A stretch of 64,000 bases of DNA from Flammeovirgaceae bacterium SG7u.111 (GTDB taxonomy: Bacteria; Bacteroidota; Bacteroidia; Cytophagales; Flammeovirgaceae): contig CP139021.1 in the NCBI GenBank assembly GCA_034044135.1, positions 3,611,635-3,675,634 of the forward strand, read 5' to 3'. This document shows, one piece after another, positions 1 through 64,000 of the stretch. The notes below the pieces were generated by a model that saw only the letters and a list, made by a program, of their open reading frames with translations, was not told the DNA's origin and made no database searches. Position 1 is the first letter of the stretch. Every line of letters starts with the position of its first letter. The translations under genes were made by a program, and so were the position numbers.

Positions 1-2117
1 AAATTTTCTTTGAGTGAAGCCAAATCATTTTGCCTTTCCTCAATGATTTTATCTAGCTCTCTGTTTTTCACCTGAAGCTCTTTTATCCGTAAAGCCAGTT
101 TATCTATATTTTTTGCTCGCCCTATTTTTTTTCCTTCAAACAAGCCAACCGACCCCCCAGAAATGGTATATTTCTGCTTGATGATTTTTCCATTTTGGGT
201 TATAAAAACCAACTCATCATCGGAAGGAAGGTGGTCTTGGTTCTCGGTAACCACGTAGACTTTTTCGAGAAGATAATAAGCGAGTGCTTTATACTTTTCA
301 TCGTACTCTACAATGTCAAGTGCTGAAATAGCATCTTCAAATTGTTTTTGGCTAGAAGGCTTATAATGTTTGAATTCATCAAGCAGCAAAAAATTGCCTT
401 TCCCTTTTGCCGCATCGCTGAGCATATTTACAGCCTCAAAAGCTTGTGCTTCATTTTCCAGTACATAATAATTGAGGTAAGGCTCTAGGTAATTTTCAAC
501 CGCAACTCTGTATTTTTCATCACAGGTAATGATGTCGGAAAGTAAAGGTGCATTTTTACCCCACGGTGTATTTTTCTTTAAAAACTTGATAGCTTGCGGA
601 TATCCTTCCAAGTTGTCGAGCATGGACTTGGTAAGGCTATATTCGTTTTGTTTGGCATCAAGCTCTCTCAAAGTCTTTGCTTGCTGCTGTTGAAGCGATT
701 GCAAGGATGCCTCATTCGATTTGATTTGAGCATCAATTTCCGTTTGCTTTTGTTGCAACGATTGCAAGCGTTCTTTTTTAACTTTTAGCTGCCCTTCAAA
801 TTCAGCGATTTTCGCATCAAAATCCTCAAGGTTAGCTGTGCTTTCCGTAGAATTTTCCGATTCCCGTTCAAGCTCCTGTTTCAAGGAATTGATCTGAACT
901 TGGTTAATCTCCAAAGTTTTCTTTTGGTGGAAAACCGAAGCTTGCTTGCTTTGGATACGCACATCCAGCTCTTGGGAGGTTGTTTTCAAACTCGTTGTTT
1001 TTTGCTTTTGCTCCTCATATTCTTTCTTGAGTTGCTCCACCAAAAACTCCGTTTCCCTCAATATTTTTTCTAACTGCTCTTGCTCCCTCACCAAGCCTTC
1101 TAGGCTAAATTTAGCCCTATCACTACTTTTCACATCTTCGTCTAATTGGTTTTGAAGCTTGGTAGCCCGCTCAGTCAAAAACTTCAAGCGCTCGTTCTTT
1201 ATCTTTTTCTCGCTTTCAAACTGACGGATTTTATGAACATGCTCGTTCAACGTTTTCTGCCGGCTCGAAAGCAGTTTTTCTTTTTGGATTAAGGAAGCTT
1301 GCTCTTTTTCAATTTCAGCATCGAACTGAGCTAACTGACTTTCTATCTGATGCTGTCTATCTGTTTCAGCATTAATTCGCTGATTGAGACTTTCCAGCAA
1401 ATCAATTTGTGCACTTACCGATTTCTTTGCGAGCTGAAGGCTTAACCGGCGATATTCCTCCTTCATTTTCAAATATCGCTCAGCTTGCTTGGCTTGCCGC
1501 TCTAGCGAACGCATGTTCTTCTCAATCTCAAATACCAAGTCCTCTACCCTTTCCAGGTCTGCATTGGTATCGCTGAGCTTTTTGAGTGTTTCCTTTTTCC
1601 GTTTTTTAAACTTTGAAATACCTGCTGCTTCTTCAAAAAGCCCTCGCCTCGATTGGTTTTGATCGTTCAAAATCTCATCGACCATTTTTAGCTCTATGAT
1701 AGCATAACTATCTGACCCTATGCCCGTATCCAAGAAAAGTGTTTGGATGTCTTTCAGCCTACAACTCACTCCATTGAGCAGATATTCACTTTCTCCAGAG
1801 CGGTAGTAGCGGCGGGAAATCGTTACTTCAGAATATTCGGTTGGGAGAAGGTTTTTTGTGTTTTTAAAGCTAAGGGAAACTTCTGCCATTTGGAGCGCAC
1901 GCCTGTTTTTCGTCCCATTGAAAATTACGTTTTCCATCTTGTCGGAACGTAAAGCTTTTGAGCTCTGCTCACCAAGCACCCAACGAATAGCATCAACCAC
2001 ATTAGACTTGCCGCTACCGTTTGGCCCCACAACAGCTGTCACCCCTTCATCGAAGTTAAAAACAACCCTGTCTCCAAAACTTTTAAAACCCTTTATTTCA
2101 AGCTTTTGTAATAACAT
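1..2117 (-). CDS. smc: Chromosome segregation ATPase SMC, N-terminal part (runs off left edge)
   Basis: SMC forms the ATP-driven DNA-entrapping dimer that compacts and helps segregate the chromosome. Translating the minus strand from the ATG at 2117 gives an open frame of 705 codons to the window edge. The N-terminus carries the SMC start (LEIKGFKSFGDR) and the Walker A loop GPNGSGKSNVVDAIRWVLGE. A long Glu/Lys/Gln-rich coiled coil follows (about residues 170-500), then the hinge, ending near residue 650 with SGGSVGLFEGKKIGR. The second coiled coil begins before the edge; the C-terminal signature and Walker B lie outside. It is divergent from the next gene. The family is certain; only the C-terminus is missing. 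Confidence 0.95.
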   Translation of the reverse strand, partial: MLLQKLEIKGFKSFGDRVVFNFDEGVTAVVGPNGSGKSNVVDAIRWVLGEQSSKALRSDKMENVIFNGTKNRRALQMAEVSLSFKNTKNLLPTEYSEVTISRRYYRSGESEYLLNGVSCRLKDIQTLFLDTGIGSDSYAIIELKMVDEILNDQNQSRRGLFEEAAGISKFKKRKKETLKKLSDTNADLERVEDLVFEIEKNMRSLERQAKQAERYLKMKEEYRRLSLQLAKKSVSAQIDLLESLNQRINAETDRQHQIESQLAQFDAEIEKEQASLIQKEKLLSSRQKTLNEHVHKIRQFESEKKIKNERLKFLTERATKLQNQLDEDVKSSDRAKFSLEGLVREQEQLEKILRETEFLVEQLKKEYEEQKQKTTSLKTTSQELDVRIQSKQASVFHQKKTLEINQVQINSLKQELERESENSTESTANLEDFDAKIAEFEGQLKVKKERLQSLQQKQTEIDAQIKSNEASLQSLQQQQAKTLRELDAKQNEYSLTKSMLDNLEGYPQAIKFLKKNTPWGKNAPLLSDIITCDEKYRVAVENYLEPYLNYYVLENEAQAFEAVNMLSDAAKGKGNFLLLDEFKHYKPSSQKQFEDAISALDIVEYDEKYKALAYYLLEKVYVVTENQDHLPSDDELVFITQNGKIIKQKYTISGGSVGLFEGKKIGRAKNIDKLALRIKELQVKNRELDKIIEERQNDLASLKEN

Positions 2118-2440
2118 CTCCCGACAGTTTAAATCTTGCTGCCTTTTTTTTAATAGTTGGAAAAACAAAAAAACACGCTACGAAAGAAATCCTCCGCCCT
2201 CAAAAAGAGGTATTCGAGCAATTTATAAAAATTCGCTCAATCCAAATAGCTTTTTGCTAAATTGAGCTGCAAATCTACGCTGCAAAAGCTTTCTGAGAAG
2301 CTATGGTGGCAAAAATAAAATATTTTGTAGATTTGTTATGATTGGAACAGCAACTTGGAAAGGTTCAACTTATTAATCTTTTCAAGAAGTAACCCTCCAA
2401 CCTACTTCAGGTTCAAAACACCGAAGCTAAAAACAAACAT
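2118..2440. other. Divergent intergenic region between smc and a plus-strand gene
   Basis: This 323-base spacer must hold promoters for both directions. Two Bacteroidota-type -7 boxes (TAnnTTTG) are visible: TAGATTTG at 2328-2335 on the plus strand, and the same octamer read on the minus strand at 2277-2270. Neither has an obvious TTTG 19-20 bases upstream. A hairpin with arms GCTCAAT (2235-2241) and ATTGAGC (2261-2267), plus an inner TAGC/GCTA pair, would lie at the start of the smc leader. No coding frame is convincing. Confidence 0.4.
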
Positions 2441-3055
2441 ATGGACTCATTTGGTGAAATCATCGAAATATTAGCCTCGCTTTTAGGCATTCTTTTTTAC
2501 TTCTTCCTCACATCTAGGAGAAAGAACCAGAAAAAAGCTGCACCTAAAAATACAGCACCAAAACCGTCGATGCCGGGTAGAGAGGAAGCGCCAGGACGAA
2601 ATATAGAAATGCCCTCAGAAGAAATTTTTGACGAAGATGATTTCCACAAGAGCTTTGGATCCCCATCGAGTTATGAAGAAGAGGAGGATAAAGTCCCGCA
2701 AGAATCGCCAGGTGAAATTTCATTTAAAGAACTGCTCGAACAATTTACCCAGCCAAACAGGGAGGTAAAAAAGGTGCAAGAGATAGAAGAAGAGCCTGAA
2801 ATCATCTATAACACACCCTTGATTTCTAATACAGAAGTTCCAGTCACTAAAACTATTAGTAAAGATTTAAGTATACCTAAGATAATTCCTGACTCACCCA
2901 AAGTTGAAATCAAACTCAAAGAAAATGACGATGAATTCAGCGCTTACAAAAAGAAGGAAAAGGAAATTAATAAATATACAAAAATGCTCAAAAACCCCGA
3001 AACGCTAAAAGACATGTTGGTGGCAAAAGAGATTTTTGACAGGAAGTATTTCTAG
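2441..3055 (+). CDS. Membrane-anchored, highly charged conserved hypothetical protein
   Basis: No function is recognised. Residues 7-24 (IIEILASLLGILFYFFLT) form one N-terminal membrane segment followed by basic residues, so the remaining 180 residues are probably cytoplasmic. The middle is low-complexity, rich in Glu, Lys and Pro and likely disordered. A short ordered C-terminus ends with KDMLVAKEIFDRKYF. I recall similar tails (a last helix ending EIL/EIFxRKY) in other Bacteroidota hypothetical proteins. The gene is single and divergent from smc. The ATG at 2441 is the first in frame and sits directly before the membrane segment. Confidence 0.7.
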   Translation: MDSFGEIIEILASLLGILFYFFLTSRRKNQKKAAPKNTAPKPSMPGREEAPGRNIEMPSEEIFDEDDFHKSFGSPSSYEEEEDKVPQESPGEISFKELLEQFTQPNREVKKVQEIEEEPEIIYNTPLISNTEVPVTKTISKDLSIPKIIPDSPKVEIKLKENDDEFSAYKKKEKEINKYTKMLKNPETLKDMLVAKEIFDRKYF

Positions 3056-3329
3056 TATTTATTCAAAATAATGCCCCGCTTCTTACCACAAGGTAAAAAG
3101 AAGTTTTTAAGTCTAATCAGGTAGGTGTCCTCAAAACTAGTCTGCCAGTGTAGGTTATACTTCTGAAAATGATTTACGAACAAGGATTAATAACGAATAG
3201 CCATTTTAGAAGTAAAAAAACTATTGAACCACCATGGTTTTATGAAATTTAGCCTTCGAAAATCACACATCTTCATTCGTTAATCGATATTCAAATTATC
3301 AGCTTTTAGCATTCTTTACTGATTATCAG

Positions 3330-4406
3330 TTAATTACAAACCCTTCCAATTTCCCCTTTGAGCCCCGGGATACCTCCTAGGCTGTCGGCTAAGTGCCAGA
3401 GTTGGCAAGTTTTTGAAGTATCCTGCTCATATTCCAAAGAATTGACCCCTAAAAAATATACTGCCGCAGGGCTTTGAGGATTCACCTCTAACGACTGTTC
3501 TATCAACTCTTTAGCCGCTTGCATTTCACCTGTTTTTTGTAAAGCTATTCCTTTACCTAGCAACGCTTTAAAATCGTTTGGAAAAACAGAAAGGACTTTC
3601 TCATACGTGCCTTTTGCTTTTTCAAACTGTTGCTTTTGGTAGAGAAGAATATCACCGCAGCTATTTAAGGCATCTGCATCGTTGGGGATTTGCAGCAATA
3701 CCTTTTCAAAATCAGAAAAAGCATCATCGTATCTTTCTAACTTAAGACATAGAAAACCTCTTTTTTTGTAAAATCCCACATCTACTGGCTTTTCAGCAAA
3801 AGAGATTGCTTCATTGTAATATGTCAACGCTTTTTGAAACGCTTCATCATGGTCTTCAGCCATTAGCCCGGCAAGAAAAAGCGCATCACTATTTTCATCA
3901 TTATGCCCCAAGGCTATCCCTAAATAATAATTGGCATCAGAATAATTTCCAGCATTATAAGCCGCAACTGCTATTTCGTAATTATGCTCCGAAGCAATTT
4001 TCCCCATAAAGTACACAAAACTTCCAATTAACAGCATAATCCCAACAGCTCCCGCTATTACGGCATAAATAAACTTTCCGGGCTTATAGGGTACTTTTTG
4101 TTTGAAAACAGGCGGAGGTGGCTTGGGTTTAGGCTGTGCTTTTTGCTGTGGAGTTTCGGCTGTAGCAGCAAATGCATGTTCGAGTGCCGATACATCAACC
4201 GAAGTCAGAAAGTCATAATTGGCTCGCTTATTCGGATCAGACAAAACCTGATAGGCTTCGTTTATCTCGGCAAATTTGTCGTGGGCATGCTGATTGTCGG
4301 GGTTCTTGTCAGGGTGGAATTTGACAGCAAGTTGTTTGTAGGCTTTTTTAATGGCTTTTTCATCAGCATTTGTGCTTACGCCCAGTACCTTATAGTAGTT
4401 TTTCAA
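3330..4406 (-). CDS. DnaJ-domain protein with membrane segment and TPR repeats
   Basis: The protein has 358 residues. Residues 3-66 are a J domain with the HPD motif at 31-33, which stimulates DnaK ATPase. A Pro-rich linker (about 88-108) leads to a membrane helix at about 112-134 ([19 protein letters not shown]). Residues 140-350 are TPR-like helical repeats (for example [20 protein letters not shown]). It lacks the Gly/Phe and zinc-finger regions of true DnaJ, so it is a J-domain adaptor that probably recruits DnaK to a membrane-bound TPR scaffold. It lies 110 bases downstream of the small gene at 4517-4750 on the same strand, so the two may be co-transcribed. Confidence 0.85.
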
Positions 4407-4516
4407 TCCTAAAAGTTAAAAATGTGAATGCTTTGTACAGTTTATACCTATGAAACAAAATTTGTGCATTTTGTTTTGAATTAAACCGTTCTCACAAGTA
4501 TAACCTCAAAAAAATA

Positions 4517-4750
4517 TCATTCGTCTTTGTTGTCGTACATAAAATCAATAGTATCATCATCTTCATCCGATTTGTACCCAAGCCTATCTTTCAACTTTTT
4601 GTCTACCACTTTTTTATTGAGAAATTGGTTGAGCTTGTCAATAGGAAAGGTGCTTTCAATCTCCCCAAACTCATTTATCTTGATATCGAAACCATTTAAA
4701 TCATTGTGAACCTTTGGTTTATCCGAATCTTTTTTGTTTGATTTTGCCAT
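4517..4750 (-). CDS. Small conserved Bacteroidota protein, function unknown
   Basis: This 77-residue protein starts with a Lys/Asp-rich tail, then GFDIKINEFGEIESTFPID and KLNQFLNKKVVDKKLKDR, and ends in an acidic stretch. I recognise the pattern 'GFDIKIN.FGEI...D.DK.N.FLN..V.DKKL' from small unannotated proteins widespread in Bacteroidota, but no role is known to me. There is no signal peptide or membrane segment, so it is likely cytoplasmic. It precedes the DnaJ-like gene on the same strand. The conserved core makes it a real gene despite its size. Confidence 0.75.
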   Translation of the reverse strand: MAKSNKKDSDKPKVHNDLNGFDIKINEFGEIESTFPIDKLNQFLNKKVVDKKLKDRLGYKSDEDDDTIDFMYDNKDE

Positions 4751-5029
4751 AACTTTAGCCTTTTTAATTCCACTATTTTTCCCAAGTTGCCTTATACAAG
4801 CTTACTAAAAATTCTCCTTATTCCCTATGATATGAATCAGTAAGGCAAGTAGTTATTCCTTACGTTTCACATATTATTATAGTTTTAATAGATTTGATAA
4901 GAGCTTGTTTAAAGGTTAAGTTTTTATGCGAAACCGCATAAGGTTTAAGGTTTTCGCAAAGGAAGAACAATAGGGGAATTCAAGTATTCTCTAGATTAGA
5001 ATCAATATAATTACAACAAAAAAACGAAG

Positions 5030-6160
5030 ATGGAAAAAGCAATACAAGCAACCATACCAGCAAAACAACAGCGCCTTATTTCCCTAGATGCTTTCCGAGG
5101 TTTCACAGTCATGCTGATGATCACAGTGAACAACCCGGGTTCATGGAGCCACGTTTACCCTCCCTTGCTCCATGCCGAATGGCACGGCATCACTCCTACT
5201 GACTTAGTGTTTCCCTTTTTCCTGTTTATAGTAGGCGTCTCTATCGTATTGGCTTACAACAAAAGAGTGGAAGCAGGAGCGCCTAAAAAGGATATGTACA
5301 AAAAAATCATTAGCCGGTCGCTAAAAATATTTGCGCTAGGCATGTTTCTCAGCCTTTACCCACGGTTTGATTTTATGAATATCCGAATCCCTGGGGTTTT
5401 GCCGCGTATCTCAATCGTGTTTTTTGCTTGTGCCATGCTCTTTCTAAATACCGACTGGAAAACACAGTTGAAACTCGGGGCAGGTACATTACTCGTTTAC
5501 TGGCTTGCCATGGAACTAGTTCCCGTACCAGAAGTTGGCGCAGGCTCACTAGAACCAGGGAAGAACCTAGCCGCTTGGATAGATAGTGTACTGATCCCAG
5601 GAAGAATGTACCGAGGCACTTGGGACCCAGAAGGGATTTTGAGCACCTTTCCCGCAATAGTTACGGGCATCACAGGCATGCTTGCTGGTAAAATAATTGT
5701 AAGCAACAAAGAGCAAACTCAAAAATTAATTTGGCTCTTTTTCGGAGGCTTTATCGCCTTGGCAGCCGGGGCACTTTTCCATTATATCTTCCCTATCAAC
5801 AAAAACCTTTGGACAAGTTCTTATGTGCTTTTCACTTCTGGTCTTGCAGCACTTACCTTGGCCGCTAGCATTTATTTTATAGACATATTGGGATATAAAA
5901 AATGGACAAAACCCGGGATTATGTTTGGGGCAAACGCCATTACCATTTACGTGCTTTCGGGCATGTTGCCTTTTTTATTTTCCTATAACTTGGGAAGCGA
6001 AGAATCTTCCTTTTCGATTATTAGCCTTATAATGGGTGCGGCAACTTCTTTAGGAGCAAGCATGAAACTCACCTCCCTTACCTATGCCATCTTCTTTATA
6101 GGCATTTGCTTTATTCCAGCATACATACTTTTCAAAAAGAAAATATTCATCAAAGTATAA
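5030..6160 (+). CDS. NagX/HGSNAT-like membrane acyltransferase (DUF5009)
   Basis: The protein has 376 residues and about ten membrane helices. The N-terminus RLISLDAFRGFTVMLMI, followed by WHGITPTDLVFPFFLFIVG, is the hallmark of the heparan-alpha-glucosaminide N-acetyltransferase/NagX family, which transfers acetyl groups across membranes to amino sugars. In Bacteroidota such proteins are common near sugar-use genes, but the substrate is unknown. Here the neighbours are an NlpC/P60 lipoprotein and an LD-carboxypeptidase, so a link to recycled wall amino sugars is possible but inferred. A terminator-like hairpin follows at 6167-6206, so it is probably monocistronic. Confidence 0.85.
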   Translation: MEKAIQATIPAKQQRLISLDAFRGFTVMLMITVNNPGSWSHVYPPLLHAEWHGITPTDLVFPFFLFIVGVSIVLAYNKRVEAGAPKKDMYKKIISRSLKIFALGMFLSLYPRFDFMNIRIPGVLPRISIVFFACAMLFLNTDWKTQLKLGAGTLLVYWLAMELVPVPEVGAGSLEPGKNLAAWIDSVLIPGRMYRGTWDPEGILSTFPAIVTGITGMLAGKIIVSNKEQTQKLIWLFFGGFIALAAGALFHYIFPINKNLWTSSYVLFTSGLAALTLAASIYFIDILGYKKWTKPGIMFGANAITIYVLSGMLPFLFSYNLGSEESSFSIISLIMGAATSLGASMKLTSLTYAIFFIGICFIPAYILFKKKIFIKV

Positions 6161-6166
6161 GCTTCA

Positions 6167-6206
6167 CATGCATATACATGCTAAAATCGTATATGGCATG
6201 TTTTTG
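6167..6206 (+). terminator. Rho-independent terminator after the NagX-like gene
   Basis: Arms CATGCATATAC (6167-6177) and GTATATGGCATG (6189-6200) pair with a single bulged base, with an 11-base loop, and are followed by TTTTTG and further T-rich sequence. It begins seven bases after the stop codon. Confidence 0.6.
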
Positions 6207-6326
6207 CTTTATTTTTTCAAAAAGATATTACCTTTGTAATATACCTACCAAACATAAAAAGCCTTCAACTTGCTAAACCCGCACCCTTCATTTAAAGAGG
6301 GTCAATACAAATCAATCATTATCATA

Positions 6327-7532
6327 ATGAAAACAAGAACTACTTTAGCTACACTCATTTGTCTGTTCCTTCTATGGGGCTGTTCAGAGGAAATCCCTAA
6401 ATCAGAATTAATAAAACCCATTATTAAAAACATACAGGAAAACTATGCCCCAGACAAGCGCGTCGCCTTGTTCAATGTGGATATAGTTGTAAATGGGGAG
6501 AATATCATTTTCGTTGGAGAAACAGATAATCCTGAAGCCAAAAAAGCGCTTTTGGACAAGGCCAGGGGCTCAGGTTTCTTTGTGCAAGACGATATTGAAT
6601 TGCTTCCAAACCAATCGGTAAAGGATGAAGAATGCGGTGTAGTAAGCGTATCTGTTGCAAATCTTCGCTCTGATCCTAAGCACTCGGCAGAACTTGCCAC
6701 CCAAGCTACCTTGGGCACTCCACTTAAAGTGCTTAAGAAAAATGGTAGTTGGTATTTGGTTCAAACACCTGACAAATACATCTCTTGGGTTGACCAAGGC
6801 GGTATTGCAACCATGAGCAGAGCCAAATACAAACAATGGTTAGGTCTAAGAAAAGTAGTTTATACTCGACCTTTAGGCTTTGTATATGAAAGCAATGACA
6901 AAACAAGCCCAACAGTTTCAGATTTAGTTGGAGGAGATATCCTTACTTATTTGGAAGATGACGGCAAATTTTTTAAAGTGTTGTTTCCCGATAAAAGGAT
7001 TGGATATGTTAGCATGGAAGAAGCGCAAAGCCTTAACACATGGTTGGAAAACATCGCAATTTCTGAAGAAAGCCTCGTCGCAACTTCTAAGCTTTTTATG
7101 GGTGTCCCTTACCTCTGGGGTGGAACTTCTTTCAAAGGCGTCGATTGTAGCGGTTTTACCAAATCAATTTACTTCATGAATGGTATGGTGATTCCTCGCG
7201 ATGCTTCCCAGCAAGTATTTGAAGGAAAAGAAATTGAAACTACCCATGACTTCAATGACCTCAGGCCAGGTGACTTGCTGTTTTTTGGAAGACAGGCGAC
7301 CGAAAGTACCAAAGAAAAAGTGGTCCACGTAGGAATGTGGATTGGCAATGATGAGTTTATCCATTCATCGGGGCAGGTGAGGGTAAGCAGCATGAACCCA
7401 AAGGCAAGCAACTACGATGCTTATGAAAAAGGAAGGTTTTTGAGGGCGAAAAGAATTCTTTCACATCAAAACGAAAACTTGCTAAGCCTTAAAAGCACAA
7501 ATATTTTCCAGCAGACTTCAGCCAAAAAATAA
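6327..7532 (+). CDS. Exported NlpC/P60 peptidase lipoprotein with SH3b domains (YkfC-like)
   Basis: This is a cell-wall peptidase of the C40 family, which cleaves between D-Glu and the diamino acid in muropeptides. An in-frame ATG exists at 6270, but the one at 6327 starts directly at a lipoprotein signal (MKTRTTLATLICLFLLWGCS), so I chose it; this gives 401 residues. Two SH3-like segments occupy roughly residues 95-230. The C-terminal NlpC/P60 domain has the catalytic Cys in VDCSGF (Cys274), and His334 (VHVGMW) and His346 (FIHSSG) as likely partners. The layout matches Bacteroides YkfC-like dipeptidyl-peptidase VI. mgsA and an LD-carboxypeptidase follow, the latter acting on related substrates. 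Confidence 0.88.
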   Translation: MKTRTTLATLICLFLLWGCSEEIPKSELIKPIIKNIQENYAPDKRVALFNVDIVVNGENIIFVGETDNPEAKKALLDKARGSGFFVQDDIELLPNQSVKDEECGVVSVSVANLRSDPKHSAELATQATLGTPLKVLKKNGSWYLVQTPDKYISWVDQGGIATMSRAKYKQWLGLRKVVYTRPLGFVYESNDKTSPTVSDLVGGDILTYLEDDGKFFKVLFPDKRIGYVSMEEAQSLNTWLENIAISEESLVATSKLFMGVPYLWGGTSFKGVDCSGFTKSIYFMNGMVIPRDASQQVFEGKEIETTHDFNDLRPGDLLFFGRQATESTKEKVVHVGMWIGNDEFIHSSGQVRVSSMNPKASNYDAYEKGRFLRAKRILSHQNENLLSLKSTNIFQQTSAKK

Positions 7533-7634
7533 AAGGTTTTATAACTTGGCAATCAATCTTAGCCTGTCTAAATTCAGCCTTCATTTGGGTAAAAACCTAA
7601 ATGTAATCACCCTTACTAAAAAAGATAAAAACTG

Positions 7635-8039
7635 ATGAAAATAGAAAAATTAAGTAAAATCGCCATCATTGCACACGATGGTAAAAAAGCGGAAATGGTC
7701 GCTTTCTTAAAAGATTATGTGAACGATTTGGACGGGGTAGATATAGTAGCGACAGGGACTACGGGTAAATTCGTTGCCCAAGCAGGTCTCAAAGTTGACG
7801 CTAAACTTTCAGGTCCCCTTGGTGGTGACGCACAAATTGCGGCTATGGTAGTAGAAGAGCAAATACAAGCTGTGTTCTTTTTTAGAGACCCACTTGGCAA
7901 GCATCCTCACGAACCTGATGTTCAGATGCTTATGCGACTTTGTGACTTACACAATGTACCTCTTGCTACCAATCCAGTAACCGGTCGTTTTCTGATTAAG
8001 GGAATGATCGATTCTTTTAACGAAAAGGAGGGCAAATAA
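7635..8039 (+). CDS. mgsA: Methylglyoxal synthase
   Basis: It converts dihydroxyacetone phosphate to methylglyoxal and phosphate, a bypass used when sugar phosphates build up. The 134 residues carry the family motifs: AHDGKK (13-18), TGTTG (40-44), SGPLGGDAQIAA with the catalytic Asp65, and FFRDPL...HPHEPDVQML with His91 and Asp94 in the positions of E. coli His98 and Asp101. Length is usual for the short form. It stands 100 bases after the NlpC/P60 gene and just before the LD-carboxypeptidase; I see no functional tie to those wall genes. Confidence 0.96.
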   Translation: MKIEKLSKIAIIAHDGKKAEMVAFLKDYVNDLDGVDIVATGTTGKFVAQAGLKVDAKLSGPLGGDAQIAAMVVEEQIQAVFFFRDPLGKHPHEPDVQMLMRLCDLHNVPLATNPVTGRFLIKGMIDSFNEKEGK

Positions 8040-8125
8040 ACCTTTTTCCACCCAATGGCATAAGCAAGGCCAACAGGTTGAAAGCTACATCATCAGACAC
8101 TCCTCAGTCAATAAAACCCACAGCC

Positions 8126-9163
8126 ATGTCGATCAATAACCGAAGGTCATTCGTAAAGAAATTATCAGCACTTCCACTTCTCGCCACACCTACACTTATT
8201 TCATTTTCGAAGAGTAACGAGAATGCCATCATCAAGCCCCCAAAGCTTGAAAAAGGGCAGACGATTGGGATAATCACTCCTGCATCGGCAGTGCCAGATG
8301 AGGAAAAGTTGAGAGCAGCGGGGAAAACCTTAGAAGAAAAAGGCTACAAAGTAAAGTTTGGGGAACATGCTTTTGGAAGATGGGGCTACCTTTCTGGTAC
8401 AGATGAAGAAAGGGCAGGCGATTTAAACAAAATGTTTGCCGACAACGAAGTGGATGCAATTATGTGTTCCAGAGGTGGCTGGGGCGGTGCTAGGCTACTC
8501 GAACTTATCGATTATAATGCCATCAAAAAGAATCCTAAAGTTTTGGTGGGCTATAGCGATGTCACTTCTTTGCTAAATGCCATCTTTGCCAAAACAGGCC
8601 TGATCGCTTTCCACGGCCCCATGGGCCTTTCCGATTGGAACCCTTTCACCAGCAAAAATTTTGACAAGGTGATTGTGAAGGAAAAGCATTACTCGCTAAA
8701 AGGAGGAAAGAAAGACGAGGAAGATTTGGTAACAGGAAGGTTCGTTATAAATGAGGGCAAAGCATCGGGCACATTGGTTGGAGGAAACCTCACAGTGCTT
8801 TGCGGAATGGTTGGTTCAAGTTATTTACCTGACTTTGAAGGCAGTATTTTGCTATTGGAAGATGTGGGAGAAGCCGTGTACCGAATTGACCGCTACTTGG
8901 TACACCTCAAGCTTGCGGGAATTTTGGATAAAGTAGCAGGTATAGTTTTTAGTAGCTGCAACGATTGCGACCAAGGACCTAGTGACAAAGGGTTTTCACT
9001 TAAACAAGTACTTGAACAACACATCAAGCCACTAGGTGTTCCAGCGTTTTATGGAACTATGGTTGGTCACCTCAATGAACAATACACCTTGCCCGTAGGT
9101 GCAAAAGTGGAGGTAAATGCTAAAAGATCAAAGATCAAGCTTTTAGAAGCTGCAGTTTCATAA
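8126..9163 (+). CDS. LD-carboxypeptidase (peptidase S66) with Tat-like export signal
   Basis: Family S66 removes the terminal D-Ala from tetrapeptide muropeptides. A TTG at 8078 would extend the frame, but the ATG at 8126 begins at a twin-arginine-like signal (NRRSFVKKLSALPLLATPTL) and is preferred, giving 345 residues. The serine nucleophile lies in GYSDVTSLLNA; the Glu and His of the triad are likely in LLLEDVGE and VGHLNEQ. Classical LdcA is cytoplasmic, so the signal suggests periplasmic action here. It is 86 bases behind mgsA and 12 bases ahead of the next gene, suggesting co-transcription. Confidence 0.88.
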   Translation: MSINNRRSFVKKLSALPLLATPTLISFSKSNENAIIKPPKLEKGQTIGIITPASAVPDEEKLRAAGKTLEEKGYKVKFGEHAFGRWGYLSGTDEERAGDLNKMFADNEVDAIMCSRGGWGGARLLELIDYNAIKKNPKVLVGYSDVTSLLNAIFAKTGLIAFHGPMGLSDWNPFTSKNFDKVIVKEKHYSLKGGKKDEEDLVTGRFVINEGKASGTLVGGNLTVLCGMVGSSYLPDFEGSILLLEDVGEAVYRIDRYLVHLKLAGILDKVAGIVFSSCNDCDQGPSDKGFSLKQVLEQHIKPLGVPAFYGTMVGHLNEQYTLPVGAKVEVNAKRSKIKLLEAAVS

Positions 9164-9175
9164 CAAAACACTGAT

Positions 9176-10165
9176 ATGGAAGCACAATCACTCAGGGAAG
9201 CCGCTATCCTCACCTTTACGTTCAAGTTTGTCGATAAAAATGGCAAAAGTGATGGCTTTATATCTAAGTTAGGTAGAATAAATAGAGGGGGGCTCATCTT
9301 GGACGAGAGTACTATTATGTACCAAGATATTTACCGAGTGGAGCGATTCAAAAATAAGATAGTTGTAGTGCTCATGCCTTTTTCTGCTATTGGTCCTGCA
9401 ATAACGGAACATATATTTGAAGACTACACTAGCATTATGCTACATATCAGCGGTTTTGCCGAGCGGGTGCAATCCATCATCAATAAAAGGGTTTCGAACG
9501 CTCGCTTGCTTGACAAAAAGCGATCAATGACGCCAGAAGAGGTCAAGGAAAGGTTTCGGGTGATCGACTGCCCCAATTGTGATGCCACCCTCGATCTCAC
9601 CGATTTGAAACCTTCTCAGTATATTTTTTGTAAATACTGCGATTCGCTTTTCGACAAGCACAAATACTTGATTCCCGGTGGGGAAGATTATAGAAATTGT
9701 CCAGAAACATCTCTTTTTGATAGGGTCAGGAGCAACTCGGAATACTCATTTTATGCAACTCGCCAATCTTTTGCCTTCCGGGTTCGTCGCTACCAATGCG
9801 GGGATACTTTTGCCCACATTCTTTTCCAAAGAAACATATTGAAAAACTTTACGCTCCTCATCGGTGTACCTTTAGCTTTGTATGCAAAATATAGGTCTAC
9901 AAACGGCAGAAGCCCTGCTTACCCTGAGATGGTAAAAGCAAACCTTCTAGCACTGGAAGGAAAAATAGAAGATGCCGAGATTATTTATAGTAGCCTTTTG
10001 ATGAGAAACCCAAACCATCCTGGTTTGCACCTGAACCTTGGCTTGGCATACCTCAAAGCCGAAAAAAAGCTGAAAGCACTCAGCCATTTTAGAAGGTCGT
10101 TGGAAGGATGCAGCAATTACAAACCTACCTTGAGGATATTGGAAAAATACTCGGATGAAGAATAA
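9176..10165 (+). CDS. Zinc-ribbon and TPR protein, function unknown
   Basis: The protein has 329 residues. The first 110 form an unrecognised mixed domain (TFTFKFVDKNGKSDGF, with hydrophobic IVVVLMPFSAIGPAI). A four-cysteine zinc-ribbon-like motif follows, CPNC at 132-135 and CKYC at 152-155. The C-terminal 80 residues contain TPR-like helices (EGKIEDAEIIYSSLLMRNPNHPGLHLNLGLAYLKAEKKL, split over two repeats). No signal peptide is present, so it is probably cytoplasmic. It lies 12 bases after the LD-carboxypeptidase gene and ends at a bidirectional terminator shared with infC. Confidence 0.75.
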   Translation: MEAQSLREAAILTFTFKFVDKNGKSDGFISKLGRINRGGLILDESTIMYQDIYRVERFKNKIVVVLMPFSAIGPAITEHIFEDYTSIMLHISGFAERVQSIINKRVSNARLLDKKRSMTPEEVKERFRVIDCPNCDATLDLTDLKPSQYIFCKYCDSLFDKHKYLIPGGEDYRNCPETSLFDRVRSNSEYSFYATRQSFAFRVRRYQCGDTFAHILFQRNILKNFTLLIGVPLALYAKYRSTNGRSPAYPEMVKANLLALEGKIEDAEIIYSSLLMRNPNHPGLHLNLGLAYLKAEKKLKALSHFRRSLEGCSNYKPTLRILEKYSDEE

Positions 10166-10170
10166 ACGTA

Positions 10171-10213
10171 AAAACCCCGTAAGAGGAAACAAAATATCCT
10201 CTTACGGGGTTTT
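10171..10213. terminator. Bidirectional terminator with perfect 17-bp stem between convergent genes
   Basis: Arms 10171-10187 (AAAACCCCGTAAGAGGA) and 10197-10213 are exact reverse complements around a 9-base loop. A-tracts on the left and T-tracts on the right make it work in both directions: for the zinc-ribbon gene on the plus strand and for infC on the minus strand. Confidence 0.9.
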
Positions 10214-10234
10214 AAATATATTTAAAAGACTGAC

Positions 10235-10774
10235 TTATTTGTCTTTTAAAGGAGTCATCATCAAGATCATCCTACGTCCTTCTTGTTTAATGTGTTGCTC
10301 CACCTTTCCATATTCGGTCAAGTTTTCGGCAAACCTCTCCAACAAGTCACGTCCTCTGTCTTTATATACAATAGTACGTCCGTAAAACTGAACATACGCT
10401 TTTACTTTATTTCCTTCTTTCAAAAAGTTGATTGCATGCTTCGTTTTGAAATCGAGGTCGTGCTGATCTGTATTAGGACCAAAACGGATTTCTTTAATTA
10501 CCGTTTTGTGAGCTTTCGCTTTCATCTCCTTCTGTCTCTTCTTCTGCTCATATTTAAACTTAGAGTAATCGATTATTTTGCAAACGGGAGGTGATGCATT
10601 AGGAGAGATTTCAACTAAATCCAACCCCATATCTTTCGCAATTTTGCGAGCCTCATCAATAGGGTAAATATCACTTTGAATATCTTCTCCTACCAGTCTT
10701 ACCTTTGGCGCTCTTATTTGATGGTTTATTCTGTGGCGCGGTTCGTTTGACGGTCTTCTAAATGGCTTTCTGAT
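10235..10774 (-). CDS. infC: Translation initiation factor IF-3, probable non-AUG start
   Basis: IF-3 binds the 30S subunit, checks start codons and prevents premature 50S joining. The first in-frame ATG (10630) would begin inside the N-terminal domain and delete conserved sequence. Reading upstream in frame gives RRPSNEPRHRINHQIRAPK and VRLVGEDIQSDIYPIDEARK, typical IF-3, up to an in-frame TAA. Between that TAA and the conserved region there is no ATG, GTG or TTG; the only plausible starts are ATC at 10774 (179 residues, used here) or ATA at 10780 (181). This matches the rare start codon behind infC self-regulation in E. coli (AUU). No rpmI, rplT or thrS lies next to it. Confidence 0.9.
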   Translation of the reverse strand: MRKPFRRPSNEPRHRINHQIRAPKVRLVGEDIQSDIYPIDEARKIAKDMGLDLVEISPNASPPVCKIIDYSKFKYEQKKRQKEMKAKAHKTVIKEIRFGPNTDQHDLDFKTKHAINFLKEGNKVKAYVQFYGRTIVYKDRGRDLLERFAENLTEYGKVEQHIKQEGRRMILMMTPLKDK

Positions 10775-10998
10775 AACTATTAAATTTAGGTTTTACTTAA
10801 AATTACTTATTTGACTAGATAACCAAGCTAAAAATTAGTGGCATTGTATTTAGTCATCAATATAAAGATATTTTTTTTGTTAAAAAACTGTATTGCAAAA
10901 TTAAAGATAAGATACCTTAAAGGAAACTATAGCGATAAGTTTATTACTATGTGCACTACAGTTTTGACTTTTGCGTTGCAAAGATACGCACAAATGCA

Positions 10999-12198
10999 TC
11001 AAGCTCCCATCATTTTGGAAGGAATCACGTCTTTTGCTTTTCCTTTCCAAAGTAAAAACAACAAGCCCACAAAGGCAACCGCTCCTGCCATCCAAAATGT
11101 ATAGGCGATATTATCCGAATTATTCCCATAGACAAACCCTGAAAGCAATGCCCCTGCTCCTATTCCTATTTCCAATGAAATGAACATGGTAGCAATTCCC
11201 CTGCCCCTGAACCTCTCATCGCTCAAGTCAACAGTCCAAGCAAAAAGGGTTGGAGAATTCATGCCAACTGAAATACCATAAAGAATGGACGCCCCTATAA
11301 AATGGAAAACAGTTGTAGCCCAACCAAGGTAAATCATTGATATACACAAGAGTGCAAGAGAAACTTTCATCACTACATATCTCCCATATTTATCAGACAC
11401 CTTTCCGGCTAACACTCTTATCAAAACAGATGCGAGGGTAAAGGTAGTGTAAAACAAACCTTTATTTGCCAACCCCAAAGCCTCACTAAAATCGGGAGAG
11501 ATAGTAAGTACCACGCCAAAAGAAAACACTGAGCACATCATCAATATTGATGGAACAAATACATTTGGCTCAAGTACCTCTTTTGGTGAAATCTTTAACA
11601 AGCCAAAGCTGAATTTTTGCTTCTCTTTTAGCGTCTCTTTCATTCCTGCCAAAACTAAAACAGAGAGGAATGCCATAAAGGACGATGCATAAAAAACAGT
11701 GTTCAACGAGTAGTGAAGTGCAATAGCGCTTCCAATTGCCGGTCCTGCTGCCATCCCTATACTTCCAAAAAGCCCCATAATTCCCATTGCCTCTCCCCTT
11801 TTATTGAAAGGAACCAAATCAGCAACATATGCCGAAGTGGCCGTTGGCTTAAAACCTGTCGACATCCCATGTACAAATCGGAGAAAAAGAAACCCAACAA
11901 CGGTAGTGAGAATAGGGTACAAAAAACCACAAACTATACAGACGATTACACCATAAATCATGATGGGAATACGGCCGACTGTATCGGTGAGCTTGCCGCT
12001 AAAAGGGCGAGACAAGCCTGCTGTTACCGTGAACAATGAAATAATCAACCCTTTGTAATCCTCTCCGCCCAAGCTAGTAAGGTAGTTTGGCAATTCGGGT
12101 ATGAGCATGTTGAAACTGGAGAAAAAGAGGAATGAGCTCAAGCAAAGCAACCAAAATTGCAATGTGTAAAAGCTTTTCATCGAAGTGATTTTTGGCAT
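10999..12198 (-). CDS. MFS transporter (DHA1-like drug efflux type)
   Basis: The protein has 399 residues and twelve predicted membrane helices. After helix 2 it carries the major-facilitator motif A, GKLTDTVGRIPIMIYG, repeated more weakly as GKVSDKYGRYVV after helix 8. The size and first-half motifs fit the 12-helix drug:H+ antiporter group, but the substrate cannot be read from sequence. It is a single gene, 225 bases upstream of infC on the same strand, with no regulator beside it. An alternative start is M7. Confidence 0.88.
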   Translation of the reverse strand: MPKITSMKSFYTLQFWLLCLSSFLFFSSFNMLIPELPNYLTSLGGEDYKGLIISLFTVTAGLSRPFSGKLTDTVGRIPIMIYGVIVCIVCGFLYPILTTVVGFLFLRFVHGMSTGFKPTATSAYVADLVPFNKRGEAMGIMGLFGSIGMAAGPAIGSAIALHYSLNTVFYASSFMAFLSVLVLAGMKETLKEKQKFSFGLLKISPKEVLEPNVFVPSILMMCSVFSFGVVLTISPDFSEALGLANKGLFYTTFTLASVLIRVLAGKVSDKYGRYVVMKVSLALLCISMIYLGWATTVFHFIGASILYGISVGMNSPTLFAWTVDLSDERFRGRGIATMFISLEIGIGAGALLSGFVYGNNSDNIAYTFWMAGAVAFVGLLFLLWKGKAKDVIPSKMMGA

Positions 12199-12524
12199 AG
12201 TTAATATTATAGTGCTGTTGAATTAAGAGCGGCAAAGTTGGTCAATTCCCCTTCCCAATACAATTTTTATTTGCGTTATATAAATAATAAATAGTGCTTA
12301 CAAACAGGTAGGGATAATTTCTTTATTTTTATTTAGATTAATTATAAATAATTTGGAAATAAAATCCTCCTCTCTTATTATTGCAACATACTCATTGACA
12401 AGAAAGCTAAGTAAAACACTGCAAAATCACTTTGTTTTGATGTCAAAGAGAATGTTTTTACAATAAGCCCTCAGGAACCGCTTTGCTCAGCGGTTTCTTG
12501 AGGCACTAAAAATCACTTTTACCT
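12199..12524. other. Intergenic region with a leader hairpin
   Basis: This is the divergent spacer between the MFS gene and a small plus-strand gene. Its one clear structure is a hairpin at 12469-12503: CCTCAGGAACCGCT pairs with AGCGGTTTCTTGAGG with one bulge. It is not followed by a T-run on either strand and ends 21 bases before the ATG at 12525, so it looks like an mRNA-leader structure rather than a terminator. No coding frame is convincing. Confidence 0.4.
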
Positions 12525-12860
12525 ATGTGTTCGATAGAAGGAAACCTAATTTTAACTGAAACCTCAAAAACTTGTCTGTCATGGTGCCGATCATGCAATA
12601 CGTTTTTTCTGACCTATAAAAACTGCTGTTCATTGTTTGTAAAGAATGAACTTTGGCAATTCAGAGATGTACTGGAGGAATTGCAAGAAGCAGATTACCG
12701 CTTCTACCTAATGGGAAAATGGCACACAATTGTTAAAAATCCACAAGTTAGGGTTGGCTTTTGCATCACTCCAGAAGACACAGTACTTCTAAAGAAAACA
12801 ATTGAAGAATCATTGACCTTATACGAAGCTTATCAAGTTCTTTACAATACAACAAATTAA
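12525..12860 (+). CDS. Small conserved Bacteroidota protein (DUF6686-like)
   Basis: This 111-residue protein has an N-terminal cysteine pair in SWCRSCNTFFLTYKNCC, then a helical region (WQFRDVLEELQEADYRF) and VRVGFCITPEDTVLLKKTIEES. The order 'CxxC, F...N, hydrophobic helix, FxLTxxDxxxLKxxLEE' resembles the family I know as DUF6686, found only in Bacteroidota and of unknown function. There is no signal peptide. The gene at 12864 starts three bases after its stop, so they are co-transcribed. The family assignment comes from memory of the pattern and is moderate. Confidence 0.65.
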   Translation: MCSIEGNLILTETSKTCLSWCRSCNTFFLTYKNCCSLFVKNELWQFRDVLEELQEADYRFYLMGKWHTIVKNPQVRVGFCITPEDTVLLKKTIEESLTLYEAYQVLYNTTN

Positions 12861-12863
12861 GCG

Positions 12864-13067
12864 ATGGAAATCCATGACTATGATGCCCTTCTAACCGAGC
12901 TATCGGATGAGATAACTAAAAAGCCCGAGCAAAAATATTGGATATTACTTAATGCCCTAGAAAAAACCAGTTGCCCCTATCTAAAAAAAATGATAGCGGA
13001 ATTGGAGGTGAAATTAAGAGAGAAAACACAAAATGCTACAGGTCAAAACAACAAACAGCAACTATAA
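12864..13067 (+). CDS. Small hypothetical protein, coupled to the gene before it
   Basis: This 67-residue protein is not recognised. It is mostly helical (YDALLTELSDEITKKPEQKY, then ILLNALEKTSCPYLKKMIAE) with a polar tail. It starts three bases after the previous stop, which supports translational coupling, and its last six bases overlap the convergent end of argB. No signal or membrane segment is seen. Evidence is only the open frame, the spacing and normal codon use. Confidence 0.5.
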   Translation: MEIHDYDALLTELSDEITKKPEQKYWILLNALEKTSCPYLKKMIAELEVKLREKTQNATGQNNKQQL

Positions 13068-13853
13068 ACCAATCCTCGTACCCACAAAGCTACCCTCGCT
13101 GATACTCAATAAGTTATTAGCATGCATGATCTTAACTTCTTTCACGCCTTTTCCCAAAGCATGGTAGCAGTTTTCCATCTTGGGCATCATGCCCGCCGAG
13201 ATAGTCCCGTCTGCTAAAAGCTCTTTGTATATTTTGGTATCGATGGTAGAAATCCAAGAATCATCATCTTCAGGATCTTTGAGGACACCATTTTTCTCAA
13301 AGCAATACACTAGCGTTGTTTCATAAAGCTCGCTTAAACCTATAGCCGTTTCAGAAGCAATTGTATCTGCGTTGGTATTGAGTAATGTGCCATTTCCATC
13401 GTGGGTGATGGCGCACAGCACAGGTAAAAAATCTGAATCAAGCAACTTGCCCAACCCTTCTGCATTTACTTTTTCCACATCGCCTACAAAACCGAAATCA
13501 ATCGGGTTAGCTGGTCTTTTAGCAGAAAGGATAGCGTTGATATCAGCTCCGCTCAAACCAAGGGCATTTTCCTCAAGTGCTTGAAGCTTGGCGGCAACTC
13601 GCTTGTTCACCCAACCTGCATACACCATGGTCACCACCTCCAATGTCGCTTTATCGGTAATGCGCCTGCCATTGTGCATTTTTGGTTCAATGCCTAGCCT
13701 TTTAGACATTTGAGAAGCTAATTTACCTCCGCCATGAACCAATACTTTTTTGCCTTTTATCTTTGAAAAATCAGCTAGGAACTTCTCCAACATTTTCTCG
13801 TTGTCTATCACGTTCCCTCCTATTTTCACTACGGTCAAATCTTCTTTTGCCAT
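13062..13853 (-). CDS. argB: Acetylglutamate kinase
   Basis: It phosphorylates N-acetylglutamate (or N-succinylglutamate) in the second step of arginine synthesis. The 263 residues show the amino-acid-kinase fold: KIGGNVID near the N-terminus, VLVHGGGKLASQMSKRLG for substrate and phosphate binding, NGRRITDKATLEVVTMVYAG, and NTNADTIASETA for ATP binding. Length is usual. It is the last gene of the minus-strand arg operon, 23 bases after argF', and converges with the small plus-strand gene. argE and argH, often nearby in Bacteroidota, are absent. Confidence 0.95.
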   Translation of the reverse strand: MAKEDLTVVKIGGNVIDNEKMLEKFLADFSKIKGKKVLVHGGGKLASQMSKRLGIEPKMHNGRRITDKATLEVVTMVYAGWVNKRVAAKLQALEENALGLSGADINAILSAKRPANPIDFGFVGDVEKVNAEGLGKLLDSDFLPVLCAITHDGNGTLLNTNADTIASETAIGLSELYETTLVYCFEKNGVLKDPEDDDSWISTIDTKIYKELLADGTISAGMMPKMENCYHALGKGVKEVKIMHANNLLSISEGSFVGTRIGL

Positions 13854-13876
13854 AAAAAATAACCCCTAGAGGTTTG

Positions 13877-14827
13877 TTAAAAATTCGCTTCTAAAATTCT
13901 TTTGAGCACCACCTGCGCAGCATACTCTCTATTTGCCGCTTCCTGAATAATCAACGAATTTGGACTATCTATCACTTCATCGCTCACGATCACATTCCGT
14001 CTCACTGGAAGGCAATGCATGAAACCTGCTTCGTTGGTCAAAGCCATTTTTGCTCCATCCACTATCCACGATTTATCTTCACATAAAACCTTGCCATACT
14101 CTTTGTAAGACGACCAGTTTTTGGCATAGATAAAATCAGCTTCTTCAAAAGCCTCGGCTTGGTTATGAGTCACTTTCGCATTTCCTGCAAATTCCTCTGC
14201 CAATTCATAGCCTTCAGGATGAGTAATTACAAAATCGACATCAGCAGCGTTCATCCACTCCGCAAAAGAATTGGGAACAGCTTGGGGTAATACCTTTGGG
14301 TGCGGCGCCCATGTCAACACTACTTTTGGTTTGGCTACTTTCTTGTGTTCCTCAATTGTCATCAAGTCGGCTAGCGACTGCAAGGGGTGGCGAGTTGCCG
14401 ACTCCAAGCTGATCAATGGAATACCACAATGCTGTTTGAATTGTTCAATAATGGTCTCGGCATAGTCTGCTTCCCTGTCTTTCAAGCCTGGGAAAGAACG
14501 GATTCCCATCACATCGAAATAAGCTCCCATTACTCTCGCTGCATCCTTCACATGCTCGGCTTTATTTCCATCCATCACCACTCCATCTTCAAACTCCAAT
14601 TGCCAACCCTCGCTACCAAAATTCATCACTATAGGCGACATCCCAAGGTTTTGAGCAGCTTTTTGTGTACTCAACCTTGTTCTCAAACTTGGGTTCAAAA
14701 AGATGATTCCCATCGTAAGACCTTCGCCCAATTTTTTATATCCAAAAGGATCTTTTTTCAAAGCAATCCCTTCTTTTACCAACCCATACAAATCATCTAC
14801 GTCGCTTAATCCTGTAAAATTTTTCAT
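13877..14827 (-). CDS. argF': N-acyl-ornithine carbamoyltransferase (acetyl- or succinylornithine type)
   Basis: It carbamoylates N-acylated ornithine, the variant arginine route of Bacteroidota and Xanthomonas, in place of ornithine carbamoyltransferase. The 316 residues carry NPSLRTRLSTQ (carbamoyl phosphate), the loop FEDGVVMDGNKAEHVKDAA, MGIRSFPG and the C-terminal HCLPVRRN. As I recall, the X. campestris acetylornithine enzyme has Glu and the B. fragilis succinylornithine enzyme has Pro at the specificity position; here Ala90 (codon 14558-14560) occupies it. That argues against the Glu-type acetyl enzyme, but the acyl group is not settled. Its start overlaps the argD stop (TAATG), so the two are coupled. 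Confidence 0.93.
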   Translation of the reverse strand: MKNFTGLSDVDDLYGLVKEGIALKKDPFGYKKLGEGLTMGIIFLNPSLRTRLSTQKAAQNLGMSPIVMNFGSEGWQLEFEDGVVMDGNKAEHVKDAARVMGAYFDVMGIRSFPGLKDREADYAETIIEQFKQHCGIPLISLESATRHPLQSLADLMTIEEHKKVAKPKVVLTWAPHPKVLPQAVPNSFAEWMNAADVDFVITHPEGYELAEEFAGNAKVTHNQAEAFEEADFIYAKNWSSYKEYGKVLCEDKSWIVDGAKMALTNEAGFMHCLPVRRNVIVSDEVIDSPNSLIIQEAANREYAAQVVLKRILEANF

Positions 14828-15963
14828 TATGCCATGTTCGTTAGTGTCTGGTTCAATGCCTGCTTGAACGTCTCAATTTCTTTCAGCCCGATAGTCAATG
14901 GAGGGAGAAGCCTCATCACATTGGGATCCGTAGCAGATCCAGTAAAAATATTTTGTTGGTTCAATAGGTTCAGGCGAAGTTCTTTGATCGGGAATTCAAA
15001 TTCCAAACCTAGCATCAAGCCCCTTCCCCTTACTTCTTTCAGCCCTTCTACCCCTTCAAGTGCATTTCGGAACACAGCTTCTTTTTCAGCAGCATTTTCA
15101 ATTAAGCTTTCTCCTTTCATCACTTCCAAGACGGCAATGGCAGCAGCGCATGCCAAATGGTTTCCTCCGTATGTAGTTCCGAGCATTCCGTATTTTGGTT
15201 CAATATGCGGGGCAATGGCAATTCCCGCTACAGGAAATCCATTTCCCATACCTTTGGCCATGGTATAGATATCGGCTTTTACGCCAAAATAATCGTGGGA
15301 GAAAAACTTGCCCGAGCGCCCATAACCACACTGAACGGCGTCGGCAATAAACAATGCCCCATGTTTTTTGCACAAGGCAACAATAGTGTCCACAAACTCT
15401 TGATCAGGCATGTTAATTCCACCAATTCCCTGAATCCCTTCTAAAATCACAGAAGAAATCTCGTTTTTGGCAAAAGCTTTTTCCAGAACTTCAATGTCGT
15501 TGAGAGGAAGAATGATAGCATCATCTGTTTTGTTAACAGGAGCTTGTATCTTTGGATTGTCCGTTACGGCAACAGCCAAACTCGTCCTTCCATGGAAACC
15601 ATTTCTGAAAGAAATAATTTTCTTTCTTCCAGTTACGAACGAAGCCAGCTTGAGGGCATTTTCATTCGCTTCCGCACCAGAATTACACAAAAATAACTGG
15701 TAATCGTTTAAGCCAGATATTTCGCCAAGCAAAGCGGCAAGCTCCGATTGGAGCGGGTTTATAATTGAGTTAGAATAAAACGCAAGCTGGTTGAGTTGGC
15801 GGTTGATTCTCGCTACGAAATGAGGATGGCTATGACCGATAGAAATAACCGCATGACCTCCATAGAGATCAAGGTATTTTGTCCCATTTTTATCCCAAAC
15901 ATATACTCCTTCCCCACGCACAGGTTCGATGTCAAATAAGGGATATACGTCAAATAATTTCAT
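14827..15963 (-). CDS. argD: Acetyl/succinylornithine aminotransferase
   Basis: It is a PLP-dependent class III aminotransferase that makes N-acylornithine from N-acylglutamate semialdehyde and glutamate. The 378 residues include YLDLYGGHAVISIGHSHP, FLCNSGAEANENALKLA, FRNGFHGRT, ADAVQCGYGRSGKFF and the PLP-lysine motif TMAKGMGNGFPVAGI. Length is a little short for the family (about 380-400) but complete. Its stop codon shares a base with the argF' start. It is followed upstream by argC after about 105 bases, all in one minus-strand operon. Confidence 0.95.
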   Translation of the reverse strand: MKLFDVYPLFDIEPVRGEGVYVWDKNGTKYLDLYGGHAVISIGHSHPHFVARINRQLNQLAFYSNSIINPLQSELAALLGEISGLNDYQLFLCNSGAEANENALKLASFVTGRKKIISFRNGFHGRTSLAVAVTDNPKIQAPVNKTDDAIILPLNDIEVLEKAFAKNEISSVILEGIQGIGGINMPDQEFVDTIVALCKKHGALFIADAVQCGYGRSGKFFSHDYFGVKADIYTMAKGMGNGFPVAGIAIAPHIEPKYGMLGTTYGGNHLACAAAIAVLEVMKGESLIENAAEKEAVFRNALEGVEGLKEVRGRGLMLGLEFEFPIKELRLNLLNQQNIFTGSATDPNVMRLLPPLTIGLKEIETFKQALNQTLTNMA

Positions 15964-16068
15964 AAGTCTCTTAAGTTAAATTAGTAGATGCCGCAAAACA
16001 GAATCGAAATATATAGATCTCCACTCTATTTTGCAGCAGTATAAGCTCAAAAAAAGCCAATAAGCAGA

Positions 16069-17037
16069 TTAAAATGCGGCAGGTTTCAGGTTAAGCCCCA
16101 TCCTCTCGTCTAGTCCAAACATGAGGTTCATGTTTTGCAATGCCTGCCCCGAAGCTCCTTTCAATAAGTTATCGATCATGCTTACAATCAATGCTTTATC
16201 GCCATGTTTTTCTACAAACACAATTCCTTTGTTGGTGTTCACCACCTGCTTTAAGTCTGGGTTTGAATCTGTTACATGAACAAAGGGAGAATCTTTGTAA
16301 TAATCTTTGTAAAGACTGACCAATTCTTCTTCACTTAGCTCGGTTTCTGTATAGCAAGTCGCATAAATTCCGCGGGTAAAGTTGCCCCTTACAGGAATGA
16401 AATTTAACTCATCGCTACTATCAGCTTGCAAGCTTTTGAGGCTCTGCTTTATTTCTTTCAAATGCTGATGATTGAAAGCTTTATACACCGAAATGTTGTT
16501 GTTTCTCCAACTGAAGTGGGAAGTCGCTGTTGGCTTCTGCCCAGCACCCGTCGAGCCCGTAATCGCATTTATGTGAACCGGGTTGGAAAGTGCTTGTTTA
16601 CTTGCCAATGGCAAAATTGCCAACTGAATACACGTGGCAAAACAGCCTGGGTTAGCTATATTTTGAGCAGCTTTCACCGCCTCTTTTTGCATTTCTGGCA
16701 AACCATAAACAAAATCATGGCTTGGGTCAGTAATCCTGAAATCTTGGCTTAGGTCAATAATCTTGACCGAAGCAGGCACTTTATTTTCCTCCAAAAATAT
16801 TTTTGAAGCCCCATGTCCCATGCACAAGAAAATAGCATCTAAGTCAAAATGCAGCTCACTTGCAAAGGCAAGCTCAGTTTCCCCTATCAGGTCCTTATGC
16901 ACTGAATATACAGATGCCCCACCATTGCTGTTGCTATGTACATAACTAATTTCTACTTCTGGATGATGAATGAGCAACCGCAACAATTCCCCGCCTGTAT
17001 AGCCAGCCCCTCCTATTATTCCTACTTTTATTGACAT
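16069..17037 (-). CDS. argC: N-acetyl-gamma-glutamyl-phosphate reductase
   Basis: It reduces acylglutamyl phosphate to the semialdehyde with NADPH. The frame opens at 17094, but the ATG at 17037 gives MSIKVGIIGGAGYTGGELLR, the usual N-terminus with the NADP-binding glycines, so I use it (322 residues). The catalytic cysteine is in NPGCFATCIQLAILPL, followed by GSTGAGQKPTATSHFSWR and FNHQHLKEI. It belongs to the minus-strand arg operon between argG and argD. Confidence 0.95.
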   Translation of the reverse strand: MSIKVGIIGGAGYTGGELLRLLIHHPEVEISYVHSNSNGGASVYSVHKDLIGETELAFASELHFDLDAIFLCMGHGASKIFLEENKVPASVKIIDLSQDFRITDPSHDFVYGLPEMQKEAVKAAQNIANPGCFATCIQLAILPLASKQALSNPVHINAITGSTGAGQKPTATSHFSWRNNNISVYKAFNHQHLKEIKQSLKSLQADSSDELNFIPVRGNFTRGIYATCYTETELSEEELVSLYKDYYKDSPFVHVTDSNPDLKQVVNTNKGIVFVEKHGDKALIVSMIDNLLKGASGQALQNMNLMFGLDERMGLNLKPAAF

Positions 17038-17245
17038 TTTTTCTTTTTTGAAAGTTAAAAAATGAGGTTCTTTATAATTTACTTGATGCCTCAAATACCT
17101 ACCAAAGCAATGGTTTATAAGAAGTTTATAGATTTGGGACTAGTCTTCTAAAAATGTATTTGCTTAGCTCCATTTTTTTCTAGCCTCTTCAACATTTAAA
17201 CTTCTAATTTTGAATAATCAAGTAGATCCTTAAAAAGCCTAAAAA

Positions 17246-18442
17246 CTATTCCTCATCATTCACTTGGAAATAAATCTTAAGCTGGTTGCTCATGATTTTG
17301 GTAAAGCCTTTGACGTCTTCACCCGACCAAGCTTTGTTCATTTCTCCGTAGCTGCCAAACTTAGCTGACATTAGGTCGTACTCCGAAGTCACACCCAACA
17401 CATTGAATTGGTAAGGTTTCAACTCTACATTCACCGTACCCGTTACATTCCCTTGGGTTTCTTCCAAAAAAGATTCTATGTTCCTCATTACCGGGTCGAG
17501 GTATTGCCCTTCGTGCAGCATCATGCCGTACCAGTTTGCCATTTGCTCTTTCCAATACTGCTGCCATTTGGTTTGCACATGCTTTTCTAGCAAGTGATGA
17601 GCTTTTATCAAAATCAAAGGAGCAGCAGCTTCAAAACCAACCCTGCCTTTAATTCCAATAATAGTGTCACCCACGTGCACGTCTCTGCCTACGGCAAAAG
17701 CGCCCGCCAACTCTTCTACTTTATTTATTACTTCTAGGGGCGAACTCAGCCTCTCGCCGTTCACACCTACGGGTTCCCCTTTCTCGAAGTCAATACTAAT
17801 AGTTTCTGGCTCAGTTTTTTTCAATTGGGTTGGGTACGCATCCTCGGGCAAAACACCATCTGAACTCAAGGTTTCAGCACCGCCTACACTTGTTCCCCAC
17901 AAACCTTTGTTGATGGAATACTTTGCCTTTGCCCAATCTTGATCTACCCCTTTGGAAGCCAAATACGCTACTTCCGCTTCACGCGAAAGCTGTTGATCCC
18001 TGATAGGTGTCAAAATCCCTATTTCGGGTGCCATTATTTGAAATACCAAATCGAAACGAACCTGATCGTTACCTGCACCCGTACTGCCATGGGCAATATA
18101 TTTTGCTCCAATTTTCTTAGCATAGGTAGCAATCGCCATCGCTTGGAATACCCTTTCGGCACTCACGCTTAGCGGATATGTATTGTTTTTAAGTACATTA
18201 CCAAAAATCAAGTATTTCACGCATTTGTCATAATACTCTTGAGTTTTGTCGAGAGCGACATGCGAGGCGCAACCCAAGTTTTTCGCCCTTGATTCTATTT
18301 CAACTATTTCCTCCGCCGAAAAACCACCTGTGTTCACAATTGCCGAGTGAACTTCCAAGCCTTTTTCTTCGCCAAGGTATTTTACACAATATGAGGTATC
18401 TAAACCACCACTAAACGCCAATACAACTTTATCTTTTCCCAT
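17246..18442 (-). CDS. argG: Argininosuccinate synthase
   Basis: It joins citrulline and aspartate with ATP. The 398 residues start with VVLAFSGGLDTSYCVKYLGE, where SGGLDTS is the pyrophosphatase P-loop, and contain STGAGNDQVRFDL and KGLWGTSVGGAETL. Length matches the common short form. Since the pathway here uses acyl-citrulline, an acylcitrulline deacylase must act before this step, and none is encoded in the cluster. It lies 83 bases downstream of the GNAT gene and about 150 bases upstream of argC. Confidence 0.96.
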   Translation of the reverse strand: MGKDKVVLAFSGGLDTSYCVKYLGEEKGLEVHSAIVNTGGFSAEEIVEIESRAKNLGCASHVALDKTQEYYDKCVKYLIFGNVLKNNTYPLSVSAERVFQAMAIATYAKKIGAKYIAHGSTGAGNDQVRFDLVFQIMAPEIGILTPIRDQQLSREAEVAYLASKGVDQDWAKAKYSINKGLWGTSVGGAETLSSDGVLPEDAYPTQLKKTEPETISIDFEKGEPVGVNGERLSSPLEVINKVEELAGAFAVGRDVHVGDTIIGIKGRVGFEAAAPLILIKAHHLLEKHVQTKWQQYWKEQMANWYGMMLHEGQYLDPVMRNIESFLEETQGNVTGTVNVELKPYQFNVLGVTSEYDLMSAKFGSYGEMNKAWSGEDVKGFTKIMSNQLKIYFQVNDEE

Positions 18443-18525
18443 ATTCCTAACTATAAAAAATCAACATAAGCCCCAAGGAGGCATTCAACATATTTATCAT
18501 TAAATCAATTAATTTATACGATGTG

Positions 18526-19182
18526 TTAAGCCCTTTGCTTTTTTGGAAAATACTGAATCATTAGCATTTTAGGCTTTTTCAAAAATTCAGAAAATCGTTG
18601 CCAACGCTCCCTCAAATTCGGTTTCCCTTGTTTTGCAGCATTAGTTTTTTCCTCAACCTTCGGGTCATAGACCATACCTGTACACAAGCAATGGGTACGC
18701 TCAGTCCTTGTAAGGATATCGAAATTCTTACAGCTTTGGCAGCCTTTCCAGAAAGCTTCATCTTCCGTAAGCTCCGAGAAAGTCACAGGTTTGTAGCCCA
18801 ACTCGGAGTTGATTTTCATCACCGCCAAACTGGTAGTTATGCCGAAGATTTTTGAATCGGGGAATTTTTTCCTAGAAAGCTCAAATGCTTTCCTTTTAAT
18901 TTGTTTTGCTAAGCCGCTGTTCCTGAATTCAGGCAGTACAATGAGCCCAGAGTTGGCTACATATTTACCATGCCCCCACGTCTCTATATAGCAAAACCCT
19001 GCTAAATTTTCTCCATATAGAGCGATAACAGCTTTGCCTTCACTAATTTTCATTTGAATGTATTCAGGAGATCTTTTGGCTATGCCCGTGCCCCTTGCCT
19101 GAGCCGCTTCGGCCATGGCATTTACTATTTTTTCGGCATAATCAAGATGCTGCTCAGCAGCTATATGAATTTGATAGTTCAT
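18526..19182 (-). CDS. GNAT acetyltransferase, likely N-acylglutamate synthase of the arg operon
   Basis: As first gene of the arg operon it probably supplies N-acylglutamate, the entry step, for which no other candidate is visible. The frame opens at 19296, but the upstream part is hydrophobic and unlike the family; the ATG at 19182 (MNYQIHIAAEQHLDYAEKI) is preferred, giving 218 residues. The GNAT core is at about residues 50-125, with VANSGLIVLPEFRNSGLAKQ as the acetyl-CoA loop. Unusual for a plain GNAT, the C-terminal part carries GCQSCKNFD and THCLCTG, four cysteines that may bind metal. Function is inferred from context. Confidence 0.8.
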   Translation of the reverse strand: MNYQIHIAAEQHLDYAEKIVNAMAEAAQARGTGIAKRSPEYIQMKISEGKAVIALYGENLAGFCYIETWGHGKYVANSGLIVLPEFRNSGLAKQIKRKAFELSRKKFPDSKIFGITTSLAVMKINSELGYKPVTFSELTEDEAFWKGCQSCKNFDILTRTERTHCLCTGMVYDPKVEEKTNAAKQGKPNLRERWQRFSEFLKKPKMLMIQYFPKKQRA

Positions 19183-19757
19183 TTCGGTAAAGTGATTAGA
19201 ATAAAATAAAGGTGAATTTAAAGACCAAACAGGCAGGTGCAGTGTAAAACTATACACGTTGATTGTTAAAATGATATAAAAAGGAATAACAGGCACCTAT
19301 GGAGGGTGTTAACTAGCGCCTGAGGGGTTTGATCACATTTGCCCTACCCATCAGCATGAAAAGAAAATTTCTTGGGTATGCTATCATTGTTGTCTTAACT
19401 AAAAATCCTTTTTTTCAATCGAGGACAAATTTACTTCTTTTTTAAAAAATCCAATACATCTGCCAAAAAAATATAGCGCATGCTCGTTTTATTTATAAAA
19501 TCCATAAAGATTAAAGGGAAATATTGAACAGACCATCACGCTGTACTGTAGAAAGCTCCAATAGATCAAAAAAAACAGTGCTTTATGAGTATTTGGAGTT
19601 GAAATACCTAATACCTAATTTACATCCTTGATATAATCTTTTTTAATCTAAGAAAAAGCCTACTTTAAAGGCGTTATGTTTTCATTTGCAGAAAAGTTGC
19701 TTGAGTGGCATGATAGATTTTAGCATTACATTTACATTTGATTGTCAGATAGTATAG
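19183..19757. other. Divergent regulatory region: arg operon and sensor kinase
   Basis: No gene is apparent in these 575 bases. The minus strand has a promoter-like pair (19426-19454) that would give a leader of about 235 bases before the GNAT gene. Inside that leader, minus-strand CAGGCGC (19322-19316) can pair with GTGCCTG (19296-19290), followed by TTATTCCTTTTT, an attenuator-like arrangement. On the plus strand TACATTTG at 19733-19740 is a -7 box just before the sensor-kinase start. I could not find a convincing arginine-repressor palindrome. Confidence 0.4.
19426..19454 (-). promoter_or_regulatory. Candidate promoter of the arg operon
   Basis: Read on the minus strand: TTG (19454-19452), an 18-base spacer, then TAAATTTG (19433-19426), which fits the Bacteroidota consensus TTTG-N19-20-TAnnTTTG except for the spacer being one base short. 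Transcription would start near 19419. Confidence 0.35.
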
Positions 19758-22700
19758 ATGAGGGTACTACACAACAAACTTGTATTAATGGACTCTATTT
19801 GGAGGTATTTTTTATTGATACCACTCACATTTTTTTTATTGCCATCACCAACAAAAGCCCAAATTGTTGGCTTAGACCCTAATATTTCAATTAGCCAGTA
19901 TAACTTCACCAAATGGGAAAGTTCTGACGGTCTTCCTACAAATGGTGTAAATGGTATAGCACAGTCTAACAATGGCTATATATGGTTGGCCACGTTCAAT
20001 GGCCTTGCCCGGTTTGATGGGAATGCTTTTGAGGTTTACAACCAACGTAATTTCCCCGAAATCTCCATTAGCACTTTCAGAAGTGTATACCAAGACCCAC
20101 AGCAAAATATGCTATGGGTTACTTCACATGGCAATGGGCTCATTACTATTCAAGGGACAAAAATCCTTCGTAGATATGGACTTCCAGAAGGGTTGCCCAG
20201 TGATGTCACCCACTCAGTCTTCAGGGATTCGAAAGGTGTGTTGTGGGCTGGTACCGCTAACGGCCTTGCCTATTTGGATGGTGACAAGTTTAAACCTTGG
20301 CACGGACCAAAAGAACTGGAAAACACCACAGTAACAGATATTATAGAAGATGTAGAGCAAGATCTTCTTTACCTTGCCACAAGCACCAATGGTATTTATG
20401 TTATAAAAGACGAAAAGTTGTTCGCCCACCATAACGACAACCTATCTGATCTTAATGTCGCCTCGCTTGCGCTAGATCCCAAGGGCAACCTCTGGGTAGG
20501 CAGCTATCATGGTTTAGATATTATCCACAGAAGCAACAAGAAAAATATAAACAACTCGTCGACAAATCTATTGGAGAATACCTTTATTAGAAAAGTCTTT
20601 TTTGATAAACACGGTTCGGCATGGATAGGCTCAACCAATGGCTTATATAGGTTTGTAGATGAACGGATAGAATACTTTGACAACAAAGAACAGCTTTCTG
20701 ACCACGAAGTCACTAATATCACCCAAGACTCTGAAGGCAACTTATGGGTTTGTACCTATCGCGCAGGGCTTTATAAACTCACCCAAGGAAAGATTCTTAC
20801 CTATTCAACAGATGAAGGACTCTTGGGCGATGTGGTTTACGGTGTAACCGAAACGGCAGACAACAAGCTTTTAATTGCCACAAAAAAGGGATTGACTATC
20901 TATTCTGATTCTTTATTTGACCCTTTTACGCTTAATGGAAAAGAATTTAATGAAGCAGTAAGATCAGTCATTGAATCTAGAGACCGGAAATATTACCTCG
21001 GAACATCCAATGGTCTATATGTGGTAGACTCAACGGGGGACTACTCCTATTATAATACAGAAAATGGGCTGTCTGACAATTACATCCGCCCCTTATTAGA
21101 AGACCACCTTGGGAATATCTGGATAGGAACTACCTATGGCATATCCATTTTGGATACTACAGGAAACTTTAAGTATGTAGGCAGAGAAGATGGGCTTAGC
21201 AACGAGTTTATACTTTCTCTTTTTGAAGATTCGCAACATCGAGTGTGGATAAGCACAAGAAGTGGGTTGAACATTTATGAAAACGGTGAGATACGAGAAG
21301 TACAACCTAAAGGGGGGACACTATATGGCTCATTCTTTTTAGCCTACGAAGATAAGGAACAGACTGTATGGATTGGTGCAAGCCAAGGGCTGATGCGGTA
21401 CAAGGACGATGAATTAAAATTCATTTCGGTAAAAGATGGCTTGCCTTTCAATTTAGCATTTCAAGTATTGGAAGATAGCAGAAAGGAAATGTGGTTCACT
21501 ACAAACGAGGGTATCTATAAGTTGAAAAAGAGAGATATAAATAATCGCTTTGACAACCCTAGTTCTGAGGGGTTAAAGTATCGCTTTTACAACAAAGAAG
21601 ACGGAATGAAAAGCGAAAGCTGTACAGCTAACGCAAAAGCAATCGTAAGGAAAAACGGGACTTTCGTTGTCCCAACCTTCCGGGGGATCGCTACTTTCAA
21701 CCCTGATTCTATTCAAAAAAGTAGCATTTCACCTGTTGTAATGATCAAAAATGTCACAGTAGATGGCAATGTTGTGGAAATAAAAGATGGCAAATGTATC
21801 ATTCCACCAGAAGGTAAAAGAGTAGTTATCAATTATACGGGATTGACCTTTGCCACGCCCGGCGATGTGCTTTTTCGATACATGCTGACTGACTTAGATG
21901 AAGGGTTTCAAGCTGCTGGAAACACTCATGAAGCTTCTTACATGAACCTTTCACCAGGCTCATACGATTTCTGGGTTTTATCCACCAATGAAGACGGTAC
22001 TGGAACAAACAAAGGAGATTCTGTCACTTTGGTAAAACTCCCATTTTTTTACCAAACGGTCACTTTCAAGATTCTAGCCGCTGCAATTTTCGCCACAGCA
22101 TTTTTTCTTATCATTTACATACGGCTAAAAGGGGTTAAAAAATCTGAAGAAGAGCTAAAACGAAAAGTAGACGAAAAAACAAAAGAGCTTCAAGAACAAA
22201 AAAGAGAGATTTTAGCCCAAAGGGAAAGCATAGAAAAACAGAACAAACAACTTGAGTCTAAAAACGAAGAACTCATAGAACTTAATAAAGAAAAAAACCA
22301 CCTCATAAGTGTGGTTGCGCATGATCTGAAAAGCCCTTTAAACCAAATCAACGGCCTTATAAGTGTCATGAGACTTGATGAGGAGTCACTTTCAAATGAC
22401 CATACCAAGTACATGGATATGATCTCTGCTTCGGCAAAAAGACTCAATAATATGATCTCTAAGATATTGGATGTAAACTCTATTGAGTCGAAAAAAGCTA
22501 ATTTCAAATTTTCAGTTGTAGATGCTTATGAAGTGGCTAAGGAAGCTATAGAGCCCTATGTAGAGCCAGCCAAAACCAAGCAGATAACGATCATCTCTGA
22601 AAAGGAAAACAAAGGTGATCATTTCATCAATGTTGATCCCGCTATCTATGCTCAGGTAATTGACAACCTAGTATCTAACGGAATTAAATTCTCTCCTCCA

Positions 22701-22991
22701 AAAAGGAGCGTGTATATCAATATTTATGATAATGAGGAAGAAGAAGTTGTTTTTTCTGTAAAAGACGAAGGCCCTGGAATCAATAAAGAAGATCAGAAAA
22801 AACTTTTTGGCAAGTACCAAAAGCTCAGCGCCCGACCAACTGGGGGAGAAAGTTCTACAGGTTTAGGTCTTTCTATCGTAAAGATGTTCGTGGAAAACAT
22901 GGGTGGTAGAGTTTGGTGTGAAAGCGAAGGAAATAAAGGCGCAAATTTCTTTGTCGCATTTAAAAAAGCTGAAGTACAAAGCAATTCCTAA
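19758..22991 (+). CDS. Two-component propeller sensor histidine kinase
   Basis: The protein has 1077 residues. A signal peptide (to about residue 35, ending in PTKAQ) leads to a periplasmic sensor of Reg_prop beta-propeller repeats (to about 640; repeated pattern 'D..GNLWVGT.NGL'), then a Y_Y_Y domain (about 690-750) and one membrane helix (about 770-792). A coiled coil precedes HisKA with phospho-acceptor His855 in VVAHDLKSPLNQ, and HATPase_c with DNLVSNGIKFSP, DEGPGI and STGLGLSIVKM. Unlike hybrid HTCS regulators it has no receiver or AraC domain, so a separate response regulator is needed and none is adjacent. M12 is an alternative start. Confidence 0.92.
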   Translation: MRVLHNKLVLMDSIWRYFLLIPLTFFLLPSPTKAQIVGLDPNISISQYNFTKWESSDGLPTNGVNGIAQSNNGYIWLATFNGLARFDGNAFEVYNQRNFPEISISTFRSVYQDPQQNMLWVTSHGNGLITIQGTKILRRYGLPEGLPSDVTHSVFRDSKGVLWAGTANGLAYLDGDKFKPWHGPKELENTTVTDIIEDVEQDLLYLATSTNGIYVIKDEKLFAHHNDNLSDLNVASLALDPKGNLWVGSYHGLDIIHRSNKKNINNSSTNLLENTFIRKVFFDKHGSAWIGSTNGLYRFVDERIEYFDNKEQLSDHEVTNITQDSEGNLWVCTYRAGLYKLTQGKILTYSTDEGLLGDVVYGVTETADNKLLIATKKGLTIYSDSLFDPFTLNGKEFNEAVRSVIESRDRKYYLGTSNGLYVVDSTGDYSYYNTENGLSDNYIRPLLEDHLGNIWIGTTYGISILDTTGNFKYVGREDGLSNEFILSLFEDSQHRVWISTRSGLNIYENGEIREVQPKGGTLYGSFFLAYEDKEQTVWIGASQGLMRYKDDELKFISVKDGLPFNLAFQVLEDSRKEMWFTTNEGIYKLKKRDINNRFDNPSSEGLKYRFYNKEDGMKSESCTANAKAIVRKNGTFVVPTFRGIATFNPDSIQKSSISPVVMIKNVTVDGNVVEIKDGKCIIPPEGKRVVINYTGLTFATPGDVLFRYMLTDLDEGFQAAGNTHEASYMNLSPGSYDFWVLSTNEDGTGTNKGDSVTLVKLPFFYQTVTFKILAAAIFATAFFLIIYIRLKGVKKSEEELKRKVDEKTKELQEQKREILAQRESIEKQNKQLESKNEELIELNKEKNHLISVVAHDLKSPLNQINGLISVMRLDEESLSNDHTKYMDMISASAKRLNNMISKILDVNSIESKKANFKFSVVDAYEVAKEAIEPYVEPAKTKQITIISEKENKGDHFINVDPAIYAQVIDNLVSNGIKFSPPKRSVYINIYDNEEEEVVFSVKDEGPGINKEDQKKLFGKYQKLSARPTGGESSTGLGLSIVKMFVENMGGRVWCESEGNKGANFFVAFKKAEVQSNS

Positions 22992-23037
22992 CCATCTATT
23001 TAGCGCCTTCAAACAAAAGCACTAAAATCCTATTCGT

Positions 23038-24051
23038 TCATTTGATCACGCTTCTCACGAACTCAACCAAGTCAGTGTTGCCAATTTTTGCATCAATTCC
23101 TTCAGGCAGCTCTTTCACATACCAGTTCACCTCCCAAGAAGTACTGCCACCTACGGGAATAGTCCGATAGCTACTTTGCTCCTCTAGCTCTACATAATTA
23201 TTTTTTTGATCAACATAAATCTCAACTTCTCCCTGATGAGGAGAAAAGTCAGATGGGGTCACGTTTTCAAATTGCTTGATAAACACTAGTCCATTCCTGA
23301 CATAGGCACACCAACCTTCTGTACCATCGGCAATAATTTTAGGGCTGAAATAATTTCCCTCTGGCACACCTTCCCAAAAAACACCATCTATTGAAGAAAT
23401 ATCGTCAAAGTAAGGAGCTGGATTGGCTGTCAAATACCAAGTGTTTTCGTACTCTTCCCTTCCTAAAGAAGAATCAGGCATTGGCTCACCAATTGGGAAG
23501 AAAGCTACACCACCTTTAGGCAACCTAGTCACTTCCCAAAGCCCAAATTGCTGCTCTTTCTCACTTCTATTATACAGCTCGTAAAGAATTTCTATCCTAT
23601 CATTTTCCTTGCTGATTTTTAGCGTCTTACAAAATTGAATGGAAAGTGCTGTATCTATTTTACTAGTCAATTTAATTCCATCTCCTTCGGCTACAGCACT
23701 ATATACGCCCATGTCTAAATTATAAGGCGGAGGCCACATGCCCCACGCAAACTGTGGACTAGGCCACAAAACAGATCCGAAGGTCTGTGTTTCAGGCATT
23801 TCTATTTCCCTAGTACTAAGCACTTCTTTTCCTTCAAAAACTAAGGACGTCACCCTCCCTCCAAATTTTGGTTCGACCAACAACTCTATTCCATTTGCAA
23901 AAAGCAAAAAAGAGTCGTCTTCATTTTGTTTGATCTCTTCCATTTTCTTTTTAGGTTTCATCATGTTTTGGCGTTCCTTTCTGCTTTCCCCACAGCTGGA
24001 AAAAACATAGGCAGCCAACAAAACAAACAGGTAGTTTCTCATATTAAACAA
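23038..24051 (-). CDS. DUF4380 lipoprotein
   Basis: This 337-residue lipoprotein has its lipobox in VLLAAYVFSSCGES. The mature part fits DUF4380, a beta-sandwich resembling the aldose epimerase/galactose-mutarotase fold: IELLVEPKFGGRVTSLVFEG, SVLWPSPQFAWGMWPPP and LWEVTRLPKGG. Members are exported and presumed to bind or act on carbohydrate, but no activity is established to my knowledge. It converges on the sensor kinase, ending 46 bases from it. M4 (MRNYLFVLL) is an equally good start. Confidence 0.85.
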   Translation of the reverse strand: MFNMRNYLFVLLAAYVFSSCGESRKERQNMMKPKKKMEEIKQNEDDSFLLFANGIELLVEPKFGGRVTSLVFEGKEVLSTREIEMPETQTFGSVLWPSPQFAWGMWPPPYNLDMGVYSAVAEGDGIKLTSKIDTALSIQFCKTLKISKENDRIEILYELYNRSEKEQQFGLWEVTRLPKGGVAFFPIGEPMPDSSLGREEYENTWYLTANPAPYFDDISSIDGVFWEGVPEGNYFSPKIIADGTEGWCAYVRNGLVFIKQFENVTPSDFSPHQGEVEIYVDQKNNYVELEEQSSYRTIPVGGSTSWEVNWYVKELPEGIDAKIGNTDLVEFVRSVIK

Positions 24052-24142
24052 ACTTAACCATTACAGCTTTCTAAGCAAGAAAAGTTATCGCCTCTTTTGT
24101 TTTTTGGCTAACACAGGGACTTCCTTAAATCGTCACTAGTAA

Positions 24143-25552
24143 CTATTCACTTTGCTCTAACTTCTTTAAAAGCTCATCTCTTTCAGTTTCCAACGCTTCT
24201 GTTTTTTTCTCAAAAGCCAACTTCATTTCTTCAAGTTCTTGCTGCTTTCTTTGCATTGCCTCTTGGGTAGCTTGCAATTCTTCCATATTCTGGCGCATTT
24301 CCTCCTCCCTAGTCCTTAGCTCTTCAGCTTGCTGTTGGGTGTCTTCCAAAAGCATCTTGGTCTTTTCGTTTACCCTCGCATTCGAAACTACGCTGGCAAT
24401 TCCCTCCGCAACCTTTTCTACAAAAAGCAGCTTATACTCTTCCATTACATTAAAAGAAGCCAACTCGATCACGCCCACTACCCTCTCGTTGTAAATAAGA
24501 GGTACAATTATGATGTTCTTAGGTGTCGACTTACCCAAACCTGAAGTAATTTCCATATAATCTTCAGGTATTTCCGTCATGTAAATTGGTTCTTTCTCTA
24601 TAAAGCATTGCCCTACCAATCCTTCTCCAGGGAGAATTTCCTTCTGCAAATATTTTTTCCTCTCATATGCATAGCAAGTCTGGAGTTCAAGCACCTCACC
24701 ATCGCCATCTTTCCCATTACTAATAAACAAACCTCCTTGGTTTGCATCAAGGTATTTTACCAATTGCTTAATTACAACATCGCTCAGCTTGGCCAACTCC
24801 TCATTGTTGTTTCTTAATACTTCATTTATTTGAGATAGTCCAACCGACACCCATTGTTGTTTTTCTTCTTCCTTTTTATATTCTTCTTGCTTGCTTATAT
24901 ATTCTTTCAATTCCAATTCTGAATTGCTTAGTTCTACTTCCCGCTTTTTCATACTCTCGAACATCAGATCCTTTTCTTTGTTGAGTTTTGTTACCGCAAG
25001 CTGGAATAAAAACATCCCAATTGTAAGAGCACTCCCTCCTGAAACGAGCAGTATCATACTAAATAGCTGGGAGTATACCATTGTATAATCTGCCTCTATA
25101 TAAAAATAAGCTGCCAGCGGTTGGGCTACCGCCAAAGTGACAATACAATAGGTGACCGAAGCCGCCAACAACCATTTTTCTCTAAAAGAAAAAACCAGCC
25201 ATGGCATTACCCAAAAACCAATAGATGCAACTTGTAGATACGGATTGACCGAACCACCAGGAGCTACCGTGGTTATCTGAACCAAGAAAACTGCGGATGC
25301 TGGCATGATGCTCAACAAAAAACTTGAAAGCAAATCCCATCCTTTGCCATTCACCCAAATGGCAAACACTGAAAAAACTAACGTCCCCCAATAAATCCAG
25401 CTAATCTCGGGAAAATAAAACTGGCTAAAACCGATGTAAAATAATGTCATTGGGGTAAAGCAAATAATCATTAAATTAGTTAGTCTAACCCTCTCTTTCA
25501 CATGGCTAACAGTTGTATTATCAACCCCATAATTCAATAGCTTCTTCAGCAT
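24143..25552 (-). CDS. Membrane GAF-domain protein with coiled coils and no visible output domain
   Basis: The open frame begins at 25609; I take the ATG at 25552 (MLKKLLNYGVDN) because the extra 19 residues look non-conserved, giving 469 residues. Six or so membrane helices fill the first 200 residues. A coiled coil follows, then a GAF domain (about 240-400; ILPGEGLVGQCFIEKEPIY, VPLIYNERVVGVIELAS) and a second coiled coil (EELRTREEEMRQNMEELQATQ, shortened here to EEEMRQNMEELQATQ). No kinase, cyclase or methyl-accepting signature follows. It is probably a signal-transducing subunit needing a partner; the role is unknown. Confidence 0.8.
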   Translation of the reverse strand: MLKKLLNYGVDNTTVSHVKERVRLTNLMIICFTPMTLFYIGFSQFYFPEISWIYWGTLVFSVFAIWVNGKGWDLLSSFLLSIMPASAVFLVQITTVAPGGSVNPYLQVASIGFWVMPWLVFSFREKWLLAASVTYCIVTLAVAQPLAAYFYIEADYTMVYSQLFSMILLVSGGSALTIGMFLFQLAVTKLNKEKDLMFESMKKREVELSNSELELKEYISKQEEYKKEEEKQQWVSVGLSQINEVLRNNNEELAKLSDVVIKQLVKYLDANQGGLFISNGKDGDGEVLELQTCYAYERKKYLQKEILPGEGLVGQCFIEKEPIYMTEIPEDYMEITSGLGKSTPKNIIIVPLIYNERVVGVIELASFNVMEEYKLLFVEKVAEGIASVVSNARVNEKTKMLLEDTQQQAEELRTREEEMRQNMEELQATQEAMQRKQQELEEMKLAFEKKTEALETERDELLKKLEQSE

Positions 25553-25687
25553 TCCTAAAGTCAATTTTGTGATTAAATAGTGTTTTTTATCCAAACGCCA
25601 CATCCACATTCATGGTATTATTTCATATCAAATTCAACAAAAAAGACCATAAAACCTAAATAGGCAACTTTATTAAAAGGAAAAAGT

Positions 25688-25726
25688 AAAAAGGGTCAAA
25701 AACTACAGTAGCTTTTGACCCTTTTT
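25688..25726. terminator. Terminator with 14-bp perfect stem
   Basis: Arms 25688-25701 (AAAAAGGGTCAAAA) and 25713-25726 are exact reverse complements; the 11-base loop contains the small palindrome CTACAGTAG. A- and T-tracts flank it, so it can stop transcription from either side. It serves the minus-strand gene ending at 25764. Confidence 0.85.
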
Positions 25727-25763
25727 AAAATTGCATTTATTCAAGCTAACGTCTATTAACTTA

Positions 25764-26660
25764 TCATACATCGCAAATCTTAATTGAAGCTTTAAGAGAA
25801 TCAAGCGGTTTTTCACTTTTTGGAATAAATTCTTGTCCTACAAACCCTTTATAACCAGTTGCCAATATAGCTTTCATAATGGCCGGATAATACAACTCTT
25901 GGGTCTCATCTATCTCATTTCTGCCTGGCACACCTCCCGTGTGGTAATGCCCAAAGTACTGGTGGTTTTCTTGAATAGTGCGAATCACGTCTCCTTCCAT
26001 AATTTGCATATGATAGATATCATACAGCAATTTAAAGTTTTCAGAACCAAGCTTTTCACAAAGTTTTGCGCCCCAAGGAGTATTGTCGCACATCTGATCG
26101 GGATGGTTCACTTTGCTGTTCAACAATTCCATCTGGATGGTGATGCCATGTTTCTGAGCCAGCTTTACCACTGGGTCTAAGCCCCTCGCAGCATTTTCTA
26201 GCCCAACCTCGTTGCTCATTCCATCCCTATTCCCCGAAAAGCAAATTACATTTTTCAGACCAGCATCTGCCGCTTTGGGAATCACATGCTGGTAATCTTT
26301 CAAAAGCTTTCCATGGTACTCAGGATTGTTGAAACCCTTGGGTATCCCGTATGAACCACTGTTGGCCATCGCCACGGTCAGTCCATATTTTTGAGGAATA
26401 GCCCACTCCTCTTCGCCCAGCAACTCAACCGATTCGATGCCCATATCTTTGGCTGCTTCGCATAGCTCTTCCAAAGGGATTTTATTGTAGCACCACCTGC
26501 TTACCGAATGCTTGATATTCCCTTTCAATTTGAGCGAGGAATCATTCGCTGGATCATTGCTGGCAAAAGCAGCCGCTGGAGACAAAGCCACAGCTGCTCC
26601 GCTGGCGGCTATTCCCTTTAGGGCTTGCTTTCTCGTCATTTTTTTTGAAATCATTTTCAT
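25764..26660 (-). CDS. Tat-exported hydroxypyruvate isomerase-like TIM-barrel protein
   Basis: The 298 residues begin with an export signal of Tat-like type (MTRKQALKGIAASGAAVALSPAAAFA). The mature part is a xylose-isomerase-like TIM barrel close to hydroxypyruvate isomerase (Hyi): likely metal and active-site residues lie in IQMELLNSKVNHPDQM, LLYDIYHMQIMEGD, GHYHTGGVPGRNE and GFVGQEFIPK. Exported members of this group are common in sugar-degrading Bacteroidota and Planctomycetes, but their substrates are mostly unknown. It is monocistronic and divergent from the greA leader. Confidence 0.85.
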   Translation of the reverse strand: MKMISKKMTRKQALKGIAASGAAVALSPAAAFASNDPANDSSLKLKGNIKHSVSRWCYNKIPLEELCEAAKDMGIESVELLGEEEWAIPQKYGLTVAMANSGSYGIPKGFNNPEYHGKLLKDYQHVIPKAADAGLKNVICFSGNRDGMSNEVGLENAARGLDPVVKLAQKHGITIQMELLNSKVNHPDQMCDNTPWGAKLCEKLGSENFKLLYDIYHMQIMEGDVIRTIQENHQYFGHYHTGGVPGRNEIDETQELYYPAIMKAILATGYKGFVGQEFIPKSEKPLDSLKASIKICDV

Positions 26661-26715
26661 TTTATTTTAAAAAACAAGGTTTATTGCTCAAAAATCACGA
26701 TTACTTAACGTAATA

Positions 26716-26746
26716 TTTGGCGGTAGTCGATTTATTATTAGCTTTG
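26716..26746 (+). promoter_or_regulatory. Consensus Bacteroidota promoter
   Basis: TTTG at 26716-26719, exactly 19 bases, then TAGCTTTG at 26739-26746. This fits the consensus TTTG-N19-TAnnTTTG without mismatch. Transcription would start near 26753, reading toward greA. Confidence 0.6.
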
Positions 26747-26786
26747 CACACTTCGTTTTCTCACAAGCAACTATTAAAGAACTCAT

Positions 26787-26808
26787 GAGCCATTTATGGC
26801 TTTTTTTT
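26787..26808 (+). terminator. Weak terminator-like hairpin
   Basis: GAGCC and GGCTT (26787-26791 and 26798-26802) pair around ATTTAT and are followed by a run of eight T. The stem is short; it would end a transcript of about 55 bases from the upstream promoter. Confidence 0.35.
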
Positions 26809-27099
26809 GTTTCTAGACACCAGCTCCTTATCTTAGTTAAAAAATCTTTGTTGAGTCTTGAAGGCTAACAACCAAGGTGCTTAGTTTTGGGCAAAAACAA
26901 AAATAACCATTTACAGTTTCTCTATTTTTGAGAAGCTTCTTGTGGCAGATGCTTGTCAGCTAAAATTACAGATTTTTCAGTAGCAAAGCTTTTTATTCGA
27001 TAAAATTAATCGGATAAAAAACAGTGATATTGATATCTGTGAAAAATGAGTAAGAATAGAAAAAAATTAGTATTTTAGTCTAAGAACAAGGGTTCTAAG

Positions 27100-27134
27100 T
27101 AACGGCTATCATCTTGGTAGAGCCGTTATTTTTT
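27100..27134 (+). terminator. Rho-independent terminator upstream of greA
   Basis: TAACGGCT (27100-27107) and AGCCGTTA (27121-27128) form a perfect 8-bp stem with a 13-base loop, followed by TTTTTT. It points toward greA but no protein gene precedes it on this strand. Confidence 0.7.
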
Positions 27135-27239
27135 ATTTATCAGCATAAAAAACAACTGGCATTTCACTAAGTGTGGGCTTGTTTTAATTTAATAATACAG
27201 TTTTAATTAAAGCGAAATCGCTTACAAAATTTTAATACT

Positions 27240-27713
27240 ATGGCATATACCTATTATACAAAAGAAGGATACGAGAAATTGAAAGCAGAGCTTCATGAGA
27301 TGAAGACCAAAGGCAGAGCTGCTATTTCTAAGGAGATTGCAGAAGCTCGAGACAAAGGGGATTTGAGTGAAAACGCAGAGTACGATGCGGCCAAAGATGC
27401 TCAAGGCATGTTGGAGATGAAGATTGCCAAAATGGGTGAGCTATTGTCAAATGCAAGAATCTTGGACGAATCTAAAATCGATACTTCCAAGGTGTCTATT
27501 CTTTCAAAAGTAAAGATCAAGAACAAGGCAAATAACATGACCATGGCCTACACTTTGGTAGCCGAAAAAGAAGCCAACCTCAAGGAAGGAAAAATTTCTG
27601 TAAACTCACCTATTGGCGAAGGTCTACTTGGAAAATCTGTTGGTGATGTTGCCGATATCAAAGTCCCCAGTGGTATAGTCAAATTTGAAGTCGTCGAGAT
27701 TTCAAGAGCTTAA
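27240..27713 (+). CDS. greA: Transcription elongation factor GreA
   Basis: GreA enters the RNA polymerase secondary channel and triggers cleavage of backtracked RNA. The 157 residues start MAYTYYTKEGYEKLKAELHE, have the long coiled-coil finger with the tip GDLSENAEYDAAKD (the acidic DLSENAEY motif needed for cleavage), and end with the FKBP-like globular domain (SPIGEGLLGKSVGDVADIKV). Length is typical. A good terminator lies upstream on the same strand, so expression may be controlled by premature termination. Confidence 0.97.
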   Translation: MAYTYYTKEGYEKLKAELHEMKTKGRAAISKEIAEARDKGDLSENAEYDAAKDAQGMLEMKIAKMGELLSNARILDESKIDTSKVSILSKVKIKNKANNMTMAYTLVAEKEANLKEGKISVNSPIGEGLLGKSVGDVADIKVPSGIVKFEVVEISRA

Positions 27714-27724
27714 TTAATTTGCTG

Positions 27725-27749
27725 CCCCGTTTCTCAACGGGGTTTTTTT
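27725..27749 (+). terminator. Rho-independent terminator of greA
   Basis: CCCCGTT (27725-27731) pairs with AACGGGG (27736-27742) around a 4-base loop, followed by seven T, eleven bases after the greA stop. Confidence 0.92.
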
Positions 27750-27841
27750 GTGACAAACCCCAGCCTTTTTCAAATTCCCCTACCTTCCCTCCATTATTTT
27801 TTTACATTTGTCAGTATCATCTAATCCTAACCTAAAATACC

Positions 27842-28240
27842 ATGGCTAGTATATTCACCAAAATCATTAATGGGGAAATTCCCTCCCACAAAGTTGCCGA
27901 AAACAATGACTTCTTTGCTTTTCTAGACATCTTCCCTCTTGCCAAAGGGCACACACTTGTTGTTCCTAAAAAGGAAGTAGATTATATTTTTGACTTGGGC
28001 GACGAAACCTTGGCAAACCTACATGTGTTTTCTAAGAAAGTAGGGTTGGCAATAGAGAAAGTTGTCCCTTGCCAACGCATTGGCGTATCGGTAGTTGGCT
28101 TAGAGGTGCCTCACGCCCACGTTCATCTTATTCCGCTAAATTCGATGAACGATATCAATTTTAATAAACCAAAGCTCGAGTTCACACAAGAGCAATTCGC
28201 CGAATTGGCAGCTAAAATATCAGAAAATGTTCAGCTCTAA
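27842..28240 (+). CDS. HIT-family nucleotide hydrolase/transferase
   Basis: Histidine-triad proteins (HinT/protein kinase C interacting type) hydrolyse nucleoside phosphoramidates and related AMP esters. The 132 residues start ASIFTKIINGEIPSHKV, contain FPLAKGHTLVVPK, and carry the triad HAHVHL at 91-96. It lacks the extra domains of GalT or Fhit, so it is a HinT-like protein. The last 14 bases overlap the start of the next gene in another frame, so the two are probably translated together. Confidence 0.93.
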   Translation: MASIFTKIINGEIPSHKVAENNDFFAFLDIFPLAKGHTLVVPKKEVDYIFDLGDETLANLHVFSKKVGLAIEKVVPCQRIGVSVVGLEVPHAHVHLIPLNSMNDINFNKPKLEFTQEQFAELAAKISENVQL

Positions 28241-28805
28241 ACAACACAAACATTTTAATTCACCTTTAAAAATAGTACTGTTTGGTCCTGAATCTACTGG
28301 CAAAACTATTTTGGCAGAAAAACTTGCCGCCCATTTCAATACAGTCTGGAATCCAGAATTTGTGAGAGGGTATTTGGAAATACTCATGGAAATAAGCCCT
28401 GAAAAGAGCATGAACGAACTGCTTACCGAGTACGACCTCCAACCGATAGCCCTTGGGCAATTGGCTACTGAAAAATCGTCCTTTGCTAATGCGGGCAGGG
28501 TGGTCTTTTACGATACCAATTTACTAGAACACAAAATCTATTCGGAAAGTATTTATGGTACTTCTGCTAGCTGGATAGACCAAGCCTTAGAGACCTGGGA
28601 ATATGACCAATATTTCTTAATGGACATTGATATACCTTGGGAAGCCGACCCGCAGCGGGAAAGCCCTGAGTCGCGTGAAGCCATGTTCCAGATCATGAAA
28701 AATGAACTGGAAAAGCGGGACATCACTTACACCTTGGTAAGTGGAGATTTGCAGCAACGCTTTGAAAAAATAGCTGAAGAGGTAAAAAAAATAATGGAGG
28801 GGTAG
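28227..28805 (+). CDS. NadR-type ribosylnicotinamide kinase-like ATPase
   Basis: This 192-residue protein fits the kinase half of NadR (AAA_28). Walker A is GPESTGKT at 20-27; VWNPEFVRGYLE and DIDIPWEADPQRESPESR match the substrate loop of NadR ribosylnicotinamide kinase. It lacks the adenylyltransferase and helix-turn-helix domains of full NadR, so it would make NMN from nicotinamide riboside, or act on another nucleoside. It overlaps the HIT gene by 14 bases; an NAD-salvage link is plausible but inferred. M1 is preferred since the Walker motif follows at the usual distance. Confidence 0.82.
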   Translation: MFSSKQHKHFNSPLKIVLFGPESTGKTILAEKLAAHFNTVWNPEFVRGYLEILMEISPEKSMNELLTEYDLQPIALGQLATEKSSFANAGRVVFYDTNLLEHKIYSESIYGTSASWIDQALETWEYDQYFLMDIDIPWEADPQRESPESREAMFQIMKNELEKRDITYTLVSGDLQQRFEKIAEEVKKIMEG

Positions 28806-28814
28806 GAACAAGAG

Positions 28815-28837
28815 CCTGCTGAAATTTATTCAGCAGG
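28815..28837. terminator. Hairpin between convergent genes, overlapping a stop codon
   Basis: CCTGCTGAA (28815-28823) and TTCAGCAGG (28829-28837) are perfect complements around ATTTA, which contains the stop of the DUF3109 gene. There is no long T-run, but flanking AGAG/CTCT extends the stem, so it may end both transcripts. Confidence 0.5.
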
Positions 28838-29440
28838 TCGCTCTTCATCTTTATTTATAGGACCAATATCATTGGCAATTCTCGTTTCTATTTCGTCCAC
28901 CAAAGAGTTGTACCAATCTTCGCCATACTTGCGGACAAATGGCACTTTTAGGAACTCGTATAATGGAACTTCAAGCTCTTCTCCGTACGAGCATGCATCG
29001 CTACAAATAGACCAGCGATCGTAGTTGATAGCATCGTATTTATCGTATTTCGTGATACGTGCAGGATACAAGTGGCAAGAAATCGGCTTTCTGTAACTGA
29101 TTTTCCCATCAAAATACGCTTGTTCAATCCCACATTTCAACGAACCTTTCTCATCATAAATAGCGTAAGCACATTCTTTATCATTTATAGTCGGAGTTGA
29201 GAAATCACCTTCCCAATCTTTTATATACGCTCCTTGCTTCTCAATTTCCCTTTTCCCCTCTTCCGAAAGGTAAGGTTTTACCACTTCTTGGATTTCCTCC
29301 ATCACTTCCAGTTCATCGTCGTTGAGCGGAGCGCCCAAATCTCCTTCCACGCAACATGCGCCCTTGCATTTTGCTAGGTTGCACACAAAATAGTTTTCTG
29401 CAATGTCATCGCTGATGACCGTATCGCCTATTACAATCAT
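28826..29440 (-). CDS. DUF3109 family protein
   Basis: This 204-residue protein matches DUF3109: [20 protein letters not shown], then [37 protein letters not shown] and [10 protein letters not shown]. The many conserved cysteines recall the CxxxCxxCC-type metal-binding motif of YkgJ/Fe-S-like proteins, so metal or cluster binding is likely, but no function is known to me. There is no signal peptide. Single gene, convergent with the NadR-type kinase. Confidence 0.88.
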
Positions 29441-29512
29441 GTTTATTATTTAGATTAAGCCACAAAAGTAGGAAGAAGAAACGAGAGCTTGATCAAGAAC
29501 AGGTTTAAAATA

Positions 29513-31570
29513 CTAGAGAATCTTAAATTCAGTTCTCCTATTTTTTTGCCTGCCTTCTTCAGTACTGTTATCGGCAATGGGAGCGCGCAGGCCATAGCCT
29601 ACAAATTCCAAGCGGGAAGCATCCACTCCTTTGCCCACCAACCAATCCACCACGGACTTGGCCCGGTCTTCGGATAGGGTCTGGTTATAGGCTTCATTGC
29701 CTACATTATCGGTATGTCCAGAAATCTCCACTCGGATTTTTGGGTTTTCCTCCAATATTTTCACAATGTTTTCCAGCTCAGAAAGGGATGAGCTTCTGAG
29801 AGAAGACTTATCTGTATCGAAGAAAATATTGTTGAGGACAATTTTACTCCCAGAAGTGACCCCTCCTAGCAAAATATCCTTTTCTATGGACTCCTGCTCA
29901 ATATTGGCAGGAATCTGGAAGTTTTCCGAATGGAACAGATACCCTGGAGACTTTACCGTAATACCGTAGTTAATCCCTGCAGGAATGGTCACGGCGAACT
30001 CGCCTGAAGTAGAATCGCTGTAAAGGCGGGCAATCAATTTCCCTTGCTCATTGTCCGACAATTCCACCGCAGCTTTCAAAGGGGTTTTCGTCTCCGCCGC
30101 TAAAATCCGTCCTTTAAAAATAGTCAGCTTTGCCGAAAGCTCTTTTGCATAGGGCAAGACCAACGTCGAGGTCAGGCTATACTGAGGCAACGCTTCCGAT
30201 TTAGGCAAGCCCGTGAGCAACATAGGCTTTTCAGGTCCCAAAAAGGTAACCATATACAAATCCTTTTCCCCGTTTGTATCGGGTCGGTAGGCCGAGTAAT
30301 ACGCCCGCTTTCCGTCAGGCATGATATTGAAATACAATTCATCGTGTGGAGTATTTACCGGTAGCCCTATGTTTTCTGGCTCGCCCCACTCCTTCCCTTC
30401 AAGCCCAGCCTCGAATACATCATAACCACCCACGGAGCTATGCCCTTTCGAACTAAAAAACAACGTTTTTCCATCAGTGGAAATCGTAACTCCTTCTTCG
30501 TCATAAGGAGAATTGATCTTGCTACCGAGGTTTACAGGCTTGCCCCATCCCATTCTCGAATTCCTTCGGCTCATGTAAATATCCAAGCCACCTTGCCCTC
30601 CTGGGCGGTCGCTGGTGAAGTACAAAATATTACCGTCAGGAGAAAAGCAACCCGAAGTTTCTCGGTGCGAGCTGTTTACCGTATTCGGCAACTTAGCAGG
30701 CTCCGACCAAGCTTTGCCTACAAAAGTGGTGAGGTACAAATCGCCATTCCCTCCACCTTTATAAAGCAATAATTGCTTGTTTTTTGGAAGGATTCCCACC
30801 ACGGCATCATGACCATTAGAGTTCACTGGCTTACCCAAGTTCCTTGTCCGAGACCACTTTCCGCTCACCAACCTACTTTCGTACACATCCTCATAAAAGT
30901 ACCCATCCAAATCCAGTTCTCGCCCCGTGGTTTCATAGCGGCGAGAAGTAAAATAAAGAACCGTTTCATCTGGGTTTACCACCACCCCCATCTCTGGCAT
31001 TTTGGTATTGACATTTTTGCCTAGGTTGTCTATAAATGTCCGTATGGGAGAAGCAGAAAGTTCTTTGCCATATCCGCATTCTTCTATCAGTTTCTCAGTT
31101 TTGGCTAATTCCTTTTCAAGTTTTCCCTCTTTAGCTATTGCAAGATATTCGCTATACTTTTCAATTGCCAAGTCCCATTGCCCGTTCACATGCGCTGCCC
31201 TGCCATGGTAGAAAGTTATTTTTTTATCAATATCAGGTTTGAGGCTTTCAGCTTGGGAAATAAAAGTAAGAGCTGGGCTCTGATCGGGAACTTCTTCAGT
31301 AGCCAAATAAGCCAAACCTATCTTTAGGTTAAGCTCCGCATTTTTAGGATTGAACCGATAGGCTTTTTCGTATTCTTTTATAGCCCACAAGTAGGCTTTC
31401 TCAAATTCAATGTACTCATCCCCTCGCCTAATCGCCATCAACGCATCTTTCATTTGCTTCTTTTTCTTTGGAAAGTTTGCTTTGGTAAAAGCAACATCTT
31501 GCGCAAAGGTTCCTGAAAAGCTTAACAGCAAAAGAAAAAATGAGACTATATATGTATGAGATTTATTCAT
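29513..31570 (-). CDS. OmpA-family outer-membrane protein with TPR and PD40 propeller (PorE-like)
   Basis: The 685 residues begin with a signal peptide (to about 23, SGTFAQ), followed by TPR helices (25-175), a PD40/WD40-like propeller with repeated 'SPDGNILYFTSDRPGG' blades (190-460), a carboxypeptidase regulatory-like domain (about 485-560) and a C-terminal OmpA domain (575-685; VEISGHTDNVG, LSEDRAKSVVDWL, NRRTEF) that binds peptidoglycan. This order matches PorE, a periplasmic T9SS-associated protein of Porphyromonas. Similar proteins exist with other roles, so PorE identity is a suggestion. It forms a minus-strand pair with the TPR gene upstream, 36 bases apart. Confidence 0.87.
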   Translation of the reverse strand: MNKSHTYIVSFFLLLLSFSGTFAQDVAFTKANFPKKKKQMKDALMAIRRGDEYIEFEKAYLWAIKEYEKAYRFNPKNAELNLKIGLAYLATEEVPDQSPALTFISQAESLKPDIDKKITFYHGRAAHVNGQWDLAIEKYSEYLAIAKEGKLEKELAKTEKLIEECGYGKELSASPIRTFIDNLGKNVNTKMPEMGVVVNPDETVLYFTSRRYETTGRELDLDGYFYEDVYESRLVSGKWSRTRNLGKPVNSNGHDAVVGILPKNKQLLLYKGGGNGDLYLTTFVGKAWSEPAKLPNTVNSSHRETSGCFSPDGNILYFTSDRPGGQGGLDIYMSRRNSRMGWGKPVNLGSKINSPYDEEGVTISTDGKTLFFSSKGHSSVGGYDVFEAGLEGKEWGEPENIGLPVNTPHDELYFNIMPDGKRAYYSAYRPDTNGEKDLYMVTFLGPEKPMLLTGLPKSEALPQYSLTSTLVLPYAKELSAKLTIFKGRILAAETKTPLKAAVELSDNEQGKLIARLYSDSTSGEFAVTIPAGINYGITVKSPGYLFHSENFQIPANIEQESIEKDILLGGVTSGSKIVLNNIFFDTDKSSLRSSSLSELENIVKILEENPKIRVEISGHTDNVGNEAYNQTLSEDRAKSVVDWLVGKGVDASRLEFVGYGLRAPIADNSTEEGRQKNRRTEFKIL

Positions 31571-31606
31571 TTCAAACCCAAATTCTATGGAAAGACCTTC
31601 AAAAAA

Positions 31607-32761
31607 CTATTTTTTCTTAGCTTGGCAATTCTCCTTCACATAAGGAGATGCTTGTTCTATACCCATTTCCACCGCTTTTTGCCAGTCGGCACAAGCCCCT
31701 TCTTCATCCCGAAGCATTTCCCGAATATTTCCCCTGTTCAAATATGCCTCCGCCATGTTTGGCGCTAAACTAATTGCTTGATCGCTATCTTGGACCGCAC
31801 CTTCAAAATCTCCATTTTTGGATTTTACAGAAGCCCTTCCATTGTAAGCTTCGGCATAATTCGGGTTTATGGCAATCGCTTTATCAAATGCTCCCATCGC
31901 TTTTTCAAACTCCAAATTATCAAAATAGCATTTGCCCAACAAATACGCTGCTTGATAATGAGAAGAATCATTTTCGATGGTAAGTTGAAAAGCTTTGATG
32001 GCTTCTTCTCTCTCGCCTTGTCCGTAATACAACAATGCTTTTTGGAAAAGTGCTTTAGGGGAATTCTTCGATTTTTCTACAGCCAAATCGATAAAAGCCT
32101 TTGCTTCGTCTATCTTGTTAGCCTTCAAAAGATAAGCACCCTTTTCGGCTATCAATTCCCAGTTGTCGGCATCGTAGCGCAGTAGGCTGTCCAAATCGAC
32201 AACCGCTTTTTCAAACTCGCCTATTTGGGCATACGCTTTGGAACGGTACGCTAATGCATCGAGCTTTCTTTGCTCATTGCCGATTTCTTTGGTAAGGTCA
32301 TCAATGGCTGGTTGCCATTGCGCAGCATTAAAGCTAAGCAAAGCCCTGCCCAAATAAACACCTGGTAAAGTAGTATTTAACTCGATTGCCCTATCAAAAT
32401 CGTTTCTTGCTTTAGCCGTTTGCCCTTGGTCTGCCAAAAGGCAGCCACGCACCAAATACGCTTCTGGATAAACCGGGTTCAAAGCCACAGCCTTATTCAG
32501 CTCTGAAAGAGCCAAGCGGTTGATACCATTGGAAAGATGGGCAACTGCCACTTGGTAAGCTTCTGTAGCAACTACTTTCTTTTGGGCTTCAACTTCTTCT
32601 TTTTGAGAGGGGGAAAGGTCAGCTATTTTGAGGGTATCGCCCTTGAAGACCACCGTTTTGGGGTTCAAAAAAATGATCTGGTCTTCGGTCTGTGCCGAAC
32701 TCACCAAAGGCATTATCAACAGTACACAGAGAAAAGTGGAAACAGCTACTTTTTTTGTCAT
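31607..32761 (-). CDS. Exported TPR-repeat protein
   Basis: The frame opens at 32806, but the ATG at 32761 begins a clean signal peptide (KKVAVSTFLCVLLIMPLVSS, then AQTEDQ), so I use it; 384 residues. Roughly eight TPR repeats follow (for example AYLVRGCLLADQGQTAKARN and AEAYNGRASVKSKNGDFEGA), ending in CADWQKAVEMG. TPR arrays serve as protein-binding scaffolds; in Bacteroidota, periplasmic ones often accompany OmpA/T9SS proteins, as here. No specific function is recognised. Confidence 0.85.
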   Translation of the reverse strand: MTKKVAVSTFLCVLLIMPLVSSAQTEDQIIFLNPKTVVFKGDTLKIADLSPSQKEEVEAQKKVVATEAYQVAVAHLSNGINRLALSELNKAVALNPVYPEAYLVRGCLLADQGQTAKARNDFDRAIELNTTLPGVYLGRALLSFNAAQWQPAIDDLTKEIGNEQRKLDALAYRSKAYAQIGEFEKAVVDLDSLLRYDADNWELIAEKGAYLLKANKIDEAKAFIDLAVEKSKNSPKALFQKALLYYGQGEREEAIKAFQLTIENDSSHYQAAYLLGKCYFDNLEFEKAMGAFDKAIAINPNYAEAYNGRASVKSKNGDFEGAVQDSDQAISLAPNMAEAYLNRGNIREMLRDEEGACADWQKAVEMGIEQASPYVKENCQAKKK

Positions 32762-32837
32762 GTAATGATTGATTTTGGCAGCGCCACAAGGATGAGCCGC
32801 TGCCATTTATATCTATTTTAACCAATAAATACTTTTG

Positions 32838-33365
32838 CTACGAATACAGCTTTCTTACCTCGCTCTTGATATGTTTGGCAGCAACAGCATTTACGTCCTG
32901 TTCACTTTGCAACACATTTTCAAAAACTTTCTTAGCCAGTTCGATAGAAGGAGCTTCTTTATCAAGTTCATGTGCCGAGCTGTTAATCGTCGCTATTACT
33001 TCCTCCATCGACTTCCTTACGAAATCCCAAGACTCGTCGCTCATGTATATTTGCTGGGAAAGGTTGTGGTTATATTCCTCCCTCACTTCCTTCACCAAAA
33101 TATTCTGAAGCTGGTAAACATTGAAAGAATTATCGTTCAACCTTACAATCAGATTGTTAGGTGATATTCTTTCCAAAAAGATAATAATTCGTTCGTAAGC
33201 CTGCAACCTAAGGCTAAGTGTTTCTTTAATCAGATCGATCTTCCTACTGGCTTCTATAGTCTCCAGTTGCTTCTCTAAAAATGACTTTACGATAAGATAT
33301 GCCGCATACAACACAATAGCAGCGGGTATGGTAATTTTGAGCAAATCAATAATGCCTTCCATCAT
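32838..33365 (-). CDS. Membrane-anchored helical protein, conserved Bacteroidota type
   Basis: This 175-residue protein has an N-terminal membrane helix (ITIPAAIVLYAAYLIVKSFL) and an all-helical cytoplasmic part with LRLQAYERIIIFLERISPNNLI, VREEYNHNLSQQIYMSD and AWDFV-like WDFVRKSMEEVIATIN. The 'RLQAYERxxLFLERI.P..L..R' and 'REEYxHNLSQQxYxS' patterns are familiar from Bacteroidota hypothetical proteins (possibly the family called DUF7935). No enzymatic motif is seen. Single minus-strand gene. Confidence 0.75.
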   Translation of the reverse strand: MMEGIIDLLKITIPAAIVLYAAYLIVKSFLEKQLETIEASRKIDLIKETLSLRLQAYERIIIFLERISPNNLIVRLNDNSFNVYQLQNILVKEVREEYNHNLSQQIYMSDESWDFVRKSMEEVIATINSSAHELDKEAPSIELAKKVFENVLQSEQDVNAVAAKHIKSEVRKLYS

Positions 33366-33749
33366 ATTAAATAAAAAGTGTAAGGTTAGTTGGTTAAATA
33401 AATAGGTTAATCAAACAAATTGTAAGGATAACGGATTTTATTTAAGACTGGTATTGAAGAATAAAACCAATTTCAAACATTATCCAACAAAACTTCATTA
33501 GGCAAAAACCTAAATATTTTAAAATTTGATCGCAATTATGCGCTTACCAAATTCTAATCCAGTCTTGCTTTAGTATTAAATGTAAGATTAATCATTCGAA
33601 CTTTAAAAAAACAGTTTAAATTTGATTTTTAAGCAGTAGTTTTTTTCTATAAAAAGGACTTAGCTTTGGAAACCAACAAGTTATTGAAAACTAGCATAAG
33701 GTGCTATTGAATGAATGCCTCTAGGATTTGGTCAAAGCTAGAAATCAAC
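33366..33749. other. Intergenic region upstream of nuoD
   Basis: This is an AT-rich divergent spacer without a coding frame. Two -7-type boxes occur on the plus strand, TAAATTTG at 33617-33624 and TAGCTTTG at 33661-33668; neither has a clear -33 element. Only the second is a normal leader distance (about 75 bases) from the nuoD start. Confidence 0.3.
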
Positions 33750-34967
33750 ATGAAAAAAGAGATACAATATATATTCGAGAAAGACAATCTCCACAAATCA
33801 GAACCGAACCTCTACTCCGAAGGAAATATAGAATCCCACGAGATGGTGTTGAATTTTGGTCCACAGCACCCTTCTACCCACGGTGTTTTACGCTTGGAAG
33901 TACTTACCGATGGGGAGATCATAGTTGATGTAGTTCCCCACATGGGTTACTTGCACCGCTGCTTCGAGAAACACGCCGAATCGCTTACTTTCCAGCAAAC
34001 TATCCCTTATGTAGACCGAATGGACTATGTAGCAGCCATGAATTCGGAACATATCTACGCCATGGGCGTGGAAAAAATGTTGGGTATTACCGATAAAATT
34101 CCGAAGCGTGTAGAATATATCCGAGTACTGGTAGCTGAACTCAATCGCTTGGCATCCCACTTTGTGGCGGTAGGCACGTATGGGATTGACATAGGCGCAG
34201 TAACCCCATTTTTATGGCTTATGCGTGACAGGGAGCACATTTTGCGCCTGCTCGAATGGGCTAGCGGGGCACGGATGCTCTATAATTATATATGGATTGG
34301 CGGTTTGTATTACGACCTTCCCATAAAATTTGAAGAGCGTTGCCGTGAATTTTCTGCTTACCTCCGCCCAAAATTGGACGAGCTAAAAGAGGTACTCATC
34401 AACAATAAGATTTTTATAGAGCGAACTGCAAATGTGGGCGTTTTACCCCTAGATATGGCAATAAACTATGGGGTAACAGGTCCAATGCTCCGTGGCTCTG
34501 GCTTAAAATATGATCTTCGGAAAGTAGATGCCTATTCTGTCTACCCCGAACTAGAATTTGATGTTCCGGTAGGAAAAGGGGAAATGGGCACAAAAGGCGA
34601 TTGCTGGGACAGAACCTATGTCCGAGTAATGGAACTTTACGAATCCCTCAACATCATAGACCAATGCCTCGAAAGGCTCCAAGGCGACCTAAAAAGGACA
34701 AAGGAATTTGACCCGAGAGCAGCCGTCCCCAAAAAGCTTTGGGCAAAAGGAGGGGATTTCTACCACAGGGGCGAAGGACCAAAAGGTGAACTTGGATTCT
34801 TTTTCCGAACCCAAAAAAACAAGGATATCCCTTGGCGAGTGAAAGCACGGTCTTGCAGTTTTGTGAACCTTTCGGTACTTACAGAACTCTCACGAGGAAC
34901 TATGCTCTCCGACATGGTCGCCATCATAGGCTCTTTCGATATCGTAATGGGTGAGGTTGACAGGTAA
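33750..34967 (+). CDS. nuoD: NADH-quinone oxidoreductase subunit D
   Basis: NuoD is the 49-kDa complex I subunit that forms the quinone pocket with NuoB. The frame opens at 33711, but the ATG at 33750 (MKKEIQYIF) is preferred; 405 residues. Conserved features include MVLNFGPQHPSTHGVLRL, HMGYLHRCFEKHAE, MNSEHIYAMGVEKMLGI, LRGSGLKYDLRK and the C-terminus IIGSFDIVMGEVDR. The [NiFe]-hydrogenase cysteines are absent, as expected. No other nuo gene is next to it, which is unusual. Confidence 0.95.
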   Translation: MKKEIQYIFEKDNLHKSEPNLYSEGNIESHEMVLNFGPQHPSTHGVLRLEVLTDGEIIVDVVPHMGYLHRCFEKHAESLTFQQTIPYVDRMDYVAAMNSEHIYAMGVEKMLGITDKIPKRVEYIRVLVAELNRLASHFVAVGTYGIDIGAVTPFLWLMRDREHILRLLEWASGARMLYNYIWIGGLYYDLPIKFEERCREFSAYLRPKLDELKEVLINNKIFIERTANVGVLPLDMAINYGVTGPMLRGSGLKYDLRKVDAYSVYPELEFDVPVGKGEMGTKGDCWDRTYVRVMELYESLNIIDQCLERLQGDLKRTKEFDPRAAVPKKLWAKGGDFYHRGEGPKGELGFFFRTQKNKDIPWRVKARSCSFVNLSVLTELSRGTMLSDMVAIIGSFDIVMGEVDR

Positions 34968-35096
34968 AAAAAAACAAAGATTCTTAGCCATGATCGGCGA
35001 AGATGATACCTTTGCACCAACGATGAAGTACACGAGCACGTTTAATAGTTAAAATGTGTTCTTAGTAGAAAGATAGACGAAAAAGCAAATAACACT

Positions 35097-36311
35097 TTGC
35101 CAAAAATTAGCGTATTCAGCAGTTTTTTCCCACCCGAGATCGGCGCAGCCTCTTCTCGCATATATGATATGTGCCAAGGCTTACATGCTGCGGGGTACGA
35201 TGTGGAGGTCATAACCGCTATGCCCAACTACCCTACGGGCAAAACCCACCCCGACTATCGTGGGAAATTCTTTTCTAAAGAAGAAATGCATGGGGTTACG
35301 GTCAGAAGGCACTGGATTTTTCCTTCTCACAGCGATAAGGCAATCTTCCGGCTGCTAAACATGCTATCCATTGCACTTAGTGTATTTTTTTCCTTTTTAC
35401 ACATGCTACGCAAAAAGCCTGATGTAGTCATTGTGCAGTACCCTCCTGTGCTTTTACCGCTCAGCGCTTATTTAGTATCTAAAATCACAGGTGCAAAATT
35501 CATCGTAAATGTATCTGACCTATGGCCAGGTGCCATTCACCAATTGGGCAAAATCAAGAAAGGGTGGTCATACAGACTATTACTCAAGCTAGAAAAAACC
35601 TTGTACCAATCGGCAGACTACTGCATGGCACAGTCACAAGAAATTGCCGATTATATAGGAAAACGCTGCCAAACCCCTTGCTTTATTTACAGAACAGGGG
35701 CAAAATGCGATACCTTTGAGCCCAAATCAAATTACGAGGTAGAGGATCGGCCACTGAAAATTATTTATGCAGGCGTGCTAGGGCTAGCCCATGGAATCCT
35801 CAAGGTTTGTAAAAAAATAGACTTCAAAGCGCTTGGCACCGAGTTCCATATATATGGAGATGGATTTGAAAAGCAGAAACTTTTAGAGTTTGTGGAAAAA
35901 AATCCTGACAGAGGTGTGTTCATCCACGACTCCGTACCCATTCCCGAAATCCCAGAATTGTTAGGAAAATACGATGCTGCGCTAATCTCCCAAAAAACGA
36001 AAGTCTTCGGCACCGTTCCTTCTAAAACCTACGATGCTATGGCAGCAGGCCTGCCCATTATGTTCAACGGCTGTGGAGAAGGCTCGCTCATCATTAAAAA
36101 CACCGAAGCAGGATTGGTTTCCCGACCAGATAGTCCTAAGGAGCTTAAGAGAAATATCTTGAAAATGCAGAAATATTCCGCTGAGAAAAGAGAAAAAATG
36201 GGAGTAAATGGACGCCAAGCGGCACTCGACATGTTTGATAGGAAAGACCAAATCCAAAAACTTCTCCAAGTAATGAAAGTACTCTGCCCAGAGGAAAAGG
36301 TGTTGGCTTAA
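35097..36311 (+). CDS. Family 4 glycosyltransferase (WbuB-like)
   Basis: The 404 residues form a GT-B protein that transfers a sugar from a nucleotide donor, probably to a cell-surface glycan. The N-terminus KISVFSSFFPPEIGAASSR with VITAMPNYPTGK is typical of WbuB/amino-sugar transferases; SDLWPGAIHQLG and the C-terminal SKTYDAMAAGLPIMFNGCGEG mark the GT4 fold. No ATG precedes the conserved start, so a TTG at 35097 (reading MPKISVF) is the likely start. No other glycan genes are adjacent. Confidence 0.88.
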   Translation: MPKISVFSSFFPPEIGAASSRIYDMCQGLHAAGYDVEVITAMPNYPTGKTHPDYRGKFFSKEEMHGVTVRRHWIFPSHSDKAIFRLLNMLSIALSVFFSFLHMLRKKPDVVIVQYPPVLLPLSAYLVSKITGAKFIVNVSDLWPGAIHQLGKIKKGWSYRLLLKLEKTLYQSADYCMAQSQEIADYIGKRCQTPCFIYRTGAKCDTFEPKSNYEVEDRPLKIIYAGVLGLAHGILKVCKKIDFKALGTEFHIYGDGFEKQKLLEFVEKNPDRGVFIHDSVPIPEIPELLGKYDAALISQKTKVFGTVPSKTYDAMAAGLPIMFNGCGEGSLIIKNTEAGLVSRPDSPKELKRNILKMQKYSAEKREKMGVNGRQAALDMFDRKDQIQKLLQVMKVLCPEEKVLA

Positions 36312-36897
36312 AAAAATAAATATCTCTTTTCAATAGGTCTTCTACTATAAAAACAGCATTATTATTCAAGTCATAAAACCAAACTCATTTGTGCCCCAAG
36401 GAGTTTGCAACCGTAATGCATCATCTTTTATGGTACCAGCCTTCACAAATTCATCAAAAATGGACTGGATGCCTTTTACAAATATCCGGATAACCGAACC
36501 ACCCAACAGTGGGTCGTCTTCAACGTCAGCATGCCATTGAAGGTGTAGAAAAAGCATCTAATTCACATCAAACTAAGTGATGAGGATAGTACCTGTTTAG
36601 AAAAGAAAATGTCGGATTTGTTATAGTCTAATAGGTTATAACATGAGTTTGTCGGGAAGTTTATAGTAATTGGCGGAATTGTAGTAAACAAGCGGTGTGT
36701 TAAGTACTAGTTTTGTACAATTGAAAAATGCTCATGTAGGAGTACTGTGTACGGCAAACCTATTTCCACCAAATTCAAACCTTCTATCAAAAGAAGCACT
36801 CTGGTTAGATATATATCAACATCTTTTTTTCATTGCTTTAGAACAAGAAAAAAGAACTGTGTTAACCCAAATATAACCTAACATAAACCTATCGATT
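36312..36897. other. Intergenic region before the cytochrome/YceI module
   Basis: These 586 bases hold no firm gene. A 63-codon minus-strand frame (36366-36557) is possible but has no recognised feature. A -7-type box TAGTTTTG lies at 36708-36715 on the plus strand, without a matching -33 element, and could drive the cytochrome module after a leader of about 175 bases. Confidence 0.35.
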
Positions 36898-37548
36898 ATG
36901 AATCCCAAACATTACTCATTTCTATCAAAGGCTAAACTAGCTTTTTTTATCGCATCAATTAGTTCGTTGATTTTACTAAACTCTTGTAGCGACGACGGTC
37001 CTGCTGGAGATGACCCAACAGAGGAGTTGCCTTCAAATTTGGTCTATTCTGTAAACCAATTAGAGTTACAGAAAGGTTTGGCTGGAACATCTGTTGAGCC
37101 AACGCTCAAAGGGAATTCTCCATTTACTTTTAAAGTAAGCTCAGAACCCGACAACGGCGGGGCTGTCACTATTGATAATGAGGGCGTGATTTCTGTGGCA
37201 AACACCTTGGCAGTGGGAAGTTATGACCTCAAAATTACAGTAAGTAACACCGTTGGGACTGCCGAATTTGAGAATGCTTTTTCGATTGTCATCAGTGACA
37301 GGGCTGAAGTGACTTTTGCTGCAAATGTAAAAACGATCATAGAAAACAACTGTTCATCTTGCCATACTACTGGCTCACAACCTCAGTTCATCGATTATCA
37401 GACAGCAAAAAACAACGTTGATAACATTTTGGATAGAATCCAGAGAGAACAAGGCGAAGGAGGTTTTATGCCTCAGGGAAGGTCAAAACTTCCCCAAGAT
37501 GATATTGATGCCATTAAGCTTTGGAAAGCAGATGGGTTGAAAGAATAA
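36898..37548 (+). CDS. c-type cytochrome lipoprotein with Ig/cadherin-like domain
   Basis: This 216-residue lipoprotein has its lipobox at SLILLNSC (Cys30). Residues 45-130 resemble a putative Ig/cadherin-like repeat (GTSVEPTLKGNSPFTFKVSS, then NEGVISVANTLAVGSYDLKI). One haem-attachment motif, CSSCH at 152-156, follows in a short monohaem domain with MPQG as candidate Met ligand. It likely transfers electrons at the outer membrane or in the periplasm. It is the first gene of a plus-strand run with a second haem lipoprotein, a DUF5777 protein and YceI proteins. Confidence 0.85.
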   Translation: MNPKHYSFLSKAKLAFFIASISSLILLNSCSDDGPAGDDPTEELPSNLVYSVNQLELQKGLAGTSVEPTLKGNSPFTFKVSSEPDNGGAVTIDNEGVISVANTLAVGSYDLKITVSNTVGTAEFENAFSIVISDRAEVTFAANVKTIIENNCSSCHTTGSQPQFIDYQTAKNNVDNILDRIQREQGEGGFMPQGRSKLPQDDIDAIKLWKADGLKE

Positions 37549-37603
37549 CTCCCATTGACTGATTATCAAAATGTTCAATAATTTAAACTAGCTGAAGAAA
37601 ACT

Positions 37604-37978
37604 ATGAAAAAAATACTTTTAGCCCTCTTCCTGTTTGGAACTTGGGCTTGCACCTTTGAAAACGAGGAAGAATTGTTTGGAGAAGAAATTGTCGATCCTT
37701 GCGACGCCGAAGATGTTTCCTATTCCTTAGATGTTGTCCCTATTATGGTGAGTCATTGCTATACCTGCCACAGCACAGCAAACGCCCCTTCCAATGGGGC
37801 AAATATCGTGTTGGAAGGGTATGCTAGGCTGAAGGTCTTTGCAGATAATGGTTTTTTATCTAAAAGCATTAACCACGAAGCTCCTGCCGCTTCTATGCCA
37901 AGAAATGCCTCCAAGCTTTCGGATTGTAAGATAAAGACGATCGATCAGTGGATAAGTGAAGGAACTCTGGATAATTAA
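37604..37978 (+). CDS. Small monohaem c-type cytochrome lipoprotein
   Basis: The 124 residues start with a lipoprotein signal (KKILLALFLFGTWAC; Cys16). The haem motif is CYTCH at 52-56 and a likely distal methionine is in APAASMPRN. Its mature part is a minimal cytochrome c fold like those annotated as Planctomycete cytochrome C. It lies 56 bases after the larger cytochrome and 21 bases before the DUF5777 gene, so all three are probably one operon. Confidence 0.85.
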   Translation: MKKILLALFLFGTWACTFENEEELFGEEIVDPCDAEDVSYSLDVVPIMVSHCYTCHSTANAPSNGANIVLEGYARLKVFADNGFLSKSINHEAPAASMPRNASKLSDCKIKTIDQWISEGTLDN

Positions 37979-37998
37979 AAGAACATAAACCAAGAAAG

Positions 37999-38889
37999 AT
38001 GAAAAAACTGATACTAACTCTCTGCTTATTTGTACCACTGCTGACATTTGCTCAAGATGACCTCGAAAGTTTACTTAATGAAATTTCTGCAGATTCTGCT
38101 AGAAGAAACTATGTGACTTCTGCGTACAAATCCACCCATGTGATCAACATGCAAAGTACCGAACTGAAAGCGCCCGGATCTTTAGAATTTCGTATATCCC
38201 ACCGTTTCGGGCCGGTAAATGGAGGGGCATACCAGCTTTTTGGTTTGGACCAGGCTACTATCCGACTGAGCTTTGAATATGGCTTTAACGACTGGATAAG
38301 TGCAGGATTTGGACGAAGTACGTATGAGAAAACGTACGATTTCTTTTCCAAATTTGCTTTGCTCAAACAGCAAACGGGGAAGGTGAATATGCCAATATCC
38401 TTGCTCTATTATATCGATATGGCAATAAATGGATTGAGAAACGAAGACCCCACTCGGGAGTATGCTTTTTCCACTAGGATGTCGTACGTTCACCAGCTTA
38501 TTATTGGCAGGAAGTTTTCAGATAGAGCATCTTTGCTTTTCTCACCAACACTTGTCCATAAAAACCTAGTAGCGACCACTGATGACCAAAATATAACCTA
38601 TGCCTTGGGCTTTGCCGGAAGGCTCAAAATTTCGAACAGGGTAGCGCTTACTACCGAATATATTTACAGAGTTCCGCCAAGTGAGGAGCCTCCCTCTTAT
38701 ACCAATTTCCACGATTCATTTTCCGTGGGAGTTGACATAGAAACAGGCGGTCATGTATTCCAAATTCATCTAAGTAATTCACTTCCTATGTTCGACAGAG
38801 CATTTATTACCGAAACCAACCAGCGCTGGGAAGATGGTGGCGTTCATTTAGGATTTAATATCACTCGTGATTTTCAACTCAAAAAGTAG
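37999..38889 (+). CDS. DUF5777 family beta-barrel protein
   Basis: This 296-residue protein has a signal peptide (KKLILTLCLFVPLLTFAQ) and then beta-rich repeats typical of an outer-membrane barrel: LEFRISHRFGPVNGGAYQLFG, shortened here to EFRISHRFGPVNGG, and IRLSFEYGFNDWISAGFGRS. This matches DUF5777, found in Bacteroidota, often next to YceI and haem proteins. The role is unknown; with cytochrome lipoproteins before and YceI after, it may form the pore of an outer-membrane electron or quinone-related module (inference). Confidence 0.85.
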   Translation: MKKLILTLCLFVPLLTFAQDDLESLLNEISADSARRNYVTSAYKSTHVINMQSTELKAPGSLEFRISHRFGPVNGGAYQLFGLDQATIRLSFEYGFNDWISAGFGRSTYEKTYDFFSKFALLKQQTGKVNMPISLLYYIDMAINGLRNEDPTREYAFSTRMSYVHQLIIGRKFSDRASLLFSPTLVHKNLVATTDDQNITYALGFAGRLKISNRVALTTEYIYRVPPSEEPPSYTNFHDSFSVGVDIETGGHVFQIHLSNSLPMFDRAFITETNQRWEDGGVHLGFNITRDFQLKK

Positions 38890-38894
38890 ATAAA

Positions 38895-39437
38895 ATGAAA
38901 AAGTATATTCTTATTCTATTACTGTTAACAGGTAGTTTAACAGTAAACGCCCAAGAAAAAATGAAGTTGGCAAATTCAGAAGTCAGCTTCTTCTCTTCTG
39001 CACCTATGGAAGATATCGCTGCGATGAATAAGGCTACAAGTGGAATCATAGATTTTGAGACGAAAAAATTTGTGATGGCAGTCCCTATCAAGGACTTTGA
39101 GTTTGACAAGTCGCTGATGCAAGAGCATTTCAATGAAAACTACATGGAGAGCGATAAATACCCCAAAGGCGTGTTGAAAGGTTCTTTTACGGGTGATGTT
39201 GACTTGGGAAAAGATGGAGAATACAAGCTAGAGGCTATGGGAGAATTGGACATCCATGGAAAGACAATGGAACGAACCATTCCAGTAACCCTCACAGTGA
39301 AAGATGGGAAAGCTACTATTTATTCCGAATTCACTGTAAAACTTGAAGATCATAAAATCAAAATACCTAAAGTGGTGTTTATGAATATCGCAGAAGAAAT
39401 TGAAGTTAAGATCAAAAGTGAACTGGTGGAGATTTAG
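38895..39437 (+). CDS. YceI family periplasmic protein, copy 1
   Basis: This 180-residue protein has a signal peptide (KKYILILLLLTGSLTVNAQ) and a YceI lipocalin-like barrel that binds isoprenoid lipids such as polyprenyl quinone: ANSEVSFFSSAPMEDIAAMN, MQEHFNENYMESDKYPKGVL and LDIHGKTMERTIPVTLTV. It starts five bases after DUF5777. A close paralogue lies 215 bases downstream at 39653, with a decayed SRPBCC fragment between them, which indicates segmental duplication. Confidence 0.92.
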   Translation: MKKYILILLLLTGSLTVNAQEKMKLANSEVSFFSSAPMEDIAAMNKATSGIIDFETKKFVMAVPIKDFEFDKSLMQEHFNENYMESDKYPKGVLKGSFTGDVDLGKDGEYKLEAMGELDIHGKTMERTIPVTLTVKDGKATIYSEFTVKLEDHKIKIPKVVFMNIAEEIEVKIKSELVEI

Positions 39438-39447
39438 TACGAATACC

Positions 39448-39560
39448 AGTTCAATCGTTCTTTACCTTCGGAGTCTTGGAAATTTCCCCTCAAGAATCAA
39501 GGGCTTCTTGAAAGAAAGTCTCCATAGCTTCTGTTCAGCCTGGTAAGCCCCCTTTCTGAG
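39448..39560 (-). pseudogene. Remnant of the 3' end of an SRPBCC gene
   Basis: This spacer aligns with the 3' end of the intact SRPBCC gene at about 40209-40310 in the same orientation relative to its YceI neighbour. TTCAATCGTTCTTT matches TTCAATTGTTCTTT, and GAAAGTCTCCATA is identical in both. Translated on the minus strand it reads AMETFFQEALDS followed by an in-frame TGA, against GMETFPQEIPEFS in the intact gene; about 20 bases are also deleted. It is a leftover of the duplication that made two yceI copies. Confidence 0.7.
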
Positions 39561-39652
39561 AGGTATTTGATGGGGCATGAGTTATAGAAAAAGTAATGTG
39601 GAAGAAAACGATATGCGTTTTCGTGATTTTCAACCTATATAATTCAGATAAA

Positions 39653-40195
39653 ATGCAAAAGTATATTCTTATACTATTTTTAACAGTTAGTAGCCAATTG
39701 GCAAGTGCTCAAGGGAAATTCAAACTTGCAGGTTCAGAAGTTAATTTTTTCTCCTCAGCTCCTTTAGAACATATTTCCGCAATCAATAAAAATGCTATTG
39801 GGGTGATAGATTTTGATAAAAAAGAATTTCTTATCCGAGTGCCTATCAAAGGTTTTGTGTTCTCCAAGTCCCTAATGCAAGAGCATTTCAACGAAAACTA
39901 TATGGAAAGCGATACGTATCCGAGTGGAATTTTAAAAGGTTCTTTTACAGGTGATGTTAACTTAAAAAAAGATGGGGAATATGAGCTAGAGGCTGTAGGA
40001 GATTTGGAACTCCATGGGAAGGTAGACAAACGAACTATTCCTGTTACCTTAATTGTAAAAAAAGGAAAGGCTAGCATTCGTTCTGCATTTAATGTCAAAT
40101 TGGTGGATCACGATATTGAAATCCCACAAGTGGTGTCTAGGAACATTGCCGAAGAAATAGTGGTAAAAATAAATAGTGATTTGGTAGGGATTTAG
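39653..40195 (+). CDS. YceI family periplasmic protein, copy 2
   Basis: The frame opens at 39596, but the ATG at 39653 begins the signal peptide (QKYILILFLTVSSQLASAQ) exactly as in copy 1; 180 residues, the same length as copy 1. The barrel keeps MQEHFNENYMESDTYPSGIL, ELHGKVDKRTIPVTLIV and IEIPQVVSRNIAEEIVVKIN. It differs most from copy 1 in strand interiors (HISAINKNAIGVIDFDKKEF), so ligand preference may have drifted. Its last four bases overlap the convergent SRPBCC gene. Confidence 0.92.
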   Translation: MQKYILILFLTVSSQLASAQGKFKLAGSEVNFFSSAPLEHISAINKNAIGVIDFDKKEFLIRVPIKGFVFSKSLMQEHFNENYMESDTYPSGILKGSFTGDVNLKKDGEYELEAVGDLELHGKVDKRTIPVTLIVKKGKASIRSAFNVKLVDHDIEIPQVVSRNIAEEIVVKINSDLVGI

Positions 40196-40623
40196 ATTAG
40201 ATACTCCTTCAATTGTTCTTTTATAAAGTAATTCCATCCACCTTGGCAACTTTCCCTTGAGAACTCAGGTATTTCTTGAGGGAAAGTCTCCATACCCTCT
40301 GCCGTCAGTTTTAGCAGGGTTTTCCCTTCGGTTTCTTCTAGCTCAAACGTGACCAAGCCTTCTCCTTCATATCCATCGTATTTCCAATCGTAGACTATTT
40401 TCTCTTGGGGAATTACTTCCAGAATCGTCCAGCGGTGGGGAAAATTCCGCTCCCCAGCTAGTACGTTGAAGCTCGTTTGAAATCCGACCTCAGCTTTAAA
40501 AGCAGGAATGTTTTCAAAGAACCATTTTTTCATTTGTTCCATTTCGGTAATGGCTTTCCAGAGTTCTTCTTTTGAGGAGGAAAAGGCCTGTTCTACGATT
40601 ACGGGATCTTGCGATTTGCTCAT
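40192..40623 (-). CDS. SRPBCC (AHSA1-like) protein
   Basis: The 143 residues form a START/Bet v1-type fold of the Aha1 C-terminal (activator of Hsp90 homologue) group: VIVEQAFSSSKEELWKAITE, MKKWFFENIPAF, FPHRWTILEVIPQEKIVYDW and GGWNYFIKEQLKEYL. Such bacterial proteins usually bind small hydrophobic ligands; no ligand is known here. It lies 11 bases downstream of rpiA on the same strand and overlaps the convergent yceI by four bases. A broken copy of its 3' end lies at 39448-39560. Confidence 0.9.
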   Translation of the reverse strand: MSKSQDPVIVEQAFSSSKEELWKAITEMEQMKKWFFENIPAFKAEVGFQTSFNVLAGERNFPHRWTILEVIPQEKIVYDWKYDGYEGEGLVTFELEETEGKTLLKLTAEGMETFPQEIPEFSRESCQGGWNYFIKEQLKEYLI

Positions 40624-40633
40624 TTTTATATAT

Positions 40634-41335
40634 TTAATTTGCGGTAAGTACTTCTATGGGGAAATTCATAAATAATCCATTATCTAACACTCCTGGCAGC
40701 ATATTGATTTCTTTTTCCAGCTCTTTTCCAATGTTTTTAAAATTGACATCGAGAATAAAGTTCCCATTTTCAGTCATTACAGGGCCATCTTTCTTAATCC
40801 CAATTCTTAACGAAATAGTGCTTGCTCCAAGGGACAAAAGCGAGTTTTCTAAACTATTGACCGCTATTGGCAAAACCTCGATAGGAACAGCAAACTTTTC
40901 CCCCAAGTTACTGACAAACTTAGACTTGTCTGCTAAGATATATGTTTTACTTGCAGCAGACATAAGCAGTTTTTCTTTCACCATTGCCCCACCCCTTCCT
41001 TTTATCAAATTCTTATCAGGGTCAATTTCGTCTGCCCCATCGAAACACCAATCTGGTTGATATTTTAAAAAAGAACCAGTCTGGATGTCATTTTTCACAC
41101 AAGCCATTTCCACTTCATGGGAAGTCGGTATCGCAATGATTTCCAGCTTTTCCTCCCTTACCCTCTTCCCTATCGCTTCAATAGCCAACGCACTGGTTGA
41201 ACCCGATCCAAAACCGATGACATCTCGATATTTGACCAACTGGACCACTTTAGCGGCTATCGCTTCTTTGTCCTCCCTATTAGAAATCTTTGTGCCCCAA
41301 GCCAAGTCTTTGATAATCGTACTTTTCCAGTTCAT
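40634..41335 (-). CDS. rpiA: Ribose-5-phosphate isomerase A
   Basis: It interconverts ribose-5-phosphate and ribulose-5-phosphate in the pentose phosphate pathway. The 233 residues contain IGFGSGSTSALAIEAIGKR, IPTSHEVE, the catalytic WCFDGADEID and LIKGRGGAMVKEKLL with the active-site Lys and Glu region. Length is typical. It is followed 11 bases later by the SRPBCC gene, and is divergent from hisC. Confidence 0.96.
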   Translation of the reverse strand: MNWKSTIIKDLAWGTKISNREDKEAIAAKVVQLVKYRDVIGFGSGSTSALAIEAIGKRVREEKLEIIAIPTSHEVEMACVKNDIQTGSFLKYQPDWCFDGADEIDPDKNLIKGRGGAMVKEKLLMSAASKTYILADKSKFVSNLGEKFAVPIEVLPIAVNSLENSLLSLGASTISLRIGIKKDGPVMTENGNFILDVNFKNIGKELEKEINMLPGVLDNGLFMNFPIEVLTAN

Positions 41336-41455
41336 AGGTTTAGCTAAGTTTTTATGTTTTAACTACCTCAACAAAATAACCTATTTTCTTTTAGCAATTT
41401 TAAGATTGGGGTAATTATCTTCGCCCCTTAATTTATAGCTTAACCTGAATTGAAA

Positions 41456-42508
41456 ATGAGCGGATTTGATCTTAGCAAAGTGATTAGGCCACATGTGTTG
41501 GCTCTCAAACCATATTCATCGGCAAGAGACGAATACTCGGGGCACGAAGGGGTGTTTTTGGATGCGAACGAGAATCCGCTTGGCTCGGTTGGTGGTGGTA
41601 ATTACAACCGTTACCCTGATCCATACCAGCAAGAGATTAAGAAAAAGCTGGCGATTATAAAAGGTGTGCAGCCCCAGCAGATATTTTTGGGGAATGGCAG
41701 CGATGAAGCCATTGATCTGCTTATCAGAGCATTTTGCGAGCCTAAGGAGGAAAAAATATTGATCACACCACCTACTTATGGAATGTACAGAGTTAGCGCC
41801 GACGTGAACTTGGTTGAGGTAAAAGAAGTGCCGCTTTCTCCTGATTTCAACTTACAAGTTGATGAAATACTTAAAGAGTTGGATGAACTAACCAAGTTGG
41901 TTTTCTTGTGTTCGCCCAACAACCCTACGGGTAATTCATTGCGCAAAGCGGATGTGGAAAAGGTGCTGGAGAAGGCAAAGGGAGTTGTAGTTGTAGATGA
42001 GGCGTATATCGATTTTTCTGCTGAGGAAAGTTACATAACCTTGCTCGATCGCTACCCGAATTTGGTGGTGATGCAGACGTTTTCCAAAGCTTGGGGGCTT
42101 GCTGGGCTTCGCTTGGGTATGGCATTCGCCTCTCCAGAGCTTATCGGATTTATCAATAAAATAAAGCCTCCTTATAACATAAACCAGCTTACCCAAGAAA
42201 AAGCCTTGGAAAGTTTGGGTCAATACACTTCTCAAAAAAAGATGGTAGAAGAGATATTGAAAGAAAGGAAAGGGCTTGCCGAAGAACTTAAAAGCTTGCC
42301 TACGGTAAGGAAAATTTATCCTTCCGATGCAAATTTCCTTTTGGTAAAAATAGACGACGCTACTGAAGTTTATAACAAACTGGTAAGCAAACATGTGATT
42401 GTGAGGAACAGGTCTAGCGTTCAGCTTTGTGCAGATTGCCTAAGAATTACGGTGGGAAGCAAGTCGGAAAACAATGAGCTATTGAAGTCTTTGCGAGAGC
42501 TGTTTTAA
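41456..42508 (+). CDS. hisC: Histidinol-phosphate aminotransferase
   Basis: This PLP enzyme makes histidinol phosphate in histidine synthesis. A TTG at 41450 is possible, but the ATG two codons later (41456) is preferred; 350 residues. Features: RPHVLALKPYSSARDEYSG, LDANENPLGSVGGGNYNRYP, FLCSPNNPTGNSL, VDEAYIDFS and the PLP lysine in MQTFSKAWGLAGLRLG. No other his gene is adjacent, whereas hisC is often in a his operon. Single gene. Confidence 0.94.
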   Translation: MSGFDLSKVIRPHVLALKPYSSARDEYSGHEGVFLDANENPLGSVGGGNYNRYPDPYQQEIKKKLAIIKGVQPQQIFLGNGSDEAIDLLIRAFCEPKEEKILITPPTYGMYRVSADVNLVEVKEVPLSPDFNLQVDEILKELDELTKLVFLCSPNNPTGNSLRKADVEKVLEKAKGVVVVDEAYIDFSAEESYITLLDRYPNLVVMQTFSKAWGLAGLRLGMAFASPELIGFINKIKPPYNINQLTQEKALESLGQYTSQKKMVEEILKERKGLAEELKSLPTVRKIYPSDANFLLVKIDDATEVYNKLVSKHVIVRNRSSVQLCADCLRITVGSKSENNELLKSLRELF

Positions 42509-42759
42509 ATTAAAACAAATGCTGATAAAGACTGGTTGTTAGAAAAGTACAAGGTTTTGTGGAAAAAGTCAATTCTTTGATTTTTTTTGGGAAATCCTTG
42601 CAAGTCTTATAGAAAATTTCTTAATTGATAAGAAATAACAATAGCTTTATACAGTATATACTAATATAGTAAAATCTGCTACTTTTCAATTTTACATTTT
42701 TTTACCAAATGAACTTGTAGCATATTTCTGTTTTTTTATGTACCCCAAACACCTAACAC

Positions 42760-43548
42760 ATGATTACGAAAAAAATCTATTTCCTACTTCTTTCTTTTAC
42801 TTTAGCTTTTTCTTCGCTCAGCGCCCAGTCAGACCATTATTTGTTTTTTGATGGAACGTACGAGCAGCTCCAAACCCGCGCACTCAATTCGGATAGCCCA
42901 TATTTTGTTTTTGTATATGCTAACTGGAGTTTACAGGCTAAAAAAATGTATGAGAACACGTTCACTTCTCCAGAGTTTATCAAATATGCTGAAAGCAAGT
43001 GGATTGGGATGGATTTGGACGGCGAATCTATCATAACCGCTGGTTCGGCTATTACCGAAAAATATCAACTGATATTTTTCCCAACCGTGTTGTTTTTCAC
43101 ACCCGAAGGAAAGTACTTGGGCAGGCTTCCTGGTTACAAAAGCCCTGCTGAGCTGATAGCCAAAATGAAAGAACTGGAAAACGAGAAAGGCGCCCCGGAA
43201 TTGGCACTCGATCTTTCGGACGAACAACCACAGGCTGTGCAAAAACCAGGCGAGTATTTGTTTAAAGTAGATGCTAAACTGCTTGACCGCACCGGGTATG
43301 GCGTGCAAATTGGCGTATTCAGCAACTACCGAAATGTATTCACCAAGATATTGGAATTACAAAATAAAAAGTACCACAAAAACGTCTCTGTTTTTATCAA
43401 AGATATGGGAGATGGTCAGCTTTCTTACAAAGTAATATTAGGTCCTGTACCCGATAAAAAAATTGCAGAAAATTATTTGGGTGCACTAAAGAAGAAAGAC
43501 GCTACTTATTATGCCAACAGCATTTTAGTTGACCTAAAAGATTTATAA
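42760..43548 (+). CDS. Exported thioredoxin-fold protein fused to a SPOR domain, no CxxC
   Basis: The 262 residues have a signal peptide (to about 23, SSLSAQ). A thioredoxin-like domain (about 25-145) aligns with the thioredoxin_7/DUF255 group: FVYANWSLQAKKMYENTFTS, KWIGMDLDGE and FFPTVLFFTPEGKYLGRLPG. At the active site ANWSLQAKK replaces WCxxC, so both redox cysteines are missing. Residues about 175-262 form a SPOR domain (GVQIGVFSNYRNVFTKI, YKVILGPVPDKKIAENYLG), which binds denuded septal peptidoglycan. It is probably a structural or binding protein at the division site. Confidence 0.85.
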   Translation: MITKKIYFLLLSFTLAFSSLSAQSDHYLFFDGTYEQLQTRALNSDSPYFVFVYANWSLQAKKMYENTFTSPEFIKYAESKWIGMDLDGESIITAGSAITEKYQLIFFPTVLFFTPEGKYLGRLPGYKSPAELIAKMKELENEKGAPELALDLSDEQPQAVQKPGEYLFKVDAKLLDRTGYGVQIGVFSNYRNVFTKILELQNKKYHKNVSVFIKDMGDGQLSYKVILGPVPDKKIAENYLGALKKKDATYYANSILVDLKDL

Positions 43549-43581
43549 CATCAAGCAAGTAAATCGTCGCAAACGTATTCG

Positions 43582-43615
43582 AAAAACCGCTTTTAATAGA
43601 TTTAAAGCGGTTTTT
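43582..43615 (+). terminator. Rho-independent terminator after the SPOR gene
   Basis: AAAAACCGCTTT (43582-43593) pairs perfectly with AAAGCGGTTTTT (43604-43615) around a 10-base loop; the T-run continues as TATTTTT. It starts 33 bases after the stop codon. Confidence 0.88.
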
Positions 43616-43748
43616 TATTTTTCCCAGCTCGGTAGCGTTTGCATTTTTTTGTCTTCCCAAATTAGTTGTTATCCCCATTTTTCCTTCCTAGATTTAAGTA
43701 ACTCTATAAGTAAACAGTGCTTACCTTATTCAAAAAAACATAACTGCT

Positions 43749-44762
43749 ATGAGCAAAATAGTCACTTTTGGGGAAGTGATGATGAGACTTGCCCCACCTG
43801 GCCATGCCAAGTTTTCACAGGCTTCCAACCTTGAGCTTACCTTCGGTGGCGGCGAGGCGAATGTAGCCATTTCACTTGCATATTTTGGCGACCAAGCCAC
43901 CCATGTTACCCGCTTTCCTGACAACAGCATTGGAAAGGCTGCCACCCAATTTCTCCGCCACCATTGGGTAGATACCGACGAGGTGATTTATGGAGAGGAG
44001 GAAATAGGGCTGTACTTTTTGGAAAGAGGAGCGGTACACCGGTCGAGCAAGGTTGTCTACAATCGGTTCAATTCTGCTTTTGCCACTATGCAACCCGAAA
44101 TGCTTGACTGGGACCAAATTTTCAAAGATGCCGATTGGTTTCACTGGACAGGGATTACTCCTGGAATTTCCAAAAATGTTGCCGACACCTGCCTCGACGC
44201 AATTAAAGCTGCAAAAAGAAAGGGGGTTATGGTTTCTTCTGATATGACCTATAGGAAAAACCTTTGGCAATACGGGAAAAAACCTGGCGATGTAATGGGC
44301 GAGATGATTGCCAATTGCGACATCGTAATCACTGGAGCGAATGATATAAGTGAAATATTTGGGTTTCCCGAACAAGGAAAACCTAAGGACGAGGAGTTTG
44401 CCTTCCAAGCCAAAAAACTAATGGAGCGCTACCCTGACATAAAGAAAGTAGCCGACAAAGAACGGAATTCTCTCAACGCTTCGCACAACACACTAAAAGG
44501 CAGGATGTGGGATGGGGAACAACTCCTCCTTACCGAAACGCTTGATGTTACCCATATTATAGATAGAGTGGGAACTGGCGATGCATATGCCGCTGGGCTA
44601 ATATACGGTTTGCTACATCTAGAAAGCGACCAGCATGCCCTTGAGTTTGCCATAGCTGCCTGCGCTCTCAAACACACCATAGAAGGTGATGCCAACATGG
44701 TGTCTGTTTCTGATGTGGAAGGTTTGGTAGGAGGAAATACTTCTGGAGCCATTATTAGGTAG
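43749..44762 (+). CDS. kdgK: 2-keto-3-deoxygluconate kinase (PfkB family)
   Basis: It phosphorylates 2-keto-3-deoxygluconate from uronate or alginate/pectin breakdown. The 337 residues start IVTFGEVMMRLAPPGHAKFS with LELTFGGGEANVAISLA, the KdgK N-terminus, and end with the PfkB signature DRVGTGDAYAAGLIYGLL containing the catalytic Asp. No kdgA or uronate gene lies next to it; it is a single gene with its own strong terminator. Other PfkB sugar kinases are possible but the N-terminus is closest to KdgK. Confidence 0.88.
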   Translation: MSKIVTFGEVMMRLAPPGHAKFSQASNLELTFGGGEANVAISLAYFGDQATHVTRFPDNSIGKAATQFLRHHWVDTDEVIYGEEEIGLYFLERGAVHRSSKVVYNRFNSAFATMQPEMLDWDQIFKDADWFHWTGITPGISKNVADTCLDAIKAAKRKGVMVSSDMTYRKNLWQYGKKPGDVMGEMIANCDIVITGANDISEIFGFPEQGKPKDEEFAFQAKKLMERYPDIKKVADKERNSLNASHNTLKGRMWDGEQLLLTETLDVTHIIDRVGTGDAYAAGLIYGLLHLESDQHALEFAIAACALKHTIEGDANMVSVSDVEGLVGGNTSGAIIR

Positions 44763-44818
44763 AACATTTGCACAGGCCTAAATTATTTTTAATAATTTGA
44801 GGTGGATTTAAGACCTTG

Positions 44819-44869
44819 ATCCATTTTTGTTGTCTTTCAAAAAGACGGATAACAAAAATGGATTTTTTT
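44819..44869 (+). terminator. Two-tier rho-independent terminator after kdgK
   Basis: ATCCATTTTTGTT (44819-44831) pairs perfectly with AACAAAAATGGAT (44851-44863). The loop contains a second hairpin, GTCTTT (44832-44837) with AAAGAC (44841-44846). A run of seven T starts at 44863. Confidence 0.85.
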
Positions 44870-44974
44870 ATCCACTAGCTCCATGATAAAGATTATGATA
44901 CACCTCAACAAGCTGTGGTTAATTGCTATCTTGGAATAACTTAAGCATATGAAATAACCTCGTAAAGAGAAAGA

Positions 44975-45664
44975 ATGAATCAACATAAAATAAGAGAGGA
45001 AATATCAAGTATAATGGTGGAGATTCCTAGCGGTGAAATCACTATGAGGGATGACCGCTTAAAGGAAGCTTGGCCTGTAGAGATTAATCCATTTTTACTT
45101 TCAAAACATGTAGTTACACAGGTATTCTACAGAGAAATAACCAACAAGAACCCGAGTGAATTTGAGGGGGAGAAAAGACCGGTAGAAGGTGTTTCGTGGA
45201 AGGATGCTATTGAGTTTTGCAACTTGCTTTCGGAGAGGTTGGGGTTGGAAAAATGCTACATTGTAACAGCTGAGAAAGAAGAAACCTCATTTGATGAAAA
45301 AGCCAACGGCTTTAGGTTACCAACCGAAGCGGAATGGGAGTTTGCTTGCAAAGCAGGGACGAAAGGAGGCAGATACGGAGAAATTGATACTATAGCTTGG
45401 TACAGAAACAATGCTGGAGGGCAAACGCAGGAAGTTGGTCTGAAAGAACCAAATAGTTTCGGACTGTACGATATGCTGGGAAATGTGTGGGAATGGTGCT
45501 CAGATATTTATGACGAGACGGTATATGGCTCTTACCGAATAATAAGAGGGGGAGGATGGAACGATGAAGAGCGAGGCTGCCTAGCAACAAATCGCAGAAG
45601 AAGCCACCCGATTGCGTTTAAGATAGATGACTTGGGTTTTCGTATCGCAAGAAATATTTTTTAG
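44975..45664 (+). CDS. SUMF1-fold protein lacking the sulfatase-activating cysteine pair
   Basis: This 229-residue protein has the formylglycine-generating-enzyme (FGE) fold: VEIPSGEITMRDDR, PVEGVSWKDAIEFCNLLSER, FRLPTEAEWEFACKAGT, FGLYDMLGNVWEWCSDIYD and YRIIRGGGWND. In true FGE two cysteines after the RGGS motif bind copper; here an Asp (in GGGWNDEERGC) stands in the first position and only the second Cys remains. It is therefore unlikely to activate sulfatases and may bind a ligand or modify another target. No signal peptide; single gene. Confidence 0.85.
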   Translation: MNQHKIREEISSIMVEIPSGEITMRDDRLKEAWPVEINPFLLSKHVVTQVFYREITNKNPSEFEGEKRPVEGVSWKDAIEFCNLLSERLGLEKCYIVTAEKEETSFDEKANGFRLPTEAEWEFACKAGTKGGRYGEIDTIAWYRNNAGGQTQEVGLKEPNSFGLYDMLGNVWEWCSDIYDETVYGSYRIIRGGGWNDEERGCLATNRRRSHPIAFKIDDLGFRIARNIF

Positions 45665-45753
45665 AAAGCAGAGACCTACTTCGTGCTTATATTTTGAATG
45701 CTATTTGAATTTTCAATACCTCTAATAACACTTAGACACAAACCAATTACAAA

Positions 45754-47250
45754 ATGAGAAAACTATTTTTTTTGTTCATTATCCTATTTATCACCACTTC
45801 ATGTGCCAAACAAAAACATGAAATAAACCTGACAAACGGTCTTTATATTACTAATGCAACAGTGATCAGTTCGGAAGATGGGGACTTCCAGCCTTTTACA
45901 GGATATGTAGTCGCTGAAGGAACGAAAATAGTGTATGTAGGCGAAGAAGACCCGAACATAAAGGGGCAGTTCCAAACGATAGATGGCAAGGGGAAGTATT
46001 TGATTCCCGGGCTGATTGATAGCCATGTGCATATGACTGAGGTACAAGGGATGGCGTATCATCATAAAGAAAAATTCCCAGAGCTTGCCAAGGCCTATAA
46101 TATCCAAATGCCAAGAAGTTATCTGTACTTTGGCTTTACCACGTTGATCAATTTGGGCGGGGTTTCCGAGGAGCAAGTAGCGTTTTTTAATAGCCAACCG
46201 CTAAAACCGGGGTTATACCATACGGGCAGGTCTGGCGCTTCGGTAGCCAATGGTTATCCTATGAATTTTGCCCCCGCAGAATTCAGGTTTGAGTTAACAC
46301 CAAATTTTATCTACTTAGAAAGCGAGGCGGAAAATATTCCTGCTAAGTTCGATCCTGCCAACCATTCACCAGAAGCTGTAGTGAGCCGGATAAAGGAGTC
46401 AGGTGCAATTGCCGTGAAATCTTACTACGAAACAGGTTTCCGAGGTATGCCAAGGTTGCCCGTTCCCACCAAAGAGATTATGAGTGATTTATTAGAAAAC
46501 GCTCATAAAAACAACTTGATTTTAACAGCACATGGAAACTCCCTGGAGGCGCATTCATTTTTGAGTGATGTTGGTGTAGATGTAATAGCTCATGGGCTTT
46601 GGAACTGGGGGAAATATAGCTATGTCCCTGCTGATTCTTTTCCCAATGAAATAAAAGAAGTATTAGATATTCAGATTGAAAAACAAATTGGGTACACCCC
46701 TACCCTCACCGTAATTGAAGGGGAAAGAGTTCTGGCTGATTCCAGTTTTTTAGACGACCCCCAACTTAAAAATGTAGTCCCTAAAGAAATGCTTGACTGG
46801 TACAAAACCGAAGAGGGTCAGTGGTTTGCAAAAGACTTGTTTAGCGATCTTTCTACTGAAAGAGTGAATAAAATTTACGGCAATATCCAAACTCATGGGC
46901 AACAAGCTTTGAAGTACTTATCGGACAATGGAGGATTGGTTTTGTTTGGCACGGACACGCCTTCTGCCCCAACGTATGGAAACCAACCGGGCTACAACGG
47001 GTACAGAGAAATACAGTTGATGTATGAAGCTGGAATTTCCTTGGATAAAATCCTAGCCTCAGCTACGGTGAATAATGCTAAGGCTTTCCACCTCGATTCA
47101 CTTTTGGGTTCAATTGAAACCGGAAAGCTTGCCAATATGCTGCTTTTATCAAAAAACCCCTTGGAACATGTAGAGGCCTATGATAACATCGGAACAATCA
47201 TATTAGAAGGAAAGAGCATCGAAAGAAAGGAGCTAGCAATGCAGGAGTAG
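45754..47250 (+). CDS. Exported metal-dependent amidohydrolase lipoprotein
   Basis: The 498 residues begin with a lipoprotein signal (FLFIILFITTSCAK). The amidohydrolase barrel shows the N-terminal composite sandwich (ITNATVISSEDGDF), the HxH metal site in LIDSHVHMTE, a possible bridging Lys in IAVKSYYE, His residues in LTAHGNSLEAH and VIAHGLWNW, and Asp in LFGTDTPSAP. This resembles the imidazolonepropionase-like/prolidase-like exported group; the substrate is unknown. It ends one base before the convergent gene at 47252. Confidence 0.87.
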   Translation: MRKLFFLFIILFITTSCAKQKHEINLTNGLYITNATVISSEDGDFQPFTGYVVAEGTKIVYVGEEDPNIKGQFQTIDGKGKYLIPGLIDSHVHMTEVQGMAYHHKEKFPELAKAYNIQMPRSYLYFGFTTLINLGGVSEEQVAFFNSQPLKPGLYHTGRSGASVANGYPMNFAPAEFRFELTPNFIYLESEAENIPAKFDPANHSPEAVVSRIKESGAIAVKSYYETGFRGMPRLPVPTKEIMSDLLENAHKNNLILTAHGNSLEAHSFLSDVGVDVIAHGLWNWGKYSYVPADSFPNEIKEVLDIQIEKQIGYTPTLTVIEGERVLADSSFLDDPQLKNVVPKEMLDWYKTEEGQWFAKDLFSDLSTERVNKIYGNIQTHGQQALKYLSDNGGLVLFGTDTPSAPTYGNQPGYNGYREIQLMYEAGISLDKILASATVNNAKAFHLDSLLGSIETGKLANMLLLSKNPLEHVEAYDNIGTIILEGKSIERKELAMQE

Positions 47251-47251
47251 A

Positions 47252-47857
47252 TTAATAGCTACCTTCCGAAACAGCTACTTTCCATCTCTTATTGAGCTTA
47301 ACCGTCCTTTGGTAAGAGTTACTCAGATTGTGGAGTTGTTTTATCCCAAAATAAATTAGTGGGGCACTCACTGCAATTAATCCAACGCCAAGGACAACGC
47401 TGCTACTTAGCGCAGCAGCTCCGCCTATTAGAGAGGCTCCGCCCAAGCCAACAGAGGTAAAACCGATCAGTCCGGATAAACCTTGGAACATGCCCTTTAC
47501 AGGGTTTGATTGGAAATAAACAGTGATTTTTGTGATATCAACTAGCGCAACGTAGATGTTTTTTGCAGCAGTTTTTAGTTCGATACTATCCGCTGAAATT
47601 TGGGTAAGCTCACCGGTAACCTTTATATTTTCCTTGGTGAAAACATCTAATGTCATCCCTTTTTGAACAATGATTTTATCATTCCGTTTGGTGTCCAATA
47701 AAAATAGGCTATCAGACCTTAGAAAGCGCTCCTTACTAAGCTGTCCTCCTATTTCCTCTGCAAATAGATAGGTAAGCAAATCCTTATTTTCAACAGAGTG
47801 AGCATAAGTTGAAAAAGAAAGGGTGAAAATGAATAAGCTCGTCAGAAGTAGTTTCAT
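47252..47857 (-). CDS. Exported hypothetical protein with membrane segments
   Basis: The 201 residues start with a signal peptide (KLLLTSLFIFTLSFSTYAHS). The middle (KNDKIIVQKGMTLDVFTKEN, VTGELTQISADSIELKT) looks like a small beta-barrel/SH3-like region of a type common in Bacteroidota secreted proteins. The C-terminal half has two hydrophobic, Gly/Ala-rich segments (GFTSVGLGGASLIGGAAAL, SVVLGVGLIAVSAPLIYFG). No family is recognised. Single gene, convergent with the amidohydrolase. Confidence 0.7.
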   Translation of the reverse strand: MKLLLTSLFIFTLSFSTYAHSVENKDLLTYLFAEEIGGQLSKERFLRSDSLFLLDTKRNDKIIVQKGMTLDVFTKENIKVTGELTQISADSIELKTAAKNIYVALVDITKITVYFQSNPVKGMFQGLSGLIGFTSVGLGGASLIGGAAALSSSVVLGVGLIAVSAPLIYFGIKQLHNLSNSYQRTVKLNKRWKVAVSEGSY

Positions 47858-47923
47858 AAGTCAAAATATAGTTGGTTTTACTCAAAATTAAAAGACTGTT
47901 GGTAGTGATAACGACCCAGATAA

Positions 47924-47954
47924 AAAAAGAGAGGGAAAAATCCCCTCTCTTTTT
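47924..47954. terminator. Terminator of the molybdenum hydroxylase operon
   Basis: AAAAAGAGAGGG (47924-47935) and CCCTCTCTTTTT (47943-47954) are exact complements around a 7-base loop. It lies just past the stop of the minus-strand gene at 48047 and can act in both directions. Confidence 0.85.
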
Positions 47955-48046
47955 CGAATTTTGCATTTACATGAAGATGAGAATGCAATACCGTAATGAC
48001 CTTAAAAGCCTATAAGTTTTTGTAAAAAATTGACACATCAAACGGT

Positions 48047-50311
48047 TTATATTTTCATTCCTCCTGTATTTGCAAACGGCTGATGATACTGCCGTTGCCC
48101 CGTAGCTTTGTACATGGCATTTGCCAAAGCTCCAAAAATTGGAGGGAAAGGGGGCTCTCCAAGCCCAGTGGGGGCAATTTCATTTTTTACAAAATGAACG
48201 TCTATTGATTTTGGGGCATCGCTATGGCGGATCATGCGGTAGCTATCGAAGTTTTTCTTTTCGGGCATTCCTTCTTTAAAAGTCATCGACCCAAAGAATG
48301 CATTTCCAACGCCATCGACCACAGCTCCTTCCACCATATTGGAAGCGGCATCGGTGTTGATCACAATTCCGCAATCAATTGCGCTGCATACTTTTTTTAC
48401 TATCGGCTTGCCATTTTTCATTACTATGTCCAGCACATGTGCCGCATAGGAATTGTGGCAGAAATAAGCAGCAACTCCTCGGTGAGCGTCTCCGCCTTCT
48501 TTCTTACTCCAGTTCGATTTTTCACGTACCAATTTTAACACGCCTGCATAGCGGTCAGCATCGTAATCATTTCTGTCTCCTACTGGATTTTTCTTCGACC
48601 TCTCAAAAAGCTCAAGCCTAAACTCAATCGGGTCTTTGCCCGCAGCTTCCGCCACTTCATCTAAAAAGGATTGCTCCACTCCACCTAAGAAATTAGATCT
48701 TGGCGCTCTAAATGCACCAATTGTGATGTTGGATTCTATCGCCCATTCTTCGGCAAGGTAATTATCTACCGCACCGGCAGGGAAACGGTTTGCCGCACCT
48801 CTGCCCATGGGGCTTTCAGGAATCCCACCAGCTTTCACATGATAGGCAATGAGGTTGTTGTTTTCGTCCAAGGCTGCCCGGTAAGTGGCATGATAAGCAG
48901 GGCGATATATTCCGCAGGTCATGTCGTCTTCGCGGGTGTAAATCATTTTTATGGGAGCTTTTGCCTTTTGGGAAATCAGTGCCGCTTCCACTAGGTAATG
49001 GTCATATGCCCTGCGCCCAAAACCGCCACCCATTCGTGTCATTTTAATATCTATTTTCTCTTTGGGCATCCCTAAGCGTGCAACCAAGGTTTGCTCGGCA
49101 AACTCAGGGGCTTGCAAAGGACCGACTAGTTCGGCATTGTCTTCTGTAACGTGGGCGAAAAAGTTGATAGGTTCGAGAGCATTGTGGGCAAGAAAAGGTG
49201 CGGTGTAGCTTCGTTTAATCACTTTTGCTGCTTTTTGGAAAGCAGCTTCTGGGTCACCATCTTTCCTTAGCAAATTCCCAGGTTTTGAAGCCATCTCGTT
49301 CATCTGGGCGATATGGTCACTGGTGTTTTCAAGCCCTGAAGGAACTCGGGCTTCATGTTTGTTTCCAAAAAAGTTTCTTTTTTCGATGGAATCTGGAATA
49401 GGCTCCCAATCTACTTTCAATGCTTTTTTTGCGTTCATCACTTCCCAAGTACTGTTGCCTACTATGGCGACTAGCTCGGGAAAGGCATTTGTATTAAACA
49501 TTGCCTTTTCAAAATTTTCGTCAAAGGTTTTTATGGTGAATACGTCTTTAATACCTGACATAGACCTTACGGAAGCATCTTCCATCGACTTGAATTTTAG
49601 ACCAAAAGCTGGAGGATGGACAATCATAGCAATGAGCATTCCTTCTCGGTGGAAATCCAGGCCAAAAGTAGCCTGCCCAGTCACGATCTTCTTTCCATCC
49701 ACATTTTTCTTGGAGGAGCTCACTATTTTGAAATCTTTGACTTCTTTAAGTTCCACTTCTTCAGGAACTGGAATGCTGGCAGCAGCGGAAGCCATTTCAC
49801 CATAACTGGCAGATTTCCCACTTTTTTTATGGTACAATATCCCTGCTTCTGTTGTTATTTCCTCTAGAGGAACTTGCCACGCTTCTGCGGCTGCTCCTCT
49901 GAGCATATGCCTTGCCGAAGCTCCAGCCATGCGCAAGCCATCCCAGCCTTGTCGGATAGACTGGCTGCCGCCGGCAAATTGCCTAGTATAAATATCGGTG
50001 TTAAATGCTGCCTGTTCCACTAGCACGTTTTTCCAATCTATATCCAGCTCTTCGGCAATTATCATCGGCATGGATGTTTTTACATTCTGCCCAAACTCAG
50101 GGTTAGGCGCCATAATGGTGGCAATTCCATTTTCACCTATTTTCAAAAAACCGTTTATATCGAACCATTCTTTGGGCATGGCAAGCATTTCTTTTTCAGC
50201 TGTTGGCTTGCAGGAGACCAACCAGCTAAAACCTAGCATCATCCCACCGCCAGCAAGGGCGCTCGATTTCAAAAATGAACGCCTTCCTACTTTTGTTTTT
50301 ATCAATGTCAT
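48047..50311 (-). CDS. Molybdopterin-binding subunit of an isoquinoline 1-oxidoreductase-like hydroxylase
   Basis: The 754 residues form the large subunit (IorB type) of a xanthine-oxidase-family enzyme that hydroxylates or oxidises N-heterocycles or aldehydes. The start has a Tat signal (VGRRSFLKSSALAGGG), so the enzyme is exported folded. Features are FLKIGENGIATIMAPNPEFG, MTRMGGGFGRRAYDHYL, IGAFRAPRSNFLGGVEQSFL and the catalytic Glu in TGLGEPPFPP. It lies 57 bases after its [2Fe-2S] partner. No FAD subunit is present, so electrons probably go to a cytochrome, as known for this two-subunit group. Confidence 0.92.
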   Translation of the reverse strand: MTLIKTKVGRRSFLKSSALAGGGMMLGFSWLVSCKPTAEKEMLAMPKEWFDINGFLKIGENGIATIMAPNPEFGQNVKTSMPMIIAEELDIDWKNVLVEQAAFNTDIYTRQFAGGSQSIRQGWDGLRMAGASARHMLRGAAAEAWQVPLEEITTEAGILYHKKSGKSASYGEMASAAASIPVPEEVELKEVKDFKIVSSSKKNVDGKKIVTGQATFGLDFHREGMLIAMIVHPPAFGLKFKSMEDASVRSMSGIKDVFTIKTFDENFEKAMFNTNAFPELVAIVGNSTWEVMNAKKALKVDWEPIPDSIEKRNFFGNKHEARVPSGLENTSDHIAQMNEMASKPGNLLRKDGDPEAAFQKAAKVIKRSYTAPFLAHNALEPINFFAHVTEDNAELVGPLQAPEFAEQTLVARLGMPKEKIDIKMTRMGGGFGRRAYDHYLVEAALISQKAKAPIKMIYTREDDMTCGIYRPAYHATYRAALDENNNLIAYHVKAGGIPESPMGRGAANRFPAGAVDNYLAEEWAIESNITIGAFRAPRSNFLGGVEQSFLDEVAEAAGKDPIEFRLELFERSKKNPVGDRNDYDADRYAGVLKLVREKSNWSKKEGGDAHRGVAAYFCHNSYAAHVLDIVMKNGKPIVKKVCSAIDCGIVINTDAASNMVEGAVVDGVGNAFFGSMTFKEGMPEKKNFDSYRMIRHSDAPKSIDVHFVKNEIAPTGLGEPPFPPIFGALANAMYKATGQRQYHQPFANTGGMKI

Positions 50312-50368
50312 TTTCTTATTCTCTTAGATTAAAGGATAGAATTGAATTTTCTGAAGCGTACTAAGAAG

Positions 50369-50830
50369 CTAGCTTACAGAAGCGGCAGCGGTTTTGATGG
50401 CTGCTTTGATGCGAACATACGTTCCACAGCGGCAGATATTTCCATTCATAGCCGCTTCAATTTCCGAATCACTGGGATTAGGATTGGCTTTCAAAAAAGC
50501 AGCCGCATTCATGATCTGCCCTGTTTGACAATAGCCGCATTGGGGAACGTCGTGTTCCAGCCATGCTTTTTGCAAAGGATGGTCGCCATTCTCAGAAAGC
50601 CCTTCTATAGTGGTGACGGGTCGGTTACCTACTTGGGAGACAGGAAGTGAGCAAGCCCGCATGGCGATTCCGCCGAGATGGATGGTGCAAGCACCGCACT
50701 GGGCTACCCCGCAACCGTATTTCGTACCCGGGAGGTTGAGGTTATCTCTCAATACCCAAAGCATCGGTGTACTCGGATCTACATCTACTTCATGGTTCTT
50801 TCCATTAATATTCAGATTAAATGTTGCCAT
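50369..50830 (-). CDS. [2Fe-2S] subunit of the isoquinoline 1-oxidoreductase-like hydroxylase
   Basis: The 153 residues carry both clusters of the IorA/CoxS type: a plant-ferredoxin-like domain with [20 protein letters not shown] and a helical domain with [15 protein letters not shown] and [15 protein letters not shown]. It passes electrons from the molybdenum site. It has no signal peptide and would be carried out with the Tat-bearing large subunit. The large subunit follows after 57 bases and an AraC-type regulator lies 127 bases upstream on the same strand. Confidence 0.95.
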
Positions 50831-50957
50831 AAGTCTTTGGTTAAGTTAATAAGTCTTGAATTCTAATTTACAAATTATTGGATTAGAATGAATTACACTT
50901 TTCAAAAATCATAAAAGATAAATCCTTAGCTTCCACTCAATTACTGAGAAAAGTCGC

Positions 50958-51848
50958 TTAATTCATTAACCGATATTCATTTGGGGTGTAACCAGTATTC
51001 TTTTTAAACATTCGGGTAAAGTGCTGAGGATATTTAAAACCAAGCTCATAGGCTATCTCACTTAAAGTTTTGTTGGTATCAAAAATTCGTTCTTTTGCCA
51101 CATCAATCAGTTTTAGCTGGATAAATTCATGGGCCGATTTACCCGTTTCTTTTTTTATCAAATCACCGAAATAGTTTGGAGAAAGGTTCAGCTCGCTGGC
51201 GCAATAGGAAACCGAGGGCAAGCCAACGGTTTGTGGTTTGTCAGAAGAAAAGAAACTGTTGAGCAGCTGTTCAAACCTTTCTAAAACCCCTTTATTGGTA
51301 TTTTCCCGTGTGATAAACTGGCGGTCATAAAACCTAATACAATAATTGAGAAACAGTTCGATATTATCGGCAATGAGCATTTTGCTGTGCTTGTCAACCG
51401 TATGCTCCAGTTCATAACTGATTTTTGAAAAGGAATCCATCACCAGTTGCTTTTCCCGCTCCGAAATATGCAGTGCCTCGTTTACATTGTAGCTAAAGAA
51501 ACCATACTTATCAATATGTTGCCCTAAGGAAGTGCCCTTGATCAGGTCTGGGTGAAAAGCCACCCCATGGCCTTTGGGCTGGTATAAATCATCACTGCTG
51601 TCATCCGTACCATAAATTTGCCCCGGGGCAATGAACACCAATGTTCCTTCTTGGTAATCGTAGGTATTTTTCCCATACCTGAGGTCTCCGCACTTCACCT
51701 CTTTGAGTATGGCCAAATAGAACCCAAAATAAGTTCGCTTTAACCTCCTTGGGGCTGCCTTCGAAAAATCAAATACGCTCACCAAGGGATGGAGCGTCTC
51801 GTGATTATTAAATTTGTTGTATTGGTCTATGGTGTCAAACTTCAACAT
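50958..51848 (-). CDS. AraC family transcriptional regulator
   Basis: The 296 residues have an N-terminal cupin-like sensor region (VFIAPGQIYGTDDSSDD) and a C-terminal double helix-turn-helix: SYCASELNLSPNYFGDLIKK and LSEIAYELGFKYPQHFTRMF, ending FKKNTGYTPNEYR. It belongs to the Bacteroidota group with low-complexity 'ETLHPLVSVFDFSKA' N-termini. It lies directly upstream of the molybdenum hydroxylase genes in the same orientation and is divergent from the NTF2-like gene, so it may control either. Confidence 0.92.
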   Translation of the reverse strand: MLKFDTIDQYNKFNNHETLHPLVSVFDFSKAAPRRLKRTYFGFYLAILKEVKCGDLRYGKNTYDYQEGTLVFIAPGQIYGTDDSSDDLYQPKGHGVAFHPDLIKGTSLGQHIDKYGFFSYNVNEALHISEREKQLVMDSFSKISYELEHTVDKHSKMLIADNIELFLNYCIRFYDRQFITRENTNKGVLERFEQLLNSFFSSDKPQTVGLPSVSYCASELNLSPNYFGDLIKKETGKSAHEFIQLKLIDVAKERIFDTNKTLSEIAYELGFKYPQHFTRMFKKNTGYTPNEYRLMN

Positions 51849-52046
51849 CTCAGTTCTTTATGGTTCTTGATAATTCTAATTTAAGTCTTTCTTTGTGTGA
51901 TTCCATATAAAAGATCTTAGATCAGTGAATTTGGTAGGCAATACAGTAATCTGTATAAGTAGCCAGCAATGCTGTTACTATACCTTTGCAACAGCAGGCA
52001 TTCATAAAAGCCTGTAATTCAATTCAAACTATAAAGGCTGAGAAAT

Positions 52047-52499
52047 ATGAAAAAGAGAATAATATTCCTGTCAATACTGGTACTTGTATCCCTTTCCAAT
52101 TTGGTTGTTGCCCAAAGTGTAGAGCAAGAAATAAAAGAATTGTCCAAAAACAAATGGCAATGGATGGCAGACAAAGATGTGGACAAACTTGCCACCATTT
52201 TCCACGACAAGTCAAAATTTGTCCATATGAGCGGGTCTTGGAAAAAAGACAAAGAACTTGAGATTATTGAATCGGGAAGTATTTGGTACAAGAATGCTGA
52301 GGTTCATGATGTAGCTGTTGAATTAGTTGATGACACAGCCATTCTTTGGAATAGGATTACCTTACTGGCACATGTGAGGGGAAGCGATGTATCGAATGAA
52401 TTTACGGTTACGGAAGTCTATAAAAAAGAAAAAGGCAGCTGGAAGTTGCTTGCCTTGACTTTTAGCAAGGTGCGGGACACCCATAGCATAACGCATTAG
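52047..52499 (+). CDS. Exported NTF2-like (SnoaL/DUF4440) protein
   Basis: The 150 residues have a signal peptide (FLSILVLVSLSNLVVAQS) and an NTF2-like cone fold: NKWQWMADKDVDKLATIFHD, KFVHMSGSWKKDKELEII, VELVDDTAILWNRITLL and YKKEKGSWKLLALTFSKV. Such proteins are small-molecule isomerases, cyclases or binding proteins; the role here is unknown. It is divergent from the AraC regulator and so is a candidate target for it. Confidence 0.85.
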   Translation: MKKRIIFLSILVLVSLSNLVVAQSVEQEIKELSKNKWQWMADKDVDKLATIFHDKSKFVHMSGSWKKDKELEIIESGSIWYKNAEVHDVAVELVDDTAILWNRITLLAHVRGSDVSNEFTVTEVYKKEKGSWKLLALTFSKVRDTHSITH

Positions 52500-52510
52500 C
52501 GACACTGCCC

Positions 52511-53161
52511 TCATTCACTTCCAACAAACTCGCCCGAAGAAGGGATGAGGGTATAAGTTGTAGTGTCCGATACCGATGCCTCATCTCTACAAAAGTTGAT
52601 GTTGTATACGTCAATCATGTTGCCCTCTATATAAGAGCTTGACCTTGCACAGCTTTCTGCTATTTCATCGTAGGCAATATGTAGGAAGTCAATTAGCTCC
52701 ATGTCTTTGTTGTAGCTCACCAGTGTAGTGAACAGCTCGTGTTCGCTGGGCATAAAGCTAACGACTACGGTATGAAAATCGGCAGACAACTCCAGCCTGT
52801 TTCTAATCCATATTTCCCTAAGGGTGTTCATTTCATAAGGTAGGATTTTTTGAAGGCTTAAATCTGTGAACAATTCATCGGAGAGAAAAGGTCCTTCTGT
52901 AGAATTATCAAAATTAGTGGAGTCGGTATAGGGAAGAGATTGCAACACTAAGGACCTGACAAATTGCTCTACATGTGGGCTTTTCTTGGTTTCTACAACG
53001 GGTGCTGGGGTGGTTTTAGCAATTGGGGCAACTTTATTTGCCGTATCAGCAAGTTGTTCTCTTTCATCAGCCTCATGTTTGGCCTTCTCTGCAGGTGAGC
53101 AGGCACTGAACAATATAAAAAATGCAAGTGGGCGTAAGCAATACCGAAAAACGTTGTTCAT
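52511..53161 (-). CDS. Hypothetical lipoprotein
   Basis: The frame opens at 53215; the ATG at 53161 starts a lipoprotein signal (LRPLAFFILFSACSPAEK), so I use it, giving 216 residues. After a charged linker (about 20-60) comes a mixed alpha/beta domain with SLVLQSLPYTDSTNFDNSTE, LREIWIRNRLELSADFHTVV and DKMELIDF-like MELIDFLHIAYDEIAES. I do not recognise the family. Two cysteines near the C-terminus may form a disulfide. It converges on the NTF2-like gene, 11 bases apart. Confidence 0.65.
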   Translation of the reverse strand: MNNVFRYCLRPLAFFILFSACSPAEKAKHEADEREQLADTANKVAPIAKTTPAPVVETKKSPHVEQFVRSLVLQSLPYTDSTNFDNSTEGPFLSDELFTDLSLQKILPYEMNTLREIWIRNRLELSADFHTVVVSFMPSEHELFTTLVSYNKDMELIDFLHIAYDEIAESCARSSSYIEGNMIDVYNINFCRDEASVSDTTTYTLIPSSGEFVGSE

Positions 53162-53339
53162 GATTTCTTTTTTGTAATGAAATAGGTCTTCAAATGATCT
53201 GGGCAAAAATAGCAATGCTTTAATTTATATAAATATTTTATTTACAAGTGAAAAAACGAAGTATAAGGCAAAGTAAAGCATTTGTGAAGGCTGTGAGATT
53301 AACTTTGAAAAACATCAATATTTAATCATGCCAATTAGT

Positions 53340-53347
53340 TAGTTTTG
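53340..53347 (+). promoter_or_regulatory. -7-type promoter box before a small membrane gene
   Basis: TAGTTTTG fits TAnnTTTG and lies 28 bases before the ATG at 53375. No TTTG is found at the usual distance upstream. Confidence 0.3.
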
Positions 53348-53374
53348 CGCTTCATCTAAATTTAGTGTTTCCCC

Positions 53375-53497
53375 ATGGACTTAGTAATTCAGATCTTAAA
53401 ACTAATTTTTGTAGTTGCCCTACTCGGAGGCATTTTGTTCTTGGCCTTTCGCTTTTTTAAGAACTTGATCAACTGGAAACCTGGTGGAAAGAAATAA
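53375..53497 (+). CDS. 40-residue single-pass membrane protein
   Basis: The frame codes for 40 residues: a start MDLVIQILKLIFVVALLGG with one long hydrophobic helix (about 4-27), then a basic tail RFFKNLINWKPGGKK. The positive-inside pattern and a -7-type promoter box just upstream suggest a real small protein. No family is recognised; small proteins of this shape often bind membrane complexes. The evidence is the frame, its topology and its position alone in a 460-base gap. Confidence 0.5.
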   Translation: MDLVIQILKLIFVVALLGGILFLAFRFFKNLINWKPGGKK

Positions 53498-53680
53498 CAT
53501 TCTCTAGCTTTTACCTCCATTCATTTACATTTCTTCACAGCTTGGCAGCAATTTTGCACTTCACTTGCCGAGCCTGCATTTACCATTATCCTATTCAATC
53601 TTTCCAAAACCATTATTCAATTGGTTTTATAGCTACTTTCCATTACTAGCTCTCTGATATGTAACCAAATTAATCTTGTT

Positions 53681-54064
53681 ATGAGAAATAGTTCTTTGAT
53701 GTTTATCATCCTATTTACCACATTTAGTTTTATTACTACACGATCTATGGCACAAATCACCAATGTGGAGTTGAAAAATTCCTCAATTGTGATTTCACGA
53801 GCTCAACTTCACACTGTAACAGTAGCCGTTTGTGGTTCTTGCAAAGTTGCAGGCTACAATGGCGCCTATGTAGTAGTGTACAGCGGTCCCAAAGCTTTAA
53901 TCTACAACCACGGCGGACAGGTAAGGGGTAAACTGCAATTGAGAAACAAAGGGAAAATTATTGAAGTAGGAAAGAAAGAAATATTAGTAGAAGACGCCCT
54001 AGGGTATTACCTTTACTACGACTTTACGGGGGCATTCCTCCGAAGAGCCAGAAAGAATTTATAA
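53681..54064 (+). CDS. Small exported hypothetical protein
   Basis: The 127 residues have a signal peptide (to about 25, TTRSMAQ) and a compact, probably beta-rich mature domain (VELKNSSIVISRAQLHTVTV, AVCGSCKVAGYNGAYVVVYS, GKIIEVGKKEILVEDALGYY). CGSC is a single CxxC without nearby haem His, so a disulfide or metal site is possible. No family is recognised. It is a single gene with its own terminator. Confidence 0.6.
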   Translation: MRNSSLMFIILFTTFSFITTRSMAQITNVELKNSSIVISRAQLHTVTVAVCGSCKVAGYNGAYVVVYSGPKALIYNHGGQVRGKLQLRNKGKIIEVGKKEILVEDALGYYLYYDFTGAFLRRARKNL

Positions 54065-54084
54065 TCCTTATTTATCCTACACGG

Positions 54085-54114
54085 AAAGGTCGGTATGAAA
54101 GCCGGCCTTTTTTT
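54085..54114 (+). terminator. Rho-independent terminator
   Basis: AAAGGTCGG (54085-54093) pairs with CCGGCCTTT (54102-54110), including one G-T pair, around an 8-base loop, followed by TTTT. It follows the stop at 54064 by 20 bases. Confidence 0.8.
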
Positions 54115-54216
54115 ATGGAACGGAACTGCTATTGCCAGATTAATTGGCTGAAACTTGCAAAGGAAGAACCTTTGGTCATAAATTGCGATCCAAGTTTTTT
54201 CTAACCAACCAATGCA

Positions 54217-55494
54217 ATGGAATTAGCAGAAATCTATCAACTTTTTAGCGCCTCCTCTGGCGTTTGCACCGATACCCGCAAAATCACCGATGGCTGTATC
54301 TTTTTTGCCCTCAAAGGAGCAAGTTTTAACGGCAATGCCTTTGCCAAAGACGCACTTGCCAAAGGGGCATCTTATGCGGTGGTGGACGAGGAACAATTCG
54401 CTGGGATTGAAAAAGCTATTTTAGTTGAAGATGTGTTGGAATGTTTGCAAAAGCTGGCCAACCTCCATCGGAAGACTTTGGGCTTCACCATTGTTGGAAT
54501 AACAGGCTCGAATGGAAAAACGACGACCAAGGAGCTAGCTTACCGAGTCCTTTCCCAAAAATATGAAACAGCAAGTACCCCGGGAAATTTCAACAACCAT
54601 ATAGGCGTGCCGCTTACCCTTTTGGGCATAGGCGCTGAAACGGAAATGGTAGTGCTGGAACTAGGCGATAATCACCCTGGTGAAATCATGGAGCTTTGCC
54701 AGATTTCCGAACCAGACTTCGGGCTGATCACCAACATCGGGAAAGACCATTTGGAGGGATTTGGTAGCATGGAAGCCAACATCCGAGCAAAAAGCGAATT
54801 ATTTGACCACCTTTTGCGAAACGGGGGAAATGTATTTGTGAATTCTATCGATCCTATCCTCAAAAATATGTCGAAGCGTTTTGCCAGCCCAATTATGTAT
54901 GGGGCTGAAGGCGATGCCCATTTTGCCCAGTTAGAAAGCGCTAATCCATTTATTCATTACCGAGCTGGAGACACATTGGTAAAAACCCAAATGACAGGAG
55001 CGTATAACTTCGAAAATATGATGGCGGCGATAGCTCTGGGGCAATATTTTGAAGTAGAAGAAGAAAAAATCCACCAAGCTATAGGGTCGTATATCCCTCA
55101 AAACAATCGATCGCAATGGATAGAAAAAGGGAGTAATACCATTCTGTTAGATGCCTACAACGCCAATCCATCGTCGGTAGAAGCTGCTATTGAAAGTTTT
55201 GCTCAGTTGGAAACGGATAAGGAGAAAGTCCTGATATTAGGAGATATGTTTGAGCTGGGAAGCATCAGCCAAAGCGAGCACCAAAATATGGTAGCACTTG
55301 CTAAGCAACAAGGTTTTGCCAAGCTTATTTTCTGTGGGAATTTGTATTATGAGCAAAAAAACAAAGACGATTTATTCTTTCCCAAAAGAGAAGAGTTAGA
55401 AAGGTTTATCCTAAAAAATCCTTTTGAAAATACCTGCTTCTTGCTAAAAGGCTCAAGAGGAATGGCTTTGGAAAAACTGGTAGAGGTTATTTAA
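54217..55494 (+). CDS. murF: UDP-MurNAc-tripeptide--D-Ala-D-Ala ligase
   Basis: It adds D-Ala-D-Ala to the UDP-MurNAc-tripeptide in the last cytoplasmic step of peptidoglycan precursor synthesis. The 425 residues show the three Mur ligase domains: N-terminal VCTDTRKITDGCIFFALKG, the central ATP loop VGITGSNGKTTTKELAYR with STPGNFNNHIGVPLTLL, and C-terminal LLDAYNANPSSVEAAIESF with LGDMFELG. Length is slightly short but usual for Bacteroidota. It stands alone, away from the dcw cluster. Confidence 0.95.
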   Translation: MELAEIYQLFSASSGVCTDTRKITDGCIFFALKGASFNGNAFAKDALAKGASYAVVDEEQFAGIEKAILVEDVLECLQKLANLHRKTLGFTIVGITGSNGKTTTKELAYRVLSQKYETASTPGNFNNHIGVPLTLLGIGAETEMVVLELGDNHPGEIMELCQISEPDFGLITNIGKDHLEGFGSMEANIRAKSELFDHLLRNGGNVFVNSIDPILKNMSKRFASPIMYGAEGDAHFAQLESANPFIHYRAGDTLVKTQMTGAYNFENMMAAIALGQYFEVEEEKIHQAIGSYIPQNNRSQWIEKGSNTILLDAYNANPSSVEAAIESFAQLETDKEKVLILGDMFELGSISQSEHQNMVALAKQQGFAKLIFCGNLYYEQKNKDDLFFPKREELERFILKNPFENTCFLLKGSRGMALEKLVEVI

Positions 55495-55823
55495 TACTCT
55501 GTAAACTAAATAACCGAATGTTTTAATAGTCTTCATTATGTTGATTTTTGAACCCTGCTGATGGTTACTGGTTTCTAGTTACTGACGGTCCGCTACGATT
55601 TTCATCAATTGAATAAGCATTACTAAAAAAACTAGCAACGAGCAACCAGTAACTAGCCACAATCATTTGGGCGAGGTTGTTTTTTCGTTAGGCAAGCAGT
55701 TCCCCGTCGGGACAAAAAATCTTGCTTTTGTGTTTAGGTACTTAAACCAGAGCATGTCAGAGCTTAGCTTTCATGCAAAATAGCTACAACTCGAACATGC
55801 TCTTCAGTAAACCTTCTGAATTA
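55495..55823. other. Intergenic region with inverted repeat
   Basis: There is no coding frame of weight here. CTAGTTACTG (55575-55584) has its exact reverse complement CAGTAACTAG at 55647-55656, and GTTACTGG (55564-55571) has a second partner at 55646-55653. The 'TTACTGG/CTAGTTACTG' wording resembles low-complexity intergenic repeats in other Bacteroidota. It separates murF from the convergent nucleoside hydrolase gene. Confidence 0.4.
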
Positions 55824-56756
55824 TTACCTCTTAAACTGCTGGAGCATATATTCATAAAAAGCTTCTTGGTCTACATCAAAAGCATATTTTGCCTTGTAAC
55901 CGCTGCTGGTCAGGAGCGTTTGCCCCTCGTTTGGCGGCCGAACGCTGATATCAACCATAGCCTCGGCTACTTCAAACTTATCTTTCAATGCTAAATAGCT
56001 TGTCGCCAAAATATCCCACATATAATAGGTGTAATGATAGCTAGGAATAGTATCAATGGTAGTTGCCCAAAACTGCCCTGTCAAGTCAGATAATTTGTAC
56101 TCAGCCTGCTTGGCAAGCCTCGATAAAAAAGTTTTTCCCACCGGAACATGGTTTGTTACATCTAGCGGAATAAAAACTAGAGGAAGCTCATACGCCAACA
56201 TCTTCTTTGCATTTATCGGATCCCAGAACACATTCCATTCCGCACTTCCGTTGTGCTGGAAAGTCTGCACGTTCCCTCCTACTTCAAATGCGCCACCCAT
56301 CCACACTACTTCGGCTATATTCTCTTTAATGGAAGGATCTTTCTCCAAAGCCAATACCAAATTAGAACATGGCCCGGTCATAAGCACGCTTACAGGCTGG
56401 CTGGCATTCTTTATCTTCTCCACCATCAAATCCACCGCATTGGGGATACCGTAAGGATCTGGCGAAGGAGGAAGGTTGATGAGCATCGGCAAAAAGTTCA
56501 CCACTTCGGGCTGCGCCCTCCATGCAGGCGGGAAAGCATTTACCCCGTGGTATTCTCCCCTTCCCAATGGAACATCTTTTTCTTTTCCCATCAACTGCAA
56601 CAGTTTGTAACTGGACTCAACGCCCGGTTCCAAATAGCAGTCGGCAGGAGTGATAGAGACGCCAATCAGCTCTATCTCATCTATAGTGAGCAATAAAAGA
56701 AGGGACAGAAGATCATCGATCCCTCCGTCGTGGTCCATAAATACAAGTTTCTTCAT
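55824..56756 (-). CDS. Inosine-uridine preferring nucleoside hydrolase
   Basis: It hydrolyses the N-glycosidic bond of nucleosides. The 310 residues start KKLVFMDHDGGIDDLLSLL, where DxDxxxDD binds the catalytic calcium, and contain VSVLMTGPCSNLVLALEKDP, VVWMGGAFEVGGNVQ, AEWNVFWDPINAKKML and LVFIPLDVTN, all typical of family members. No signal peptide, so it acts on imported nucleosides in the cytoplasm. Nucleoside preference cannot be read from sequence. Confidence 0.93.
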   Translation of the reverse strand: MKKLVFMDHDGGIDDLLSLLLLLTIDEIELIGVSITPADCYLEPGVESSYKLLQLMGKEKDVPLGRGEYHGVNAFPPAWRAQPEVVNFLPMLINLPPSPDPYGIPNAVDLMVEKIKNASQPVSVLMTGPCSNLVLALEKDPSIKENIAEVVWMGGAFEVGGNVQTFQHNGSAEWNVFWDPINAKKMLAYELPLVFIPLDVTNHVPVGKTFLSRLAKQAEYKLSDLTGQFWATTIDTIPSYHYTYYMWDILATSYLALKDKFEVAEAMVDISVRPPNEGQTLLTSSGYKAKYAFDVDQEAFYEYMLQQFKR

Positions 56757-56931
56757 TATTTTAATTTAGTGTTATAAGTTGGCTCAATATATTCGCTAGA
56801 TAACAGCAGAGCGATGGGGTCGTTTTGAGACACCCCCCATCGCTAATTATATCCAAAAAGTCACTTACTTGCCTCATAATGGCTATTATAGCTCACAAAC
56901 CATTTTTGACCCTGAGTTTAATTAGAGCTTA

Positions 56932-57819
56932 TCAATCAACCAATTGCTTCTGATATTCCTTTGGGAACTTCTTCACCGATTTGATCTCTATATTTTTATA
57001 ATATGCCTCAGCCGCTTCCGACTGAAACTGCAATTTTCCTTTGCTCAAAGGAATCTCTTCGCCATTTATTACTTTGCGAGCATTTTCCACTACCATTACC
57101 ACTTTTCCATTCACCACATGGATACTTTTCCTGCCCACGCAAATCAGCTCCACCGTGTTCCATTCCCCGTTAGGTTTTTCATTATGCTTATTGATATGGC
57201 AATAGCCCGGGTTTCCTCCTCCACCGCCATAGGTAATATATTCTTTGCTATCGTCTGTTACCTGATAGAATCCATCCTTCACCTTAGAAGAGCGAATATC
57301 TGCCCTTGCATGTACCAAGCCTACAAAATCTCCCATATCCGTTTCTTGGACCTGAAATTCTAGGCTCGACATCCAAACCTTCCAAAATGTGCCATGCTCC
57401 CCATGGCAGTGGTACAAAATACCATTATCCCTTTTTTGGTTTAGCCTAGGCTCCCATTTTTTCTCGCCCCATTTAAACTCAGCTTTCAAATGATAGTCCC
57501 CAAACTCTTGGAGCGTAGTAAGCCCAGCATAAACCTCACCCGTTATTTTCAACACCAACTCGCCGTCCTCCTCTATCGTAGTCATAATATTCAGCGGATC
57601 GTTCAACCCTATGGGCTTTCCTTTCGTCACATTGGCACTTGTTTCATATCCTTTTATCTCCACAGTTTCGTGGGGCACTCCTACAAAAAGCTCGAAGTTA
57701 GAAAGCTCTTTATCGAGCAAAGGCTGCCATTTTTTACTTATTTCAAATGAATTTTGAGCTTGGGCAGGCAAAATAATAGCTGTTCCCAAACAGAACAGCA
57801 AAGTCATTACAGTTTTCAT
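56932..57819 (-). CDS. Exported DUF1080 (3-keto-disaccharide hydrolase-like) protein
   Basis: The 295 residues have a signal peptide (TLLFCLGTAIILPAQAQ) and a DUF1080 lectin/glucanase-like jelly roll: WQPLLDKELSNFELFVG, FGDYHLKAEFKWGEKKWEP, RDNGILYHCHGEHGTFWKVW and GEWNTVELICVGRKSIHVVN. Some family members cleave 3-keto sugars, and others are only sugar-binding. Together with the isomerase-like and DUF4380 proteins it points to breakdown of external glycosides. Downstream lies the nucleoside hydrolase gene, 175 bases away. Confidence 0.87.
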   Translation of the reverse strand: MKTVMTLLFCLGTAIILPAQAQNSFEISKKWQPLLDKELSNFELFVGVPHETVEIKGYETSANVTKGKPIGLNDPLNIMTTIEEDGELVLKITGEVYAGLTTLQEFGDYHLKAEFKWGEKKWEPRLNQKRDNGILYHCHGEHGTFWKVWMSSLEFQVQETDMGDFVGLVHARADIRSSKVKDGFYQVTDDSKEYITYGGGGGNPGYCHINKHNEKPNGEWNTVELICVGRKSIHVVNGKVVMVVENARKVINGEEIPLSKGKLQFQSEAAEAYYKNIEIKSVKKFPKEYQKQLVD

Positions 57820-58066
57820 ATTTAAAGTTTAATCGGTACTAATAAAATATTGCGAATAGTCTACGCTAGAAATCAGTCACTTGGAAATAGCAATCGATGG
57901 AATATTTCCCCTAACCTTTTCCAGAAGCTGGAAGTTAGAGAAAAAATCTAATATGGAAGGATTCAGGAAAAATTATTCTCTAATTTGACCTAATATTCTT
58001 GGCTACTAATTCAATTATACTACCTGACTTTAAGAAATAGCAAACCGAGTTGAAAAGTCGGGCTAT

Positions 58067-58111
58067 AAAAACAACGACGACGTCACTCTACGTGACGTCG
58101 TCGTTGTTTTT
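58067..58111. terminator. Terminator with perfect 20-bp stem
   Basis: Arms 58067-58086 and 58092-58111 are exact reverse complements (AAAAACAACGACGACGTCAC and its complement) around the loop TCTAC. It lies just past the stop of the minus-strand gene at 58130, in the 310-base gap 57820-58129, which otherwise shows no feature. Confidence 0.9.
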
Positions 58112-58129
58112 TGTTTTATGAAAGTCGCA

Positions 58130-58777
58130 TTATTTAGCTGCTGGTTCTTCCGCAGGCAACCTTTCTGCAATCTTCTTCCAGCTTTTTATAACCCTTTTGG
58201 TTTTTCTATGCCACGCCTCCAGTTCCGCATTATCTTCGTCAAACTCGTTATATTCCTCGCTGCGGAGCAACTCGGCACTTTCTTGGAACTTCTTCAAATC
58301 CAACATCTCGTTATAGAACGCCATGCCTTTTTCAATATACGCTTGCGTGATCTTCTTCTTGGCAAAGGCATCTATGATAGACTTGTCTTTTAGAATCTCC
58401 GAATAGAGTAAAAACGTTTGAAATTTCATTTTGCTGTACCCCTTTTCACGCTCACTCCCCAAGCCCAGCTTAGTATAAGTATCAAAATCATCCTCAAACA
58501 TGTTTTTCGCAAAATCTACCAAAGGGGTGGTATGGTCCCAAAGTAATTCTTTCACATCACTAAAAGCCTTGGTGGCAGACTTCCTCCTGCCGAAAGCAAC
58601 CAAATGCTCTTGCCGCTTTTCTACGATCGTTTTAAATTGCTTGAGTCTCTCCTCAAACTCCTTTTTGGGAAAACCGGCCGAAATAGCCGCTTCCAATTCT
58701 TTTGGGGCAGATAACGTAAGGTCTATAAATTTCCTCACTGCCTCCATTTTGTCCGTAACTGTGTTGCTCTTAGCCAT
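58130..58777 (-). CDS. Helical hypothetical protein
   Basis: The 215-residue protein is almost entirely alpha-helical and charged (KEFEERLKQFKTIVEKRQEH, then KKITQAYIEKGMAFYNEMLD), starts MAKSNTVTDKMEAVRKFIDL and ends with an Ala/Glu/Pro tail. No signal peptide, membrane helix or catalytic motif is seen, and no family is recognised. It is a single gene with an exceptionally strong terminator, and borders the repeat region on its upstream side. Confidence 0.6.
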   Translation of the reverse strand: MAKSNTVTDKMEAVRKFIDLTLSAPKELEAAISAGFPKKEFEERLKQFKTIVEKRQEHLVAFGRRKSATKAFSDVKELLWDHTTPLVDFAKNMFEDDFDTYTKLGLGSEREKGYSKMKFQTFLLYSEILKDKSIIDAFAKKKITQAYIEKGMAFYNEMLDLKKFQESAELLRSEEYNEFDEDNAELEAWHRKTKRVIKSWKKIAERLPAEEPAAK

Positions 58778-59141
58778 ATACGTATGTTTAAATGAAAAAT
58801 TAATAAGTGGTTTAATAACGCATAGCCCAAGGCAATGTGATCCAGCAAATTAGCCCATGTACACAATTTTAAAAAGTAGCAAGCATCAAAACAGAATACT
58901 ACAACCCATTCTTTTACAAGCTATTACACCAATACGCATCAAAAACAACCCTCCTCCCAAAAAAAGTCTATTGACTGTTACAATAATACAAGTACTTTAT
59001 CGGAGAACTTTTTAGAAAAAGAAACAAACCATCAGGTAAGATTTGTTAAGGAATCAACTATTTTAGAGGGACATAATCCTTCTCCATCCTCAAACCCTCT
59101 GCAATCTCCCCAATTCAAGTCATCCTGCACTTGATGCAGGA

Positions 59142-59196
59142 TCTCCCGCCTATTATTCCGCCTTACATTGATCCTCAAAAGGAAAGCTCTACAATG
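59142..59196 (+). repeat. Left 55-bp direct repeat bracketing the island
   Basis: Aligns without gaps to 62575-62629 with 47 of 55 positions identical by hand count; the last part, CTCAAAAGGAAAGCTCTA, is identical in both. The pair encloses the structured repeats and the DUF6119 gene. Confidence 0.75.
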
Positions 59197-59310
59197 CCTG
59201 CGGGTGTATCGAGGGGAGATGACGTTCGCTTATCGACCTTCCTTTCGCCGAACGTCAGGAAGCGCCTGAAACGACTCCGACGTATGTGCCGCTCCGAAAA
59301 AAGGGCTCAA
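59197..59310 (+). repeat. Structured repeat, truncated copy 1 (unit end only)
   Basis: Contains the end of the repeat unit: the inner hairpin GACGTTCG (59221-59228) / CGAACGTC (59249-59256), then CTGAAACGACTCCGACGTAT and CCGCTCCGAAAAAAGGGCTC. It lacks the about 95-base segment with the outer left arm that copies 2 and 3 carry. Confidence 0.75.
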
Positions 59311-59661
59311 CCGCTCGGCTCTGTCGAGTGGAAACTATTAATACAACCTCTGGCTACCTTGGGCGGGGATGCCCAATTCATAACCCTCATCATACCAAAG
59401 CTTGACAGGTGCGGCCGAGTAAAATAACACACTTGATTGAAAGAACCTAAGTTCCGCAATGCCAGCTGGTGTATCGGGGGGAGATACTGGGTCGTAGCCC
59501 GGTATGACTCGGTTTTTTCTTGGGATGACACTGGTTTGAGGTTGCCCGTCGGGGTCGTTTCAGACCGCCCCGACGTTCGCTTATCGACCTTTCTTTCGCC
59601 GAACGTCAGGAGGCGTCTGAAACGACTCCGACGTATGTGCCGCTCCGAAAAAAGGGCACAA
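59311..59661 (+). repeat. Structured repeat, full copy 2 (351 bp)
   Basis: The unit starts at the core CCGCTCGGCTCTGTCGAGTG and runs to the next core. It includes the hairpins TTGGGC/GCCCAA, CTGGG/CCCGG (59487-59491 / 59498-59502) and a large one at 59548-59632 with arms GTCGG, GTCGTTTCAGAC and inner GACGTTCG. It differs from the right-hand copy by scattered substitutions, several keeping base pairs as G-U. Confidence 0.8.
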
Positions 59662-59765
59662 CCGATCGGCTCTGTCGAGTGGAAACTATTAGTGCAGCCT
59701 CTGGCTACCTTGGGCGGGGATGCCCAATTCATAACCCTCATCATGCCAAAGCTTGACAGCTGCGG
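59662..59765 (+). repeat. Structured repeat, truncated copy (unit start only)
   Basis: Starts at the core (CCGATCGGCTCTGTCGAGTG, one substitution) and matches the unit through TTGACAGCTGCGG, then diverges toward the DUF6119 gene. Confidence 0.75.
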
Positions 59766-60047
59766 CTGGGGCTCAATAACAAGCAAGAGAATCGTACCAA
59801 GTTTGGAAACAGGGTAACGAAGAGCTAGAAACTTGGTACGGCTACACCGAGGGAATAATAGAAGCATGAAAAAGCGAGAGACCCTAAAGGCATAGTTCTC
59901 CATTCTTTTTAGCAACCCTAAAAAGAATGGGGAAAATTGTTTTTTGTTTGTAACGTGCAATTAATTTCTGCATAGTGTTAATATCTACAAAGTAGTTTTG
60001 AAATGATGTTATTGGTGGGTAGATTGTAAGTGGCAGATATATAAATT

Positions 60048-61835
60048 ATGCTCAAACAGGTAGAAGATAATAATATGATCCAATCAAGCCATCACGATAT
60101 AAAAGTCTATCAAATAAATACGGGCTTTTACGAATTCGAAAACTTATCTAACACTCAAGAAATTGTTGAGCATATTATTAAGGATCATAAAAAGAGGTTT
60201 GAGACTCCATATGGACTTGAAGACCAGCGTTCAAGTTTAGAAATTGAACCAATCAATTATTTACTATATGTTTTCAATGAAATTGATAAGGAATCCATCT
60301 GGAAGAGTTTTCTTCCAAAAGAAATTACTGAACAACATGATTTTAGTATACAGAGCACTTCCTTCGCCCTTTTTATTCTTATTGAATCTGAGATTTTTGT
60401 TCTAATTGGTGGTAAGGGAATTTCTGTGATCAAGAAATTTATAAACCACTCCTTTGGGCTTGACTTGTATGAAAAAATTTCAGATCCTGATAATGATATT
60501 GTACATTCTCAAATGTCACGAGGAGTTACTGGTAATTTAACCTCAGAACAGAAGACCTATAGGAATGAACAAAAACTTATCGATTCATTATCAATTGGAA
60601 GAGTTCCTAACAAATTCTATTTATTACTCAGGCAGGATTTAAAAGACTCAATATTTGATTTTATTGATTTTGATGATGAGAATGTCTATTTAGAAATTGG
60701 CTCTTCATTTTGCCTTAAATGGAAGCTGTCATTCGAACAGACACATGAATTAATATTGAAATTAGTTGAAATACAGAAAAATGGAACGGGCAAACCCTTA
60801 AGTAGATTTGAACGCATAAGGGATTCCAAATTTTGCAAAGATAGCTTAGAAATGGCCCTTTATGATCATTTGCGGAATGATATGGTAAGAATGAATACAC
60901 TTGGTTCTACCACTGTAAACAACTTGGATTTCGACTTTGTTCATCCGCAAAAGTTGAATCTATTTTATGAATGTGATATTTATTCGGCATATAAGAAAGG
61001 ATCTAAAACTCCATTTTTTGAAACACGAGATCGCACAAGATTATATTATGAAACCCTGAAATATCTCTATGAAACTGTAGATCAGCATGACGCTTGGAGT
61101 TTTATAAAACATCTTTCAGGGGTTAGAATCAGGGGTTTTGTAGGTGAAGAGAAAAAAACTGAGGCAATGTTTATTAACCACTTAACCTGTGAGGTTCCTG
61201 TAAATGGTAGCCCTTACTTTCTTATTGACAATCTCTGGTACAAGGTAAGAGGGGATTTCATAGATACTATTAACGAACAATGCAGTTCAATGCTTCAATC
61301 AAATGAGTTGAGCCCTAACCCACTGACTAAAATCTGGTTTAGGGATATAGATGAGGGAATGTACAATTTAGAATATCTTGAAGAAGACAATTTTATAGTT
61401 CTCGATAAAATGCTAGGGCAAAATATAGAGTTGTGTGATTTGCTATATGAAACCAATGAAAATATTTACTTAATCCACGTAAAGGAGGGTTTTGATGCTA
61501 AAATCAGAGATGTGACTAACCAAGTTTCGATTTCTGCAAATAGATTATGGAATGATCTAAAATCTGATTTTCATTTCGTAAATACTGTCTATAGGCGTTA
61601 TTCGGAAAGTACCAATTTTGAGTATAATAGCATTTCCGTAGAAGATTTTCGACTAAAATTTAAAAAGGACATAATCTATGTTATTGCCTTTTGTCACAAC
61701 AGGATTAATAAAAAAGTATCTGAGGACATTCAGGAGTTTAAGTCGAACATTGCAAAATTTTCGATAATTCAAAGCATTAGGGATATGCAAGGCAATAACT
61801 ACCCACTTAAAGTGATAGAAATAAAAAGAGAATAA
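60048..61835 (+). CDS. DUF6119/TIGR04141 family sporadically distributed protein
   Basis: This 595-residue protein resembles the family known as 'sporadically distributed protein, TIGR04141' (DUF6119). An N-terminal part with SFALFILIESEIFVLIGGKG and FINHSFGLDLYEKI matches the self-contained sensor-like region, and the C-terminal part with FIVLDKMLGQNIELCDLLYE, IYLIHVKEGFDAKIRDVTNQ and VSISANRLW matches the family's CDLL...HVK motif. No signal, membrane helix or nuclease motif is evident. It is visibly more AT-rich than its surroundings and sits alone between structured repeats, suggesting transfer. A link to defence islands is remembered for relatives, not shown here. M10 is an alternative start. 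Confidence 0.78.
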   Translation: MLKQVEDNNMIQSSHHDIKVYQINTGFYEFENLSNTQEIVEHIIKDHKKRFETPYGLEDQRSSLEIEPINYLLYVFNEIDKESIWKSFLPKEITEQHDFSIQSTSFALFILIESEIFVLIGGKGISVIKKFINHSFGLDLYEKISDPDNDIVHSQMSRGVTGNLTSEQKTYRNEQKLIDSLSIGRVPNKFYLLLRQDLKDSIFDFIDFDDENVYLEIGSSFCLKWKLSFEQTHELILKLVEIQKNGTGKPLSRFERIRDSKFCKDSLEMALYDHLRNDMVRMNTLGSTTVNNLDFDFVHPQKLNLFYECDIYSAYKKGSKTPFFETRDRTRLYYETLKYLYETVDQHDAWSFIKHLSGVRIRGFVGEEKKTEAMFINHLTCEVPVNGSPYFLIDNLWYKVRGDFIDTINEQCSSMLQSNELSPNPLTKIWFRDIDEGMYNLEYLEEDNFIVLDKMLGQNIELCDLLYETNENIYLIHVKEGFDAKIRDVTNQVSISANRLWNDLKSDFHFVNTVYRRYSESTNFEYNSISVEDFRLKFKKDIIYVIAFCHNRINKKVSEDIQEFKSNIAKFSIIQSIRDMQGNNYPLKVIEIKRE

Positions 61836-61865
61836 CATAATAATTTAATTGTGTAAATATGAATA

Positions 61866-62021
61866 AAAGACATTATATATTATACTATTTGGATTGCAGA
61901 GAATCTGGTTCAACCTGCTCATAGTTTATACACAAAGGACAAAGGGACTCATCATATAGATTTCCAAGAACATCCCTTTTCAGATGACAATATCTTATTT
62001 GTAGCCAATAGGCAAGTCTAA
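61866..62021 (+). pseudogene. Possible remnant of a protein C-terminus
   Basis: In one frame there is no stop from the TGA at about 61859 to the TAA at 62019-62021. It reads WIAENLVQPAHSLYTKDKG and then HHIDFQEHPFSDDNILFVAN, which looks protein-like, but it has no ATG/GTG/TTG start. It could be the decayed end of a second gene of the island. No family is recognised. Confidence 0.3.
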
Positions 62022-62195
62022 GCTTTTGATCTAAATGGAAGCTACGAAGGCTTCCTTATTCTGTTTACAAACTCCTTCTTTTTCTCTGATAATAAGCTTC
62101 CATTTATTCTTCCAAACCATGGGATCTCAACTTTCAAATAGCAAATCCTTTGTTGCCTCTATCAGATAAGAAGAAAGCAACGTTCGCCTCCCATG

Positions 62196-62548
62196 CCGCT
62201 CGGCTCTGTCGAGTGGAAACTATTAGTGTAGCCTCTGGCTACCTTGGGCGGGGATGCCCAATTCATAACCCTCATCATGCCAAAGCTTGACAGCTGCGGC
62301 CGAGTAAAACAACACGCTTGATTGAAAGAACCTAAGTTCCGCAATGTCAGTTGGTGTATCGGGGGGAGATACCGGGTCGTAGCCCGGCATGACTCGGTTT
62401 TTTCTTGGGATGATACTGGTTTGGGGTTGCCCCGTCGGGGTCGTTTTAGACCGCCCCCGACGTTCGCTTATCGACCTTTCTTTCGCCGAACGTCAGGAGG
62501 CGTCTGAAACGACTCCGACGTATGTGCCGCTCCGAAAAAAGGGCTCAA
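62196..62548 (+). repeat. Structured repeat, full copy 3 (353 bp), right side
   Basis: The same unit as at 59311-59661, from core to core. Its hairpins are CCGGG/CCCGG (62372-62376 / 62383-62387) and the large one at 62434-62519 with arm GTCGTTTTAGAC, where copy 2 has a C instead of the fourth T; the pair is kept as U-G. Confidence 0.8.
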
Positions 62549-62573
62549 CCGCTCGGCTCTGTCGAGTGGAAAC
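62549..62573 (+). repeat. Structured repeat, terminal core only
   Basis: A fourth occurrence of the 25-base core (CCGCTCGGCTCTGTCGAGTG plus GAAAC), joined directly to the right 55-bp direct repeat. Confidence 0.75.
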
Positions 62574-62574
62574 C

Positions 62575-62629
62575 TCTCCCTCCTACTATTCAATCTCACA
62601 TTGCTCCTCAAAAGGAAAGCTCTATAATG
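62575..62629 (+). repeat. Right 55-bp direct repeat bracketing the island
   Basis: Gapless match to 59142-59196 (47 of 55). It begins two bases after the last repeat core, so the junction between repeat and direct repeat is sharp on this side. Confidence 0.75.
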
Positions 62630-62874
62630 ACTTCTGTCCTATGCATAAGGCTTGCAGTGTCCTTTTTCTTCTTTCATTAGCGACACAATTTGTGTCAACT
62701 TTTTTCGGGATGCCTTAGAAGCTATTTGGAAATATATCTTCAAAATTCTTATGTGCTTATTTCCTCATCAGATCTAAAACTTACAAACCCAAAACAACTA
62801 CATATTACTGCCGGACGACTACTTTTTGGTGCCAAACAAGGACTTTTTAATGCCGGAGAAAGAGATATTTCTTC

Positions 62875-62961
62875 TGAAATATGAAAAATCAAAGACGATA
62901 TATGAAATATTTGTGCCGATGAACGTCTTATTTTTCCCGAAATATGAAAAATCAAAGCCGT
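62875..62961 (+). repeat. Short imperfect repeat
   Basis: GAAATATGAAAAATCAAAG occurs twice (from about 62877 and 62939), each followed by a CG-containing word, and GTGCCG/TGCCGG words recur nearby. It looks like degenerate low-complexity repeat rather than a gene, although frames are open on both strands. Confidence 0.45.
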
Positions 62962-63316
62962 TATTAGACTTACGAAAGACGATATACTCAATATTTTTTC
63001 CTTTTTGCTCCTTTTTATTGCCTTTTTTCTTCTTTTCTGAGCCGTATGAAGGGTTATTTGCCCTTGCGGGTACATTTTTGGGTTCTTGGCAAGGGTAAAT
63101 TCTAAATTTTGTGAATTTTATTAAAATGGCACGTGGGTATTATGGGGTATTTAGGCAGTTAAATCCTTTGCCCAAATGAAATCAGTAGTTCAACAGAGTA
63201 AATCTGATGAACCGATTTATAGTTTACCTGTTCGGTTTTAGCTTAAACTATTCTTGTCATTGATTCTTTCTCCACTTAATGTATCATAATAAGCCTTCCC
63301 TCACTATCTCTCCTTC

Positions 63317-64000
63317 TCAATTGATAAAAGCGATCTTGGCTACGTGTGTTTCTTGCCCGTCTTCAGAAGCACTGTAGACCAGATAGATGCCTGTTTGCGC
63401 ACGTTGGCCGTTGTAGTTTGCCCCGTTCCAGGTAGCAGTGCCTCCCGCAGCTTGTGTTTGCCAAATAAGCTTGCCCGCAATATCGGTGATCTTGACCGTA
63501 GCGTTGTAGCTCAAGCCCGAAATACTAATCAAGCCCCCAAAACTTGGCAGCACAGGATTGGGGAATACCTTTACATTGCTATGCTCGTAGGTAGCCGAAG
63601 TAGCCGTTCCTCGGTATGAGATAATCCCCTTATCAGTAGCGAAAAAGACCTCTCCTGTTAAGGGATTTGTTTCAATATCTATGATGGTATTGGAGAGCAG
63701 CGGGCTGTTGTCTTCGTCGAAAAAGGAAATGAGCTCCGAGCCGTCGTCACTGAAGAGCCATGCACCGTTGAGCGTGCCTATCCACTTGCGGTTGCCACCG
63801 TCTACTTCCATAGCGGTTACCTTTTCCCCTTCCAGCAGCCTCCTGCCCTCGTAGCGGGGAATGGTCGCATCGCCCGAAGAGGAATCGAACACTCCGCCGG
63901 GGTTAAAGAACTCCGCAACGCCATCATCGGTCCCCACCCAGATGCTTCCGTTGATATCTTTGGCAAAGGCATTCACATTCCCATTGGGCAAGTTCCCAAA
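63317..64000 (-). CDS. porZ: PorZ-like T9SS protein, C-terminal part (runs off right edge)
   Basis: PorZ is an outer-surface component of the type IX secretion attachment complex, made of two beta-propellers and a T9SS C-terminal domain. The visible 227 residues end the second propeller (DINGSIWVGTDDGVAEFFNP, GNRKWIGTLNGAWLFSDDG, FFATDKGIISYRG) and continue into VKVFPNPVLPSFGGLISISG, VKITDIAGKLIWQTQAAGG and GIYLVYSASEDGQETHVAKI, which is the PorZ-type tail. The frame is open to the right edge, so the start lies outside. Other propeller proteins with sorting domains are possible but the tail is closest to PorZ. Confidence 0.82.
   Translation of the reverse strand, partial: FGNLPNGNVNAFAKDINGSIWVGTDDGVAEFFNPGGVFDSSSGDATIPRYEGRRLLEGEKVTAMEVDGGNRKWIGTLNGAWLFSDDGSELISFFDEDNSPLLSNTIIDIETNPLTGEVFFATDKGIISYRGTATSATYEHSNVKVFPNPVLPSFGGLISISGLSYNATVKITDIAGKLIWQTQAAGGTATWNGANYNGQRAQTGIYLVYSASEDGQETHVAKIAFIN

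Follow-up and report, generated by a model that had tools for sequence, protein, structure and literature searches.

Members of the DUF6119 (PF19614)/TIGR04141 family, described as a "sporadically distributed protein," share a C-terminal signature and a patchy occurrence and often lie beside defence genes, while literature searches found no published function for DUF6119/TIGR04141. Among described defence systems, Shedu is a close parallel, being a single-gene system with a PD-(D/E)XK-type domain whose one nuclease, SduA, degrades phage genomes (excerpt of PMC12948488). A second parallel is found in the defence cassettes of Vibrio and mobile integrons, each a lone defence-type gene whose core ends are complementary and which has an attC-like hairpin; in V. 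cholerae about 10% of the cassettes are anti-phage, and defence systems have been streamlined to cassette size (Darracq et al., 2025 and others, as given in an excerpt of PMC12409362). Clusters of attC sites that lack an integrase are known as CALINs, and group II introns occur in both integrons and CALINs (excerpt of PMC7923331). In Bacteroidetes, the excerpted part of the IntegronFinder 2.0 paper states that earlier only integrases without cassettes had been found, names one complete integron, in Salinibacter, and reports integrons as rare in Cytophagales (PMC9024848), while excerpts of two other papers list Bacteroidota among integron-bearing phyla (PMC8618304, PMC9668308). Literature searches on Marivirga or Fulvivirga cassettes returned no paper on them among the matches listed.

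Here we consider a DUF6119/TIGR04141 gene in the window, a term that we use for the whole 64,000-nucleotide stretch of DNA analysed. With slightly better than even confidence, we take its product to be a self-contained, one-protein defence nuclease (predicted), and the gene to have travelled as an integron-type cassette before being left stranded in the chromosome. The gene was first listed at 60048..61835 on the plus strand, with an ATG start and 595 aa. Because the ATG matching 60048 runs to an in-frame stop in both near relatives, Marivirga aurantiaca (locus L003; ATG CTC AAT AGA TAG) and Fulvivirga sediminis (locus L004; ATG CTC AAT AGG TAG), the true start is probably 60075, giving a product of 586 aa. 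Like other family members, the window protein has the C-terminal signature (IELCDLL...LIHVK, residues 460-479), and it matches both curated profiles above their cut-offs: PF19614 with 104.8 bits (E 6.1e-30, cut-off 27, Pfam profile search) and TIGR04141 with 81 bits (E 6.6e-23, cut-off 35). The earlier note, which had placed the gene in this family from its CDLL...HVK motif, was therefore right on this point. Pairwise dN/dS against the Marivirga and Fulvivirga genes is 0.059 and 0.047, and approximately 0.051 on the window branch alone; judged by these low pairwise ratios, the ORF is not a chance product, and the copy is still under strong purifying selection. PADLOC-DB 2.0.0 profiles gave no family for the window protein at E<=1, and no convincing solved-structure relative was found, the best match (E 0.046) being a stretch of a ribosomal protein.

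The patchy distribution that had been proposed for the family is borne out by the counts. The window genome (7.7 Mb) has one copy; among 97 relatives, the family is present in one, which is the window's own genome, and none of 17 other genomes of the same taxonomic family has a DUF6119 gene. Across the phylum, DUF6119 was found in 11 of 395 genomes, 10 of them over the cut-off, and a protein search of the order found it in 8 of 390 (the window's own genome, two at 87-89% and five at 32-49%). The two near relatives are those of M. aurantiaca (89% protein identity) and F. sediminis (87%). Searches of plasmids and phages found no DUF6119 relatives, and neither did searches of viral contigs that started from P0001 and from two distant members. 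An alignment query returned one partial relative, and pattern scans returned further canonical members. Compared with the full-length DUF6119 members of viral contigs, the window protein is 18-20% identical (alignment A3) and has the form of a lone cassette.

The gene had also been put forward as a defence candidate, a role for which the genes next to other members of the family give indirect support. A defence-type neighbour was recognised from sequence at 9 of the 15 more distant loci (L033-L042 and L095-L099), and thus for most of the distant relatives examined, a count that has no matched control and that treats as misses five loci whose neighbours were not scanned (L040, L042, L097, L098, L099); at the ten scanned loci (L033-L039, L041, L095, L096) the proteins were picked by eye. 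Internal stops interrupt the L040 gene, and L042 falls short of the family cut-off. The neighbours are a retron II-A type NDT (L033), SEFIR with LRR (L034), a TIR/ThsB-like protein (L035), an Alw26I-type restriction enzyme (L036), two AbiTii (L038), putAbiC with a DrmC-like protein (L039), HsdS (L041), Abi_alpha with a NERD/UvrD-like protein (L095) and a complete type I R-M operon with FRG (L096), while a KAP NTPase at L037 was not scored as defence. A bare PADLOC match is weak evidence, because control stretches also yield single matches: 48 other proteins of the window genome (of 56 listed, the eight omitted being mostly short) matched four PADLOC families, one member each, at E<=1e-6. At L039 (5928-9793), the DUF6119 gene, a gene for a membrane protein with a putAbiC domain and one for a DrmC-like protein lie head to tail and almost gapless, and look like a three-gene defence operon. 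At L096 (2992-13763), hsdR, hsdM, hsdS, DUF6119, a PDDEXK_5-like protein, FRG and further genes run in one direction, with DUF6119 as an apparent accessory of the type I R-M system.

Loci of this last kind suggest that the family could be an accessory or escape module of R-M, one that cooperates with type I systems or acts on them (cutting DNA with a foreign methylation pattern, for instance), so that lone copies would be orphans using a host system elsewhere. At L096, where the type I operon is complete, the gene and the end of hsdS overlap; the L041 fragment lies just upstream of an hsdS, and L036 is beside the Alw26I-type enzyme. However, the partners at the other defence-type loci are unrelated (TIR, AbiTii, AbiC, retron, Abi_alpha, SEFIR), and the Marivirga and Fulvivirga copies moved without an R-M gene; we consider this reading rather unlikely.

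The window gene itself stands alone, as the earlier note had said: of 38 proteins in the region (window 42000-64000 and the next 18 kb), one matched a PADLOC family at E<=1e-6 (mad2). It is flanked by dispersed repeats, with two units on the left (59142..59766, plus strand) and a right block with the same repeats in direct orientation (62196..62653, plus strand), both outside the cassette and 94-97% identical over long stretches. RecA-type deletion of the gene between these direct repeats would be possible. The suggestion that the activity might depend on the repeats found no support, and the repeats were rejected as part of the unit: one repeat unit has 20 matches genome-wide, and the window flanks have no counterpart at L003 or L004 by blastn at E<=1e-5, similarity there being weak only (best E 0.096). 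Upstream of the gene, at 59900-59930, a perfect 13-bp hairpin (CCATTCTTTTTAG/CTAAAAAGAATGG) is followed by a T-rich stretch and resembles a terminator. Rfam found nothing at E<=1 in window 58800-63400. The search for an empty site yielded none, as the best homologue of the neighbouring gene (in G017, 66%) has no syntenic neighbours within 18 kb.

When the whole window was compared by blastn with 22 kb around each near copy, the gene was the only common sequence (window 60038-61839 against L003 9978-11780; window 60046-61835 against L004 9988-11773). Among the three near copies dS is 0.64-1.47, at which neutral flanks would have diverged as well, and the argument for a sharp border is therefore drawn from the leader. 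Between L003 and L004, the 34 nt from TTATGC are identical at 30 positions, compared with 20 of the preceding 50 nt; the window leader matches those of the near relatives at 15 of 34 positions, ungapped. On this sequence evidence, the gene was transferred singly between genomes. The lone state of the window gene, a point whose explanation the earlier note had missed, looks like the consequence of its having once been an integron-type cassette.

The ends of the shared sequence bear on this directly. In the window, a 5' core relic, (A)TTATGCTC, lies where the shared sequence starts (60046..60053, plus strand), with GTTATGCTC in the Marivirga and Fulvivirga copies, and a 3' core relic, GAGAATAAC, which includes the stop codon, lies approximately where it ends (61828..61836, plus strand), with GAGCATAAC in Marivirga and GAGCATAAT in Fulvivirga. 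To score such ends, we asked how long a 5' word starting with GTT can be and still match the reverse-complemented 3' region exactly. Five class 1 cassettes from two annotated plasmids, used as controls, all gave matches of 8-13 nt. In the background, 293 of 294 ORFs gave 6 nt or less, the exception being a 263-aa Marivirga gene discussed below, and when the 5' end of one cassette was paired with the 3' end of another, 9 nt was reached in 0 of 110 pairings. The L003 unit runs from G/TTATGCTC to GAGCATAAC, its last core enclosing the stop codon, and the DUF6119 gene there has complementary GTT..AAC cores (GTTATGCTC) of 9 nt. The next Marivirga gene (L003 ORF263, 263 aa) gave 10 nt, the Fulvivirga DnaJ gene (L004) 14 nt, adjacent PIN_8 and DUF7677 genes at another Fulvivirga place (L113) 10 and 10 nt, and a Marivirga gene (L112 c) 10 nt, so that 6 of 18 non-control genes pass at 9 nt or more. 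Another 11 fail (L003 SRPBCC, L003 138-aa, L003 Arr, the window gene, L112 a, L112 b and L095-L099). The L004 DUF6119 gene gives 0 under the strict test and 8 nt (TTATGCTC) under a looser one that waives the last base, located where a group II intron-like insert joins. Each end of the window copy is one base off the Marivirga end; since only TTATG (5 nt) matches and there is no hairpin, this copy is filed as a relic and not as a cassette. The second Marivirga cassette gene occurs in one of 390 genomes, its own. The Marivirga stretch with these cassettes also holds an Arr-type rifampin ADP-ribosyltransferase gene (L003:15677-16120; PF12120, 164 bits). Just 5' of two cassette-like starts there, at L003:9885-9957 and 14729-14796, lie similar leaders (alignment score 44, shuffles <=26), a candidate attI-like or promoter element as far as their sequences go.

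A 117-nt attC-like hairpin is anchored at the stop codon of the Marivirga DUF6119 gene (L003:11771-11887), with six core pairs and 14 pairs in the region of the second box. Its score of 20 was reached by 0 of 300 shuffles and compares with 5-20 for known attCs scored likewise; of 247 background ORFs, one reached at least 16 and three at least 10. The gene-end test found no attC-like hairpin at the DUF6119 genes of the window, L004, L095, L097, L098 or L099. In L097 (genome G628), which holds a relative at 33%, the DUF6119 start is preceded, at a distance of some 15-20 nt, by the end of an attC-like site, and this 126-bp site recurs at unrelated places in Marivirga (92%) and Fulvivirga (91%), the Fulvivirga copy lying directly 3' of a PIN_8 gene with the ends GTTAGGCACA and TGTGCCTAAC. 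More attC-like sites and cassette-like genes, one of them PIN_8, were seen at L112 (Marivirga) and L113 (Fulvivirga). Behind the DUF6119 genes of L004 and L097 lie group II intron-like inserts that are related to each other (66-75% identity, two blocks), and in both cases AAACCGTTGGCA stands between the insert and the next ORF. Rfam gave no gathering matches in L003/L004, and group-II-D1D4-3 at L004:12098-12305 (minus strand) reached 29.9 bits, below the Rfam cut-off of 32.

A canonical integron was rejected as the present setting. The TIGR02249 integron integrase profile had no match over cut-off in G000 (the window genome), G480 or G481. A class 1 attC covariance model (R1), which recovered four of its five source sites at E<1e-6 and GES-1 partly (E 0.078), had no match in the window, L003 or L004; over the three genomes as a whole it gave a single match, at E=10. 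A free hairpin scan did no better than shuffled sequence (4 vs 7, 8 vs 17, 9 vs 16), and only gene-end-anchored tests therefore carry weight. Because the integrase, class 1 attC and free-scan tests were all negative, we describe the L003 unit as an integron-type cassette whose setting is degenerate or integrase-less, and regard the window copy as the relic of such a cassette. Compared with the defence cassettes of Vibrio and mobile integrons, the present case has a Cytophagales host, no integrase found, a gene of ~1.8 kb and sites invisible to the class 1 attC model, and the window copy has lost its site. Like CALINs, the Marivirga and Fulvivirga loci combine cassette-like genes and attC-like sites with the lack of an integrase, and one cassette end adjoins a group II intron-like insert; they differ from CALINs in that their arrays are short and degenerate.

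The same negative results (no integron integrase, no class 1-type attC, no end signature in L095-L099), together with a dS of 0.6-1.5 at which neutral flanks would be far diverged as well, could also fit transfer of the single gene by ordinary recombination or another mobile element, with the complementary ends as leftovers and integrons irrelevant. We give this a low probability: a signature of 9-14 nt specific to a gene's own two ends is present in six ORFs of two genomes, and the 126-bp attC-like site (91-92%) stands at unrelated places in three genomes, once after PIN_8 with its GTTAGGCACA/TGTGCCTAAC pair.

As to what such a cassette would encode, alignments and structure models point to a putative PD-(D/E)XK-like domain at residues 427-595 (61326..61832, plus strand), which carries the pattern E..D..HxK..Q. 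Its elements, all on the plus strand, are E436 (61353..61355; alignment A1 and model), the motif I candidate, which lies in the domain's first helix; D464 (61437..61439), the motif II candidate; H477-V478-K479 (61476..61484) at the motif III position, with His for Asp/Glu; and Q492 (61521..61523), the motif IV candidate, the last three from alignments A1 and A3. D453, E461, C463, D464, H477, K479 and Q492 are invariant in A1 (10 rows) and A3 (9 rows), which were built with different distant members and have three sequences in common, and E436 is invariant in A1. A model of residues 300-595 from nine sequences has a mean pLDDT of 70.3; in it, D464 opens one strand, HVK lies in the next and Q492 in the following helix. 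The best VIA matches to this model are FokI (Z 6.5; 125 residues, 3.6 A), BamHI (6.3) and EndoMS (6.3), followed by HamA (6.2), CdiA-CT (6.1), SduA (5.4) and McrC (5.2); all rows at Z of at least 5 are what we take to be PD-(D/E)XK-type folds, and the first clearly different fold is CD38 (Z 4.7). Folds missing from the VIA table carry no evidential weight. The full-length model, in which residues 1-264 have pLDDT <50, gives a similar list with FokI on top. All VIA Z values are below 8 for both models (best 6.5), and Foldseek gave no match at E<=1e-3 for either the full-length or the domain model. The C-terminal domain is predicted to fold like a PD-(D/E)XK nuclease. The earlier note would have abandoned its proposal for want of an HMM match or in the face of an ordinary housekeeping fold; the family profiles match, and the modelled domain resembles PD-(D/E)XK nucleases. 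The second core strand has His at H477 in all rows of both alignments where (D/E)-x-K would stand, and because His replaces the motif acid we term the protein nuclease-like and not a canonical PD-(D/E)XK member.

In the reading that we favour, a defence nuclease spread as a cassette, this C-terminal metal-dependent PD-(D/E)XK-like nuclease (E436, D464, H477, K479, Q492) would cut invading DNA, and the N-terminal ~300 residues might, at a guess, sense the target or restrain the nuclease until infection, roughly as in SduA. Having no methyltransferase partner, the protein could not separate self from non-self in type II style, and would have to respond to a DNA end, to foreign modification or to some signal of infection. 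A partner-free, self-regulated defence of one protein would suit the cassette form, and the stranded copy would presumably still be expressed. The likeness to Shedu lies in the single gene and in the predicted fold; in contrast to Shedu, the window protein has no DUF4263 match (Pfam, E<=1), has HxK and not ExK, and has an unrelated N-terminal part. The presence of CdiA-CT toxins among the nearest folds (Z 6.1) and of many Abi-type neighbour genes would equally fit an abortive-infection RNase or tRNase, whose PD-(D/E)XK-like core cuts host RNA so that the cell dies or stops growth. Against this, no antitoxin gene travels along, and most of the VIA fold matches are DNA-cutting enzymes; we regard it as improbable. 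That the His-for-acid change, found in every row of A1 (10) and A3 (9), abolishes cutting and leaves a domain that just binds nucleic acid or a partner is likewise poorly favoured, as D464, K479 and Q492 are invariant too and would be unneeded in a dead domain.

With these comparisons, a patchy and so far uncharacterised family becomes the subject of a claim that can be tested on named residues, in which a putative HxK nuclease-like site, a defence role and the reason for lone copies are tied together. If the cassette reading is true, the Vibrio-type stock of integron defence genes would reach Cytophagales, through sites unseen by the class 1 attC model. A bolder view, which we offer tentatively and regard as doubtful, is that Cytophagales hold an overlooked integron-like cassette economy with its own attC-type sites and no canonical integrase, trading single-gene defence nucleases; DUF6119 would be the first of these to be recognised, a self-regulated HxK nuclease that gives protection by itself when carried as a cassette, or else attaches as an additional module to type I R-M and other systems.

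The window genome also encodes two tyrosine recombinases, L018:1219-2076 (C1, ~6.632 Mb) and L017 (~2.606 Mb), that match the integrase profile in two pieces, with 133+104 bits and 134+91 bits, respectively, and with profile positions ~180-235 absent.
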